Part shown: piece by piece, positions 1-50,094 of the stretch | How positions within the stretch are numbered: the first letter of the stretch is position 1 | How the letters are laid out: each line of letters begins with the position of its first letter | DNA from: a virus | Length of the DNA stretch: 50,094 nt | Virus record (IMG/VR): IMGVR_UViG_3300021368_002037 | Span: 1-50,094 of that record | Direction: 5' to 3' (one strand) | Notes under the pieces: model-generated | Told to the model about the DNA's origin: nothing | The model's input: only the letters and a program-made list of their open reading frames with translations | Database searches by the model: none | Translations under genes and position numbers: made by a program

Positions 1-44
1 TTTTTGAATAGAAGTTCCTTTTTAAAATAAATGTGATATGTCAT
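1..44 (-). CDS. Partial small gene downstream of gp46 (5' end only)
   Basis: An ATG at 44 opens a frame (MTYHIYFKKELLFK...) that runs off the left edge of the window. It is preceded at good spacing by a very strong Shine-Dalgarno sequence, AAGGAGG, which overlaps the stop codon of gp46, so it is probably translated from the gp46 message. Fourteen codons are too few to assign a family. Small genes in this position are common in T4-like cyanophages, but that is general knowledge and not visible here. Confidence 0.55.
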   Translation of the reverse strand, partial: MTYHIYFKKELLFK

Positions 45-58
45 TTCTATCTTCCTCC

Positions 59-1774
59 TTAAGAAACTTTTTTGCTGAATCCTTTAATTTTATCAAATTT
101 AATAATATTGTCAAACTTATCAATTAACTCATCAGTCTTGTGTGAGATAACAAATACATTTGCGTCACTCACAACATACTTAATAATCTTAGTAAAGTAT
201 TCAGTTCCAAATCCGTCCAAAGAACTATCAAAGATTTCATCTAGAATCAAAAGATTAGTACTCGAAGAGTTTTTCATCTTTGCAATCTCTCGCCAGGTGA
301 AGAGAAGAGACAAGTCGATTCTCATCTTCTCCCCTTCACTAAATGATTCATAACTAAAATCTTCATGAATGGGAGACTTCACCGTCTCTTTGAATTCTTC
401 ATCCAGAGAGAAGTTAATGTAGAAGTCCATCAACTGAAGATATTTGTTGATCTGCTGATTCATAAGAGGCAGATATCTCTTAATAATTTTGGATTTTACT
501 CCACCATCCTTCATTAAGGAATGTGCAAATTCGTGGTAAACGTTATTCTCTTTTTGTTCGGAGTGTCTAGATTGGAGTCCCTCCAGTTCTTTTACAAGTT
601 TTTCTAGCGCATGGTGCTCAGTATTTCGGTTCTCAAGTTGCTCGGTAATTCTTTGAATTTCATTCTCAAGATCTCTCGATCTGTTGTGCAGTCCTGAAAT
701 CCTAGTATTTGCTTTAGAAATTTCATGCGTTAGGTTAGTTGCCTCCTTAGAAAGAACCTTGAAGTGGTTTTCTTTTTCCTCTTCAAGTCTGATTGCTTCC
801 TCCAACTCTTGAAATCCATTTTGGAGTTCTTTTGCTTTGGATTCTGCCTCATTAATTCTATTTAAGCGAAACGATTCTTCAATATGCTGGTCACAAGTAG
901 GGCATACCGTATTCTCATTGAAAAATTTGTGCTCTTTAGTAATGGTTGCAACTTTTTGTTGCAATTTACCACGAAGTGTTCCAAGTTTCTTTAATTTTTT
1001 GTTAGAACCTGAAGATATTTCCATCTGCTCTTCGACATTCTTCAGTTGCTCCCCATAACCATCAATTTCCTTCATTAGGTCTCCAACATTACCAGAAAAC
1101 TCTAAAATTTTATCTTTCTTTTCTTTGATATTTTTCTTGCCAGTCTCCTCCAGATCAGAGATGAATGACTTTTGCATATCAATCTTCTCTTCAACCAAAT
1201 CTTTACGAATCGTCAGTTCACGAATATCATCATTGGTACTACGAATCTTTTCACGAAGTATAGTACTCATCTGGGAAAAGATTCTAATGTCCAGTAAATC
1301 CTCAATAATTTCACGACGACTCGCTGCTGGCAATTGCATGAAGGGAACAAAAGATGCACTGCCTAGGATCACAATTTGAGTGAATGACTTATAGTTCAGT
1401 TTAAGAACATTCTCTTCCAACCATTTTTGTTGATCAGTGGCCGCTGCTGCACGATCTAACAATTGATCATCTTTATAGATCTCAAAGATATTGGGTTTAA
1501 TTCCACGAACAACTTTCCAATCAATTGATCCAGTAGAAAACTCAATCTCTACCTGGCAATCTTTTTCATTAACCGTATTCACTAATTGAGGTTTATTAAT
1601 TTTACGGAATGGTTTGTTAAACAGCACAAAAGTAAGAGCATCTAACACTGTGCTCTTCCCTGCTCCATTAGTTCCAACAATCAGATTTGTTTGTGCATCA
1701 GTAAAATCAATTTCAGTAAAGTTATTTCCTGTTGAAAGGAAATTACGCCATCTTATCTGTTTGAATAAAATCAT
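59..1774 (-). CDS. gp46: gp46 recombination endonuclease subunit (SbcC/Rad50-like ATPase)
   Basis: ATPase subunit of the gp46/gp47 nuclease, the phage counterpart of Rad50/Mre11, which resects DNA ends for recombination-dependent replication. Visible motifs: Walker A GTNGAGKST at residues 34-42; long coiled-coil arms from about 165 to 430; a zinc hook CPTC near 293; the ABC signature (SFSEGEKMR) near 480; Walker B LLILDEIFD near 508; and the H-loop VISHK near 548. The 571-aa length is close to T4 gp46. The ATG at 1774 lies inside the 3' end of the DUF3110-like gene (32-base overlap), so translation of the two is probably coupled. It ends the 55-47-DUF3110-46 cluster. Identification is secure from motifs and gene order. 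Confidence 0.96.
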   Translation of the reverse strand: MILFKQIRWRNFLSTGNNFTEIDFTDAQTNLIVGTNGAGKSTVLDALTFVLFNKPFRKINKPQLVNTVNEKDCQVEIEFSTGSIDWKVVRGIKPNIFEIYKDDQLLDRAAAATDQQKWLEENVLKLNYKSFTQIVILGSASFVPFMQLPAASRREIIEDLLDIRIFSQMSTILREKIRSTNDDIRELTIRKDLVEEKIDMQKSFISDLEETGKKNIKEKKDKILEFSGNVGDLMKEIDGYGEQLKNVEEQMEISSGSNKKLKKLGTLRGKLQQKVATITKEHKFFNENTVCPTCDQHIEESFRLNRINEAESKAKELQNGFQELEEAIRLEEEKENHFKVLSKEATNLTHEISKANTRISGLHNRSRDLENEIQRITEQLENRNTEHHALEKLVKELEGLQSRHSEQKENNVYHEFAHSLMKDGGVKSKIIKRYLPLMNQQINKYLQLMDFYINFSLDEEFKETVKSPIHEDFSYESFSEGEKMRIDLSLLFTWREIAKMKNSSSTNLLILDEIFDSSLDGFGTEYFTKIIKYVVSDANVFVISHKTDELIDKFDNIIKFDKIKGFSKKVS

Positions 1775-2030
1775 TATCTCTTGGTGGAATCACAAAGTCG
1801 TTCGGCGTGATAATCACATACCGGTAATTATACATGTTGCACATCTGAATTGCAACCTCATCATCAACTTCTACAACCGCCATCTCTGGGTAGTCTTCTG
1901 CTTCTAAGAGACCGGCATATCTAGTTGCATCGTCTTCATCTTCAAAAAGATATAACGCCTTCTCTCCGTCTTCATCATGTACAGAATATGCTCCCTCGTC
2001 TTCCTTCCCAGCAATTGTAATCAAATACAT
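1743..2030 (-). CDS. DUF3110-like small acidic protein between gp47 and gp46
   Basis: A 95-residue protein whose core (residues 28-48, LFEDEDDATRYAGLLEAEDYP-like) resembles the cyanobacterial DUF3110 family, in which an 'F-E-[ND]-E-D-D-A-T-R-Y-A-x-L-L-E-A' block is characteristic. I chose the ATG at 2030, which shares bases with the gp47 stop (TAATG), over a TTG 15 bases upstream. The 3' end overlaps gp46 by 32 bases. Function is unknown in the host and here. Being locked by overlaps between the two nuclease subunits suggests co-expression with them and possibly a role in the complex or its regulation. The family match is from memory of the motif; no profile search was run. Confidence 0.8.
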   Translation of the reverse strand: MYLITIAGKEDEGAYSVHDEDGEKALYLFEDEDDATRYAGLLEAEDYPEMAVVEVDDEVAIQMCNMYNYRYVIITPNDFVIPPRDNDFIQTDKMA

Positions 2031-3073
2031 TATTCCATCTCGCAAGCTTCCTGATAAACTTCTCTCATTAAAGTTTTTACAACTTCTTTGTCAAGATCAA
2101 AATCAGAATCATCGATGTATTTATTTAGAAATGAAAGAGTATTCTCGCATTCTTCTTGGGAAAGATTTACATCCTCATCATCAATTGCAAAATTTTCAAC
2201 AATCTTAATATCAGAACATCCAGACTTATGAATCTTATCGATAAACTTCTCAAACTGAAGTTGATCTGATTTTTTGCGGACAATGATCTTTACGATTTTA
2301 TCTTTGAGTCCACTTGAATTGAAAGTTCTATAATTTGTATCTTCATAATAGAACTTTTCAAAGATTGAATATGTATTTGCAATAAACTCTAGTTCTTGTG
2401 TTTCAGTATCTAAGATATGAAATCCTCTAGTGTCATTGACATCATTCCAAAACATCTGATAAGGATTACCAAGATAAGTTATATTACCCTTGGTTGATTT
2501 GTGGTGATAGTGACCAGAGAAGACCTGATCGAACTTCTTAAACTTGGTAGGGTCTTCTCCATGATCCATCTTCATACCAGGAATGACCTCAAACCCAGTC
2601 AATTCTAGGTGTCCCATTACAACCTTTGCCTTTGTCTTTTTAACTAGGTTCCAGGTCTTTTCTTGATTGTCTTCACAAATCCAAGGGAGAAGCAAAATCT
2701 TCTCTCCACCAATTTTACACTCTTTTGGTTCTGATATTCTTACAACATTATCGTAAGATTCTAAGAGACCATCTACAGCATTAATATTGATAGTGTTCTT
2801 ATAATAAGCATCATGATTACCAACAATATTATGAACCTTGATACCTAGTTCACGGAACCTATCATACACATTTTCCTTTGCCCATTGTAGTGCCCAAAAA
2901 TCAACAGACTTACGGCAGTCGAAAGCATCGCCCAGATGGACGCATTCTGTGATACCTCTCTCTTTCAGTGTAGGAAAGAAGATGTTATCATAGAATTTTT
3001 TGAAGAACTCATGAAATAACTTACTATTCTTTCTAGCGCCATAATGAGTGTCCGTTATCAGGGCAATTTTCAT
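2030..3073 (-). CDS. gp47: gp47 recombination endonuclease subunit (SbcD/Mre11-like)
   Basis: Metallophosphoesterase-type nuclease that partners gp46 to process DNA ends. The phosphoesterase motifs appear in order: DTH at residues 8-10, GD at 48-49, GNHD at 85-88, a GHLE motif near 153 and GHYHH near 186. These are the metal ligands and catalytic histidine of the Mre11/SbcD family. The length of 347 residues is close to T4 gp47 (about 339). The ATG at 3073 overlaps the gp55 stop (ATGA), and its own stop overlaps the ATG of the DUF3110-like gene. The acidic C-terminal third (residues 290-347) is the less conserved part. Identification is secure. Confidence 0.96.
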   Translation of the reverse strand: MKIALITDTHYGARKNSKLFHEFFKKFYDNIFFPTLKERGITECVHLGDAFDCRKSVDFWALQWAKENVYDRFRELGIKVHNIVGNHDAYYKNTININAVDGLLESYDNVVRISEPKECKIGGEKILLLPWICEDNQEKTWNLVKKTKAKVVMGHLELTGFEVIPGMKMDHGEDPTKFKKFDQVFSGHYHHKSTKGNITYLGNPYQMFWNDVNDTRGFHILDTETQELEFIANTYSIFEKFYYEDTNYRTFNSSGLKDKIVKIIVRKKSDQLQFEKFIDKIHKSGCSDIKIVENFAIDDEDVNLSQEECENTLSFLNKYIDDSDFDLDKEVVKTLMREVYQEACEME

Positions 3074-3546
3074 GAATAAAGTTTAGACTGAATGTTCTCT
3101 TTAATGGTATTATAATCAGAAGTATTGTAAATGTCACCATCACCGGTAAATACCTCATCAAAACCAGACCTTTCAATAATCTTAGTTCTAATATCCATCT
3201 GACGCTTTTCTTTCTGGATTCTTCTGAGGAATGCGTAGTGAATAATCTGAGTAAAGTATGCAAATGGATTGCTAGACTTCTCTGGATCAAAGTTCTTGAT
3301 ATACTGGACGCAGTTCTCAATGCCGTCACAGATCATGTCCTCACGGAACATGTAATTTACAAAGTTTGGTTTATAAGACAGGTGTGTAGCGATCTTCAAG
3401 AAACACTCACCAAGATAGTTGGTGATACGTGGGAGTGGTTCTCCTGCTTCCTGTGCTGCTTTAACTTTGGTTCTGTATACAATAAGTGCTTCTAAGAATT
3501 CTTTATTGTTTACATAATGTTCTGATTTCTTTCTAGTTCTTGACAT
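3070..3546 (-). CDS. gp55: gp55 late-transcription sigma factor
   Basis: T4 gp55 is the small sigma-family protein that directs host RNA polymerase to the late promoter TATAAATA, coupled to the sliding clamp. This 158-residue protein (T4: about 185) has a sigma region-2-like stretch, roughly residues 66-115, with FREDMICDGIENCVQYIKNFDP followed by SNPFAYFTQIIHYAFLRRIQKEKR, typical of cyanophage gp55. A clear SD (AGGAGA, 3555-3560) sits 8 bases before the ATG at 3546. It is the first gene of the 55-47-DUF3110-46 cluster and has its own sigma70-type promoter, which fits the need to make it before late genes are read. Confidence 0.93.
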   Translation of the reverse strand: MSRTRKKSEHYVNNKEFLEALIVYRTKVKAAQEAGEPLPRITNYLGECFLKIATHLSYKPNFVNYMFREDMICDGIENCVQYIKNFDPEKSSNPFAYFTQIIHYAFLRRIQKEKRQMDIRTKIIERSGFDEVFTGDGDIYNTSDYNTIKENIQSKLYS

Positions 3547-3576
3547 TTCATGGTTCTCCTATTGAGATATGTTGAT

Positions 3577-3606
3577 ATTATACCACATAATCAAGGGGCT
3601 TGACAA
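3577..3606 (-). promoter_or_regulatory. Sigma70-type extended -10 promoter for gp55-47-46
   Basis: On the minus strand, TTGTCA (3601-3606, -35) is followed after 18 bases by TATAAT (3577-3582, -10), which is preceded by TGG (an extended -10, TGnTATAAT). It lies in the 108-base gap before gp55, with the predicted start of transcription near 3570 and the gp55 SD shortly after. This is a host-sigma promoter, unlike the TATAAATA elements found upstream of structural genes in this window. Confidence 0.75.
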
Positions 3607-3654
3607 GTATGTAAATTATCAGTACAATAACTCTGTCAGGGTTCAGAAGATAAA

Positions 3655-4047
3655 TTAGCTACCTTTATAGATCTTCTCTAAAGATACTCTAGCATCAGAA
3701 ATAGATGATAAGAATCCCATTGATTGGTTTATCTTTGTTTGATTTGATTCTCTGTCTTTATCCTTAAGGTATCTATTATAGATTGATAAGATACTTTCAT
3801 CTGTAATTTCACTAATAGTAATTACTTTATCCATATTTACAATTACCATTGAGTCTTCACCTAGAGTCATCCATGGTTCGACTTTAATAGCACTTACTCC
3901 CATGTGTCTCATATTAACTGTCTCATATACAACTGGAGTATCTAAAATCAGAAGTGTTCTTGTTTCTTCTTCGCAAGGTGTAACTTTGGCAAATATTTCT
4001 TCACCTGAGACTAATTTGATTGATGCGTAAAATTCTTCTGTATTCAT
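3655..4047 (-). CDS. Conserved cyanophage-type protein, possibly Sm-like
   Basis: A 130-residue protein between uvsW and gp55. Its N-terminal half (residues 6-85) alternates short beta strands: ASIKLVSGEEIFAKV, then TLLILDTPVVYE, then SMVIVNMDKVITI. That pattern is reminiscent of an Sm/LSm-like small beta barrel of a kind seen in marine T4-like phages. The C-terminal 40 residues look helical. The ATG at 4047 overlaps the uvsW stop (ATGA), so it is co-translated with uvsW. An RNA-binding role would be an inference from the fold guess only. I do not recognise it with certainty; a structure prediction would show whether it is a five-stranded barrel. Confidence 0.7.
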   Translation of the reverse strand: MNTEEFYASIKLVSGEEIFAKVTPCEEETRTLLILDTPVVYETVNMRHMGVSAIKVEPWMTLGEDSMVIVNMDKVITISEITDESILSIYNRYLKDKDRESNQTKINQSMGFLSSISDARVSLEKIYKGS

Positions 4048-5510
4048 CGTTTCTTTAAATTTACTGGTACAATTTCATAATTAAATTTTTCTTGGTTGTA
4101 AATTTTAATTCTTTCTACTAGATGGTTTAACGTATAATTTTTTCTTGATTTGTATACTATTTCATCAGCAATATCATAAAGTACTGCTTGATTCTTTTTG
4201 TCTCCTTTTCTTAGTACTCTACCAATTGATTGTAAGTTTCTAATTCTTGACTTTGATGGTGATGCAAAAATTACATTATGGAGATTCTTAATATTGATGC
4301 CAGTTGAGAATGTTCCATAAGATGCAATAATGATCGCATCGTTTTCTTTTTCTGTAATTTCTCGAACTCTTTCTCTCTCTTCAGCGTCAACTCCGCCATG
4401 GACATAGAAAACTTTTCTATTGCCTTTCACGGAATTATTTATTAATTCGTAAAGTGGCTGACCATGTGTCTCCACTCTAGAGAACAAAACAAGACTATTT
4501 CCTTTCAGATCTAAGACTAAATTCTTAATGAAGTTGTTTCTTTTTTGATGTCCAATAATATACTGAATTTCATCTTCATAAGTTTCAAACTGATGTGAAT
4601 CATGTTTTAAAAGTAATACATGAATCTGTAACTGAGATAGATGACCTTTATCAATCAGTTCCTTTGTTTGTGTCACCTTGTACGATGGCCCAAACAATCC
4701 TTCTAACACCCACTTGTGTGTCTGTGTGCCGTCTAATGTACCTGTAAACCCAAATCTATACTTGGCACTGTCCATCTTGGTCATAATGCTGACCAGAGAC
4801 TTCGACTTAAACAAGTGTGCTTCGTCTCCAATGATGACACCAAAGTCTTTAAAGAATGCTCTGGGTAACTTGTAGATAGATTGCCAAGTGGTAATCGTTA
4901 CAGGATATTCATTTGTCTTCTCCCTACCGGAGTAGATTCTATGACAATAGTCTTCTGCATCCCAACCGTAATCTTCAAAATCCTTAAACATTTGCTCTAC
5001 AAGAGACGTTGTAGGAACAACTAAGAGAATCTTATAATTTTTTTCTGCAAAGTATCTTACCACAGAGTAAATCATCAATGACTTACCAGAAGCAGTAGGT
5101 GATATAAGAAGTTTACGATTATATCTTAATGCATCATAGACAGCATCGATCTGATAATCTCTAGGTTTGAACCTAGCAATACGAGTCATGTAGTCCTTGA
5201 CTCCTTCCTTTGAAATAAAGTCATTAACTTCAAAAGGAGGGCCATAGAACTTGTTGTGTTCAAACTCTACTGTGTATCCACAGTTCCTTGCCCATGCCAT
5301 TACTTTATCAAGCAGACCCACATAGATTTCTCCAGTGTGGGAACTAAACAAGCGTATCTTTCCATCCCAGTACTTACTACGGTACTGTGGCATGAATTTA
5401 GCACCAGGAACATCAAAAGTAAAATGGTCAGAGAGTTCGTGGTAGATATGAGGTTCTGCTTTGATGATTACATATATTTCATTCTTTTTTCTTATCACAA
5501 GATCAGACAT
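4044..5510 (-). CDS. uvsW: UvsW DNA/RNA helicase
   Basis: Superfamily 2 helicase that in T4 unwinds R-loops and branch-migrates recombination intermediates, switching origin-primed to recombination-primed replication. Visible: an N-terminal basic domain (residues 1-95); the Q-like FKPRDYQ near 114-120; Walker A SPTASGKS at 137-144; DEAH at 229-232; the FTGTLDG motif III near 249; and motif VI QSIGRVLRKG in the C-terminal RecA lobe. The length of 488 aa compares with T4's 503. The start taken is the ATG at 5510, which overlaps the uvsY stop (TGATG); a TTG one codon earlier is possible. Its stop overlaps the start of the next gene. Identification is secure. Confidence 0.95.
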   Translation of the reverse strand: MSDLVIRKKNEIYVIIKAEPHIYHELSDHFTFDVPGAKFMPQYRSKYWDGKIRLFSSHTGEIYVGLLDKVMAWARNCGYTVEFEHNKFYGPPFEVNDFISKEGVKDYMTRIARFKPRDYQIDAVYDALRYNRKLLISPTASGKSLMIYSVVRYFAEKNYKILLVVPTTSLVEQMFKDFEDYGWDAEDYCHRIYSGREKTNEYPVTITTWQSIYKLPRAFFKDFGVIIGDEAHLFKSKSLVSIMTKMDSAKYRFGFTGTLDGTQTHKWVLEGLFGPSYKVTQTKELIDKGHLSQLQIHVLLLKHDSHQFETYEDEIQYIIGHQKRNNFIKNLVLDLKGNSLVLFSRVETHGQPLYELINNSVKGNRKVFYVHGGVDAEERERVREITEKENDAIIIASYGTFSTGINIKNLHNVIFASPSKSRIRNLQSIGRVLRKGDKKNQAVLYDIADEIVYKSRKNYTLNHLVERIKIYNQEKFNYEIVPVNLKKR

Positions 5511-5938
5511 CAACTATATCCTCTAATGAACTGCTGCCATTCAATCGAATTCTTAATTTGATAAGTTCGATTATTGATTGTTTTGAGAATACTATCTAAG
5601 TAATTCAACATTACCTGAAAGTAATCTATTTTGCTACACAAGCGGATGAGATCTTCATCCGCATCCATATATTTGTCTACATCTTGTCTCAAGACTTTAT
5701 GATCAAATGGATTTTCAATATACACTTCAGGGTCTGCCTTACCCGTGTAATATTGCCACTTATCTCTTTTTAATTGCTTAAACTTATTCTCCTCTAACTT
5801 TTTCATTAGAAGAATATTATTTAAAATTTTATAGTATTTTGCGTGAAGAGAAGGAACCCTTGTGGATTCTGTATGTAGATTATCTTCGTCTATTTTTGAA
5901 TCTTCTTCCCATAATAACTGAATTTCATCAAGATTCAT
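5510..5938 (-). CDS. uvsY: UvsY recombination mediator
   Basis: UvsY loads the UvsX recombinase onto gp32-coated single-stranded DNA. This 142-residue protein (T4 UvsY 137) is largely helical and charged, with the family-typical mid-section HAKYYKILNNILLMKKLEENKFKQL-like (residues 33-58), then KRDKWQYYTGKA, and a C-terminal helix (YLDSILKTINNRTYQIKNSIEWQQFI) ending in the phage-typical 'W..F..G'. It lies directly upstream of uvsW with a stop/start overlap. In T4 the two genes are also neighbours. Good confidence from length, composition and context. Confidence 0.9.
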   Translation of the reverse strand: MNLDEIQLLWEEDSKIDEDNLHTESTRVPSLHAKYYKILNNILLMKKLEENKFKQLKRDKWQYYTGKADPEVYIENPFDHKVLRQDVDKYMDADEDLIRLCSKIDYFQVMLNYLDSILKTINNRTYQIKNSIEWQQFIRGYS

Positions 5939-5946
5939 AAATTAAA

Positions 5947-6489
5947 TCATAAAACCACTATATTATATATCGAGTATTTGAAAGTCACTTGTGCGGTGAC
6001 GTAATTGACATCTGTTGCTGTCGCATTAAAGTCAATAGTTGAAAGGGATGTTGGAAACAGATCTTGGAAGTCTACCCTTGCCACTTCATTGTAGTTGCTG
6101 TTGTAAATAAACAAACTTGCGTCTGAATATTCATTTAATGGTGTTCTGGCATCAGGATCATCATTGTATGGATCTTTTCTTTTCAAATCCATGAACTGTT
6201 GAACATCCTCTGGATAACCTAATCCAGTCAACCAGTTGTGAACCTGCATATAATTTTCTAAATTCTCATCTACAAAGAAAGACAATGTGAGATCAGAATA
6301 TGTTAATTTATCCCCAGGTACTGGAGCATCTTTCAGATATGTTGGTTGTAATGCAAATCCAAGATTGATACCAGGAATTGAAGCAGAATTGGAAAAGAAA
6401 TCTACTTTAGGGATTTTAGTAATAGAAAATTTAAATCCAATAGGAGACAAATAGTTCCTATTGTCAATTTGATTATTCCAGGGTTTCAT
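5947..6489 (-). CDS. gp19-family tail-tube-like protein (second copy)
   Basis: A 180-residue protein with the layout of T4 gp19 tail tube proteins (T4 163 aa): 'FKFSITKIPKVDFFSNSASIPGINL', then 'VPGDKLTYSDLTLSFFVDENLENYMQVHNWLTGL', then 'DASLFIYNSNYN', then 'FQDLFPTSLSTIDFNATATDV..VTAQVTFKYSIY'. The true tube gene 19 lies at 12555-13190 beside 18, so this is a paralogue located between the capsid and recombination blocks. It could form a specialised ring, for example at the tube tip or the hub-tube junction. That function is inferred; the fold assignment is moderately firm. The ATG at 6489 overlaps the stop of the upstream small gene (ATGA). Confidence 0.8.
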   Translation of the reverse strand: MKPWNNQIDNRNYLSPIGFKFSITKIPKVDFFSNSASIPGINLGFALQPTYLKDAPVPGDKLTYSDLTLSFFVDENLENYMQVHNWLTGLGYPEDVQQFMDLKRKDPYNDDPDARTPLNEYSDASLFIYNSNYNEVARVDFQDLFPTSLSTIDFNATATDVNYVTAQVTFKYSIYNIVVL

Positions 6490-6716
6490 TCTCCTCCACC
6501 CCCATTTCCACCATCACCATTGCCACCATTTCCGTTTCCACCATTACCATTACCATTTTCAGAGGACTCCTTCTCATCTTTCTCCAAATATCCACCATGG
6601 CCAATGTGATATCCTAAAGGAATTTTCTTGCACTTTTTATCACTAAAGCACCAATATTTTCCAGTTGGACATCTTTTCGCTGCTGCTTCTTCAATGAAAT
6701 GGTTGAAAGACTTCAT
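6486..6716 (-). CDS. Small Cys- and Gly/Asn-rich protein, candidate capsid-internal protein
   Basis: 76 residues in three parts. Residues 1-11 (MKSFNHFIEEA) closely resemble the T4 capsid-targeting sequence of internal proteins (MKTYQEFIAEA) and contain a gp21-type cleavage site, I-E-E before A11, matching the consensus [LI]-x-E before A/G/S. Residues 14-45 hold three cysteines (16, 23, 29) in a KRCPTGKYWCFSDKKCK block. Residues 53-76 are a low-complexity Gly/Asn tail ending in acid. It sits two genes downstream of major capsid gene 23. The inference is that it is packaged in the prohead, trimmed by gp21 and left inside the head. No function is known to me. Confidence 0.72.
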   Translation of the reverse strand: MKSFNHFIEEAAAKRCPTGKYWCFSDKKCKKIPLGYHIGHGGYLEKDEKESSENGNGNGGNGNGGNGDGGNGGGGE

Positions 6717-6733
6717 GAGACTTTTATCTTTAT

Positions 6734-6931
6734 TTAGTGTTCAAGATTGTATTCCATTATCATTGCAAATAATCTCGCTTTGAGGAATATTAGATATTCT
6801 TGCTCTTCATATGGTCTTCTTGGCGCTCCAGGCCACACTTCAATTGAATAGCAAACATGGTCATACAATAACCGTAGTTCATCTATTCCCATAGTAATTT
6901 GCATCATCCATTCTTCATCTAATGGATTCAT
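6734..6931 (-). CDS. Small conserved unknown downstream of gene 23
   Basis: 65 residues, MNPLDEEWMMQITMGIDELRLLYDHVCYSIEVWPGAPRRPYEEQEYL..., predicted mostly helical, with a central WPGAPRRP turn. It has no recognisable domain. It starts 33 bases after a perfect late promoter (6964-6971) and is the first gene of a late unit placed just after the gene 23 terminator. The following gene is the candidate capsid-internal protein, so a virion or assembly role is plausible, but this is inference from position only. Confidence 0.65.
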   Translation of the reverse strand: MNPLDEEWMMQITMGIDELRLLYDHVCYSIEVWPGAPRRPYEEQEYLIFLKARLFAMIMEYNLEH

Positions 6932-6963
6932 AGGAATTATTGAAAAAATTTACTTATGATTGG

Positions 6964-6971
6964 TATTTATA
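6964..6971 (-). promoter_or_regulatory. T4-type late promoter TATAAATA
   Basis: A perfect TATAAATA on the minus strand, 33 bases upstream of the 65-aa gene and only 17 bases beyond the end of the gene 23 terminator stem. It restarts transcription for the 65-aa, capsid-internal and tube-like genes after gene 23 has been terminated. Confidence 0.8.
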
Positions 6972-6987
6972 ATGTATCCGCATGAAC

Positions 6988-7016
6988 AAAAAAAGACCCC
7001 CCTTTCGGGAGGTCTT
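6988..7016 (-). terminator. Rho-independent terminator after gene 23
   Basis: On the minus strand AAGACCTCCC (7016-7007), loop GAAA, GGGGGGTCTT (7002-6993) forms a 10-bp stem with one G-U pair and a stable GNRA tetraloop, followed directly by a run of seven U (6994-6988). It begins 20 bases after the gene 23 stop codon. It is the strongest intrinsic terminator seen in the window. Confidence 0.93.
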
Positions 7017-7035
7017 GGGAAATCTCAGTGATGAA

Positions 7036-8439
7036 TCACATGAGGTTGTTAACTTTAACGCGACGATAGTAGCGGTTGGAGGATGCCTTGAGGCGTCCCA
7101 GTCCCTGAGTGGTTCCTTCTGCGAATGGGTTAGCGACCATGCCGTAGCGGGTCTTGAATCCAATCTTGGGTTGGAAGGTGTCCTGACCAACGGCACGAAC
7201 CATTTGGAGAGGAACATAAGGGCAATAGAACAGACCAGCGTCATAAGGGGAAGAACCCTTATAACCAGTAACGAAGTACTGAGAAGCAGCACCGTTAGCA
7301 GAATAAGGATCGATGTAGACGCGATACTTACCTTGCAGAACACCAGCGAAGGTGTTACCGGTATCATCAACGTTCAGGTTAGCGTTCAGAGCAGGAGTGT
7401 AGTCCAGAACACCAGCCATGGTCAGAGCAGAGGCAACATCTGCAGAGCAGAGGATCATGTTGCCCTTTCCGCGACGAGTTCTTTGGGCGATAGCATTTGC
7501 TTCGCGCTCGATTTGGAAAAGCAGACCTTTGAACTTCTCAACAGACCAGCGACCGTTGGAGTCAACGTCGAGGTCGAATACGCCGCTGCTAGCAACGTTT
7601 GCTTGGGCGCCTGTTTCAGCAGCCTTATAGATGGTACGGATAACCTCACGGTTGATTTCAGCAAGAATCTCGGTGCTAAGGATATTAGCGAGTTCTGCTT
7701 CAGCGTTCAGACCGTGGATAGCCTTGAGGTCTTGGGCGAGTTCCAGTGAATACTCAGCCTTCAGTGCTCTAGACTTAGCGGTTACGGTGACTTTCTCGAT
7801 CGAGAATGCCATCTGGTTGAACTGGTCACCAGATCCGTCTCCGAGATCCTCAGCGTCTCCAGTGTGCATACCCTGACCAGTTGCATAGTCAAATTGAGAG
7901 CCACCGTTAAGGAGACCGGGGTTAGAACCAGTCTGAGAGTCTGTACCGAAACCAACAGAAGAAGCATCAGAACCGGAAACGTATCCACCTTGGGTGAGAT
8001 CGCCACCATCGTTCTGACCAGAGAATGCGGTATCTGCTTCGTCGAACAGAGCTTCGGTTCCACTCTGGTTGGTGTAGCGGGAACGCATTGCGAAGATCAG
8101 TCCAGTAGGACCGTTCATTGGTTGTACGCCAGCGAGGTCATAAGCGACCAGGTTAGGCATTGAACGACGGATCAGTGAGATCAGTACTGGGTCGAAACCT
8201 GCAGTAGGACCGCCAGCAGTAGCGCCGCCACCGAAACCACCAGATGCACCAGCAGCATTAGCAGCGTTGGTGGGTGCTTCGGAGAGGAAGTTTCTTTCCT
8301 CGTTTAAAAATTTTTCTTGGTTCTCCAGGAGAACTGCGGTTACCATTCTACGGTGTGAATCAGAGATTTTCTCTGCGCCATCATAGTCGAGTAATGGTGC
8401 CCACTTCTCCTGCAGCTGTTCAGCGTTGAACATTTGCAT
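7036..8439 (-). CDS. gp23: gp23 major capsid protein
   Basis: Forms the hexamers of the head shell. The 467 residues align by eye with T4 gp23 (521): N-terminal 'LQEKWAPLLD' and 'NQEKF' blocks, 'RRSMPNLVAYDLAGVQPMNGPTGLIFAMRSRY', 'AEYSLELAQDLKAIHGLNAEAELANILSTEI', and the C-terminal 'GFKTRYGMVANPFAEG' and 'YYRRVKV'. A gp21 maturation site, F-L-S-E before A55, removes the 54-residue scaffold-binding leader; T4 has FLTE before A at its site. The start is the ATG at 8439, about 9 bases after GAGG. Codon choice appears richer in G/C-ending codons than its neighbours, as expected for the most highly expressed gene. It is flanked by a late promoter and a strong terminator. Confidence 0.98.
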   Translation of the reverse strand: MQMFNAEQLQEKWAPLLDYDGAEKISDSHRRMVTAVLLENQEKFLNEERNFLSEAPTNAANAAGASGGFGGGATAGGPTAGFDPVLISLIRRSMPNLVAYDLAGVQPMNGPTGLIFAMRSRYTNQSGTEALFDEADTAFSGQNDGGDLTQGGYVSGSDASSVGFGTDSQTGSNPGLLNGGSQFDYATGQGMHTGDAEDLGDGSGDQFNQMAFSIEKVTVTAKSRALKAEYSLELAQDLKAIHGLNAEAELANILSTEILAEINREVIRTIYKAAETGAQANVASSGVFDLDVDSNGRWSVEKFKGLLFQIEREANAIAQRTRRGKGNMILCSADVASALTMAGVLDYTPALNANLNVDDTGNTFAGVLQGKYRVYIDPYSANGAASQYFVTGYKGSSPYDAGLFYCPYVPLQMVRAVGQDTFQPKIGFKTRYGMVANPFAEGTTQGLGRLKASSNRYYRRVKVNNLM

Positions 8440-8475
8440 TTGAATTTACCTCGTTTTAAAAGTGTTTGGGTTTAA

Positions 8476-8483
8476 AATTTATA
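8476..8483 (-). promoter_or_regulatory. Late promoter-like TATAAATT for gene 23
   Basis: TATAAATT (one mismatch to TATAAATA) lies in the short gap between the gene 22 stop and gene 23, 36 bases before the gene 23 ATG. The spacing matches other late promoters in the window. Confidence 0.6.
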
Positions 8484-8493
8484 ATATAGGAAC

Positions 8494-9639
8494 TTACTTT
8501 TTAGTGACTCTCTGAAGAGCAGTAAGGTATCCTTCCATTGATCCAGAAACATTCTGGTGGATTGAAGTTTCTTCTGCGACAAATTCAGCAGAATCACTTT
8601 GAGTACCGGCGTTCTTCCTTGAAGGGAAGTATGCTTCTCTCAAGGTAACCAGTTTCTCACGGTAGTCGGTTTCACTTTCAAACTCAACACTTTCAGCGAG
8701 AGAAGCGAGTTTTTCTTTCTGAGTGACGGCAAGTCCTTCAGTAACTTCACTGAAAATAGTATCAGTGGTTGACTCGGCTAATCTGCGATTCAGAGCAACA
8801 TTTCTGTCGATCTGCTCATTGAGTTTTCCTTCCATTTCATCAAGTTTATTTACCATGCTTTCAAGTACATCGTATTTATCTTCAGGGATTGAAACATAAT
8901 GTTCTTCAAAAAGTTGCTTCATACCGGAGAGGAACGACTCAGACATTTCTGCCTTCAGTCCTTCTTCTACGGAAAGTGAATTCTCTTGAATCCACTCGTC
9001 AGCAACATACTCCAAATAGGAATCAACACGCTCTGAAAGTTCAGTTCTCAGAGTAGCAACTTGCTCTTCAATAGCAGTTGCATAGTTTGCTTCCATTTCT
9101 TCTTTGATTTCTGAAACCTTAGCATTGATTGCAGTTTCAAAAATGATTTTTGCTTTTTCCTGGAACTCTTCGGAGAGTTCTTCGCCTTGGAGAAGAGCAG
9201 AGACATCAGCATCGATGTCAATTTCTACAACTTCTTCAGACTCAGCAACAACTTCCTCAGTAGTTTCTTCCTCAGACTCACTGAGTTCGTTTTCTACTTC
9301 GGTACGGAGTTCCTCTTCTTCAGTAACTTCCTCTTCGGAAACTACTTCCTGCTCAGCAGAAATTTCGGACTCCTCTTCTTCTTTCATACCAGCAGGTGCT
9401 GGATCGGCAGGTTTTGCACCTTTGTTAACAACATCCTTAACTTGCTTAAGGGTAGCGCCGGGTGTCTTCAGCTTTGCTGAATCATCATCGGCTTTGTAGT
9501 TTTCTGGGGTAGGACCGCCAAGATCTTCGACACTTGCACCAGATGGTTTTACCATTGGTTCTGCTGGTTTTGCACCGGCAGTTACAGCGTTTTCTTTAAC
9601 GTCTACTTCCATTTCTTGTAAGTTAGTGCCACTGGACAT
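8494..9639 (-). CDS. gp22: gp22 prohead scaffolding core protein
   Basis: The main internal scaffold of the prohead, later degraded by gp21. It has 381 residues (T4 269). Residues 1-90 are Pro/Ala/Lys-rich, 92-150 form an extremely Glu-rich low-complexity segment, and 150-340 are long alpha helices with coiled-coil character (for example 'KLDEMEGKLNEQIDRNVALNRRLAES'). Candidate gp21 sites of the [LI]-x-E-[AGS] type include LAE-S and LRE-A near residue 335. The ATG at 9639 follows GGAGAG. The gene lies between protease 21 and capsid 23, as in T4. Position and composition make this assignment firm, although the acidic insertion makes it longer than T4's. Confidence 0.9.
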   Translation of the reverse strand: MSSGTNLQEMEVDVKENAVTAGAKPAEPMVKPSGASVEDLGGPTPENYKADDDSAKLKTPGATLKQVKDVVNKGAKPADPAPAGMKEEEESEISAEQEVVSEEEVTEEEELRTEVENELSESEEETTEEVVAESEEVVEIDIDADVSALLQGEELSEEFQEKAKIIFETAINAKVSEIKEEMEANYATAIEEQVATLRTELSERVDSYLEYVADEWIQENSLSVEEGLKAEMSESFLSGMKQLFEEHYVSIPEDKYDVLESMVNKLDEMEGKLNEQIDRNVALNRRLAESTTDTIFSEVTEGLAVTQKEKLASLAESVEFESETDYREKLVTLREAYFPSRKNAGTQSDSAEFVAEETSIHQNVSGSMEGYLTALQRVTKK

Positions 9640-9681
9640 TTTAGAACTCTCCGAATTACCTATTTGTAGTGAATTAAACTA

Positions 9682-9700
9682 TATTTATTTATAATTTATA
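9682..9700 (-). promoter_or_regulatory. Overlapping late promoters upstream of gene 22
   Basis: The minus strand reads TATAAATTATAAATAAATA: a TATAAATT (9693-9700) that contains the gene 21 stop codon, a perfect TATAAATA (9686-9693), and an AATAAATA (9682-9689), each overlapping the next. All are 42-60 bases upstream of the gene 22 ATG. Confidence 0.75.
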
Positions 9701-10346
9701 GATTTGACAGAAAGTCGCCCCATAACTGGAGTTTGTGCTCTTCGAGCGCTTTCTGATCAACTAGCGTATTTATCCTCTTTCTGGCAGCGGAGCAGAATCT
9801 CTCACGGAGAATTCCACCCTCCCATACCCATTCCTTTCCTTCCATAATTCCGTCTACAAAAGCATCAGGTGCGGAGGGGTCAGCAACAATATCTGCTGCA
9901 GTCGCCAGCATAAAATCTTCACCAACAATATTGATACCTTCGTTGTTCAGTCTTAATGAACCGACACCACGAGAAGAAACTCCAAGTTTAACACCTTCAC
10001 CAATAAGTGATTGTGCAATCTTACCCATTGGAGTACTCAGAAGTTGTGCCTTACCGTAAATGTTGGAACCTCTTTGCTCAAGTTTCACAATCTTGTGTGA
10101 TACACGGTCAAGGTTGATAGTTGGACCATCTGGGTGACCAAGTTCACCAAGTGCTCTACCTTTATTAGTATATGCTTCATTGTATCTACCAACTTCTTTT
10201 GCAAGAGTTTGGATAGGATACATACGACCATTACGGTTTTTGATGTCACCCTGAAGGAAAGTTCCTTCGATGTACATCTTCTTTGAAGAACCCTTACCCT
10301 CGGTAATAAATTCTACGGTTTCAACTTCTTCTCTGATGAGTTTCAT
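9696..10346 (-). CDS. gp21: gp21 prohead maturation protease
   Basis: Serine protease that trims gp23, gp22 and internal proteins at [LI]-x-E sites during head maturation. The 216 residues match T4 gp21 in length (212). The catalytic candidates are His71 in GELGHPDG and Ser124 or Ser125 in LGVSSRGVGS, the arrangement of the herpes-like/T4 prohead protease clan. The N-terminus contains FITE before G17, a possible self-cleavage site. The SD is AAGGAAAG before the ATG at 10346. It follows gene 67 and the 85-aa gene in the same unit. Confidence 0.95.
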   Translation of the reverse strand: MKLIREEVETVEFITEGKGSSKKMYIEGTFLQGDIKNRNGRMYPIQTLAKEVGRYNEAYTNKGRALGELGHPDGPTINLDRVSHKIVKLEQRGSNIYGKAQLLSTPMGKIAQSLIGEGVKLGVSSRGVGSLRLNNEGINIVGEDFMLATAADIVADPSAPDAFVDGIMEGKEWVWEGGILRERFCSAARKRINTLVDQKALEEHKLQLWGDFLSNL

Positions 10347-10364
10347 TTTTCTTTCCTTTGTAAT

Positions 10365-10622
10365 TTATCTACCTGAGGCAGCATCTACGTGAGTGCCAAA
10401 GCAAGTTGCTGGACCTCTCAGTCCTTGACCTGCATCAAAGTGAATGGTAACACCAGATGCAGCGGGAATATTAATTGTTCCCAAACTGGCATCATCAGCA
10501 GCATTACGAAGGGTGACAACAGCAGCACTAGAATCAGTATTGGAAACCCAAACTGCGGTAACTCCTGTATCAAATTTTGTTGTCCCTGCTGCTAACGCAG
10601 TAGCAGTTCCTAAGATTCTCAT
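10365..10622 (-). CDS. Small beta-rich protein between genes 67 and 21 (putative virion protein)
   Basis: 85 residues with alternating strands (TKFDTGVTAVWVSNTDSSAAVVTLRN, then GTINIPAASGVTIHFDAGQGLRG) and a single cysteine at 74. Ser/Thr/Ala-rich beta-sandwich-like small proteins of this look are often capsid- or tail-associated in phages. It occupies the place of T4 gene 68. Its ATG overlaps the gene 67 stop (ATGA), and the stop lies 18 bases before gene 21. It is not similar to gp68 by eye. A head decoration or core role is an inference from position and composition. Confidence 0.72.
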   Translation of the reverse strand: MRILGTATALAAGTTKFDTGVTAVWVSNTDSSAAVVTLRNAADDASLGTINIPAASGVTIHFDAGQGLRGPATCFGTHVDAASGR

Positions 10623-10813
10623 TCTTCCGTTTCTCCAGTTTCGGTTTCTACTTCATCCTCAACTTCATCATCAGCAAAGAGTCCAGCTGCCACTTTTGGT
10701 TTTACCGCATCAATTTTTTCTGTTGCCTTTGCATACAGAATTTCTTTAATCTTATCGCTAACATCTGATGCACTTGCATCATCTGATACCATCATATCCA
10801 TTAAATCATCCAT
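10619..10813 (-). CDS. gp67: gp67-like prohead core protein
   Basis: 64 residues: an N-terminal helical half (MDDLMDMMVSDDASASDVSDKIKEILYAKATEKID) and a highly acidic tail (DDEVEDEVETETGETEE). T4 gp67 (about 80 aa) has the same two-part design and the same place between genes 20 and 21; it is a core protein cut up by gp21. Sequence identity is too weak to prove homology by eye, so the call rests on position, size and the acidic tail. It starts 31 bases after a perfect late promoter and overlaps the next gene by four bases. Confidence 0.75.
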   Translation of the reverse strand: MDDLMDMMVSDDASASDVSDKIKEILYAKATEKIDAVKPKVAAGLFADDEVEDEVETETGETEE

Positions 10814-10843
10814 TTTATATTAAAAATAATAAGAACTATTAGG

Positions 10844-10851
10844 TATTTATA
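10844..10851 (-). promoter_or_regulatory. T4-type late promoter TATAAATA (gene 67 unit)
   Basis: A perfect TATAAATA, 31 bases before the gene 67 ATG. Its central TAA (10849-10847) is the stop codon of gene 20, so promoter and stop codon share bases. Confidence 0.82.
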
Positions 10852-12523
10852 TTTCTCCTCCTTCAGGAGCTTCTGTTGCTTTTCCAGATTTTTCTAAATC
10901 TGGTTCGGTAATTGGTTTTCCAAGATCCATTGAAGTGTCAACAGGTAGTCCAGTTGCTGGATCAACTATCACATTTGGATCAGGCAGAATTCCTGCTTCA
11001 ATTTCTTTTTTAATTTGAGCATCAATTTCTTTTATCTCAGTTTCTGTCTGCTTCAAGATATTCATTCTTACATATTCTGCTGAGAAAAATTTGCCCATAT
11101 ATGGTTCCATGGCATTAACAACTCCAAGTTGCTCTTGCATTAATTCATTAGCTTTCAGATCAGAGAAATGATTATCATACAGATAATCATATTGAATATG
11201 ATCTTCTAATTCTTGCCAATCGTCAGGAGTGCAAATGTTTTTCAGAATTAACTGAGTCTTCAGCATATCGTTGAAGATTCCAGAAAATCTCTTACGCAGT
11301 CTGCCAACAAACTTAGTAAACTTCAGTTCGTCACGCAGAATTTCAGAAGAACGACCTAAGTTAAAACCACCAGCACTATCAAGTCTGCTGGAAGGTACAT
11401 TCAATGATTTGTAAAGTTTGGTTTGGAAGTAATCAACGTCAGCTAATTCTCCAAGATTTTGTCCACCAGGAAGTGTAGAGATCTCAGTTCCTCTACCACC
11501 TTCACGGCGAGGTAACCAGAAATCTTCCAACATTGCCATATACTTACGGTCATCACGAATTTCTCCAGTGTCCGCATTATAGACAAGTTTGTTACGATAA
11601 CGATTCATTACGTCACGCAGATATTGTTCTGCCTTAATTTTTGGCAGATTGCCAACATCAATATAGAAGATTCTACGCTCAGGCGCTCTTGATAATCTGT
11701 AAATAACCAGACTATCTTCAACCATTCTTAATTGGTTAAGTGCCTTGATCGCTTTATGCAAATATGATAAAACTGTCTGCTTATTACGATCTATCAGACC
11801 TGAGGTTACATATGTAATTGCATCTTTTGAAATCTTTACTGAACCTTTATTGTTTCTACTTGGAACAATACCACTATTTTTTGTAGAACTATTTGGATCG
11901 TAAAGATAATATTCTTCCAATTCAGGTGCAGCATAATTTTCTGGATTTCCAGGATCTTTACCTGCTCTCGCTACATCAAATGGAGATTGAGAGTTTGGTC
12001 CAGTCTTCTCTTGCTTACGGATCAAACGAATTTTAAGTGGATCAATATATCTAATATCTTGAATTCCTTCTTGGGGATTTTTTAAATCTATAACTTTATG
12101 ATAAAAAACTCTTCCGTCAATATACCAAGTTCTGAAAATTTCATGACACTTCCTATCGAAGTTCATCATGTTTTTAATATTTTTAAATTCTTGCCTAATA
12201 ATATCTTTTAACTTATCCGAGGCAGGAAGATTTGTCAACTCAATTTCTACAGGAGAATCATTGAGATCAGATACAATTGCTTCATTTACAATATCTTCAA
12301 TCGCACTATCACACTCAGGGTGCAGACACATTTCTCTGTATCTACGTACCAGATCCTGCTCAGATTTATAAACTCCCTCGATATCTACGTACTGACCGTA
12401 GAAACCACTAGAGACATAAAAATCTGACTTATCTTCGTCAGAAGGCGGAACTGGGGAGACAATTCCTTTACTGGATTTGCCTTCCCCAGGTTCTGGTAGT
12501 TTAAAACCAAATAATTTAGCCAT
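10847..12523 (-). CDS. gp20: gp20 portal protein
   Basis: Forms the dodecameric portal at the head vertex, nucleating prohead assembly and acting as the DNA channel for packaging. It has 558 residues (T4 524). Portal-typical blocks seen: 'LVRRYREMCLHPECDSAIEDIVNEAIV' near 55-82, 'FRTWYIDGRVFYHKVID' near 130-146, 'IRYIDPLKIRLIRK', 'LRMVEDSLVIYRLSRAPERRIFYIDVGNLPKIKAEQYLRDVM', and 'NLGRSSEILRDELKFTKFVGRLRKRFS'. These last are the standard cyanophage g20 marker regions. The C-terminal 60 residues are Pro/Glu-rich. The start is the ATG at 12523, downstream of a variant late promoter. Confidence 0.97.
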   Translation of the reverse strand: MAKLFGFKLPEPGEGKSSKGIVSPVPPSDEDKSDFYVSSGFYGQYVDIEGVYKSEQDLVRRYREMCLHPECDSAIEDIVNEAIVSDLNDSPVEIELTNLPASDKLKDIIRQEFKNIKNMMNFDRKCHEIFRTWYIDGRVFYHKVIDLKNPQEGIQDIRYIDPLKIRLIRKQEKTGPNSQSPFDVARAGKDPGNPENYAAPELEEYYLYDPNSSTKNSGIVPSRNNKGSVKISKDAITYVTSGLIDRNKQTVLSYLHKAIKALNQLRMVEDSLVIYRLSRAPERRIFYIDVGNLPKIKAEQYLRDVMNRYRNKLVYNADTGEIRDDRKYMAMLEDFWLPRREGGRGTEISTLPGGQNLGELADVDYFQTKLYKSLNVPSSRLDSAGGFNLGRSSEILRDELKFTKFVGRLRKRFSGIFNDMLKTQLILKNICTPDDWQELEDHIQYDYLYDNHFSDLKANELMQEQLGVVNAMEPYMGKFFSAEYVRMNILKQTETEIKEIDAQIKKEIEAGILPDPNVIVDPATGLPVDTSMDLGKPITEPDLEKSGKATEAPEGGEI

Positions 12524-12551
12524 TAATCAAAGTTTGAACTTCTTATCTTAC

Positions 12552-12559
12552 TATTTATG
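12552..12559 (-). promoter_or_regulatory. Late promoter-like CATAAATA for gene 20
   Basis: CATAAATA (first base differs from TATAAATA), 28 bases before the gene 20 ATG. The TAA inside it is the gene 19 stop codon, in the same register as at gene 20/67. Confidence 0.55.
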
Positions 12560-13190
12560 ATCCTGTTCCTAACTGGGTTGAACCAGCAGCATCAAGAGCA
12601 TCAGTCCACTGAACTTCCATTGTGACGCTAAATTCTTCAATCTGATCACTTGAGTCATAAGAAAGTGGGATATCGGAAATGCTTGTTGGGAAAGTTCCGT
12701 AGAATCTGTACTGCTTAAGTACAGGAAGTTTTGCCTCTGTAGATGGAACAGTACCACCAACTTGTGCTCTACCAAGTTGCTTAACATACAGATCCTTCTG
12801 ATAATCAGTTGGATTTGTAATACCAGCATTATCTTCATGCTTGTTGATGAGATTCATCCATCTCTCAAAAGCAGTTCTAATGGTAAAGTCAACATCATTG
12901 ATGATGGTGATTGTCCAAGGTTCAAATGTTCTGTCTCCAGCAACCTTCAGATTTCTACCTCTGAAAGGAATGTTAATTGGAGCGATATTTGAAGCGGGGA
13001 GATTTGCCGCCTTAACCATGAAGCGAGTTCTGTCGGTTAAGGCATCTCTAGTTGTGTTGTTGGGGATAGCATCATCGGGGAAGTACAGTTCACATTCAAA
13101 TAGATTAGGTCTTGCACCACCCCCAATCATTCTACCCTTGAATGCATCAAGGGTTCTGTCCTTGGTGTTTGGGATGTTTCGGTTAGCCAT
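12555..13190 (-). CDS. gp19: gp19 tail tube protein
   Basis: Polymerises into the inner tail tube through which DNA passes. 211 residues (T4 163). Family-typical features: 'RPNLFECELYFPDD' near the N-terminus, 'FMVKAANLPASNIAPINIPFRGRNLKVAGDRTFEPWTITIINDVDF' and 'AFERWMNLIN', then 'YRFYGTFPTSISDIPLSYDSSDQIEEFSVTMEVQW'. It is preceded by AGAGGAAA as SD and lies directly downstream of sheath gene 18, as in T4. No late promoter of its own is apparent in the 34-base gap after gene 18, so it is probably read from the gene 18 promoter. Confidence 0.96.
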   Translation of the reverse strand: MANRNIPNTKDRTLDAFKGRMIGGGARPNLFECELYFPDDAIPNNTTRDALTDRTRFMVKAANLPASNIAPINIPFRGRNLKVAGDRTFEPWTITIINDVDFTIRTAFERWMNLINKHEDNAGITNPTDYQKDLYVKQLGRAQVGGTVPSTEAKLPVLKQYRFYGTFPTSISDIPLSYDSSDQIEEFSVTMEVQWTDALDAAGSTQLGTGS

Positions 13191-13224
13191 TAATAGTTTC
13201 CTCTAGTGAATTAATATTGTAAAA

Positions 13225-15618
13225 TTAAACGTTACCAACGACTTCCTCAAAGCTTACTCCCGTGCGAGTGGCAACGAAAGAAAGACCGATGAAGTTAATT
13301 GATCTTGCAGGTTTCACGAAGATATCTGCTTTGAACTGGTTGGAATCAATAATATCAGGAGTATTATTGGTTTCATCGCAGATTACGACAAAATCATTAA
13401 TTCCTCTCTTCGCTTTTACATCACGGAGATATGGTTCAACAATGTTAACGAAGTTGGATCTTGTAATGACATCATTGAATTCAAAAAGTTGATCCTTCGC
13501 TGCACTTTCAATTGATGACTCAATGGTGAGGAATAAGCGACGAACATTAATTCTGTCAAATGCAGATGCTTTTGCAAGTCCAGTTCTATCACCAAAGAGG
13601 ATAATTCCAGTGCCACTTTGAGCAACAATTGGATTAATTCTCTTAGGATAAATCAGGTCTCTTTGTGCCTCTGATGGGTTGTAAGCAAGTTTTACTCCTC
13701 CATTGATTGCACCTCTAGAGGAACCAGCGGGTGAGAACCAAGGGAATTGATTTAGTGAAGTTCTTGCCATCAATCCAGCAACGTCTGCGTTACAAGGAAC
13801 ATATCTGAAGGAATTTGTAAATCTATCAAAAGTGTACTTATAACCAGAATCAAAGACTGCATAGGAAGAAGAAGTTACACCATTATAGAAATTCAGAATG
13901 TTGGTTGTCTGTGTATCAGAATCTGCTACGTTTACGACACCTGCTCTATGAGGAGAGATGCAAGCAATACAATCCTTACGCAAATCTGCAATTGCAATCA
14001 GTTTGTTTGCTTTTGCTTGTGACTCGAAGATTGTTGAACCGCCAGAAGGACCATTGATCAAGAAGTTAATATCATATTCCGCTGCATTAGAGAATACGTC
14101 ATAACCATCCATTATTTCCTGTAATGTTGGAGCCATACCGCCTGTGGCGGAATAATTTTCTCCATTTATCAATGTAAATGTTTGAGCACCAGCAACTTTA
14201 AAGTTAGAACTCTGAGCATTTGCTCCCCATGTGCCACCTGTAGTAGCAGTAAATGTATCTGAGGTTCCGGCAGAAGTTCCAGCATTAATTGAAGTATTTG
14301 TGGCCGCACCAGCAAAAATATACTGAGAATTGTTAGCGATCAAATCTTTGTAGTAAATCGCTTCAGTTGGTGAAGTCGTAGCGTCCATTGCTTTGGACAG
14401 GTTTACGTGCTTCTCAAGAATGTTTCCAGCAACTCCAGTAACTGAACCAGTATCATCAACAACAACTACGTGGATTTCATCATTCATACCACTTCTTTCG
14501 GAAGCATATTGTGAAGTTCCGGGTTTTGGTGCAATAGACTTCCAATATACAGATGAATTGGATAAACCAAGAGTCTGCATATCATACCAATCTGAAACAT
14601 TTGTTGCAGAGGTAATAGTTACGGTGCCAATACCAGTAGAGTTTCTTGCGGTAATTGTATTTGCAAAAGTATTCGTGGTAGTTCCTCTTGAGAACGTAAA
14701 GACTGCACCATCACCAGCAGTACTAATACCGGTAATTGCCTGATCAACTGTAATTACACCGGCACCAACACTAAGAACTTTGGTTCCTGCTGTTACTGTA
14801 GAGTTTCCACCAGTAACTGTAACTACGTCATTAACTTGAACTCCAGTAGTTACGATACCACTAATTGTAATATCAAATGCAGTATCAATTGTACCAGCAG
14901 TTGTTGCAATACCAACAGATGTGGTAGTAGTTGTTGTGCTAGGAGCAACGAAACTCAGACTTCCACCTTGCTCATATTCTGCAGCAGCATAAGTACCGCT
15001 ACCATCAACAGTGTCTGTAATTTTGATCGAGATTGATGTATCACTAACAAGTTCAGTAATAACACCTCTGATTACTCCGGTATATGTGGTAACAGTACCC
15101 ACACCTGCTTTGCTTCTTCCAACTATTGATTGGGTGACTCCCATACCAACAGAAAGTCCAGCTGTACTTGCAATACTGATAATTTGGTCGGCAGCGTTAT
15201 CAATGCTACAAACTTTTAGACTATTTGCCCAACGACCAGGATTTCTTGCTGCGAACTGCCAGGAAGTATCATCCTTACGATTATTTTCATAATCTTCGTA
15301 AGACTTGATTTTTACTGCTGTTCCTGAAGTAGCATTTTTGAGTGTGCTACCATCAGTTCTAACTACTCTTAAAATTCCACCATAAGAAAGGTATGAGGAC
15401 GCACTCAACCAGTAGTCATACTGCGCGTCTGTGGATAATGGCTTACCAAAAGTCTTGAGAAGATCTTGCTCAGTTTCAATAAGAATAGGCTCACCAACGG
15501 GGCCTATCTCAAAAGGTCCAGCAATTGCTCCTACTTGCTCATTAGCAGCATCTGCTCTTCCAACAGTTAAATCAACTTCTCTTACCTTGACGCCAGGTGA
15601 TACTAGATTAAGCGACAT
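13225..15618 (-). CDS. gp18: gp18 tail sheath protein
   Basis: Contractile sheath subunit. 797 residues (T4 659). The N-terminus 'SPGVKVREVDLTVGRADAANEQVGAIAGPFEIGPVGEP' and the C-terminal 'ELFDRIN..RLFLTIESSIESAAKDQLFEFND' to 'DIFVKPARSINFIGLSFVATRTGVSFEEVVG' regions are standard for gp18. The extra length is mainly a Thr/Val/Gly-rich beta segment at about residues 150-340 with short repeated 'GIGTVTI'- and 'TTAGTI'-like strings, in the part expected to lie on the surface-exposed domains. The SD is GAGG, 8 bases before the ATG at 15618. A variant late promoter lies 39 bases upstream. Confidence 0.97.
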   Translation of the reverse strand: MSLNLVSPGVKVREVDLTVGRADAANEQVGAIAGPFEIGPVGEPILIETEQDLLKTFGKPLSTDAQYDYWLSASSYLSYGGILRVVRTDGSTLKNATSGTAVKIKSYEDYENNRKDDTSWQFAARNPGRWANSLKVCSIDNAADQIISIASTAGLSVGMGVTQSIVGRSKAGVGTVTTYTGVIRGVITELVSDTSISIKITDTVDGSGTYAAAEYEQGGSLSFVAPSTTTTTTSVGIATTAGTIDTAFDITISGIVTTGVQVNDVVTVTGGNSTVTAGTKVLSVGAGVITVDQAITGISTAGDGAVFTFSRGTTTNTFANTITARNSTGIGTVTITSATNVSDWYDMQTLGLSNSSVYWKSIAPKPGTSQYASERSGMNDEIHVVVVDDTGSVTGVAGNILEKHVNLSKAMDATTSPTEAIYYKDLIANNSQYIFAGAATNTSINAGTSAGTSDTFTATTGGTWGANAQSSNFKVAGAQTFTLINGENYSATGGMAPTLQEIMDGYDVFSNAAEYDINFLINGPSGGSTIFESQAKANKLIAIADLRKDCIACISPHRAGVVNVADSDTQTTNILNFYNGVTSSSYAVFDSGYKYTFDRFTNSFRYVPCNADVAGLMARTSLNQFPWFSPAGSSRGAINGGVKLAYNPSEAQRDLIYPKRINPIVAQSGTGIILFGDRTGLAKASAFDRINVRRLFLTIESSIESAAKDQLFEFNDVITRSNFVNIVEPYLRDVKAKRGINDFVVICDETNNTPDIIDSNQFKADIFVKPARSINFIGLSFVATRTGVSFEEVVGNV

Positions 15619-15656
15619 GTCTTTGCCTCGACAGGAGATTCATTTTTTACTAAAAT

Positions 15657-15664
15657 TATTTATT
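15657..15664 (-). promoter_or_regulatory. Late promoter-like AATAAATA for gene 18
   Basis: AATAAATA (one mismatch), 38 bases before the gene 18 ATG in the 82-base gap after the zinc-ribbon gene. Judged by spacing and by being one of very few such motifs in intergenic DNA. Confidence 0.5.
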
Positions 15665-15700
15665 ATTTTCGACTTCTCAAATGGGGAAACAGTGCATGAA

Positions 15701-15925
15701 CTACCAATCTGGATATTGCCACTTGCCTTGATCTGTCTGTCGGTTTTTAGTTATTCTCTTTTTTGTACACTCTTTACACTCATAAGAATATGATGATGGA
15801 TACATTCCTCTATCTTTTCTAATTAGATAGAATCCATCAATTAAATCTTTTGTTTCACCACAAGTTCTACACTTTCTCTTCTTGAACAGTAAGTGCTCTA
15901 AACTAAACTGCTCATCAAAATCCAT
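15701..15925 (-). CDS. Small zinc-ribbon protein between genes 17 and 18
   Basis: 74 residues with two CxxC pairs: Cys19/Cys22 in RKCRTCGETKDL and Cys50/Cys53 in YECKECTKKR, followed by a basic stretch. 'C-x2-C-G-E-x-K' with a second C-x2-C is the zinc-binding part seen at the front of many phage HNH or endonuclease VII-type proteins, but no HNH catalytic motif follows. A DNA- or RNA-binding role is likely, a nuclease unlikely. I prefer the ATG at 15925, which overlaps the gene 17 stop (TAATG), to a GTG 15 bases upstream. Placed between large terminase and sheath, its job is unknown. Confidence 0.75.
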   Translation of the reverse strand: MDFDEQFSLEHLLFKKRKCRTCGETKDLIDGFYLIRKDRGMYPSSYSYECKECTKKRITKNRQTDQGKWQYPDW

Positions 15926-17574
15926 TATTGATATTCCCACATATAAGATCTATCACCATATTCATCAGTATGCCAAAGGTCACCATCAGCATCAACAAAA
16001 CTAACATTATCATCTAATCCATCTGACATAAAACCAAATGGTGCCATATCTTGTTCAATTTGATTCTTCTGCTCTTCATATAATCTCTTTCTTACGTCCT
16101 GATCAGTCAGTTCCTTAAAATAATCTTGCTGAACCAACCAAGCATAGATGACAAGACACATTGCAAGGTCGTCATTACAACCTTCTTCTGCCTCGAATGA
16201 TCTGTTCTTTTGAATGAATGTAGTCAGTTCTGAAATAATCTCATAGTCATTAAAGAGCAATTTGTCCTCTTCAATCATAGTCTTAAGGTTTAGTGATCCA
16301 ACCTGTTTGACAGTTTTACTCATTTTGACACCAAGTTGTGTCTTTTTCCCAGAGAAACCCTGTCCTACAATTTGACCTGCTCTACCACGCATTGAGCACA
16401 TAAGAAGGTTTTGGTATTCAAGGTCATACTGAATAATACTTGCTACTTGGTCTCCTACATCATTTACTTCACACAATACCCATGCATTATTATAACTTTT
16501 GACCACCTCATAGATGACATTGGGAAATAGCATCGGTTTGATTTCATTATTCCGATACTTTGCTACTACCTTATGGGGGAATTCTGTTATGTCTACAACT
16601 ACAAATGCAGAAAAGTCTTCACTAACTCCTCTTGCAACGTCAACGGTACAGATATAATCATGTCCTTCTACAGGTTTTTCATATACATCCAATCCAGCAT
16701 TTCTAGTGATTGGGGAATCATATACTAATGTTCTTAATTTACTTGGTGCAATCAGAGTATCGACAGATCCAAGGAATTCGCACTCGAACTCGATCTTAAA
16801 CTGCTGTTCTGATGTGTTAGCAATAGTTTGTTCTTTCCAGACTTCATCTCTTCCTGGTACTTCAGACCAGTGAACGTCTGTTGGGATATAATCGTTTTTT
16901 CCTTTTTCAGCATCATGCCACAGACGGTAGAAGTGATTCATACCGTGTGGTGTAGATACAATAATTACTTTGGTGTTTTTACCAGAAGTAATAGTAGGAT
17001 AAACAGAGGCAAAGAACGAGTCAGCAATGTGATTCGGGACGAACGCGAACTCGTCGAGAAAGAGGATGTTAAACGACATACCTCGGACAGCACTTGCAGA
17101 CGTAGATGCTGCCAATATTTTACTGCCATTTTCTAACTCCAGAGATCCTTTGTTCCATGATATGATACCTTGTTGCATCCACTTAGGCAAGTTCTCGTAA
17201 GCAGTCTGTAATCTTCCAAGAAGTTCTCGGGCAGTCGCTGCTTTGTTTGCCAAGATGCCGATGTTGACACTATCATTGAATACTGCATAATGTAAAAGAT
17301 AAGATACGCATGTTGTAGACTTACCAGTCTGTCGTGGCATCTTACAGATATTAAATCTGTTTTCGTGGAAATTGTTGATAAGTTTCTCTTGGAAATCATA
17401 TGGCCTGAAAGGCACAAGACCTTCATCCAAACTCACAATCTTTACATAGTTCTGTGCAAAGTAAACAGGATCTTGTTTGCACTTGATAAATTCAGCAATT
17501 TGATCCTGAGTAAACTCAATAGGAGTATTTGCTTTTTTTAGATTCGGATTTCCAAGGTAAACATTATCAGACAT
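15925..17574 (-). CDS. gp17: gp17 terminase large subunit
   Basis: The packaging motor: an N-terminal ATPase and a C-terminal RNase H-like nuclease that cuts concatemers. 549 residues (T4 610). Walker A MPRQTGKST at 79-87; Walker B LFLDEF at 171-176 with the catalytic Glu175; coupling motif STPHG at 207-211; nuclease aspartate Asp312 in CTVDVARG; and a later NDDLAMCLVIY acidic cluster. It starts with the ATG at 17574, two bases before the end of the preceding 57-aa gene's stop. Identification is secure. Confidence 0.97.
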   Translation of the reverse strand: MSDNVYLGNPNLKKANTPIEFTQDQIAEFIKCKQDPVYFAQNYVKIVSLDEGLVPFRPYDFQEKLINNFHENRFNICKMPRQTGKSTTCVSYLLHYAVFNDSVNIGILANKAATARELLGRLQTAYENLPKWMQQGIISWNKGSLELENGSKILAASTSASAVRGMSFNILFLDEFAFVPNHIADSFFASVYPTITSGKNTKVIIVSTPHGMNHFYRLWHDAEKGKNDYIPTDVHWSEVPGRDEVWKEQTIANTSEQQFKIEFECEFLGSVDTLIAPSKLRTLVYDSPITRNAGLDVYEKPVEGHDYICTVDVARGVSEDFSAFVVVDITEFPHKVVAKYRNNEIKPMLFPNVIYEVVKSYNNAWVLCEVNDVGDQVASIIQYDLEYQNLLMCSMRGRAGQIVGQGFSGKKTQLGVKMSKTVKQVGSLNLKTMIEEDKLLFNDYEIISELTTFIQKNRSFEAEEGCNDDLAMCLVIYAWLVQQDYFKELTDQDVRKRLYEEQKNQIEQDMAPFGFMSDGLDDNVSFVDADGDLWHTDEYGDRSYMWEYQ

Positions 17575-17575
17575 A

Positions 17576-17749
17576 TCATAAATTTCCTAAATTCAATACA
17601 GATTCTTGTGTCTTTAAATATAATTTAGCATAGCACTTTGCTACGTCTTTCAATATTTCAATACTGGTTACTTCGTCAATTTCCCTTGCAATTTTGATAT
17701 ACTCAAAACCTTTATTCAAATTTTTAAGTTCAATTTCTTCTGGGTTCAT
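17576..17749 (-). CDS. 57-aa helical unknown between the terminase genes
   Basis: MNPEEIELKNLNKGFEYIKIAREIDEVTSIEILKDVAKCYAKLYLKTQESVLNLGNL: a short acidic, probably helical protein. I took the ATG at 17749 over a TTG 15 bases earlier. It overlaps the end of the 281-aa gene by 20 bases and stops one base before gene 17, so all three are almost certainly co-translated. It does not resemble T4 gp16, which lies further upstream here. A packaging accessory is possible; nothing in the sequence proves it. Confidence 0.68.
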   Translation of the reverse strand: MNPEEIELKNLNKGFEYIKIAREIDEVTSIEILKDVAKCYAKLYLKTQESVLNLGNL

Positions 17750-18575
17750 CTCTTTCTCCGGCAAACAATAATGGTTTAGTTGGATCTTTAGGAACTGGGT
17801 TGTAATAAAGTACGATTGCGTTTGGATATACTTTATGGATTTCTGCTTTAACTTCGTCTTTTGTTGGTCTAGAAAATTTAGCGAAGAACATTTGTATTTG
17901 TAAAGTTCTTCCCCTCCAGTTTAAAATTATACTGTAAGTTTTACCTCTCTCTTGTACTCGGAGATACGATTCTGCTAAATCTTTTCTCCAATTAGAATAA
18001 TCTTCTTTAACTTTACGATCAGTTTTTACCATAGTTGGTTTAGAAGCACCAGTTTTTTTCTGTTGACCTGGATCTTCTCTTCTTTTGGCAGCAGCTGCAG
18101 CAAGTCTTTCTTTTTTAGACATACTTGCTCTTTTTGAAGAAGAAACACATTTAGGAATTCCTTCACCAGGTTTGTCACTTGCACATGAATCCCCTGTCAC
18201 AACATTGACCCAACCCCTCTTACCATCTTTTGATTTAGACTTTCCAAACCAATTACGAAGACCCTCTTCATTCATGATAGATTCACTAAGTTTATCTACA
18301 GTGAACCAATTCCACATATTTGGACCATAACTACATTCCTCTTTATATTCATTTTTGCCACAAAGCATACAGAATCTTTCTTCTCCAGTAGATTCTTTCA
18401 CTTCTTTTTTCTCCGGTAATCCTTTGTGCTTAGTAGATGCAAAATCCTTTGCATCTTTCTTTGTCATAGAAGCAGCAGCATCAGCAACTTCAGGTGATGG
18501 GTTTTTCATCTCACCTTTCTGGGTAGCACGTACCATGCCCATGAATCTTTGTTGTGCTTTGGATACTGCTGGCAT
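17730..18575 (-). CDS. Three-part Cys/Lys-rich protein between gp16 and gp17 (DUF3008-like N-terminus)
   Basis: 281 residues. Residues 1-56 (MPAVSKAQQRFMGMVRA...ADAAASMTKKDAKDFASTKHKGLPEK) have the pattern of the DUF3008 family, which often exists as a stand-alone phage protein. Residues 65-185 are Cys- and Lys-rich: CMLC at 69-72, Cys81, then a segment like the DUF5872 type, 'WFGKSKSKDGKRGWVNVVTGDSCASDKPGEGIPKCV' with Cys131 and Cys143. Residues 190-275 are a separate mixed alpha/beta region (TYSIILNWRGRTLQIQMFFAKFSRPTKDEVKAEIHKVYP). The ATG overlaps the gp16 stop (TAATG). The two DUF assignments are from memory of motifs. The function is unknown; the location suggests head or packaging. Confidence 0.82.
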   Translation of the reverse strand: MPAVSKAQQRFMGMVRATQKGEMKNPSPEVADAAASMTKKDAKDFASTKHKGLPEKKEVKESTGEERFCMLCGKNEYKEECSYGPNMWNWFTVDKLSESIMNEEGLRNWFGKSKSKDGKRGWVNVVTGDSCASDKPGEGIPKCVSSSKRASMSKKERLAAAAAKRREDPGQQKKTGASKPTMVKTDRKVKEDYSNWRKDLAESYLRVQERGKTYSIILNWRGRTLQIQMFFAKFSRPTKDEVKAEIHKVYPNAIVLYYNPVPKDPTKPLLFAGERDEPRRN

Positions 18576-18991
18576 TATTCTTGCTTGAATCCGTCTTTTA
18601 ATAATTTTTGCAACTCTGCTGTTGAACCAACGAACAGCGCATTATTAACAGTAGTAGGCGATGATGCCTTATCCTCTTTATTTAGATCCTTCATTTTCTG
18701 TTGTAGATCAATCAACTTATCTGATACATCTCCAACACTTTTGATGAGTTGTCCAACCACTTCATATGATCTGGGTTGCTGTCCTTCTTGTGCCAGTTCA
18801 AGAATACCATTAATTGCTTCTTGACCCTTTTCAATCAAAGAATACAAGTTGCCACGAGTATACTCATAATCCTTAATATGATCTTCTTGCTTATTGATCT
18901 TATTAAGTTGTTGTTTAGTTTCTTTTACGATCTCTCCAGCCTGAACTTCAATATTCAGAGAGTCACTTATCTTGTCAAATTGCTCACTCAT
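18575..18991 (-). CDS. gp16: gp16 terminase small subunit
   Basis: Small terminase subunit, recognising DNA and stimulating gp17. 138 residues (T4 164). The T4 gp16 pattern is visible: a central helix pair 'YTRGNLYSLIEKGQEAINGILELAQEGQQPRSYEVVGQLIKSVGDVSDKLIDLQQKMKDLNKE' and, after a linker, 'ALFVGSTAELQKLLKDG', which parallels T4's 'MKDITSE' and 'VFMGSPTELMDEI'. It starts at the ATG at 18991, overlapping the gp15 stop (ATGA), and its stop overlaps the next gene. In T4 gene 17 follows directly; here two genes intervene. Confidence 0.9.
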   Translation of the reverse strand: MSEQFDKISDSLNIEVQAGEIVKETKQQLNKINKQEDHIKDYEYTRGNLYSLIEKGQEAINGILELAQEGQQPRSYEVVGQLIKSVGDVSDKLIDLQQKMKDLNKEDKASSPTTVNNALFVGSTAELQKLLKDGFKQE

Positions 18992-20040
18992 ACATCAACT
19001 CCCTTACTTGGACTAAAGGTTCTACCGTCACCAAAATCAAATCTTTCTTCACTGAAACCAAAGTCATCACCAACTTCTATTAAGTTATCATCAACAGAAT
19101 TTACAAGATCAATTGATTGATTTGCATCATAAAAATCTACAGATGTCCCATCTTCACCTCTCCGTACCAGAATAGTATTACCAGTAATTTTTTTAATATA
19201 CATCAACTCGTCTTTTATCGCGATATATGAATCGGCAGTTAAGGTGGATCCATCTGTAACATCAAACTGTGTCTGAGTTTCAGTTATACTCTCTGCAAGA
19301 CTGGTTGTTCCATCATTATTATAATCTTTAATTGCCCTTGGTTCAGCAGTATATCTAAGTTCTCTCTTTGCAGTCTTAGTATTTGTGCTTGTATGATAAT
19401 CGACTTGAACTTTTTTAATGAGACCTTCACTACTATCAGCAATTGGTCCAAACAAGAAGGTTTTTGCGGTAAAATCTAAAGTATGAACAATAACTCTTTT
19501 CTCATCATACCCAGATTCATAGTTATCATCAAAACTTACATTATCAAGAACCATTGGAATATCTCGCTTCTCACCAATAGACTCAACTAAATCAACTGTT
19601 ACATTAAATGATGGTTGAAATATAGGAAGAATCTGTTCAATAATTTGCATTGCATCTTCATTATATTGTGACATTATCGATAACCTAATTCCCAAATTAT
19701 AAGGAACCGGCATGAAAACTTTCTTTGCTGTCTTTGATCCGTCTTTTGTAAATGTTTTAAAAGTCTGCATAGTAGAAATTTTTCTACTATTATCATATTG
19801 TATACTGACCAATTCAAATGCCAATCTGGGAAGAGTGATAGATACTCTTCTTCTTGGATCTGGTTTCTGTTCTAAACGGGCAATAAACTTCTCTGCAGGA
19901 CCATATGCAATAGGAACCTTTACAGTAGAAAAGTTAGATCCGTCTTGCTTTTTATGCCGAAGTTCAATAGTATTAAAAAGAGTTCCAAAAGCAATAATCG
20001 TCTTTCGGATTATCTCATGATAATGATATGTTCCTAACAT
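18988..20040 (-). CDS. gp15: gp15 tail completion and sheath stabiliser protein
   Basis: Caps the tail and stabilises the sheath at the neck. 350 residues versus 272 in T4. Shared blocks: 'LGTYHYHEIIRKTIIAFGTLFNTIELRH', 'VPIAYGPAEKFIARL', 'LPRLAFELVSIQYDNSRK', 'MPVPYNLGIRLSIMSQYNEDAMQIIEQILPIFQPSFNVTV', 'DSSEGLIKKVQVDYHT'. After about residue 240 there is an extra module: 'TQFDVTDGSTLTADSYIAIKDELMYIKKITGNTILVRRGEDGT'. The same kind of module occurs in the gp7 homologue and the DUF4815 protein. A variant late promoter lies upstream, overlapping the gp14 stop. Confidence 0.94.
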   Translation of the reverse strand: MLGTYHYHEIIRKTIIAFGTLFNTIELRHKKQDGSNFSTVKVPIAYGPAEKFIARLEQKPDPRRRVSITLPRLAFELVSIQYDNSRKISTMQTFKTFTKDGSKTAKKVFMPVPYNLGIRLSIMSQYNEDAMQIIEQILPIFQPSFNVTVDLVESIGEKRDIPMVLDNVSFDDNYESGYDEKRVIVHTLDFTAKTFLFGPIADSSEGLIKKVQVDYHTSTNTKTAKRELRYTAEPRAIKDYNNDGTTSLAESITETQTQFDVTDGSTLTADSYIAIKDELMYIKKITGNTILVRRGEDGTSVDFYDANQSIDLVNSVDDNLIEVGDDFGFSEERFDFGDGRTFSPSKGVDV

Positions 20041-20065
20041 GACACTTTGTATTACCTATAGTAAC

Positions 20066-20073
20066 TATTTAGA
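20066..20073 (-). promoter_or_regulatory. Late promoter-like TCTAAATA for gene 15
   Basis: TCTAAATA (second base differs from consensus), 25 bases before the gene 15 ATG. The gene 14 stop codon TAA lies inside it in the same register as in the perfect late promoters of this window. Confidence 0.45.
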
Positions 20074-21766
20074 ACTCACCAAATGGGTTCCTTTCAGTAA
20101 AGTCTAAAATATTATCTGCTTCCGTTTCAAATTCGATATTATCTGCATATACATCATACTCATCTTGATCTGATATTGATTGTATTTTGTACGCAGCATC
20201 CGAACCATTTTGTGTTGTTCCAATGCCAACCACCATTTCACCTAAAGCAAAATTACTAGATGTATTTGTTACTTGTAATACCCTAGTATCTGCATCCCAG
20301 TTGGATACGTACGCTGTAGTGCCTGTAGAGACGCCTCTGACAAGTTCTTTATACAAATAGTTATCCGTATTGATTCCAGTCACTGGAGCAGATATGGTGA
20401 CGGTTACTGGATCCGATCCTACAGTATATCCCATACCAGCATTGGTGTATCTAATCGAAATAATTTCTCCATCTGTATTGAATTGTGCATTTCCGGTTGC
20501 CCTTGCAAGACCAGTGAAATCTTTAATGGAATCACTATTATCAATAGTAACTGTTGGGGTAACAGTGTAACCAGCACCAGCATTTGTAATAGTAAATCCA
20601 GATATAGTTCCTCCAGTTCCTACTATTGCTGTAGCAGTAGCAACAGATGATGGTGTAGATGTACCTGTCCCAACACCAATAGTTACAGTTGGTGCTGTCG
20701 TATAACCAACTCCAGATTCTGTAACAGTAATCGATATGACGCTATTACCTGTTCCTATTCCAGCAGCTGCTGCCGCACCAAGAGAAGGTGAACTGAATGT
20801 GACTATTGGATCTTTAAAATATCCAGATCCTTGAGCTGTGATAGTTACTGCACTCAAAGCCCCGTCTGCTAAGATTGCTGTAGCAGCTGCACCTGTTCCA
20901 AAAGTATTTTGACTGCGGATAGTAATAATGGGAGGAACAGTGTATCCAAATCCTGGATTTGTTAATTCAATTCTATCGATAGACTGTCCTGTTTGTCCAG
21001 TCCTACTAGTCATAATTGCTACAGCAGTAGCATTAATTCCTCCAGATGGTGCAGTGGTGATTCCAATGAGTGGTGCAGTAGTATATGCTGTACCATCATT
21101 AATGAGATCAATCACTCCAACTGCTGATCCTCCTATTATACCCGTTTCTTCTGCTCTTTGTATTGTTCCAGTTGCCGTAGTTGCACCAGTTCCAACCATT
21201 GTAAGTCTGGTTGTAAATATGAAATCAGTAACTGACTCGTCTACCGCTTCAATTCCAGTATCGACATTTTCATCTAGAGCAGCATCCATTATCTCACAAC
21301 TTAGTTGATAAACATAAAGTTTATTAAGTTGATAAAATGGTTTCTTTGCCTCTACATATTTAATCTCAAACATAGTATTATCAAGAGGCAAATAAATTAA
21401 ATCACCTTCTTGTGGTCTTGATGTTACTAAAATACGAGAATCTGATTCCAAAAACGGTGATATCATATCATCATATCTTTCCTTAGAGATGATAAGAGTT
21501 ACACCGTCTGTCGATTGAACTCCAAATTTAGATAATATATCTCCTCCGCCAGTAAATCCCTCATAGTTGGCAAGATATGCTTCTATTCTGTACGAATCAT
21601 CAAACTGTGAAGCACTAACTTCATTTAAAATAGTATCTCTGTTGACCATCTTCCGTGGAAGATAAACAACATCCTGTCCGTATATTTTTAATTGCTCGTT
21701 TATAAGATCCTGAACAAGTCTTTGTTCGCTAGCTGATCCTTGTAAAAAGTAAGAATTTAAGGGCAT
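20069..21766 (-). CDS. gp14: gp14 neck protein with inserted GxGY repeats
   Basis: Head-completion/neck protein that joins head and tail. The N-terminal 180 residues ('SASEQRLVQDLINEQLKIYGQDVVYLPRK', 'LANYEGFTGGGDILSKFGVQSTDGVTLIISKERY', 'SRPQEGDLIYLPLDNTMFEIKYVEAKKPFYQLNKLYVYQLSCE') and the C-terminal 'YDVYADNIEFETEADNILDFTERNPFGEF' are clearly gp14. Between them, from about residue 185 to 465, lie six beta repeats with a GxGYTxxP core, which more than double the protein (565 aa; T4 256). Another module, 'YVSNWDADTRVLQVTNTSSNFALGEMVVG', precedes the C-terminus. It starts 6 bases after gp13. Confidence 0.95.
   Translation of the reverse strand: MPLNSYFLQGSASEQRLVQDLINEQLKIYGQDVVYLPRKMVNRDTILNEVSASQFDDSYRIEAYLANYEGFTGGGDILSKFGVQSTDGVTLIISKERYDDMISPFLESDSRILVTSRPQEGDLIYLPLDNTMFEIKYVEAKKPFYQLNKLYVYQLSCEIMDAALDENVDTGIEAVDESVTDFIFTTRLTMVGTGATTATGTIQRAEETGIIGGSAVGVIDLINDGTAYTTAPLIGITTAPSGGINATAVAIMTSRTGQTGQSIDRIELTNPGFGYTVPPIITIRSQNTFGTGAAATAILADGALSAVTITAQGSGYFKDPIVTFSSPSLGAAAAAGIGTGNSVISITVTESGVGYTTAPTVTIGVGTGTSTPSSVATATAIVGTGGTISGFTITNAGAGYTVTPTVTIDNSDSIKDFTGLARATGNAQFNTDGEIISIRYTNAGMGYTVGSDPVTVTISAPVTGINTDNYLYKELVRGVSTGTTAYVSNWDADTRVLQVTNTSSNFALGEMVVGIGTTQNGSDAAYKIQSISDQDEYDVYADNIEFETEADNILDFTERNPFGEF
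20390..21115 (-). repeat. Six degenerate GxGY(T)xxP protein repeats inside gp14
   Basis: The translated repeat cores in order are DGTAYTTAP, NPGFGYTVPP, AQGSGYFKDP, ESGVGYTTAP, NAGAGYTVTP and NAGMGYTVGSDP, at roughly 35-60 residue spacing. Each is followed by a short beta strand (xVTI or similar) and an Ala/Gly-rich turn. The DNA copies are diverged, so this is an old protein-level array and not a recent tandem duplication. Confidence 0.85.
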
Positions 21767-21772
21767 AGTTCA

Positions 21773-22588
21773 TCAACCTATCATATCGAGTGGAGGCATT
21801 TCATAAGTATCCCTGAGTTCTTTTTCTAGGAGTTCAAGATCATTCAGTGCATCATCATAAATTTGTCTTCCATTTAATTGAACTCCTCCAGGAAGAGAAA
21901 CACCTTGGAATTTGATAAGATTTTGTCCCCACTGCCTTTTAATTAGTGCAGTAGTATATTTCTTTAACCAGGAATCATTGTACACATCCTCTGCATTTGC
22001 TGGATTGACTAATCTATAGCAATCAAGAACAATATAATTATCATCACTAAATTCACCCCAGTCAATATCTAGATATAACCTATGATTTTTCTTATTGAAT
22101 CTGAGTTGCACATCTGGAGTAAGAATCCTGCTCAGATCCTCCAGATATGTTTTAGTCATCGTATAGTTTAATAAATCAAGTGCTCCATAATAATAAAGGT
22201 CATTCAAGAACAATTGATATTTAATGTTGAATAATCCACTAGAGATGGTACTATTATCCATCTTAAAGACTTTATTTACACCAAGAACGTGATCGGGAAG
22301 TTGAAGAAAATTTTGATTCTCATCCCAACTCACTGATGCAATACCAGTAGTGGAAGTTGCTGTTGTAGTAGTAATTCCAGTTTTCAGTGTGTTCTTTTCT
22401 GATTCAGTAACTTTATGCTTTAAGAAAACTCTCTCAATTCCATCATAATGAAACTCTTGATATTTTTGAATGGCATCATCTACCAAATCATCAATTTGAT
22501 CATCATCAACGTTGATTTCCAAGACAGGATAACCAAGTCTCCGTAATGAATAATCAATTAAACCTTGTCTTGTTGATGGTTGACTCAT
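21773..22588 (-). CDS. gp13: gp13 neck (head completion) protein
   Basis: Forms the ring beneath the portal that receives the tail. 271 residues (T4 309). The N-terminus 'RQGLIDYSLRRLGYPVLEINVDDDQIDDLVDDAIQKYQEFHYDGIERVFLKHKV' parallels T4 gp13 ('LKDVILRRLGAPIINVEL...'), and the C-terminal 'VYNDSWLKKYTTALIKRQWGQNLIKFQGVSLPGGVQLNGRQIYDDAL' is the well-conserved end. It overlaps the stop of the upstream 61-aa gene by four bases and is followed after 6 bases by gp14, the T4 order. Confidence 0.95.
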   Translation of the reverse strand: MSQPSTRQGLIDYSLRRLGYPVLEINVDDDQIDDLVDDAIQKYQEFHYDGIERVFLKHKVTESEKNTLKTGITTTTATSTTGIASVSWDENQNFLQLPDHVLGVNKVFKMDNSTISSGLFNIKYQLFLNDLYYYGALDLLNYTMTKTYLEDLSRILTPDVQLRFNKKNHRLYLDIDWGEFSDDNYIVLDCYRLVNPANAEDVYNDSWLKKYTTALIKRQWGQNLIKFQGVSLPGGVQLNGRQIYDDALNDLELLEKELRDTYEMPPLDMIG

Positions 22589-22770
22589 TCTTCGATACCT
22601 GCTTCCTGATATTTATTCGGTGGCATTTGATTTAAAGTATTCTGTAACTCAGCATAATCTTGTTTAAGAGATTCAAGTTTAGATTCTAATAAAATATTTT
22701 GATTCATTAGTGATGATATTTTAGAATGATAATTTCTAATTAAAATATTCACGTCAACATCTTGATTCAT
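22585..22770 (-). CDS. 61-aa coiled-coil protein upstream of gp13
   Basis: MNQDVDVNILIRNYHSKISSLMNQNILLESKLESLKQDYAELQNTLNQMPPNKYQEAGIEE. Residues 8-48 have a heptad pattern of Ile/Leu typical of a coiled coil. The ATG is at 22770, 3 bases after the 757-aa gene's stop; its stop overlaps the gp13 start (ATGA). Such short coiled coils could trimerise a fibre or act as an assembly chaperone. There is no direct evidence for either, and I do not recognise a T4 counterpart. Confidence 0.75.
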   Translation of the reverse strand: MNQDVDVNILIRNYHSKISSLMNQNILLESKLESLKQDYAELQNTLNQMPPNKYQEAGIEE

Positions 22771-22773
22771 TGT

Positions 22774-25047
22774 TTAGAACGTTCCTCCATCTAATGTGTC
22801 AGTCCAACTTGGTTTGTTGGTGTATACAACAGTTCTTGTATTTGGTGTGATAGAGATGCTTGTACCATTTACAACCAGATCATTGGTTGTATCAAATGTT
22901 CCTTGTTCACCAATAACGGTTAAACTATTTCCATTAGTAATAGAAGTCTTACAGACACCATAAGCAGAACTATTGTTTTGCTGTGTGATTTGAGCACCAG
23001 CAGCAATTGTCGCATTAGATGGTAATGCGAGAGTAATTTCTGTAACAGCAGTCAAAACTTGTGTAGAAGTTTTCGTATCTGATGCGCTTGTTGGATTATT
23101 TGTTGAGTTTTGCTTACCATCACCATCAAACCATACTACACCATTAGTATTAAAGTCTCCAGTTTGGAAATAAATTCCTTTAATATCAAGGAAACCTCTA
23201 GTACCAGTGACCTTACTATTGGTTATAGTTGCATCTGGAACATATGTCCAAGAACGAGCAGGTGCTGCACTATTGCCGTTTGTATCACCATCAATATAAC
23301 CAAAAAATCCTACTTCATTGTTACTAGTTCCAGTACTTGTATTATAGTTAAACGAAACACCTCTATCTGTATTTGTATCATAAGCATGAGTAACAGTAAT
23401 CTGTGTTGTTGTACTGATACCACCAGAGGTTGTTCCACTAAATGTTACAATTTTACTTGAGGCATTGTAACTCTGAACAGTGGCAATACCAGAAGCATTG
23501 ATATTCGTAGCAGTAAGCACATCACCAGTATTAATACCAACTACAGAGTCAAGAGTGATTGTAGAAATACCAGAAGCAACTGTAACCATTACAGTTCTTA
23601 CACTGGTTACATCACCAAGATTGAGAATTGGATCATTAACAGTTACTGAACTGGAATTTACTTGAGTAGTTGTACCATCAACTTGTAAATCACCTTTGAT
23701 TATAACCGTACCTTCATTACTCAGACCATCGGGGAATGGATCAATATATAATTGGTTTCCAGATTTGGACGAAATTAAATTGGATGAAATGCCAATATTT
23801 TGAATTTCTACCGCGCCATCAAAATTAACTGTACTTGAAAATGTTGCTTCTGTTCCTACTGTAAAGAGAGCACCATCAAAGGTTAAGTTAGCATCATCTT
23901 CCAGTTCACCATCAGAACCAGCAATTACTACACGATTATTTGTAAGATCTTCTACCTTGAAAGTATTTGCTTGTCCACCAGAATTAATATCAAGTAAACC
24001 ACCAGTAGTGGTTATCCCAGAAACATTTACATTATCAAGTTCGGTGTGACCATCAACATCTAAGTCACCATTGGCATCAATGTTACTGGCAAATGTGGAT
24101 ATACCAGTAACAGTTAATCCAACACCAAGTGCTAATCTAGTTCCATCAAAAGTGAAGTTAGCATCATCTTCAAGTTCACCACCAGAACCAGCAATTACTA
24201 CACGATTTTCTGTGAGGTCTTCAACAATCAGAGTATCTGCAGTAACTCCACCATTAGCATCTAATAATCCACCAACAGTTGCAATTCCACTTACATTCAC
24301 ACTGTCTAACTCAGTGTGCCCAGTAACATTAAGCCCCGAACCACCTGAAATATCTGCACCACCATTAGCATCAATAGCACTAGTGAAGGTTGATACTCCC
24401 GATACATTAAGATTATCTAATTCGGTATGACCATCTACGTCAATGTCACCACCGACATTTAAGTTTTTCTCAATACCAACGCCACCCTCAACAACTAAAG
24501 CACCGGCATCTTTGCTAGTTGAATCAGTTTCGTCTGATATTGTGATCTGAACCCCATTATTATAGTTCCAATCGGCACCAGTTACCTGAATTTTGTCGGC
24601 ACCGTTTTCATCATACTCAATTTTAGAGTCCTTACTAGTACCAAAAGTGAGGAAGGTATCATCAGGAATGACAATCTCACCGGATCCATTAGGATCAAGG
24701 GTGATGTCTCCATCAGTATTACTTGATGAAAGTGTATTTCCGTCTAACGTTAAATTATCTACGTTCCATTGATCAACTTTCCTACTCTGATCAAGGATAG
24801 CAACGAAACCATTTGCAGCAGTGGTTGGGTTTGCTTGACTTGCAACCTTACCTGGTTCAATACTTAACAAGTCGGTGTAATAACGACCACCAACTACTTG
24901 TGCATTCTGAGCATTATCACCAGCAAATACTCTACCACCTTTATTGCCGTGAGTACCTACTCCAACTGTAAGACCTAATTCACCATAGTTAAGACTACTT
25001 GGAGCGCCTGTCCCTGTAGATCTTTTTACCCTTATAATACTTGCCAT
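22774..25047 (-). CDS. Repeat-rich virion fibre-like protein (757 aa)
   Basis: N-terminus 'ASIIRVKRSTGTGAPSSLNYGELGLTVG' is the opening common to many marine phage fibre or structural proteins. Residues about 195-400 contain repeated strings: GHTELDN[LV]NVSG or a close variant three times and VEDLTxNRVVIAGSxGELEDDANxTFDG twice, typical of elongated fibre shafts. A middle region (430-560) is Thr/Val-rich beta. The end is 'SWTDTLDGGTF', with a Gly-Gly-x-Phe terminus like its neighbour at 25051. It lies where T4 has wac or gene 12 but has no clear similarity to them. A tail fibre or whisker role is inferred. Confidence 0.8.
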   Translation of the reverse strand: MASIIRVKRSTGTGAPSSLNYGELGLTVGVGTHGNKGGRVFAGDNAQNAQVVGGRYYTDLLSIEPGKVASQANPTTAANGFVAILDQSRKVDQWNVDNLTLDGNTLSSSNTDGDITLDPNGSGEIVIPDDTFLTFGTSKDSKIEYDENGADKIQVTGADWNYNNGVQITISDETDSTSKDAGALVVEGGVGIEKNLNVGGDIDVDGHTELDNLNVSGVSTFTSAIDANGGADISGGSGLNVTGHTELDSVNVSGIATVGGLLDANGGVTADTLIVEDLTENRVVIAGSGGELEDDANFTFDGTRLALGVGLTVTGISTFASNIDANGDLDVDGHTELDNVNVSGITTTGGLLDINSGGQANTFKVEDLTNNRVVIAGSDGELEDDANLTFDGALFTVGTEATFSSTVNFDGAVEIQNIGISSNLISSKSGNQLYIDPFPDGLSNEGTVIIKGDLQVDGTTTQVNSSSVTVNDPILNLGDVTSVRTVMVTVASGISTITLDSVVGINTGDVLTATNINASGIATVQSYNASSKIVTFSGTTSGGISTTTQITVTHAYDTNTDRGVSFNYNTSTGTSNNEVGFFGYIDGDTNGNSAAPARSWTYVPDATITNSKVTGTRGFLDIKGIYFQTGDFNTNGVVWFDGDGKQNSTNNPTSASDTKTSTQVLTAVTEITLALPSNATIAAGAQITQQNNSSAYGVCKTSITNGNSLTVIGEQGTFDTTNDLVVNGTSISITPNTRTVVYTNKPSWTDTLDGGTF
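23887..23952. repeat. Direct repeat copy A in the fibre-like gene
   Basis: 66 bases that match 24157-24222 with six differences (about 91% identity, counted by eye), 270 bases apart in the same frame. Together they encode the duplicated VEDLT...ELEDDAN segment. The closeness suggests recent internal duplication or gene conversion. Confidence 0.85.
24157..24222. repeat. Direct repeat copy B in the fibre-like gene
   Basis: Partner of 23887-23952, same orientation and frame. Differences are mostly at third codon positions, but GS[GD]GELE and [EN]NRVV also vary in protein. Confidence 0.85.
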
Positions 25048-25050
25048 GGC

Positions 25051-25308
25051 TTAAAAATTTCCTCCATTGATATCCAAGTTTTGAGCAGAACCCGGTGTTA
25101 ATTCTAATGTTGCTTCCCATCTACTATTGGAAGTATTATAAACTAGCACCATTCCATTCTGTAATCCACCTGAAAAATCAATGTCACTTAGAGCACTTAA
25201 TGTGCCCCCGCCACCTTGCATAGTAGATGCAACCTTTACAGCATTTTGAGAGCCTAATCTAACTTTTGGTGATGATTTTGCTCCCACTTTTACGTGAATG
25301 TTAGACAT
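25051..25308 (-). CDS. Small structural protein with GGNF C-terminus
   Basis: 85 residues: a basic N-terminus (MSNIHVKVGAKSSPKVRLGSQNAVKV), a Gly-rich linker (MQGGGGTLSALSDIDFSGGLQNG), a beta hairpin 'MVLVYNTSNSRWEATLEL' and a terminus 'SAQNLDINGGNF'. The 'NGMVLVYNTSNSRWEA' string is a very common element of phage fibre proteins. Four codons' worth of spacing or less separates it from both neighbours, so it is co-expressed with the fibre-like gene that follows. It is probably a fibre or fibre-attachment component. Confidence 0.78.
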   Translation of the reverse strand: MSNIHVKVGAKSSPKVRLGSQNAVKVASTMQGGGGTLSALSDIDFSGGLQNGMVLVYNTSNSRWEATLELTPGSAQNLDINGGNF

Positions 25309-25313
25309 ACGTT

Positions 25314-25652
25314 TTAACCCGTAGTAACTCCAGCGGTAACAATAGCACTTCCCTCAACTACTCTTGTTTTAATTGAACCATCGTTTATCAAAATATCATA
25401 AACGTATCTTCCAGGTTTCAAAGAATTCGTAACAGTAGATCCCAAGGAAACTTGAAGTTGCCCAGCTGTTGGTTGTGGAAAAGATACAGCAAAAGTGGCA
25501 GTGGTTGTTAGCGAAGAAGGATGCTTCTTCATAATTGAAGAACCAGTGTAACCGGTTAAATTCATTGGTGCATTAGAGGAAGTTTCAAGATTGAAAGTTT
25601 GACTGAAATCGGCACCAACGTCGATTACGATATTGCTAACATATGCTGCCAT
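25314..25652 (-). CDS. Ig-like/beta-sandwich virion protein (112 aa)
   Basis: 112 residues, nearly all predicted strands: 'VIDVGADFSQTFNLETSSNAPMNLTGYTGSSIMKKHPSS' then 'FPQPTAGQLQVSLGSTVTNSLKPGRYVYDILINDGSIKTRVVEGSAIVTAGVTTG'. The 'D.G.DF...F.L....G.P.NLTGYT.....R....' layout and '...L....T..L.PGRYVYD....D.....V..G...V..G.T' end match a widespread class of small phage baseplate-associated beta-sandwich proteins (BppU-N-like). It starts 30 bases after a perfect late promoter and leads the 112-85-757-61-13-14 unit. Confidence 0.8.
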   Translation of the reverse strand: MAAYVSNIVIDVGADFSQTFNLETSSNAPMNLTGYTGSSIMKKHPSSLTTTATFAVSFPQPTAGQLQVSLGSTVTNSLKPGRYVYDILINDGSIKTRVVEGSAIVTAGVTTG

Positions 25653-25681
25653 TACTACAACTAATTAGATTCATCTTTAGG

Positions 25682-25689
25682 TATTTATA
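25682..25689 (-). promoter_or_regulatory. T4-type late promoter TATAAATA
   Basis: A perfect TATAAATA, 29 bases before the 112-aa gene. Its central TAA is the stop codon of the preceding 76-aa gene. Confidence 0.82.
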
Positions 25690-25915
25690 AATGATTTTTT
25701 GCAATGGTAAGTAAAAGATCTTTTATGTCTTTCATATCATCTTTTAATGATTGAACATCGTCTTTTAAATTTTGCATCTCCATCTTTTCTTTATGCTTAA
25801 TTTCGGAGATTCTTAAAAATTTATCATATTCAGTTTTATTATTATTCACAATAGCATTAGATTCCATATCTCTAATGAGAGAGGAATCTGTTTTAACTTT
25901 TAAATACCTATTCAT
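25685..25915 (-). CDS. 76-aa coiled-coil protein downstream of the DUF4815 gene
   Basis: MNRYLKVKTDSSLIRDMESNAIVNNNKTEYDKFLRISEIKHKEKMEMQNLKDDVQSLKDDMKDIKDLLLTIAKNHL. Residues 34-74 form a strong coiled coil (heptad Leu/Met/Ile). I use the ATG at 25915, which overlaps the end of the 2413-aa gene by 8 bases, instead of a TTG 15 bases upstream. It may act as a small chaperone or trimerisation factor for the giant protein before it. That is an inference from overlap and coiled coil only. Confidence 0.75.
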   Translation of the reverse strand: MNRYLKVKTDSSLIRDMESNAIVNNNKTEYDKFLRISEIKHKEKMEMQNLKDDVQSLKDDMKDIKDLLLTIAKNHL

Positions 25916-28900
25916 ATGCTCTGAGTGCAATTGCTCTAAAGTTTTTAAATCTAGGTGGCTTTGCTTGACTGGTAGAAGTCATAACAACCTTAATCATAAA
26001 TCCATTAAATTGTGGAGTATTTTCTGCAGTGAATTTATACTCACTGAATGCATTTTCTGATTGATTTGGATTTACTAGTTTATCTGAAGATCCGTCAGAA
26101 TTAAATGGAATATATGTTTGGGTATCACTTCCATCTTTTCTGAATAACTTATAGAATACACGGAAGTCCCCTTCAAATTCTCTATGCCCATCAAATTGAA
26201 CATAAAGCGAATTTGAAGCAAATTCAAGATTGATTTGTTTAGTTTCATAAATTGCAGCATTTGGATCTGCTCCTGAAATTCTGACTCTACTATCTGTTTC
26301 AAAATCAGTCACCACATCATTGACCAAATTACTGATAGCAATAATATTTGTTGTATCTAAATCAATCAAAGGAGATACATCTTCAATATTAGTAGAAAGA
26401 AGAAGTTCCAATGCAAATGACTTTTCATTGGAAAGAATTCCTGCTTCATTTACCTTAGAAGCAACAATTCTTGGACTATCAAGACGATTTAATTTATTAA
26501 GAGATACTTGCTCATATCCAAGAGTGGTGAATGATCCCTCAGAACCACTAATACTTGTACCAGTTGTAGTTTTAATTTTGGATGATAAACTTGTACCAGA
26601 TGGAGTTATAGTATTGAAGGAAGGTCTAATATATTCAAAAGGAATATTTTGTGAAACCTGTACTTTATCACCACCACCAACTTTTGATTTAATGAATTTT
26701 TTAGTAGTATCACTCAATGCTATGTGGTAACTATTAAATGTTATCTCTCTTGGATCGAGATCATGCAGTTTATTGATCTTACGTAATGAGATGCCATTAA
26801 ATTCATACTTATAAACATTTGCACCTTGGGCATGAGTAGACTTAAGACTACTATCAACTACTCTAGTATCAATAGTAATATTATTTCCGCTAATAGTTTT
26901 GTAAGAAATAATTTCTTTATTAACTAAAATGTAACCAGGATTACTATTACTGACTGCTGCACCTTCAAATGTAGTGAAAGCAGTTCCATCTGCAACGCTG
27001 ATAATGCTCGTATTATCACCAATAGAAGCAGTTAATGTTGTTGGTGCTACATCACTCAATACTCCACTAATATCAACTTTATTTGTTGCAGCGTGCATAC
27101 CATGGTTATGGTGATCAACCATCATAGTTACACCATCTCTAACTGAATCAGTAATAACCGCAGTTGGTTGAGTTAATGTTGTAGCTACATCTGAACTATC
27201 CAAATATGTAACTGCACCAGAAGAACTAGTAAAGTTATCACTTACATTATCAACAATAATTTTGTTAGTAGTAGGCGCACTGCTAACAACTGCTCTGACT
27301 CCAGATCCAGTTGCACCAACCTTATTTGCTACTAACAAATCACCCTGAGCATAACCTTCACCACCATTTGTAACAGTAACGGAAACGATTGTTGAACCAG
27401 CACCAACAACGACACTTGCTACACAAGAATTACCAAATCCAGTTACTGAGTCAAATTGGACTCCTGCAAATGTACCAGTTGTTAGACCAACACCAGTTGT
27501 AGTTTCAAAAGATAATACACTTGCTGCTCCACCGACAGCAAAAATATTTCCAGTTGTAGTTCCTTGTACAAGTCGATTACCATTAGTAAATGTTACGGAT
27601 GTAGAAGCAATTGAAACTGTTTGTCGCTTAGAATAAGCAACAATTGGATTATCTTTTCTAATTGTTACTGTTGGCAGTTCTTTATTATATAAAATAACAG
27701 AAGAAGGTGTGCCAGTTACAAATTTAGCCTTATTAAGTTTAAACTTGAGATCTTCTAACTGACTTGGAGTCCATGTTGACTGGTTTTGTGAGTTGAACAG
27801 AGATCCAAGATATGGTTGTCTGTTATATACAGACTTAAGAAGAAGATCCTCTTCACCCATTCTAGTAATAAATGCAAAATATTTTTCTGTTGGTGCAACA
27901 AGAGTTAAAGCATATTCATAACCAGACTGTAGATATACTGGAGTTGGGAACTTGAAGTTAGTTGCTACACTACCATCCTCTGAAGTTTTTACATCAGATG
28001 GATCAATATTCATTTGACCAAAAGGAACAATAGTTGTAGTTGGACTACCATCTCTCATGGTTCTAATTTGAACTGTAACTGGAACAGTATCATCCTTTGT
28101 CTTGAAGAATAAATCTCCTCCAGTTACAAATATACCATCTGCATTTTCAGATTCAACCAAGAATGATTGTGCAAGTGGATCATACCATCCACCAGCGTTA
28201 GTTTCAGTCCTAGTAATTTCTCTGGTAGAAGTCTCTTGAACAACTCTGGTTACAGGTTGATCAGTACCAATTTGCTTCCTTTCAACTTCAGCAGTCTTAA
28301 TTGAAAGAACTTGCTCTTCTACGCTCTGGGCATATCCAGTTGCATTGTATGTGGATTCTGCAGAACTTTCTCCAGGATCAAGATCTGCTTTATTAATTTT
28401 ACTCGTGGTAACACGAATAGTATTCAGACCAGTGGTGAATTTTGGATTAGAAGAAATCTTTGGATCTGGAATATGAAGGGTAAAGATCAGGTCTCCCTTT
28501 TCGTCACTAATTAATGGAAAATCTTGTACAACTGCTTCAGCAGATCCTGTTGTGTTAACGAGAACCATTCCCTTTTCTACATATCCAAGATGGTCTGGTC
28601 TAGTTTGTGATGCTAAACCTGCAGTATCAATATTCAACGTAGTTGAAGTACTAGTATAATTTGAAGGGAATCCTTGTATTGTTACATCTGCATCATTAAA
28701 AGGTCCTGTTTTGTGGTTTGGAGTTGCTAAGCGTATTTTGATTGATGGTTTATTTGCTCCATCACTTTGTTGCACTACAGTATCAACAATATCACCAGTT
28801 GCAAATGCACCCCTTGTCATCTTAATTGGTAGATATTTTGGAGTTGAATATTGTGTCATGTCAACATTTTCCATGAAGACATAATATCTTGTATTTGGTT

Positions 28901-31900
28901 TAAGTCTCTGACCAATAACTTCAATATTTCTGGTGCGGCAATTGTAAAGAACCTCAGTTCCTACAACTCTTTCGCCAAGACTTACAGTCTCTTCACCAGG
29001 AGTTAGTTCAAAACCAAATGTTTGCTCGATACCAGTCTCTTCAATGGTTGCAAGTCTTGTTTGCTCAATTTGTCTAGTTGTTTGACTAACTTGACGGATG
29101 CCAGCGCCACTACTTTCAGTCCAAGCTGATGTACTTGTAGATAACGTTTCTTCTCTAACAGTTTCTTCTTTAAGAACGTCTCTTCCAGTCCAAGTCTGTT
29201 CAGCAGAGTTCCAATAACTCGCTGCCATTCCACCATTTTCACGATCTTCAACACCAAGAAGAGATGCCATTCCATCAAACACGGCATCAACTTTAACAAT
29301 GTCGGGAGTTGGAAGAATAACTTCCTCGATCCAGAAATCAGTAGCTGGATTTAATTCAATTGAACCAGCATAAAGTGCAATATGGAATGGATTAAGGTTT
29401 TCAACTCTTGTAGCGAGTGGTTGATCAACAAATGCAACCTCAGTAAAGTTTAAAGTCAAACCCTGAGCATTTCTAGTAATGTTATCATCTTCAAAATCAG
29501 ATGCCCAACGATAATCGGCATTTACAGGATCTGCTATTGTAGACTTAGTTTCAAACTGAAGTGCAAAGTTTCTTTCTGTAGATCTGGGACGACATTCTCC
29601 TTTTACCATATCAATGTCAAAGAAAGAATCACCAGTTAAATTGTGAGATTCATGATTTCTAAAATTATCTACAAAGAAACCAGACTTGAATTTATCCAAT
29701 CCAGTGTTAGGATCTTTAATTGACAAATTCTTAGTGTCAGTCTCAAGTAATGAAAGGGTGGTATAATTTTCAAGATTCTTAATTCTGTTTTCGAGACTAC
29801 CAATATCCCTCATAGTGAATCTCTTATGAGGGATCATTCTAAGGTTGCAATCAAAAGTTGCATTAAAGACATATGGTTTCATGTCAATAATACCAACCTC
29901 AAAAGCCTCACTATTATTCACTGGTGCTTTTGGATATTCTGCTGGTTCACCTTTTTTGATTTCAAATACACCATCTTTGGTGAGATATACTCTATCAATT
30001 CTACCAAGATAATACGAATAGTCTAAAATAACAGTTTTATTGGGTACTGCAGTTTCTGAAGATGAAGTATTAAATGTTTTTCTTTCATAAGAGAATGGAG
30101 ACTTATTAGAAGTTAAACTCATAGGTTTAATTCTTGGTCTTAAATCAATATAATCAGATGCTCTTCTATCAATAACAAGAGGAATTTCAGTTGAATAATC
30201 AAGAGCATCATAACTGTTAATTGACTCTACAGTTCCAGAACTTTCATCAGTATTAAACACATCATATACAATTTTAAGTCTTCTTGTTGGTTCTAATGCA
30301 TCTGGGTTTCTAATAATTCTCGCAAGATCAACATAATCCTCTCTTTGTCCATCATCTAAAGTAAAGTTATCACTGATATTTCTATCACCAATTGTCAGAT
30401 TACTAATTGTAGCAACTATTCCAGAAGTTTTTAATGTAAATGATTCATTAAGTGCAAATTTACGATCATTTTCATAAACAAAGTCCAATTTAGTTCCACT
30501 TGAAACACTTACAACACGAGCAACTGCTCCCGAATCTGTACCAATAAACTGCTCACCAATTATCACATTATTAGTAAATGTACTTGTTTGTGAGGATACG
30601 GTTACTGTAGGAAGATCAGCATCAGCATTATCATTAGACTCAAATACACCTAAGACACGGTATGCTTCTGGGAATGGAAGTGCAATTTCGTCATCTTGAA
30701 CTCTTCTTCCATATACATCACTGAATGTAAGTCCATCATTAAATGTTGTAGTTCCAATTCCTGCTCCATTTAATTTGGAATTAACTATAGTAAAGACCTT
30801 ACATCTATCAATGGTCTTTGTTTTTGACTTTAATGTGGATCTCTTACAAGTTACAGTAAGAGTGGAATTTCCTGTTTGTGAAAGATTTGTAATTTCAATT
30901 TCTTTCAAGTTAGAACTAATCGTAACCTGATTTGCTGTAAGGATTTCTTTCTTTCCCGTTGCCCAAGTAAGAATATAATTAGTCTGAGTAAAGGGTTCAA
31001 AGAATAAATCATCATCACCAAGATCACTAATTGGGAATGTAAATGTACTTCCGGTTACATTTTTGGAAATTTGCTTTCTAACAATATAATTACTATCCAG
31101 TAAATTTATACCAGAGACATTCAGATTTTGAAGTTTAATTCTCTTTCCAGTTTCTTCTGCATTTTCCAGAACACCAGTAACTACATCAAAATCAGTAGTG
31201 GTGATTGTACTACTGGTGCGAGATCCATCACATACACCAATAACAGAAGGGATTGAATCAATTGTAATATTATTCTGAGTAACTGCAGTTACTCTATTGA
31301 AGATTGGAAGACTTGTGCTATCGCTTGAACTTGTATATCTGACGATATCGTTAACTTTAACAAGATCTCTAAAGTCAGAAACTCCAGGAGAAACTGTTAC
31401 ACCATCGGTATGACTGATAGTAAATTCTGCTGCTTCTGGGAATAACTTCTTCTGTCTAGTCTGAGCAATGTTAGCAGCAAAAGTAGTAGTACCTGATCCG
31501 ACTCTTTCAACAGACTTTATATCAGAAATATCATAGTCTCTAATTGAGGTAACATTTCTACCCGCATCAAGACCTTGAATTATAAGAGGTTCATTTAATT
31601 GGAATTGACCACTAACACTGCTAAGTTTAATGGTCGTTGCATTTGAAAGAGCATTTACACATAATCCGCTAGCACCACTATATTTTCCTTTTACATGTGC
31701 AGTGTCAACTGCAGTAACTCCTAAACCAACTGTCAATTCTGTATATAAATCAATATCAAATACTCTAAAATCATATCTTGCTGTACTAACGCCAGGAGAA
31801 CTTACTTGTTCAATATCATATACTCTTGCATTTCCAATAGTGTCGCCATTTGCCCATCCTGCGGATAGTGCTCTTTGATCCCTAAAAGTAACCTTGTTAG

Positions 31901-33149
31901 CAGCGTTAGTTAAATTTATATTTGGAGAACCATATAGATTTTCAATTTTAAGGACATTTCCAATTTTTATTGGAACACTAATATTTTCCTTTGTTCTTGT
32001 AGTTCTTGGTTTCGCTACATCAATAGATGATGTTGAAATTTTATCAATTTCATATCCCCTCACATATGCTTTACCTGGAGATATTTGTAAAGTATAAAGT
32101 GAATCTGATGGAATATTTCCATTTTGTGTAGTTTGTGATTCAAAATAGATACCATTATTGGCAAGTCTATCATTTAGAGTTTCTCTAATGTCTATAGAAA
32201 ATGGTCTTACATAATAATCTCCAGATTCATCATAAGTTCTTCTTGCAAGTTCATCTTTGAAAATATTATAATCGGTCTTCTGGACCATCTTACGAACTTC
32301 ACCATTTTCTACACGAAGAAGTTCAATAAAACTGAGATCATCAGTATCATTAATTGATTTCTTACTTAAAGTGACACTAATCTTAAATCTGTCTGCACCA
32401 GGAGCAGATTCATTTGAAAATCCTTGAGCGTTATCAAATAAATCAGGATTTTGAGATGAAGCACTTACAATATCTTCATTAATTTGAAGACCAACTCTAT
32501 AACTAGGTGAATTTGAATATTGATCTAAAATAACCGTAGATTGAGCAGCCTTAACAAAGTAACCTCTAACAAAAAATACTCCTTCTGATAAGGAAGCAGA
32601 TGAACCAGTTTTTGTTGACTCAGATACAATCGCTCTGGCAAATTGACTATTTGCAGGAATAGATGTATTAGAATAATTAATAGCTCCGAGAGTAATTAAA
32701 TTCTCACCGTCCTCAAATGTTTTTGTTACTCCATCAGTACCAGAAGAATTATATTTGATATAAAGAGTATCAAATCCATCATCTGACTGTGTGCTGGTCA
32801 GTCTATTTACAACTGTTGCTTTTACACCTGAAGTTTCGCCTTGAATTTCAATATTTCCGTCAACTAATTGTTTTGTATATGAAGAAACGGGAATACCAAG
32901 AAAAGTGGAGTCAATCCTAAGAGCATAATATCTGTTATCATAGAAAATTCCACCAGGTATGACTATTGCACCTTCTTTAAAGAAATGCTGTCCAAATTTT
33001 TCAATTTGATTCTGTAAAATAGATTGAAGTGTAGTTAATTCCCTAGATTGAATAGGATATCCAGGTTTAAACAAGACCTTATTATAGTTCTTGTCCTCAT
33101 CAAAATCATCAAAATATGGAGAGACATTTAAATTAGTATTCTGGGTCAT
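25908..33149 (-). CDS. Giant DUF4815 baseplate/fibre protein (2413 aa)
   Basis: N-terminus 'LNVSPYFDDFDEDKNYNKVLFKPGYPIQSRELTTLQSILQNQIEKFGQHFFKEGAIVIPGG' is diagnostic of DUF4815 baseplate-associated proteins (roughly residues 10-600). Near 1650 there is a 'GGWYDPLAQSFLV' block followed by 'VTGGDLFFKTKDDTVPVTVQIRTMRDGSPT', another signature of large phage baseplate proteins. Later come a GGEGY repeat near 1931, an HNHGMH string near 2010, and a VNKEIISY module near 2073. It occupies the position of T4 genes 9-11, between gp8 and the fibre genes. It probably builds the outer baseplate and anchors fibres. It lies 4 bases after gp8, so it shares that gene's promoter. Confidence 0.88.
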   Translation of the reverse strand: MTQNTNLNVSPYFDDFDEDKNYNKVLFKPGYPIQSRELTTLQSILQNQIEKFGQHFFKEGAIVIPGGIFYDNRYYALRIDSTFLGIPVSSYTKQLVDGNIEIQGETSGVKATVVNRLTSTQSDDGFDTLYIKYNSSGTDGVTKTFEDGENLITLGAINYSNTSIPANSQFARAIVSESTKTGSSASLSEGVFFVRGYFVKAAQSTVILDQYSNSPSYRVGLQINEDIVSASSQNPDLFDNAQGFSNESAPGADRFKISVTLSKKSINDTDDLSFIELLRVENGEVRKMVQKTDYNIFKDELARRTYDESGDYYVRPFSIDIRETLNDRLANNGIYFESQTTQNGNIPSDSLYTLQISPGKAYVRGYEIDKISTSSIDVAKPRTTRTKENISVPIKIGNVLKIENLYGSPNINLTNAANKVTFRDQRALSAGWANGDTIGNARVYDIEQVSSPGVSTARYDFRVFDIDLYTELTVGLGVTAVDTAHVKGKYSGASGLCVNALSNATTIKLSSVSGQFQLNEPLIIQGLDAGRNVTSIRDYDISDIKSVERVGSGTTTFAANIAQTRQKKLFPEAAEFTISHTDGVTVSPGVSDFRDLVKVNDIVRYTSSSDSTSLPIFNRVTAVTQNNITIDSIPSVIGVCDGSRTSSTITTTDFDVVTGVLENAEETGKRIKLQNLNVSGINLLDSNYIVRKQISKNVTGSTFTFPISDLGDDDLFFEPFTQTNYILTWATGKKEILTANQVTISSNLKEIEITNLSQTGNSTLTVTCKRSTLKSKTKTIDRCKVFTIVNSKLNGAGIGTTTFNDGLTFSDVYGRRVQDDEIALPFPEAYRVLGVFESNDNADADLPTVTVSSQTSTFTNNVIIGEQFIGTDSGAVARVVSVSSGTKLDFVYENDRKFALNESFTLKTSGIVATISNLTIGDRNISDNFTLDDGQREDYVDLARIIRNPDALEPTRRLKIVYDVFNTDESSGTVESINSYDALDYSTEIPLVIDRRASDYIDLRPRIKPMSLTSNKSPFSYERKTFNTSSSETAVPNKTVILDYSYYLGRIDRVYLTKDGVFEIKKGEPAEYPKAPVNNSEAFEVGIIDMKPYVFNATFDCNLRMIPHKRFTMRDIGSLENRIKNLENYTTLSLLETDTKNLSIKDPNTGLDKFKSGFFVDNFRNHESHNLTGDSFFDIDMVKGECRPRSTERNFALQFETKSTIADPVNADYRWASDFEDDNITRNAQGLTLNFTEVAFVDQPLATRVENLNPFHIALYAGSIELNPATDFWIEEVILPTPDIVKVDAVFDGMASLLGVEDRENGGMAASYWNSAEQTWTGRDVLKEETVREETLSTSTSAWTESSGAGIRQVSQTTRQIEQTRLATIEETGIEQTFGFELTPGEETVSLGERVVGTEVLYNCRTRNIEVIGQRLKPNTRYYVFMENVDMTQYSTPKYLPIKMTRGAFATGDIVDTVVQQSDGANKPSIKIRLATPNHKTGPFNDADVTIQGFPSNYTSTSTTLNIDTAGLASQTRPDHLGYVEKGMVLVNTTGSAEAVVQDFPLISDEKGDLIFTLHIPDPKISSNPKFTTGLNTIRVTTSKINKADLDPGESSAESTYNATGYAQSVEEQVLSIKTAEVERKQIGTDQPVTRVVQETSTREITRTETNAGGWYDPLAQSFLVESENADGIFVTGGDLFFKTKDDTVPVTVQIRTMRDGSPTTTIVPFGQMNIDPSDVKTSEDGSVATNFKFPTPVYLQSGYEYALTLVAPTEKYFAFITRMGEEDLLLKSVYNRQPYLGSLFNSQNQSTWTPSQLEDLKFKLNKAKFVTGTPSSVILYNKELPTVTIRKDNPIVAYSKRQTVSIASTSVTFTNGNRLVQGTTTGNIFAVGGAASVLSFETTTGVGLTTGTFAGVQFDSVTGFGNSCVASVVVGAGSTIVSVTVTNGGEGYAQGDLLVANKVGATGSGVRAVVSSAPTTNKIIVDNVSDNFTSSSGAVTYLDSSDVATTLTQPTAVITDSVRDGVTMMVDHHNHGMHAATNKVDISGVLSDVAPTTLTASIGDNTSIISVADGTAFTTFEGAAVSNSNPGYILVNKEIISYKTISGNNITIDTRVVDSSLKSTHAQGANVYKYEFNGISLRKINKLHDLDPREITFNSYHIALSDTTKKFIKSKVGGGDKVQVSQNIPFEYIRPSFNTITPSGTSLSSKIKTTTGTSISGSEGSFTTLGYEQVSLNKLNRLDSPRIVASKVNEAGILSNEKSFALELLLSTNIEDVSPLIDLDTTNIIAISNLVNDVVTDFETDSRVRISGADPNAAIYETKQINLEFASNSLYVQFDGHREFEGDFRVFYKLFRKDGSDTQTYIPFNSDGSSDKLVNPNQSENAFSEYKFTAENTPQFNGFMIKVVMTSTSQAKPPRFKNFRAIALRAYE

Positions 33150-33153
33150 GTTT

Positions 33154-34692
33154 TTAGAACTCTACTACAATTTTTACTTCTTCTTTTTGTGACGAGGACC
33201 TAGTAATTGGTGCTCTATTATCAATGTAAATAATATCTCCAGAATATATTTTTATATCTGGATTTGCATAACCTGCTGTGAATCCTTGTCCCAATGAAAT
33301 AGATTTACTACCTACTGTTACTGTATTACCATTAAAACTAGCATCTGGAGATCCAGCTGGTGTCACATTGGGATTGTTATTTGCGTCAAATGAGTCAATA
33401 ACATTTGTTCCACTAAATTTATTAAGTGTAAATCCAGCACTTGGAAATGTGGAAATACCTACTGGTTGATAGTATCTTAATACTTTAGTTTCACTATTAT
33501 ATGAAGCAACATAACCCATTGCAGTTTGACCTGCTCCAACTTCTTGTACAATTCTAGAATTTATTGGATAATCTGGTGGAGTACCAGCTAATTTAATTGC
33601 ACCAAGACTAGTCGCTGTGGAACTATTTATTAAGGATCCACTAAAACCTAAAGGATTTTTTATAATACCCACTCTAGAAAAATCATTTCCAATTACATAA
33701 TCAGGATCAGCATCATATTTGGAATAAATCATTACTCTATACGAACCCAATTCACGATAGATATCAAAACCATGCCCACCTCTTGGTGGAATAGGCACTT
33801 CAAAACTAGCTTCTTGTCCAGCCCCTACAGAAGTTATTCCGTCTTTACCAGATATAAGTCTGACGAATGCTCTCGTGTAACCACTTCCCCCATTTGACAC
33901 CACAATATTATCAACTTCACCACCTTTAATTATTATTGTTGCTTCACCACCAGTCCCATCTCCTTCAATCTCTACATTATTAACTGTAAAATTACTAAGA
34001 CCACCTTTAGCATAACCGTTACCTCTGTCTAAAATAACAATAGTTTCTATATGCCCATCTTGAGCTGCATTTTTTACATCTTCTGTATCTGCATCTCCCC
34101 AAACACTAGGAACTGGAATATAGTCATCTGTAGTAAACTTTATTATTTCAGAGGGGTTAATACTAAACAGATATTTCCATGTATATCCATCAGTAGATGA
34201 TGTCTGTGGTTGAATATTTGTACCAGTTGGTTCTACAATTGATTTTTGTCCACCTGTAAATGATGGGTTCGATCCATTATTAATACAAAGATACACTCTA
34301 TATTCAGAATTCATAACATAAAATTTGGAATCATATAAAGTCTTTGCACTAGTTTGAGGTGCCTCATTGTCAATATCATAATTATTCCTATACATATCAT
34401 AGATAACTCCAGAAGTCCAATCATATCTGGGAACGACTTTTGCTACATCTTGAGATGTTATTCTCTTTAAAAAGAGCATACTATCGTGATACAGATTTTC
34501 CTGCTGAAAAGAATCCATTGGCTCTGTTGGCCAGTTACTAGCGTCACCATAATTCTCAACATCATCAAATGTTGGATTTGGGTGAGCTAAGAAACTATAA
34601 TAATTATTTGTAGTAGTACCAATTCCAGTCAAACTTTTTGTAAAAGTATCGGCATTAAGTATTCTGAATTGGTCAGTAATTATGGCAGGCAT
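33154..34692 (-). CDS. gp8: gp8 baseplate wedge protein with inserted repeats
   Basis: Wedge component linking gp7 and gp10-type proteins. 512 residues versus 334 in T4. T4-like blocks: 'DSMLFLKRITSQDVAKVVPRYDWTSGVIYDMYRNNYD', 'DGYTWKYLFSINPSEIIKFTTDDYIPVP', and the C-terminal 'SGDIIYIDNRAPITRSSSQKEEVKIVVEF' (T4 ends with a MIYMENRPPI...TEEINILFTF-like stretch). The added middle part, about residues 215-300, holds two GxGY modules (LDRGNGYAKG, VSNGGSGYTRA), followed by another 'GYVASYNSETKVLRYY' module. A perfect late promoter lies 19 bases upstream of the ATG at 34692. Confidence 0.93.
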   Translation of the reverse strand: MPAIITDQFRILNADTFTKSLTGIGTTTNNYYSFLAHPNPTFDDVENYGDASNWPTEPMDSFQQENLYHDSMLFLKRITSQDVAKVVPRYDWTSGVIYDMYRNNYDIDNEAPQTSAKTLYDSKFYVMNSEYRVYLCINNGSNPSFTGGQKSIVEPTGTNIQPQTSSTDGYTWKYLFSINPSEIIKFTTDDYIPVPSVWGDADTEDVKNAAQDGHIETIVILDRGNGYAKGGLSNFTVNNVEIEGDGTGGEATIIIKGGEVDNIVVSNGGSGYTRAFVRLISGKDGITSVGAGQEASFEVPIPPRGGHGFDIYRELGSYRVMIYSKYDADPDYVIGNDFSRVGIIKNPLGFSGSLINSSTATSLGAIKLAGTPPDYPINSRIVQEVGAGQTAMGYVASYNSETKVLRYYQPVGISTFPSAGFTLNKFSGTNVIDSFDANNNPNVTPAGSPDASFNGNTVTVGSKSISLGQGFTAGYANPDIKIYSGDIIYIDNRAPITRSSSQKEEVKIVVEF

Positions 34693-34711
34693 GTCTGTCC
34701 GATTTTTTGAT

Positions 34712-34719
34712 TATTTATA
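34712..34719 (-). promoter_or_regulatory. T4-type late promoter TATAAATA for gene 8
   Basis: A perfect TATAAATA directly after the stop codon (TAG, 34722-34720) of the gp7 homologue and 19 bases before the gene 8 ATG. This gives one of the shortest leaders in the window. Confidence 0.8.
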
Positions 34720-37700
34720 CTACGAGTATGATACTTTCATTTGGCGAGATCTAGAAACATGAGGACTGGTTTCTACACCTACTATGCCATTACTATTATT
34801 GACAGTAAATGCTTTCGCATCTGATCTATTACCAGTAATAGTTCCCCAACTATAAGTACCATGACGATTAAGAGTAGATATAAGATTACCAGTAGAGATA
34901 CCCGCAATAGAAATAACATTTGATGATACTCTAACTACAGATGATCCTATAGATGTTACTGCACTTACATGATAAACATTATCCAAGAATGTGGTACCAA
35001 CATGAACTGGATCTGCATTAGAATCATTGATAATAGATGTAGTACCACTTCCAATGTAAGTATTTCTAATAACAAAGTAGTCTCCAGTAGAGATACCCGA
35101 TCTCTCTATTTCATCTGGTTGTGTTGCAGGACTAGCATAAATGGATGCGTCTGGTTTGAGATCAAATTGAATCATTGGCGAATTTGTACCAATACCAGAT
35201 GCACTAGTAGTAATGCCAATAATATCACCCCAATCACCCTCATAGGAAACTTTTTCAATTGTTTCCGCATATGCGGTAGTTCCCAATCCAACTATACGAA
35301 CACTATTTGATATCTGTTGTAGATTATCAATCTTACTAAATGCCCATGTATCATCAACGAATATTTTAGTATCAGTAGCAGAAATTGGGGCAATAAGATT
35401 TGTTGATGGATAATATTGTAGTTCTAAACTAGGTCTAACTTTAGAAATATTTTCACCATTAATAATAGTATCTGATGTTTGCTTTGTCCAAGCAATTGGT
35501 CTCAGGAATGAAGAATCTGTAGTAATTCCTACACCATTATAAGTCTGAGTTTCAAGAGTATCAGATGCAATTAATTCATAAACAACTCTTGCATCTTGTG
35601 ACAATAACGGTTCTTGCTCTTGCAGTCTTACTTTATCACCTGGTTTGATAGTCTGATCTATATCAACAACAATAAAGTCGTCAGCAGAACCAGTATATAA
35701 GTAAATTTGTAGTTTACTTCCACCCACAGGTGCTTCTTTAAAAGTAATTCTTGTACCGCCTTTGAACTCATAATCTATATTTGGTCTTTGGAGGACATCA
35801 TTTATGAATATTAATAAATTGTTAGCAAGAACAATTCCAGAACCATCTTGTGCAACGATACTATAATATTCTTTTCCATCTCCTGTATCTCTTGTAAGTA
35901 AGAATGATTTTCTAAATCCATTAAAAAGATAACTAAAGTCATCAAGTTCAAGAAGTTGTCCAAATGTCCATCCACTAAATTTATCTTGTTTTCTACTCTT
36001 AACAGTAATCTGGAAAGTTGCCCCAACACCTACTGTTTCAAGTGGAAGAGATGGCATGGTTAATACTTCACCAATTTCATATCCTATACCAGAATCAGTC
36101 AAATCAAATTGAGTAACAGAACCACCTGTACCAACAACTACATCCATCTTTGCTCCAGAACCAGAACCACCCACTAGTGGAATATCTTTATATGGTGATG
36201 GAGCATCAATTGTAATAATTGGTGGACTTACCGTTGAGTATCCAGAACCACCATTTGTAACAGTAAGAGAAACGATTGTTCCACCAGCACCAACGGTTGC
36301 CGTTGCAGCTGCTCCAACCCCATTTCCAAGAGTGTCCGCAATAGAAACTCTTGGAGCGCTCAGATAACCACCTCCCATTGAAAGGATTCCAGTACTACCT
36401 ACTCCTACGCTAAGAGATTGAATAGTTCCACCACCACTAACTACAACACTTGCAACTGCTCTTCTTGGTACAGCAATTCCTGAACCAGGATTAGCATCAA
36501 ACTCAAGGATTCTTCCACCCTTTGGAATATCTCCATTCGCTGCAGTTCCTGTAAAATCAATAGTTTGTCCAGTACCAACTAATGAATAGTCCGATGTTAA
36601 AATACTACCAATATCACCATAGAACGGATTTTGGAAAATATTGTTGATCAAAACGATCCCAAATTCAGTACTAATTCCAGAAACTGATACGTTATTTGAT
36701 TTAAGACCGAATTTATCTGTAGAACCATCAAAAGATTCAGAGATGTCATCTATAATAGTGTTGGAGGAATAATTTAATCTATAATATGCTCTACCTGAAA
36801 ATATTGATCTTGTAGTAAGAGTTCCAATTCCTGTTGGACCATAAGGGGGATCATTGAAATATATTTTACCATGACGAATTCTATAATCACCAGAAAGTAA
36901 TGTAGTTGGAGCTCCGGCAGTATGTGCAGCAGCAACAGTACCCATTGCACCACGATTAACAGTAAGGGTGTTTGTAGATCCAACACCAACTAATTTAACT
37001 TTAATTATTTCATCATTAATTTTAACTAAAGAATTTCCAGAAACGGCAGATACACTATTCAAGGTTATTGTGGTAGATCCAATACCAACTGCAGTTGTTA
37101 ATCCAACAACAACATCTTTTCTTGCTAATGGACTCTGTATAATGTTATCAATTGCAATAATAGATCTTATTGTTGCAGCATCAGATGGAACTGCTAAACT
37201 ATGAGTATTTCCAATTCCAGAAATTGAAGTGAAACTTACTGCTGTTCCTGCTGCTGCTTCAGTTGAACCAATTGCAAGTTGGAATCTATTCTGATCTCTT
37301 CTTATAGCAAATACTTTAGTTGGTAATTGATCAGTACTACCAATACCTGCAACAGTTGTAGTTACAATTCCAATAACTGATCCAGCATTTTGAGAATCAT
37401 TAGTTGGGGAATATACCAATTCTTCTCCTGTATTAAAATTATGATCCGTAATTGTAATTATTGAATCCGAATCAATCACAGTTGATGGATTAAATGATTT
37501 ATAAAAAACAGTTTCACCATCAGTGAACATTGAAAAAGTTGTAAGACCTACAAGTTGTCCGTTGGTATTTGATGATTGTCCCGTAAATTGTGGACTAATA
37601 TCATCAATCATTAAAACTTTATTAGTTCTAGACTCGTTATAGTCTGTAAGTTCTTTAGAATCAAAAGTAATTAACTTAGATATATTGGGTAAATTGGTAT

Positions 37701-40700
37701 CTTCAGAAGCAAGATCATAGAAAAGTCTAGTGTAAACTGATGCAAAACTATTAACTTCAAGAGACAATGAAACGACAGAACTATCAGGTTTGACTGAAAC
37801 TGATTTTCCAATTCCATTAAGAACTTGCAAATCAGAAAAATTCTTATAACCAGATGTATGATTTAAAGAATTTATTGCTTCCCTCCAAGTAAGATAAGGA
37901 ACTTCACCACGTACAGCATAGGAAAACCTTTGATAATAATCACTGTCATGTATTCTCTGGGAATTTAAACTTAATTTTCCAACATCATCTTTCCAAGAAC
38001 TTAAATTTTCTACAGCGCTTCCCACAGTAAAGTCAAAGTCAAATGTAAATACTTCATTGACTGTTGCACTAAAATTACTAAGATCACCAGTAACAATGTC
38101 TTCAGATTTAAATTCTCCAGTGATATTTGTTACCTTTAATGTTTTAGATGCTGGATCCCACCCATTCTTGGATATGACTCCATCACCATTTGAAGTTGTA
38201 ATTCTTTCGCCATCGACAAATTCAATATTTTTAAATTTTGGTTCAAATGATGCTAAATCTTCAACTTTTATAACTCTACCAAAATTATTATTGACATCAT
38301 ATGTTCCTGCATCTGTTCCCAATCCTACAATTGAATAAGATACAGATTCAGTACCACCAACTGTATTGATACCAGTTACAGTAAAATATGAATAATCATA
38401 ATCACTTGAATTGTACCCATTTAACGCATTTAAAGTTTTTACATTTTCAACAAAGATTCTATCATTAACTGCGAATGGAAATTCTCCTGGTTGGAATCCA
38501 CTAACAGGGGCCCTCAAAGAAAGAGTATTAATTTTAAATGCCGAAGTTGCTCCCGTAATTAAAACACCATTTGAGTTATTTGTAGGTATAATTCTTAGAT
38601 CATCTGACAGATTACTACTAGTTTCTAATACCTCTACTTCACTGATAGAGTTTGCTTGAAGTTTCGATTTTAAAATAATTTCAGTTTTTCCAATTGCGAT
38701 GACAGATGGTGCAACAGTATAATTTTTTCCTGTAGTTGTAATTCCAACCGATTCTAAAACTAAAATATTTTTTAATGAAATTACTGCATTAGATTTTGCT
38801 GCTGGGGTAAGAGTCTTATCAATTGGAATCTCTATTCCTTGATTCTTGATTGTTACATCAACAACGCTACCTATATCATCAGATACAATATTTAAATTAG
38901 CACCAACTCCAGATGAAGTATCAATAGAAGTTACTACTGGTAACTTCTTAAAAGATTTTCCTGGATTTACTAATTTAACAGAATAGATTCCTCCAGTCTC
39001 ATTACTAGAATTTGTAGCATAAACTGCACTACTAAATCCAGAAGAATTATATAAATTAGTTTCTGGTGTCCCGACAAGTGTAAAGTTAAAAGTAGTTGAT
39101 CCGATACCAGAAATTGTATGATCTGTATTGAATATAGAATCTACAACGACTACTTCAGAATTAAAATCTACCTCACTATCAACTGCTGATGGATATGTTT
39201 TTGTATTATTCTTACTTTTTGACTCTACTCTATAATAAAAATTATGTGGAATATTATCTGTTACTTTAATTGTTATTCCATTTGTATTATTTGTAATGTC
39301 GTTTGATTTAAATTTTGACTTAAATTCTGGATCAAGATATAATTCAATAAAATAATCATTAAGACTTGAATCTGTAGTTTTGAATTCTATTGTATTTCCT
39401 TTATGGATTTTAATTCTTGGATTTACTTTATCAAAGGTTACATTATTATGTGTTGCTGAACTTCCCCAGGTCATAAAAATTACTGGATTTATAGTCGTAT
39501 CATACTTATTCTTTGCCAATCTAATACGATCAGTATCCACTTTTATCACATAATAAATTTTATTTTGTGATAATGCAGCATTTGATTCATCTGCAAGACC
39601 AGTTCCAGATGATTTAGTATAAATTACAGAATCTCCTGTGTCTAATCCATGATTTGGAATTACTATGCAACCACTTAAGGTACTAGTGTTTGATGTCACA
39701 ACAGAGGTAGGTGACTTACTTTCAGTAGTTAAAGTTCTAAGAGCATCATTAAATTTAAAATCATATGATACAGTTCTAGATGGGAGTATATCCAGAGTAA
39801 CTTGATCACTAACCTGAAGTTGATGATTTTCGAATAATTCAACAGTGGATGTTGTTTTTTTGAAACTACCTACAATATTATCTTTAATTACTTCAAAACT
39901 ATGATTAATTCCACTTACTGCTGTAAAGTAGACATATGAAGTAGTAAATCCTGCTTGTTCTGTAGAGATACCAATAAAATCATTGTTCAATTTAACACAG
40001 AAAAGTTCGTTAAATGAATCCAAATCAAATGTGGGCGTCAAACCAATATTTGGTGATATTGATATACTACCATCATTTTCAGTATATGTAAGTTTATCTC
40101 CAGTATTAAATTTATGGTTTGGAAGATATATTGATCTAGGTGGGATGGATTTTTTAATTTCTACACCACCAGAAGTACCGACCACTTTTGAAGTGCTTAC
40201 AGTTCCAATTCCGACTACTGAAGTAGCATCAAAATTCTGTTCGTATCCAAAATTATAACCTTCAGATTCGATCGGTGATATTTTAAATGAAAACTCTTTT
40301 GGATCACTAACTACTGCAGTATCAGTTGAATATCCAACACCTGAAGTTCCATTTAATTCTCTAGTAATTTTATACCTATTATTAATTGCATCAAGTTGAG
40401 TAACCAATACACTTTCATTACCGATAGAAAATACATCCCCAGGTTTAATATTTCCACTAGAAACAGGAACACTTAAACTGATAAAGGTAGAAAGTCCAGT
40501 TATACCAGTATTACCAATAGCAACAGAAAGTCTTGCACCTACAGTAGAGAATCCTACCCTCTTAATTCCTTCAAGTTCTCTAAAAGTTTTAGCTGAAGAA
40601 TTATTAGCGTCAACTACTGTTGGAATTGCATTTAATCGTACCCCAGATATTTCGACAAAATCATTATTGCTTAATCCATGTGGAACAGTGGAAATTGCAA

Positions 40701-43700
40701 CCACAGTATCATCAATTATAGAAAACTTAAGATCATTAAAAATAGTATCAGTAGAGGTAATTTTATTAATTTGTCTACCATAAATTTTTTCAACCTCTGC
40801 ATCTATTGAATCTTCATTAAAATCAATCTGTTCACCAACTTTATATCCAGTTCCAGGTTCTTTTACATCTATCCTATTAATTGTACCCGAATTTACAGAC
40901 TTAACAACAAAATTTGGATTAGAATTTTCTGCATCTTCTAAAAATGGATAATATCTGTTTGGATCACTTACTCCCAGATGCGAAACATTTCTCGTATAAT
41001 TTCCAGTATTTAAAGTATGATCTGATTGATCATTTATTGTATTATAATTGAAAGAATCAGTGGCATTGTGATGTCTTATTGTAATATATGGATATGTTGG
41101 GATTTCTTGCAAAGATGTATCTACAGTTGCAAAGTATGCGTAAGTTCCATCATCAATATACTTACCATTAAATTCATCAAGATCACCAGTATCATCGTAC
41201 ACATAATCCTGGGCGTACTGTCCATTTGCGCCAGGAGGTCTTAGTTTCGTATTGTTAATTTTATCCAGAACATAACTAGAAGTCATTGTTGATGGGCCTA
41301 CAATCCCATCTTTTTCACCATATGGACCATAAATTGGATTTCCATCATACGCAAATCCCAAAATGGGCGAAGGATTTGTTAAATCTTTCTTTAATGTATC
41401 ATCTAAATTATCACCTAAAGTTCTGCGATATGTTTTACCTGGATAGAATCCAACTATCTTATTTTGTAAAAAACTACTTTCAGATTTAATTTGAACAAGG
41501 TCTTTATTTGCTTCAGTTAATACGTGAGAGTATCTTGAGACATTGTTATAGTTCCATTTATGAATATTTGCTTTTAATTTTGCATCAATTCCTCTTGAAA
41601 TTAACTTTATTCTAGTATTATCAGTATATCCATCACCACCATCAATAATTGTAACAGAATCAACCTTATTATCAACAATATTAACTTTTAAGTCAGCTCT
41701 TACTCCATCTCCAATCACTGTTGCAATTGGTGGTACACTATAATTCTGTCCGGTACTTTCTACGAATACACTCTCAATTTTTCCATCCACTACTAATGGT
41801 TTAACGCTCGCTCCGTCTCCAATTAAAAGGTCTACATCTGGAGTTCTTTCATAATTTACAATGTCAGTTACACCATATGTATTGCCACCATCTCTAACAA
41901 AAACATTATCAATTTTACCGCTAACCCTAGGGATAGCAGTTGCATTAAAATAGTTGGGAATAATAGATGTATTTCCAATAGAAACTAATCCTTTAATGGA
42001 TACAGTAATTTCTGGATAACTGAAAGTGTGTGTACCCACTCCAACATTGCTTATATCTTCATATATTTTTCTATCGTAATTTGTAGATGAAATATCTGTA
42101 ACATTTCCTGCTGCACTGAGCAAGAATCTATCTTTATCTAATACTGTTGCTTTATACAGTGTAGAAGTACTCAATCCACCTATGGCAGTTCCATCAACAG
42201 AATATACTAAATTATCTCCACTTTTAAAATTGTGATTTTTGGCAAATATGTAATTATCGGCAAGATTTATACCAGTAAATCTCTGGAATAAATTTTTTGT
42301 ATTTCCTGGTGGATAATTTTGACTATCAATTACAACTTTTTTATTAGAAAAATCATCACTACTATTAATTACGTTAATAGCATCGATAATTTTACGTATT
42401 TTTTTCGATTTTAGTGTATGTTCTAAATTACCAAAAGCAGTAAAGTCAATCAAATTAGTTTTGGTCAAGGCTCTCTCTTCACTAGAAGCAAGAGAAATGG
42501 TATCATTATCAATTTTAGCAACAAAATAACTAGTAGTTGGAGACAGTTTACTTGTAGAAAATCCTACATTGGTACTTCCGATACCAATAGGAGTTCCTGT
42601 AGCAAGATAAACAACTTCTTCTCCATCATCAAACCTATGATCTTGCAAACTAAGTCTATTATTAGTAAGATTTACATCCAAATCAGTAAATGAAACTGAA
42701 TGAGTAAATCCTCTCATTTTAACTTCACAATTTACCTCTGTTCCATTGCCACCAGTAACAGTAGCAGTGGGGGTTTCTGCATAATTAAAACCTTTAGAAA
42801 GTACGGATATATTATCAACCTTTCCTGTTAGATTAACATAAACCTTTGCACCACTTCCATTTGAATCAGTTACACTAACATCAGGTGGAGTTAAAACATC
42901 AAAATCTGATGCATTACTTACGACATTGACATCATCAAGTTGTCCATAAAAAATTCCATCCTCAGATATTGGAGAATACAGTTCTACTCCATTTAATGTT
43001 ACGCCAACTGGCCCTTGAATTTTTTCTTGATTATTTGTAACTTGTTTTGGATTTTTATAAATTCTCTTTAAATTGTTTTGATTAACTAAAGTATTTGAAG
43101 CTAAATCTGATGGTGTTACTCGATGATCAACTCCAGCAGTAGTTCCAATTCCAGCAAGACTTGCAAATGGTCCACTGTTCAATGCATTGTTACTAATTGT
43201 TAATTTAATATTATTTGCATCAATTACATTAACATAGTAGTCTCCACTTGGAGTAGAAGATTCTCCAGATATTGCTTCATAGTATACCTTTTCACCATTT
43301 AAAAAATTATGACCAACTATGTTTATCGAATCATTAGTTGAATCTATCTTTAGTCCATTAAATGTTTTTGATCTATCAGTAGTTGATACTGACTCATAAG
43401 AGGGATAACCAGAAAATGCGACATAAGTATTTCCTTCAGAATCACTGTAGGTATTTTGAATATCTCCGATAAGATCATTATCAATAAAAGATGATTTTAC
43501 ATACTTAAGTCTTCTTTTTACCTCAAGATCATCATTAGTAGAAGGAACAGATTCTGCAGTTGCAAATGTAGTTGAATTTGCAACTGTTGTTACCTGAGCA
43601 TTAGATACTAAAACGTCTCTTGTTCTTTTGTTTACAATATCAACTCTATCGCCTACAAATAAAAAATGTTCTGCAGGAAATGTACCATATGTCTTTGTTG

Positions 43701-45051
43701 CTGGAGTATTGGTAGTAATACCAACATAATAAACATTATTATGCATCCACTTACTAAATTTGGTATTAGATATATCAAATTTAGCACCAAGATGATCTAA
43801 TGTTATAGTATCCCCAGTGGAGAAAAATTTTGTTTTCTCCAATGCGTTGGAAAGACCGTTTAATACTCCAACAACTCGCATTGTAACAAGTTTATCAGTA
43901 TCTGCATCCTCAAAACCATATACAAAATTAGAATCAATTACTGGTTTTCCTTCTCCAATTAAACCGATAGTAGATATACCAACACAATCGAAAAATTGAT
44001 TAGCGGATTTGGAAGTATATCTAACCTCAGAAAATTCATTGATATTATTTAAAGCGTAAAAACTTCCTGAATTTGGAAATCCCAGTGTAGAATCTACTGA
44101 TATTGTAGTTGTTGTTGTTCCAACCCCAAGCATCTCAGTTTTTTTGCTCACATCAAATCCATTGATGATTGATCCAGCACTGAAAGAAATTTTATAATAC
44201 TCTTTCGCACCCAAAAATACCTTATTTACAGTTGAAATTACACCAGAAGCAGTAGGACTAGTTGTAGATCCCTGCATCAAGGTGCCAGATGCCAACTTTA
44301 ATGGATCACCACTAAAACTTTCAACAATAATATCATCAGTTACTTGCCAATTAGCACTAGATGGGACAATAGTGTCATCAAAGGGTTTCCCAATTTCTAC
44401 ATTTTTTCCGAATAAAACACTAAAGAGGATCTTTAGTGATGTATCTGTTCCTTTTGAACTATAAAAATCTCTTGCTCTAGAGAGAATATTTTCTACAGAT
44501 ACGGCCTGAAATTGTCTTTCTTCAAATCCAGGTAGATATAATTTTTTAAATTTCTTGTAAAATTCACCTAAAAATACCAGACTAATATTCTGTACAATGG
44601 AACCTTTAAGGTGAGTGTCTGAACTTGAAGCAGTAAAATTTAAAAACTCTGGTCTTAAATCCCCCTCAAGTTTATCAATACCACTAAAACCTCTAACACA
44701 CCCAGTAAATGAGGTTGCAGTTTTACCTGTATATGTTATAATCTCATTATCGATCTTTAAAATGCCATACTTATCTGGACATCCAGCAGTAGTATTAACA
44801 TTAATTGTTTCATCAAGGTTGAATATCTCCTCTGTCAGAGTGATTACTACTGCAGCATAATTAAGTCTTCCAAATCTATCAATCTTTTTAAGAGTATCAA
44901 TATTGTCAGCGAGATATGTGGTACCATACTCACGTTCTTCAGAAATGTAGTATTGCTCTAAAAATTCCTTAAAGAGTGGGCTTTCAGATTGAATAAACTC
45001 TGGAATCTGGCTTTCCAGAATGTTAGAAACTTTTACTTTTTTATCTGACAT
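34720..45051 (-). CDS. gp7: Giant gp7-like baseplate wedge protein with YHYH domain (3443 aa)
   Basis: The largest gene here, between gp6 and gp8 as T4 gene 7 is. Only residues 1-225 resemble T4 gp7, and they resemble gp7's C-terminal part: 'PLFKEFLEQYYISEEREYGTTYLADNID' near 25-52 and 'RARDFYSSKGTDTSLKILFSVLFGKNVEI' near 190-220 (T4: 'SRSYDFYSTKGIEASYKFLFKVLYNEEVEIE'). The rest is modular: eight HxFxxGDxVxY motifs (580-2540), a YHYH-type motif 'FAYDGNPIYGPYG' near 1230, ten GxGY-type repeats, a VNRGAMGT module near 2680, and a C-terminal 'FINDVLQRPNIDYEFKGG' fibre-type domain near 3090. T4 gp7 is 1032 aa. It probably forms a wedge core carrying large outer arms. Confidence 0.85.
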   Translation of the reverse strand: MSDKKVKVSNILESQIPEFIQSESPLFKEFLEQYYISEEREYGTTYLADNIDTLKKIDRFGRLNYAAVVITLTEEIFNLDETINVNTTAGCPDKYGILKIDNEIITYTGKTATSFTGCVRGFSGIDKLEGDLRPEFLNFTASSSDTHLKGSIVQNISLVFLGEFYKKFKKLYLPGFEERQFQAVSVENILSRARDFYSSKGTDTSLKILFSVLFGKNVEIGKPFDDTIVPSSANWQVTDDIIVESFSGDPLKLASGTLMQGSTTSPTASGVISTVNKVFLGAKEYYKISFSAGSIINGFDVSKKTEMLGVGTTTTTISVDSTLGFPNSGSFYALNNINEFSEVRYTSKSANQFFDCVGISTIGLIGEGKPVIDSNFVYGFEDADTDKLVTMRVVGVLNGLSNALEKTKFFSTGDTITLDHLGAKFDISNTKFSKWMHNNVYYVGITTNTPATKTYGTFPAEHFLFVGDRVDIVNKRTRDVLVSNAQVTTVANSTTFATAESVPSTNDDLEVKRRLKYVKSSFIDNDLIGDIQNTYSDSEGNTYVAFSGYPSYESVSTTDRSKTFNGLKIDSTNDSINIVGHNFLNGEKVYYEAISGESSTPSGDYYVNVIDANNIKLTISNNALNSGPFASLAGIGTTAGVDHRVTPSDLASNTLVNQNNLKRIYKNPKQVTNNQEKIQGPVGVTLNGVELYSPISEDGIFYGQLDDVNVVSNASDFDVLTPPDVSVTDSNGSGAKVYVNLTGKVDNISVLSKGFNYAETPTATVTGGNGTEVNCEVKMRGFTHSVSFTDLDVNLTNNRLSLQDHRFDDGEEVVYLATGTPIGIGSTNVGFSTSKLSPTTSYFVAKIDNDTISLASSEERALTKTNLIDFTAFGNLEHTLKSKKIRKIIDAINVINSSDDFSNKKVVIDSQNYPPGNTKNLFQRFTGINLADNYIFAKNHNFKSGDNLVYSVDGTAIGGLSTSTLYKATVLDKDRFLLSAAGNVTDISSTNYDRKIYEDISNVGVGTHTFSYPEITVSIKGLVSIGNTSIIPNYFNATAIPRVSGKIDNVFVRDGGNTYGVTDIVNYERTPDVDLLIGDGASVKPLVVDGKIESVFVESTGQNYSVPPIATVIGDGVRADLKVNIVDNKVDSVTIIDGGDGYTDNTRIKLISRGIDAKLKANIHKWNYNNVSRYSHVLTEANKDLVQIKSESSFLQNKIVGFYPGKTYRRTLGDNLDDTLKKDLTNPSPILGFAYDGNPIYGPYGEKDGIVGPSTMTSSYVLDKINNTKLRPPGANGQYAQDYVYDDTGDLDEFNGKYIDDGTYAYFATVDTSLQEIPTYPYITIRHHNATDSFNYNTINDQSDHTLNTGNYTRNVSHLGVSDPNRYYPFLEDAENSNPNFVVKSVNSGTINRIDVKEPGTGYKVGEQIDFNEDSIDAEVEKIYGRQINKITSTDTIFNDLKFSIIDDTVVAISTVPHGLSNNDFVEISGVRLNAIPTVVDANNSSAKTFRELEGIKRVGFSTVGARLSVAIGNTGITGLSTFISLSVPVSSGNIKPGDVFSIGNESVLVTQLDAINNRYKITRELNGTSGVGYSTDTAVVSDPKEFSFKISPIESEGYNFGYEQNFDATSVVGIGTVSTSKVVGTSGGVEIKKSIPPRSIYLPNHKFNTGDKLTYTENDGSISISPNIGLTPTFDLDSFNELFCVKLNNDFIGISTEQAGFTTSYVYFTAVSGINHSFEVIKDNIVGSFKKTTSTVELFENHQLQVSDQVTLDILPSRTVSYDFKFNDALRTLTTESKSPTSVVTSNTSTLSGCIVIPNHGLDTGDSVIYTKSSGTGLADESNAALSQNKIYYVIKVDTDRIRLAKNKYDTTINPVIFMTWGSSATHNNVTFDKVNPRIKIHKGNTIEFKTTDSSLNDYFIELYLDPEFKSKFKSNDITNNTNGITIKVTDNIPHNFYYRVESKSKNNTKTYPSAVDSEVDFNSEVVVVDSIFNTDHTISGIGSTTFNFTLVGTPETNLYNSSGFSSAVYATNSSNETGGIYSVKLVNPGKSFKKLPVVTSIDTSSGVGANLNIVSDDIGSVVDVTIKNQGIEIPIDKTLTPAAKSNAVISLKNILVLESVGITTTGKNYTVAPSVIAIGKTEIILKSKLQANSISEVEVLETSSNLSDDLRIIPTNNSNGVLITGATSAFKINTLSLRAPVSGFQPGEFPFAVNDRIFVENVKTLNALNGYNSSDYDYSYFTVTGINTVGGTESVSYSIVGLGTDAGTYDVNNNFGRVIKVEDLASFEPKFKNIEFVDGERITTSNGDGVISKNGWDPASKTLKVTNITGEFKSEDIVTGDLSNFSATVNEVFTFDFDFTVGSAVENLSSWKDDVGKLSLNSQRIHDSDYYQRFSYAVRGEVPYLTWREAINSLNHTSGYKNFSDLQVLNGIGKSVSVKPDSSVVSLSLEVNSFASVYTRLFYDLASEDTNLPNISKLITFDSKELTDYNESRTNKVLMIDDISPQFTGQSSNTNGQLVGLTTFSMFTDGETVFYKSFNPSTVIDSDSIITITDHNFNTGEELVYSPTNDSQNAGSVIGIVTTTVAGIGSTDQLPTKVFAIRRDQNRFQLAIGSTEAAAGTAVSFTSISGIGNTHSLAVPSDAATIRSIIAIDNIIQSPLARKDVVVGLTTAVGIGSTTITLNSVSAVSGNSLVKINDEIIKVKLVGVGSTNTLTVNRGAMGTVAAAHTAGAPTTLLSGDYRIRHGKIYFNDPPYGPTGIGTLTTRSIFSGRAYYRLNYSSNTIIDDISESFDGSTDKFGLKSNNVSVSGISTEFGIVLINNIFQNPFYGDIGSILTSDYSLVGTGQTIDFTGTAANGDIPKGGRILEFDANPGSGIAVPRRAVASVVVSGGGTIQSLSVGVGSTGILSMGGGYLSAPRVSIADTLGNGVGAAATATVGAGGTIVSLTVTNGGSGYSTVSPPIITIDAPSPYKDIPLVGGSGSGAKMDVVVGTGGSVTQFDLTDSGIGYEIGEVLTMPSLPLETVGVGATFQITVKSRKQDKFSGWTFGQLLELDDFSYLFNGFRKSFLLTRDTGDGKEYYSIVAQDGSGIVLANNLLIFINDVLQRPNIDYEFKGGTRITFKEAPVGGSKLQIYLYTGSADDFIVVDIDQTIKPGDKVRLQEQEPLLSQDARVVYELIASDTLETQTYNGVGITTDSSFLRPIAWTKQTSDTIINGENISKVRPSLELQYYPSTNLIAPISATDTKIFVDDTWAFSKIDNLQQISNSVRIVGLGTTAYAETIEKVSYEGDWGDIIGITTSASGIGTNSPMIQFDLKPDASIYASPATQPDEIERSGISTGDYFVIRNTYIGSGTTSIINDSNADPVHVGTTFLDNVYHVSAVTSIGSSVVRVSSNVISIAGISTGNLISTLNRHGTYSWGTITGNRSDAKAFTVNNSNGIVGVETSPHVSRSRQMKVSYS

Positions 45052-45054
45052 TTC

Positions 45055-46950
45055 TTATCGTGTATACTTTTTGCTGCTAGTGAAACTTGAAGGTGGTATG
45101 TAGTTAGTTCCAGATCTGTTTGATCCAGAAGAAATCAAATCTTCTTTGAGTGTTAATACACTCTTTCCTGTAGTATCTAGCACAATATAAAGACTCTCCT
45201 TTGCAACAATGTCATTAGATTCTGGAGTGACTTCAATTTCAATTTTTTGACTTAAGGTAGATGAAGAGATTATCACTGGATATAAGATAATTTCACCTTT
45301 CACATAATCTACTTTTCCTGCATTTTCATTAACATACTTAATTTGATCATCAATGATAGTAAAATATTTAACAACTCCAGTCTCCTGATCTTTATTTGGG
45401 AAATCAGTTAGATAAACAGTTCCAGAAATACCATCAATTTGGAATCCCGTAGACCTGATATTAAATCCTTCCATGTCTGCATGGAATCTATTTGCATAGC
45501 ATATTTCATAATTTGCGAGTTTGTTATATGCAGGAAGCATATCTCTTCTCATAAGAATATTTGTAATATTTGATGTTATTCCATCATCAACTCTATCAAT
45601 ATGTGAAAGTAATTTACTATACTTTAATCTTCCACCAAAAGAATTAATATCAGATGATTTAGAGTAATTAGTAATTGCTGATATGACTCTACCATAAAGA
45701 TCTTGTGAATCTGATACTATATTTGGATCATACGATACTGTTGAATCATATTCAACATACAAATACTTGAGGTCTAAAAACTCTTGTCTAATACCTGCAA
45801 TTGTGTATTTTTTAAGATCTTGTTTAATTGATTCTTTCGCAACTTCTGAAAGATTGTCTCCATTCTTTGGTTTGACTGTAATGAAAACCTTTCCATATTG
45901 TGGAGGATCAAGTTCTTCTCCACCATATGCAGAAACAGAATCAATGTTTGGATAGAGAAAAGGAATTAAACTGGTGTAATCATTCGCTGTAACCGCTCTG
46001 TACTGTGATGCATAGACCCTAGGAGCAAGGTATTTGATGGTATCAATACTTTCTATGTCATCACCATTTTCAGACGCCTGTAAAGTCGTTACAGCGGAAA
46101 TGCCAGCGGTAATAGAAACCTCTTTTCCACCGCTAATACTGACTAAATTTCCAGAAAAATTAAAATTTAAAGCACCATCAGCTAAACTACCATTAGTAAC
46201 AATGTAACTTACGTTAATTGTCGATCCATTTTCTGGTCTCTTGCCTAAAATATTATCTCCAAAGAGAATTTGGTATTTTTCATCATCAATTTCTTGTACT
46301 AGGAATAATTTTGATTGAGAATCTACGTCAAATATGTTGGAATATGCCACATAATTTTCAATTGTGGGGGTTGATCCCGCTGAAGTTACTGAAACTCTAA
46401 TTGTAGAGGTATCAATATTGCTATTTGGTATAATATACTTTGCATCTGGCAGAGAATCATTGACTGTAAATGATTTTGACAGATAATTTCCTTCATAAAT
46501 CTCAATTCCTGAAAATATTGCGATTCCTTCCGTGTTTGGTGTGACTGTAATGTCCTCTGGAATTGAGAAAATGTAATTTCCACTTTCCACTGCCCCTAGA
46601 GCAACGACTCCTGCCTTTAATGTGACTGCTCTTGCCTTAATTCCACTCACATTAGCACTAAAAGTGATCTTTGCGACTGATGATTTCTTCGATCTGGGTA
46701 CGTATCCAATGTTTCGTGCCAATGAGACAACATTTTCGCGCAATGTCGCACTATCAATGAACGACTCATTGACTGCCATGTTAGTATTATAGGCAGTAAT
46801 GTAAGAATTATATGCTAAAGTGTCAATTAAAACAGAAAAGTTGGATCCCTCAAAGTCAAAATCCGTGAAATTACTGTTCGATCTCAGATAATCCTTAATC
46901 TGAGTCCGTAAATCATTAAAATCGAGGTTAGTAAACTGATTGAATGACAT
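45055..46950 (-). CDS. gp6: gp6 baseplate wedge protein
   Basis: Forms the inner ring of the baseplate and clamps neighbouring wedges (gpJ-like fold). 631 residues (T4 660). N-terminus 'FNDLRTQIKDYLRSNSNFTDFDFEGSNFSVLIDTLAYNSYITAYNTNMAVNESFIDSATLRENVVSLARNIGYVPRSKKS' is the family hallmark. 'APRVYASQYRAVTANDYTSLIPFLYPNIDSVSAYGGEELDPPQYGKVFITVKPKNG' is the gpJ-like core, and 'GITSNITNILMRRDMLP' follows. The ATG overlaps the gp25 stop (TAATG), and the stop lies 3 bases before the gp7 homologue. Confidence 0.96.
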   Translation of the reverse strand: MSFNQFTNLDFNDLRTQIKDYLRSNSNFTDFDFEGSNFSVLIDTLAYNSYITAYNTNMAVNESFIDSATLRENVVSLARNIGYVPRSKKSSVAKITFSANVSGIKARAVTLKAGVVALGAVESGNYIFSIPEDITVTPNTEGIAIFSGIEIYEGNYLSKSFTVNDSLPDAKYIIPNSNIDTSTIRVSVTSAGSTPTIENYVAYSNIFDVDSQSKLFLVQEIDDEKYQILFGDNILGKRPENGSTINVSYIVTNGSLADGALNFNFSGNLVSISGGKEVSITAGISAVTTLQASENGDDIESIDTIKYLAPRVYASQYRAVTANDYTSLIPFLYPNIDSVSAYGGEELDPPQYGKVFITVKPKNGDNLSEVAKESIKQDLKKYTIAGIRQEFLDLKYLYVEYDSTVSYDPNIVSDSQDLYGRVISAITNYSKSSDINSFGGRLKYSKLLSHIDRVDDGITSNITNILMRRDMLPAYNKLANYEICYANRFHADMEGFNIRSTGFQIDGISGTVYLTDFPNKDQETGVVKYFTIIDDQIKYVNENAGKVDYVKGEIILYPVIISSSTLSQKIEIEVTPESNDIVAKESLYIVLDTTGKSVLTLKEDLISSGSNRSGTNYIPPSSFTSSKKYTR

Positions 46951-47351
46951 TATACCCTAGAAGGTTGTAAGATAAATTCTATATTTTGTGTAGGAAGTGG
47001 TAATCCAGTGATGTCATATTCAATTTGAATGAATATACCGTTAGAATCAGGGTTACTTTCCGTGTAAACGTTAGTCAATTTGATTCTTGGTTCAAAGTTT
47101 CTCAGTAATGTAATAATTTCTTCCCTTAAATCATCCGAATTGTAACTATTATTTAACTCAAAGAGAGTAGTATACGTTGATGAACCAATTAATTCATTAA
47201 AGAACCTTTCTGATAAATTGGTTCTAACTAAATTTGTGACAGATTTCTTGATTGCATCTTCATTTTTAAGCACAGTTACATCATTAGTAACTGGATGCCT
47301 AGTAAAAGACAAACTTATATCTTTAAATGCACGGGAAATTGATGCAGGCAT
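46950..47351 (-). CDS. gp25: gp25 baseplate wedge protein
   Basis: Lysozyme-fold-like wedge protein at the baseplate centre, needed to start sheath polymerisation; related to the type VI secretion protein TssE. 133 residues (T4 132). Pattern: 'FKDISLSFTRHPVTNDVTVLKNEDAIKKSVTNLVRTNLSERFFNELIGSSTYTTLFELNNSYNSDDLREEIITLLRNFEPRIKLTNVYT', with the typical 'V.NL..T..GER.F...G' and 'L..FEPR' features (here SERFF and FEPRI). A variant late promoter lies 45 bases upstream, so it leads a 25-6-7 unit. Confidence 0.95.
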   Translation of the reverse strand: MPASISRAFKDISLSFTRHPVTNDVTVLKNEDAIKKSVTNLVRTNLSERFFNELIGSSTYTTLFELNNSYNSDDLREEIITLLRNFEPRIKLTNVYTESNPDSNGIFIQIEYDITGLPLPTQNIEFILQPSRV

Positions 47352-47396
47352 CCAGGTCTAACACACTTTTACATACTATCTATAATGGTTTTGCAA

Positions 47397-47404
47397 TATT
47401 TATT
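47397..47404 (-). promoter_or_regulatory. Late promoter-like AATAAATA for gene 25
   Basis: AATAAATA (one mismatch), 45 bases before the gene 25 ATG in a 57-base gap that holds no other recognisable signal. Confidence 0.5.
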
Positions 47405-47408
47405 ATTA

Positions 47409-47630
47409 TCAATAACGTTTTGGGATTGAATCATAGTCTTCTGGACTATAAAGATTCTCAGTTAAACTAATTTTAGACTTCTTTGCTTTATGATACATCA
47501 CTTCATTCAACTCAAGTTCTTCAGGATCTTCGGTTTTATGTGGTAATGACCAATAGTCAGTTGTCAAACTTGTAGTGCCCCACACTTCTTTCATATAATT
47601 TGTATCTCTATCTACAGGTGAATTACCCAT
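47409..47630 (-). CDS. 73-aa unknown upstream of gp25
   Basis: MGNSPVDRDTNYMKEVWGTTSLTTDYWSLPHKTEDPEELELNEVMYHKAKKSKISLTENLYSPEDYDSIPKRY. An in-frame ATG lies four codons upstream (47642), but its own codons make up the ideal Shine-Dalgarno (GAGGAGA, 4 bases before the ATG at 47630), so the downstream ATG is the likely start. No domain is recognised. It is hydrophilic and acidic, with a 'KAKKSK' patch. It lies upstream of gene 25 and may be a baseplate-related or regulatory protein. A variant late promoter lies 54 bases upstream. Confidence 0.72.
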   Translation of the reverse strand: MGNSPVDRDTNYMKEVWGTTSLTTDYWSLPHKTEDPEELELNEVMYHKAKKSKISLTENLYSPEDYDSIPKRY

Positions 47631-47684
47631 TGTTCTCCTCATTAGTTTTTGATAGAACTTTTTGAGGGGTTCCTATCCCTTAAA

Positions 47685-47692
47685 TATTTATT
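47685..47692 (-). promoter_or_regulatory. Late promoter-like AATAAATA
   Basis: AATAAATA containing, in the usual register, the TAA stop of the 235-aa gene, 54 bases before the 73-aa gene. Confidence 0.45.
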
Positions 47693-48395
47693 TTTCAAAG
47701 TGATGAGAGTATTGATCATCAATATCTGCTACAACATCAGCAGGTTTTGTAGTTTCTTTTGCCGTTTTCCAGAAATAATTTTCATCATTACCTAGGCCAT
47801 CGCGATCATGACCATTCTCAACCTGATAATAAACTGTTGAAACTTTGAAATCAGGTATCTTTGGTTCAATTGGAGTCAAACTATTATCAAAGATACGTGT
47901 ACGATTATTTGGATACAAACAGAACTGACCATTATCTAACTCAATCAAGTTATGCGATTTGTGCTCTGAAGGATTCTCACTTGTTGAGTAATCAATGCTA
48001 TCAGGATCTTGATGATAATTATCGATCGTACAGATATAGGTACCTGTTTGTGTACCATAGTCACGAGTATAGACCTCATAGTGCATACTACCAATAAACT
48101 GTTTCTGCACAACTGCAACACCGTAGTCCATACAATTCCAAAACTGAAGGTTATGTAACTCCATATCTGGTGTTGGTGTCTCAGGATCTGCTACAAAGGC
48201 ACTGATAGGCAGTTTATCGTACATTGCCGCATACTCTGGTAAGTATGTCTCAAAATAAAAAGCACGCCCAGGAATCGATTTGACCGATACCCAGACGCCT
48301 TTGACAAATTCACCATGACCAAATTGATGATCTGTGAGATATTCTTTTCGTACCCATACTTCCATTGAAGGAAGATTCGCAATCAAGCACGCCAT
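47688..48395 (-). CDS. 235-aa conserved-looking unknown
   Basis: A 235-residue protein with no domain I recognise. It starts MACLIANLPSMEVWVRKEYLTDHQFGHGEFVKGVWVSVKSIPGRAFYFETYLPEYAAMYDKLPISAF, with many aromatic residues, mixed alpha/beta character and no membrane segment. 'HNLQFWNCMDYGVAVVQKQFIGSMHYEVYTRDYG' is another well-ordered block. There is no clear SD before the ATG at 48395; the ATG at 48365 (MEVWV) is an alternative. Proteins of this kind occur upstream of the baseplate block in T4-like cyanophages. Codon use matches the flanking genes. Confidence 0.75.
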   Translation of the reverse strand: MACLIANLPSMEVWVRKEYLTDHQFGHGEFVKGVWVSVKSIPGRAFYFETYLPEYAAMYDKLPISAFVADPETPTPDMELHNLQFWNCMDYGVAVVQKQFIGSMHYEVYTRDYGTQTGTYICTIDNYHQDPDSIDYSTSENPSEHKSHNLIELDNGQFCLYPNNRTRIFDNSLTPIEPKIPDFKVSTVYYQVENGHDRDGLGNDENYFWKTAKETTKPADVVADIDDQYSHHFEK

Positions 48396-48424
48396 ACAAA
48401 AGTTAACAGAACTAACTTATCTAG

Positions 48425-48574
48425 TTAAATCTTACCTTGTCCACGATAACGCTTACGCTTACCATTCCGTGATGATGCGGTATACTTGGTATGCTGTCCA
48501 CATCCTTGACGGGTCTTCTTGGGGCGAGACTCGATCATCTGCCCACCACTCAATCCAACTTTACTACGTGCCAT
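48425..48574 (-). CDS. 49-aa highly basic small protein
   Basis: Forty-nine codons starting MARSKVGLSGGQMIESRPKKTRQG and ending SSRNGKRKRYRGQGKI. About a third of the residues are Lys or Arg, with no acidic residue after position 15, which suggests a nucleic-acid-binding or ribosomal-protein-like tail. The SD is GGAG, 6 bases before the ATG at 48574. Very similar short 'MARSK.GLSGG..I.S.PKKTRQG.GQHTKY' proteins are, from memory, common in marine cyanophages. The function is unknown. A G/C-rich hairpin lies just upstream (48614-48632). Confidence 0.8.
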   Translation of the reverse strand: MARSKVGLSGGQMIESRPKKTRQGCGQHTKYTASSRNGKRKRYRGQGKI

Positions 48575-48613
48575 AATACTCCAGGTTTAAATTCTTTTCG
48601 CGATTTTTTTAAC

Positions 48614-48632
48614 GGGGCGGTATTCCCACCCC
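48614..48632 (-). other. GC-rich hairpin without U-tract
   Basis: On the minus strand GGGGTGG, loop GAATA, CCGCCCC forms a 7-bp stem (one G-U), 11 bases after the glycosyltransferase stop. It is followed by an A-tract, not a U-tract, so it is not a normal intrinsic terminator. It may be an RNA-stability or processing element between the two genes. Confidence 0.5.
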
Positions 48633-48643
48633 ACTCATAAAAC

Positions 48644-49402
48644 TCAAATAATACGAGTCTTCTCATGCCCCACGCGGATCAGAGGGTCACACCAAATCTC
48701 ATCACCCTTCTCAATTGCATCGAGACAGAACGAAACGTCCTCACCACACATATCTTGGACTTCGCCAGATTCAAATTCTTGCATCTTCGGAGCAAACCAA
48801 GGATAAGGTAAACTCTCAAACACTCCGTGCTTAATCAATACCCACCCGAATCCAGTATAATCAACAGTGAACGGCTTTCGACGCTTGCTCATCGACTCTA
48901 ACGTCTCATGATTCATTACACCACCATTATTACGGAAGTCTCCTTCCTCTAACCAGTGGGCGACACTTGTCGTTCGACCATCCTCAGTACAATACCATCC
49001 TGCTGCAATATCCTTATCCATTGCAACCAAACGATAAAACTTCTCAGTGTCAAATACAATATCACTATCAATCCATAACTGATAATCATACTTCAGTTGA
49101 CCATCCCATGGTTTCTGATTTGGTCCTCGAAGAACATTCGCACCTAAACACTTACATCGTGCAAAGTTCACCATCGAACTATAATCTTGTGAAATCTGAA
49201 TACTTGCACCATTCTGTACTAAATCAAAGCACAGTTGTACAAAGTTCTTCAAATAGGTATATGAGACTCCTCGACCAGGTAGACAGAAAACAACTGCCTT
49301 ACCACGAATCATTTCCTTTGCTGCTTCTAAATCAAACTCATCAGAGTTGACACTAGTAGGCGGTGCAGCTGCCTTTGTCTTTACTGTAAATCCCTTAGCC
49401 AT
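48644..49402 (-). CDS. GT-A-fold glycosyltransferase-like protein
   Basis: 252 residues. After a disordered N-terminus (1-22) come 'GKAVVFCLPGRGVSYTYLKNFVQLC' (34-58), then 'QLWIDSDIVFDTEKFYRLVA' with the metal-binding DxD (Asp112-Ser-Asp114), 'AAGWYC', 'DYTGFGWVLIKHGVFE' near 181-196, a GED at 220-222 that fits the catalytic or acceptor-site acid, and His246 near the end. This is the layout of nucleotide-sugar GT-A transferases. The substrate cannot be told; modification of virion proteins, DNA or host envelope are options. It has a sigma70-type promoter, unlike its late neighbours, and no SD stronger than GAAAATG-like sequence. Confidence 0.83.
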   Translation of the reverse strand: MAKGFTVKTKAAAPPTSVNSDEFDLEAAKEMIRGKAVVFCLPGRGVSYTYLKNFVQLCFDLVQNGASIQISQDYSSMVNFARCKCLGANVLRGPNQKPWDGQLKYDYQLWIDSDIVFDTEKFYRLVAMDKDIAAGWYCTEDGRTTSVAHWLEEGDFRNNGGVMNHETLESMSKRRKPFTVDYTGFGWVLIKHGVFESLPYPWFAPKMQEFESGEVQDMCGEDVSFCLDAIEKGDEIWCDPLIRVGHEKTRII

Positions 49403-49426
49403 GAAAATGAATTAAGTAACGATACT

Positions 49427-49455
49427 ATTATAACACAGCAAACCAATCAATGCAA
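49427..49455 (-). promoter_or_regulatory. Sigma70-type extended -10 promoter for the glycosyltransferase gene
   Basis: TTGCAT (49450-49455), 17-base spacer, TATAAT (49427-49432) preceded by TGT (extended -10), ending 24 bases before the glycosyltransferase ATG. It lies in the 63-base gap after the 54-aa gene. Confidence 0.68.
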
Positions 49456-49465
49456 TTGCTCTGTT

Positions 49466-49630
49466 TCACATATTTAGACTCACACTCAATCCCTGTTCAA
49501 TATCCTTTAACGTAATACTACCCTGCAAATATAAAAACCCCTTCGCCATCTCTAAGTGTTTCTTTAATGCATACTCCGGTATCCTCTCTAATACCGTAAT
49601 ACCATTATACTCAATGTTATACGTATTCAT
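49466..49630 (-). CDS. 54-aa unknown small protein
   Basis: MNTYNIEYNGITVLERIPEYALKKHLEMAKGFLYLQGSITLKDIEQGLSVSLNM. It is a small alpha/beta protein with an N-terminal beta hairpin (YNIEYNGITVLERIPEY) and a helix (ALKKHLEMAKGFLYL). The ATG at 49630 lies within the last codons of the 49-aa gene before it (14-base overlap), a good sign of coupled translation. No family is recognised. Its stop lies 11 bases before the -35 of the glycosyltransferase promoter. Confidence 0.65.
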   Translation of the reverse strand: MNTYNIEYNGITVLERIPEYALKKHLEMAKGFLYLQGSITLKDIEQGLSVSLNM

Positions 49631-49766
49631 CTTCAATTCTCTCCAATAGGTACTCTAAGTCTTCCTTAATACGATTATCTCGGATAAAACTTTCGTCATT
49701 CTCTATGCGATATTCAATCGTCTCTACAATTAGTTCCTTCTCATAGGGGTCAATTGAAAACTTCAT
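49617..49766 (-). CDS. 49-aa acidic helical small protein
   Basis: MKFSIDPYEKELIVETIEYRIENDESFIRDN, then IKEDLEYLLERIEDEYV. It is all-helical and strongly acidic, with an amphipathic pattern. Short 'MKFS.DPYEKELIVE.IEYR' proteins are, from memory, frequent in cyanophages. A GAGAG lies about 10 bases before the ATG at 49766. Its 3' end overlaps the next gene. Function unknown; protein-protein interaction is likely from composition. Confidence 0.72.
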   Translation of the reverse strand: MKFSIDPYEKELIVETIEYRIENDESFIRDNRIKEDLEYLLERIEDEYV

Positions 49767-49794
49767 AGTAACATCTCTCTTTTTTCTTTATATA

Positions 49795-49971
49795 TTATCC
49801 GAGGTTTTTTAACATAGCAGATAGATTCATATGACCATGCATATATCCCATCACAATTAATCCGATTACTGACACAAACATCCCACTTAATGAATAGACA
49901 ATCTCTGTGGGGGGTTCTAAGACTTTTTCACTGGGCGGAATTTTTTCTTGGTGTGGGGTTTCAGTGGTCAT
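49795..49971 (-). CDS. 58-aa single-pass membrane protein
   Basis: MTTETPHQEKIPPSEKVLEPPTEIVYSLSGMFVSVIGLIVMGYMHGHMNLSAMLKNLG. A Pro/Glu-rich soluble N-terminus (1-23) precedes one hydrophobic segment (about 25-44). It has a complete frame from ATG 49971 to TAA 49797-49795, with a variant late promoter 33 bases upstream. Possible roles include a holin-like or host-envelope protein, but a single short helix without charged ends is not diagnostic. It is a real gene judging from the clean frame and spacing to the next ATG (28 bases). Confidence 0.62.
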   Translation of the reverse strand: MTTETPHQEKIPPSEKVLEPPTEIVYSLSGMFVSVIGLIVMGYMHGHMNLSAMLKNLG

Positions 49972-50003
49972 TTTTGGCCTGGGGAATTTTTTTATTTTTG
50001 TGA

Positions 50004-50011
50004 TATTTAGA
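50004..50011 (-). promoter_or_regulatory. Late promoter-like TCTAAATA
   Basis: TCTAAATA (one mismatch), 32 bases before the ATG of the 58-aa membrane protein. The remaining sequence to the window edge holds no supported gene. Confidence 0.4.
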
Positions 50012-50094
50012 GGTCGATTTTGGGTCGTTGTAGGTTAGGGGTACCTTTGGGTTTTTAACCCGCTAAGGGGGGCGACGGGCACGCTTAAAACCCC

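What the first reader, a model, noticed from the sequence alone, without database searches (positions are those of the whole stretch)
6486..6716. Candidate capsid-internal protein with a T4-like targeting peptide
The first 11 residues MKSFNHFIEEA closely parallel the T4 capsid-targeting sequence MKTYQEFIAEA and end at a perfect gp21 cleavage site (I-E-E before A). The remaining protein has three cysteines and a Gly/Asn/Asp-rich tail. The gene is late, next to gene 23. Proteins of this type in T4 are injected with DNA and counter host defences (for example IPI against a restriction enzyme), so this could be an injected anti-defence protein of a cyanophage.
Basis: partly seen in the sequence, partly recalled or inferred. 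Interest (0 to 1): 0.6.

Follow-up and report, generated by a model that had tools for sequence, protein, structure and literature searches.

The report
Cyanophage head-internal protein with targeting leader
A small late gene of a marine cyanophage makes a protein whose first ten residues match, position for position, the address label that coliphage T4 uses to load proteins into its head; the same label sits on dozens of unrelated marine phage proteins, so it marks virion cargo, but nothing shows that this cargo fights host defences.

Summary
The 76-aa ORF (6716-6486, minus strand) is a conserved late gene between gp23 and a tail-tube gene. Its leader MKSFNHFIEE|A carries the residues that genetics assigns to T4 capsid targeting (4, 7) and gp21 processing (8, 10). 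In 27 non-redundant relatives exactly these positions are fixed while 3, 5, 6 and 9 vary. The same motif search finds only ipII and ipIII in T4. In cyanophages it mainly finds the NMNAT/cytidylyltransferase that mass spectrometry places in virions. In IMG/VR it heads 37 unrelated protein clusters. A homologous Cys-module protein of S-SCSM1 is itself listed as a virion protein. So: very probably a CTS-targeted, gp21-trimmed internal head protein. Virion presence and cleavage are not shown for this protein; injection is inferred. The anti-defence role is unsupported: the mature part is strongly conserved (dN/dS about 0.1) and has no defence-related match. Unexpected: the same Cys module is shuffled into large multi-module virion proteins whose module junctions are enriched in gp21-type sites, suggesting head-internal polyproteins. 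The held library has no account of capsid-targeting leaders in cyanophages.

The parts
6486..6716 (-). ORF of the 76-aa CTS plus Cys-module protein
   Evidence: 481 IMG/VR relatives; dN/dS about 0.1
6687..6716 (-). capsid-targeting leader, residues 1-10 MKSFNHFIEE, predicted helix 2-13; predicted gp21 cut after E10
   Evidence: (M1 K2 F7 E10 invariant; F4 I8 A11 at least 90%), PMC9026906 for the T4 positions
6579..6671 (-). Cys module, residues 16-46, predicted two beta-hairpins
6489..6566 (-). disordered acidic Gly/Asn-rich tail, residues 51-76
   Evidence: pLDDT below 50; pI 4.05
6491..6497 (-). GGAGGAG, Shine-Dalgarno-like sequence of the tube gene, encoded by the Gly codons of the tail; stop and start overlap at 6486-6489
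5947..6489 (-). tail-tube gene (phrog_45), directly downstream
6734..6931 (-). 65-aa ORF of phrog_628, between gp23 and the target in this lineage
6964..6971 (-). TATAAATA, T4-type late promoter 33 nt upstream of the 65-aa ORF
6993..7016 (-). intrinsic terminator after gp23
7036..8439 (-). gp23 major head protein
   Evidence: phrog_138
8275..8286 (-). predicted gp21 site of gp23 (L-S-E|A, residues 52-55)
8494..9639 (-). gp22 scaffold, presumed partner of the leader
   Evidence: phrog_237
9696..10346 (-). gp21 prohead protease, presumed processing enzyme
   Evidence: phrog_207

Best explanation
It is a T4-type internal head protein. Made late, its N-terminal helix (Phe4 and Phe7) binds the gp22-based prohead core, so it is enclosed when gp23 polymerises; gp21 then cuts after Glu10, leaving a 66-aa mature protein (AAAKRCPTG...) of a small basic Cys module plus a disordered acidic tail inside the DNA-filled head, from which it most likely enters the cyanobacterium with the DNA. 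Shown here by sequence: leader with all T4 functional positions, protease site, late-gene location, conservation, and use of the same leader on known virion proteins. Inferred: core binding, cleavage, presence in this virion, injection. What the Cys module does is not identified; a conserved binding role (DNA inside the head, or a conserved host factor) fits better than a variable anti-restriction role.
For: T4 genetics puts targeting at residues 4 and 7 and processing at 8 and 10 of the leader (PMC9026906); in 27 non-redundant relatives F7 and E10 are invariant and F4, I8, A11 at least 90%, the others vary. When relatives are chosen by the Cys module alone, 57 of 61 distinct N-terminal modules carry the leader; of the four without, at least S-SCSM1_29 is a multi-module fusion. 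The place between gp23 and the tube gene is kept, co-directional, in most of 88 loci. The leader search returns ipII and ipIII and nothing else in T4; in S-SCSM1, P-SSM4, S-SM2, Syn9 and P-TIM68 it returns the NMNAT/cytidylyltransferase, found in virions by mass spectrometry (PMC9602691; T4-GC190 in PMC3037559). In an IMG/VR sample 37 unrelated clusters share the leader. The Cys-module protein S-SCSM1_29 is annotated as a virion protein and is the top match in predicted viral structures.
Against: No proteomics of this phage; the only directly virion-detected homologue (S-SCSM1_29) has the module without the leader. Leader-bearing S-SCSM1_30 is not labelled as a virion protein. The mature protein is only mildly basic (+1 overall), whereas T4 internal proteins are described as basic.
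Confidence: 0.85

Rival explanations
1. Injected anti-defence protein: after delivery the Cys module inhibits a host restriction or other defence enzyme, like T4 IPI.
For: Same delivery route as T4 IPI; small size; phage-restricted family (1 relative in 84,980 cellular species genomes).
Against: dN/dS about 0.10 and eight residues invariant even across multi-module relatives, whereas T4 IPs are described as highly diverse with only the leader conserved (PMC3012670); no defence-related match.
Confidence: 0.12
2. Core or DNA-organising protein: it is in the head, as in the best explanation, but works there (scaffold assembly or DNA packing, like T4 IPIII) and any entry into the host is incidental.
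For: Strong conservation, lysine-rich module (+4 for residues 11-50), location and co-expression with gp23 and tail genes, reuse of the module in large virion proteins.
Against: The stand-alone gene is not found in most cultured cyanophage records, so it is not a universal assembly factor.
Confidence: 0.35
3. Not a head protein: the leader is a chance resemblance and the ORF is a tail or neck accessory next to the tube gene.
For: Overlaps the tail-tube gene and carries its ribosome site; no direct proteomics.
Against: Leader never met in shuffles; site-specific conservation; leader-bearing virion enzymes elsewhere.
Confidence: 0.05

Closest known systems
T4 internal proteins IPI, IPII, IPIII (ipI, ipII, ipIII)
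   Same: Leader with aromatic residue 4 and F7; in IPII and IPIII also I8, E10, A11 at the same places; small protein with a prohead protease site behind the leader.
   Different: Mature part unrelated; Cys module and Gly/Asn tail; conserved rather than hypervariable; encoded in the gp23-tube gene cluster.
Cyanophage NMNAT/cytidylyltransferase (T4-GC190; S-SCSM1_91)
   Same: Same leader, detected in virions.
   Different: Enzyme of about 400 aa, unrelated mature part.
Multi-module virion proteins of phrog_727 / phrog_3477 / T4-GC119 (S-SCSM1_29, S-SSM7_236)
   Same: Contain the same Cys module and Gly/Asn linker.
   Different: Usually no leader; a string of several modules (DUF6321 and others) with gp21-type sites between them.
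Polyvalent proteins of phages (PMC5512222)
   Same: The idea of multidomain proteins delivered with phage DNA.
   Different: Not compared domain by domain here; the target itself is a single module.

Membership tests
T4-type CTS internal head protein | N-terminal leader with targeting residues 4 and 7 and processing residues 8 and 10 | tested here: met
   against PMC9026906
T4-type CTS internal head protein | prohead protease consensus directly after the leader, same type as the phage's own gp23 site | tested here: met
   I-E-E|A here, L-S-E|A in gp23
T4-type CTS internal head protein | late gene of a T4-like phage encoding gp21 and gp22 | tested here: met
   lateness itself is inferred from location and promoter motif
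T4-type CTS internal head protein | present in virions | not tested
   only the homologous module in S-SCSM1_29 is in a listed virion protein
T4-type CTS internal head protein | cleaved in the head and ejected with DNA | not testable with these tools
   needs proteomics and infection experiments
T4 IPI anti-restriction inhibitor | sequence or fold relation to mature IPI | tested here: not met
   no PDB sequence match, no significant fold match
Anti-defence proteins | match to a known defence or counter-defence family, or diversifying selection | tested here: not met
   the PADLOC library covers mainly defence proteins, so the first half is weak
phrog_727/3477 multi-module virion proteins | shares a homologous module | tested here: met
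   (phrog_30733, 1.5e-8)

The most novel reading that the evidence does not exclude
Marine T4-like phages use one short capsid-targeting leader as a general loading system for a large pool of unrelated cargo (NAD-metabolism enzymes, kinases, acetyltransferases, small Cys modules), and also load large head-internal polyproteins built of shuffled modules that gp21 cuts apart in the head; the stand-alone protein here is one such module with its own label.
Probability: 0.45. Interest if true: 0.75.

Novelty: new member of a known kind. Interest (0 to 1): 0.5.

Why it matters
T4's loading label is a classic system, but the held literature has no account of it in cyanophages (one paper, a T4 review, holds both terms), although these are among the most abundant viruses in the sea. 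A simple motif predicts which of the many unknown cyanophage proteins are carried in the head and probably delivered at infection, and makes that directly testable by proteomics.

Tried and rejected
Pfam, NCBIfam and PADLOC scans of the protein: nothing. PDB sequence search: nothing. Fold search of the whole protein and of the mature domain against the PDB: no significant match; weak resemblances to small eukaryotic Cys-rich hairpins (mGlu, BCMA) have E above 1 and are not used. Zinc binding by three Cys plus His: rejected as a general feature, because the His at 37 is Arg, Lys, Tyr or Phe in relatives. Terminal Glu as a leftover gp21 site: rejected, it comes from the GAATGA overlap with the tube gene. 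The number of TATAAATA sites is what chance gives; only their strand and place are telling.

Full report
What is there. On the minus strand, 6716-6486, lies a 76-codon ORF with an ATG start: MKSFNHFIEEAAAKRCPTGKYWCFSDKKCKKIPLGYHIGHGGYLEKDEKESSENGNGNGGNGNGGNGDGGNGGGGE. Around it in the same direction are gp20, gp21, gp22, gp23, a 65-aa phrog_628 ORF, then the target, a tail-tube protein, uvsY and uvsW (gp20 and uvsW by position and sequence). A perfect TATAAATA lies at 6964-6971, behind the gp23 terminator (6993-7016) and before the 65-aa ORF; all five TATAAATA of the window are on the coding strand, 20-47 nt before gene starts. The target overlaps the tube gene by ATGA, and the codons of its Gly tail hold the GGAGGAG that looks like that gene's ribosome site.

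The leader. T4 genetics on IPIII places targeting at residues 4 and 7 and processing at 8 and 10 (PMC9026906). The protein here has F4, F7, I8, E10, A11. The window's gp23 has one site of that type, LSE|A at 54/55, near where T4 gp23 is cut (own knowledge: residue 65); gp22 has five, gp21 three, and the portal, tube and other neighbours none. In the window the leader pattern occurs once and never in 100 shuffles. In nine sequences, 12 N-termini fit the strict motif against 0.005 in shuffles, and 12 of 20 MKx[FY]xxF starts continue into the protease site against a background of 0.4% per position; the reversed pattern gives no hits.

Controls and cargo. In T4 the motif gives exactly ipII and ipIII, and the looser core also ipI. 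In cyanophages it gives mainly the NMNAT/cytidylyltransferase of S-SCSM1, P-SSM4, S-SM2, Syn9 and P-TIM68 and, by its sequence, of AG-345-L05. This protein is in virions by mass spectrometry in S-SCSM1 (PMC9602691) and as T4-GC190 in S-SM1 (PMC3037559). A capped scan of IMG/VR gave 120 usable ORFs in 37 unrelated clusters that share only the leader; 38 of the 119 loci also hold T4-like genes related to those of the window phage. Cargo includes cytidylyltransferases, an adenylate kinase, acetyltransferases, a kinase-type P-loop protein, DUF6267, a deoxyribonucleotidase-like protein and DUF6321. The pattern fixes the leader, so leader conservation in this set is imposed; the variety of cargo is not.

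The family. 481 IMG/VR stretches encode relatives. In 27 non-redundant ones M1, K2, F7, E10 are invariant and F4, I8, A11 nearly so; 3, 5, 6 and 9 vary. Selection by the Cys module alone gives the leader in 57 of 61 N-terminal modules. dN/dS is about 0.1 in leader and module (that set was chosen with a leader regex). Most loci keep the gp23-target-tube order. Only one relative occurs in 84,980 cellular genomes. The mature domain is predicted as two beta-hairpins (pLDDT 79), the leader as a helix and the tail as disordered; no solved structure matches.

Shuffled modules. The same Cys module is found inside larger proteins: S-SCSM1_29 (517 aa, virion protein), S-SSM7_236 (994 aa), a 373-aa P-TIM68 protein at the same locus, fusions to DUF192, and others. 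These strings of modules have 8.0 gp21-type sites per 1000 aa against 3.0 in other ORFs, and sites lie just before modules: 22 of 25 for the WF module (control 16%), 11 of 17 for the KDKKGKG module (control 12%); for DUF6321 an E[AGS] sits at one fixed offset in 79%, though only 38% have the full site (control 14%), and the CWxGY module is weaker (37% against 16%). DUF6321 also occurs alone with the leader, as the Cys module does here. Homology of module starts could explain part of this, so polyprotein cutting is a hypothesis.

Function. Against an IPI-like arms-race role: purifying selection and eight residues invariant across all contexts of the module, no defence-related match, and reuse in large virion proteins. 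For a conserved role: the same facts. Which role, inside the head or in the host, cannot be told from sequence.

Verdict. Capsid targeting and trimming: very likely. Delivery into the host: likely by analogy with T4. Anti-defence: not supported, not excluded. The protein is a new member of a known kind; the breadth of the leader in marine phages and the possible polyproteins are the parts worth following.

Noticed in passing
L094-L212 (IMG/VR loci): The MKxFxxFIxEA leader heads 37 unrelated protein clusters, including NMNAT, adenylate kinase, acetyltransferase and kinase-like proteins: a catalogue of probable virion cargo of marine T4-like phages.
   Followed up: partly
L082 4998-6551, L085 2274-5258, L311-L390: Large multi-module virion proteins have gp21-type sites concentrated at module junctions, as if they were head-internal polyproteins.
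   Followed up: partly
L048, L077, L078, L081: Leader-like start plus Cys module plus Gly/Asn linker fused to a DUF192 domain (Pfam match shown for L048).
   Followed up: no
L393 (T4 NC_000866 18966-19130, minus): T4 gp61.1, a 54-aa protein of unknown function, starts MKTFKEFIKED, a capsid-targeting-like leader with Asp after the Glu; it may be an unrecognised T4 internal protein.
   Followed up: no
window 6964, 9686, 10844, 25682, 34712: All five TATAAATA sites are on the coding strand 20-47 nt before gene starts, a map of T4-type late promoters.
   Followed up: partly
window 6489-6566: The variable Gly/Asn-rich tail doubles as the likely ribosome-binding site of the tail-tube gene; the same arrangement recurs in relatives.
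   Followed up: partly
L391: One relative in a marine Gammaproteobacteria MAG contig (NZHF01000007.1), probably a phage contig binned with the host.
   Followed up: no
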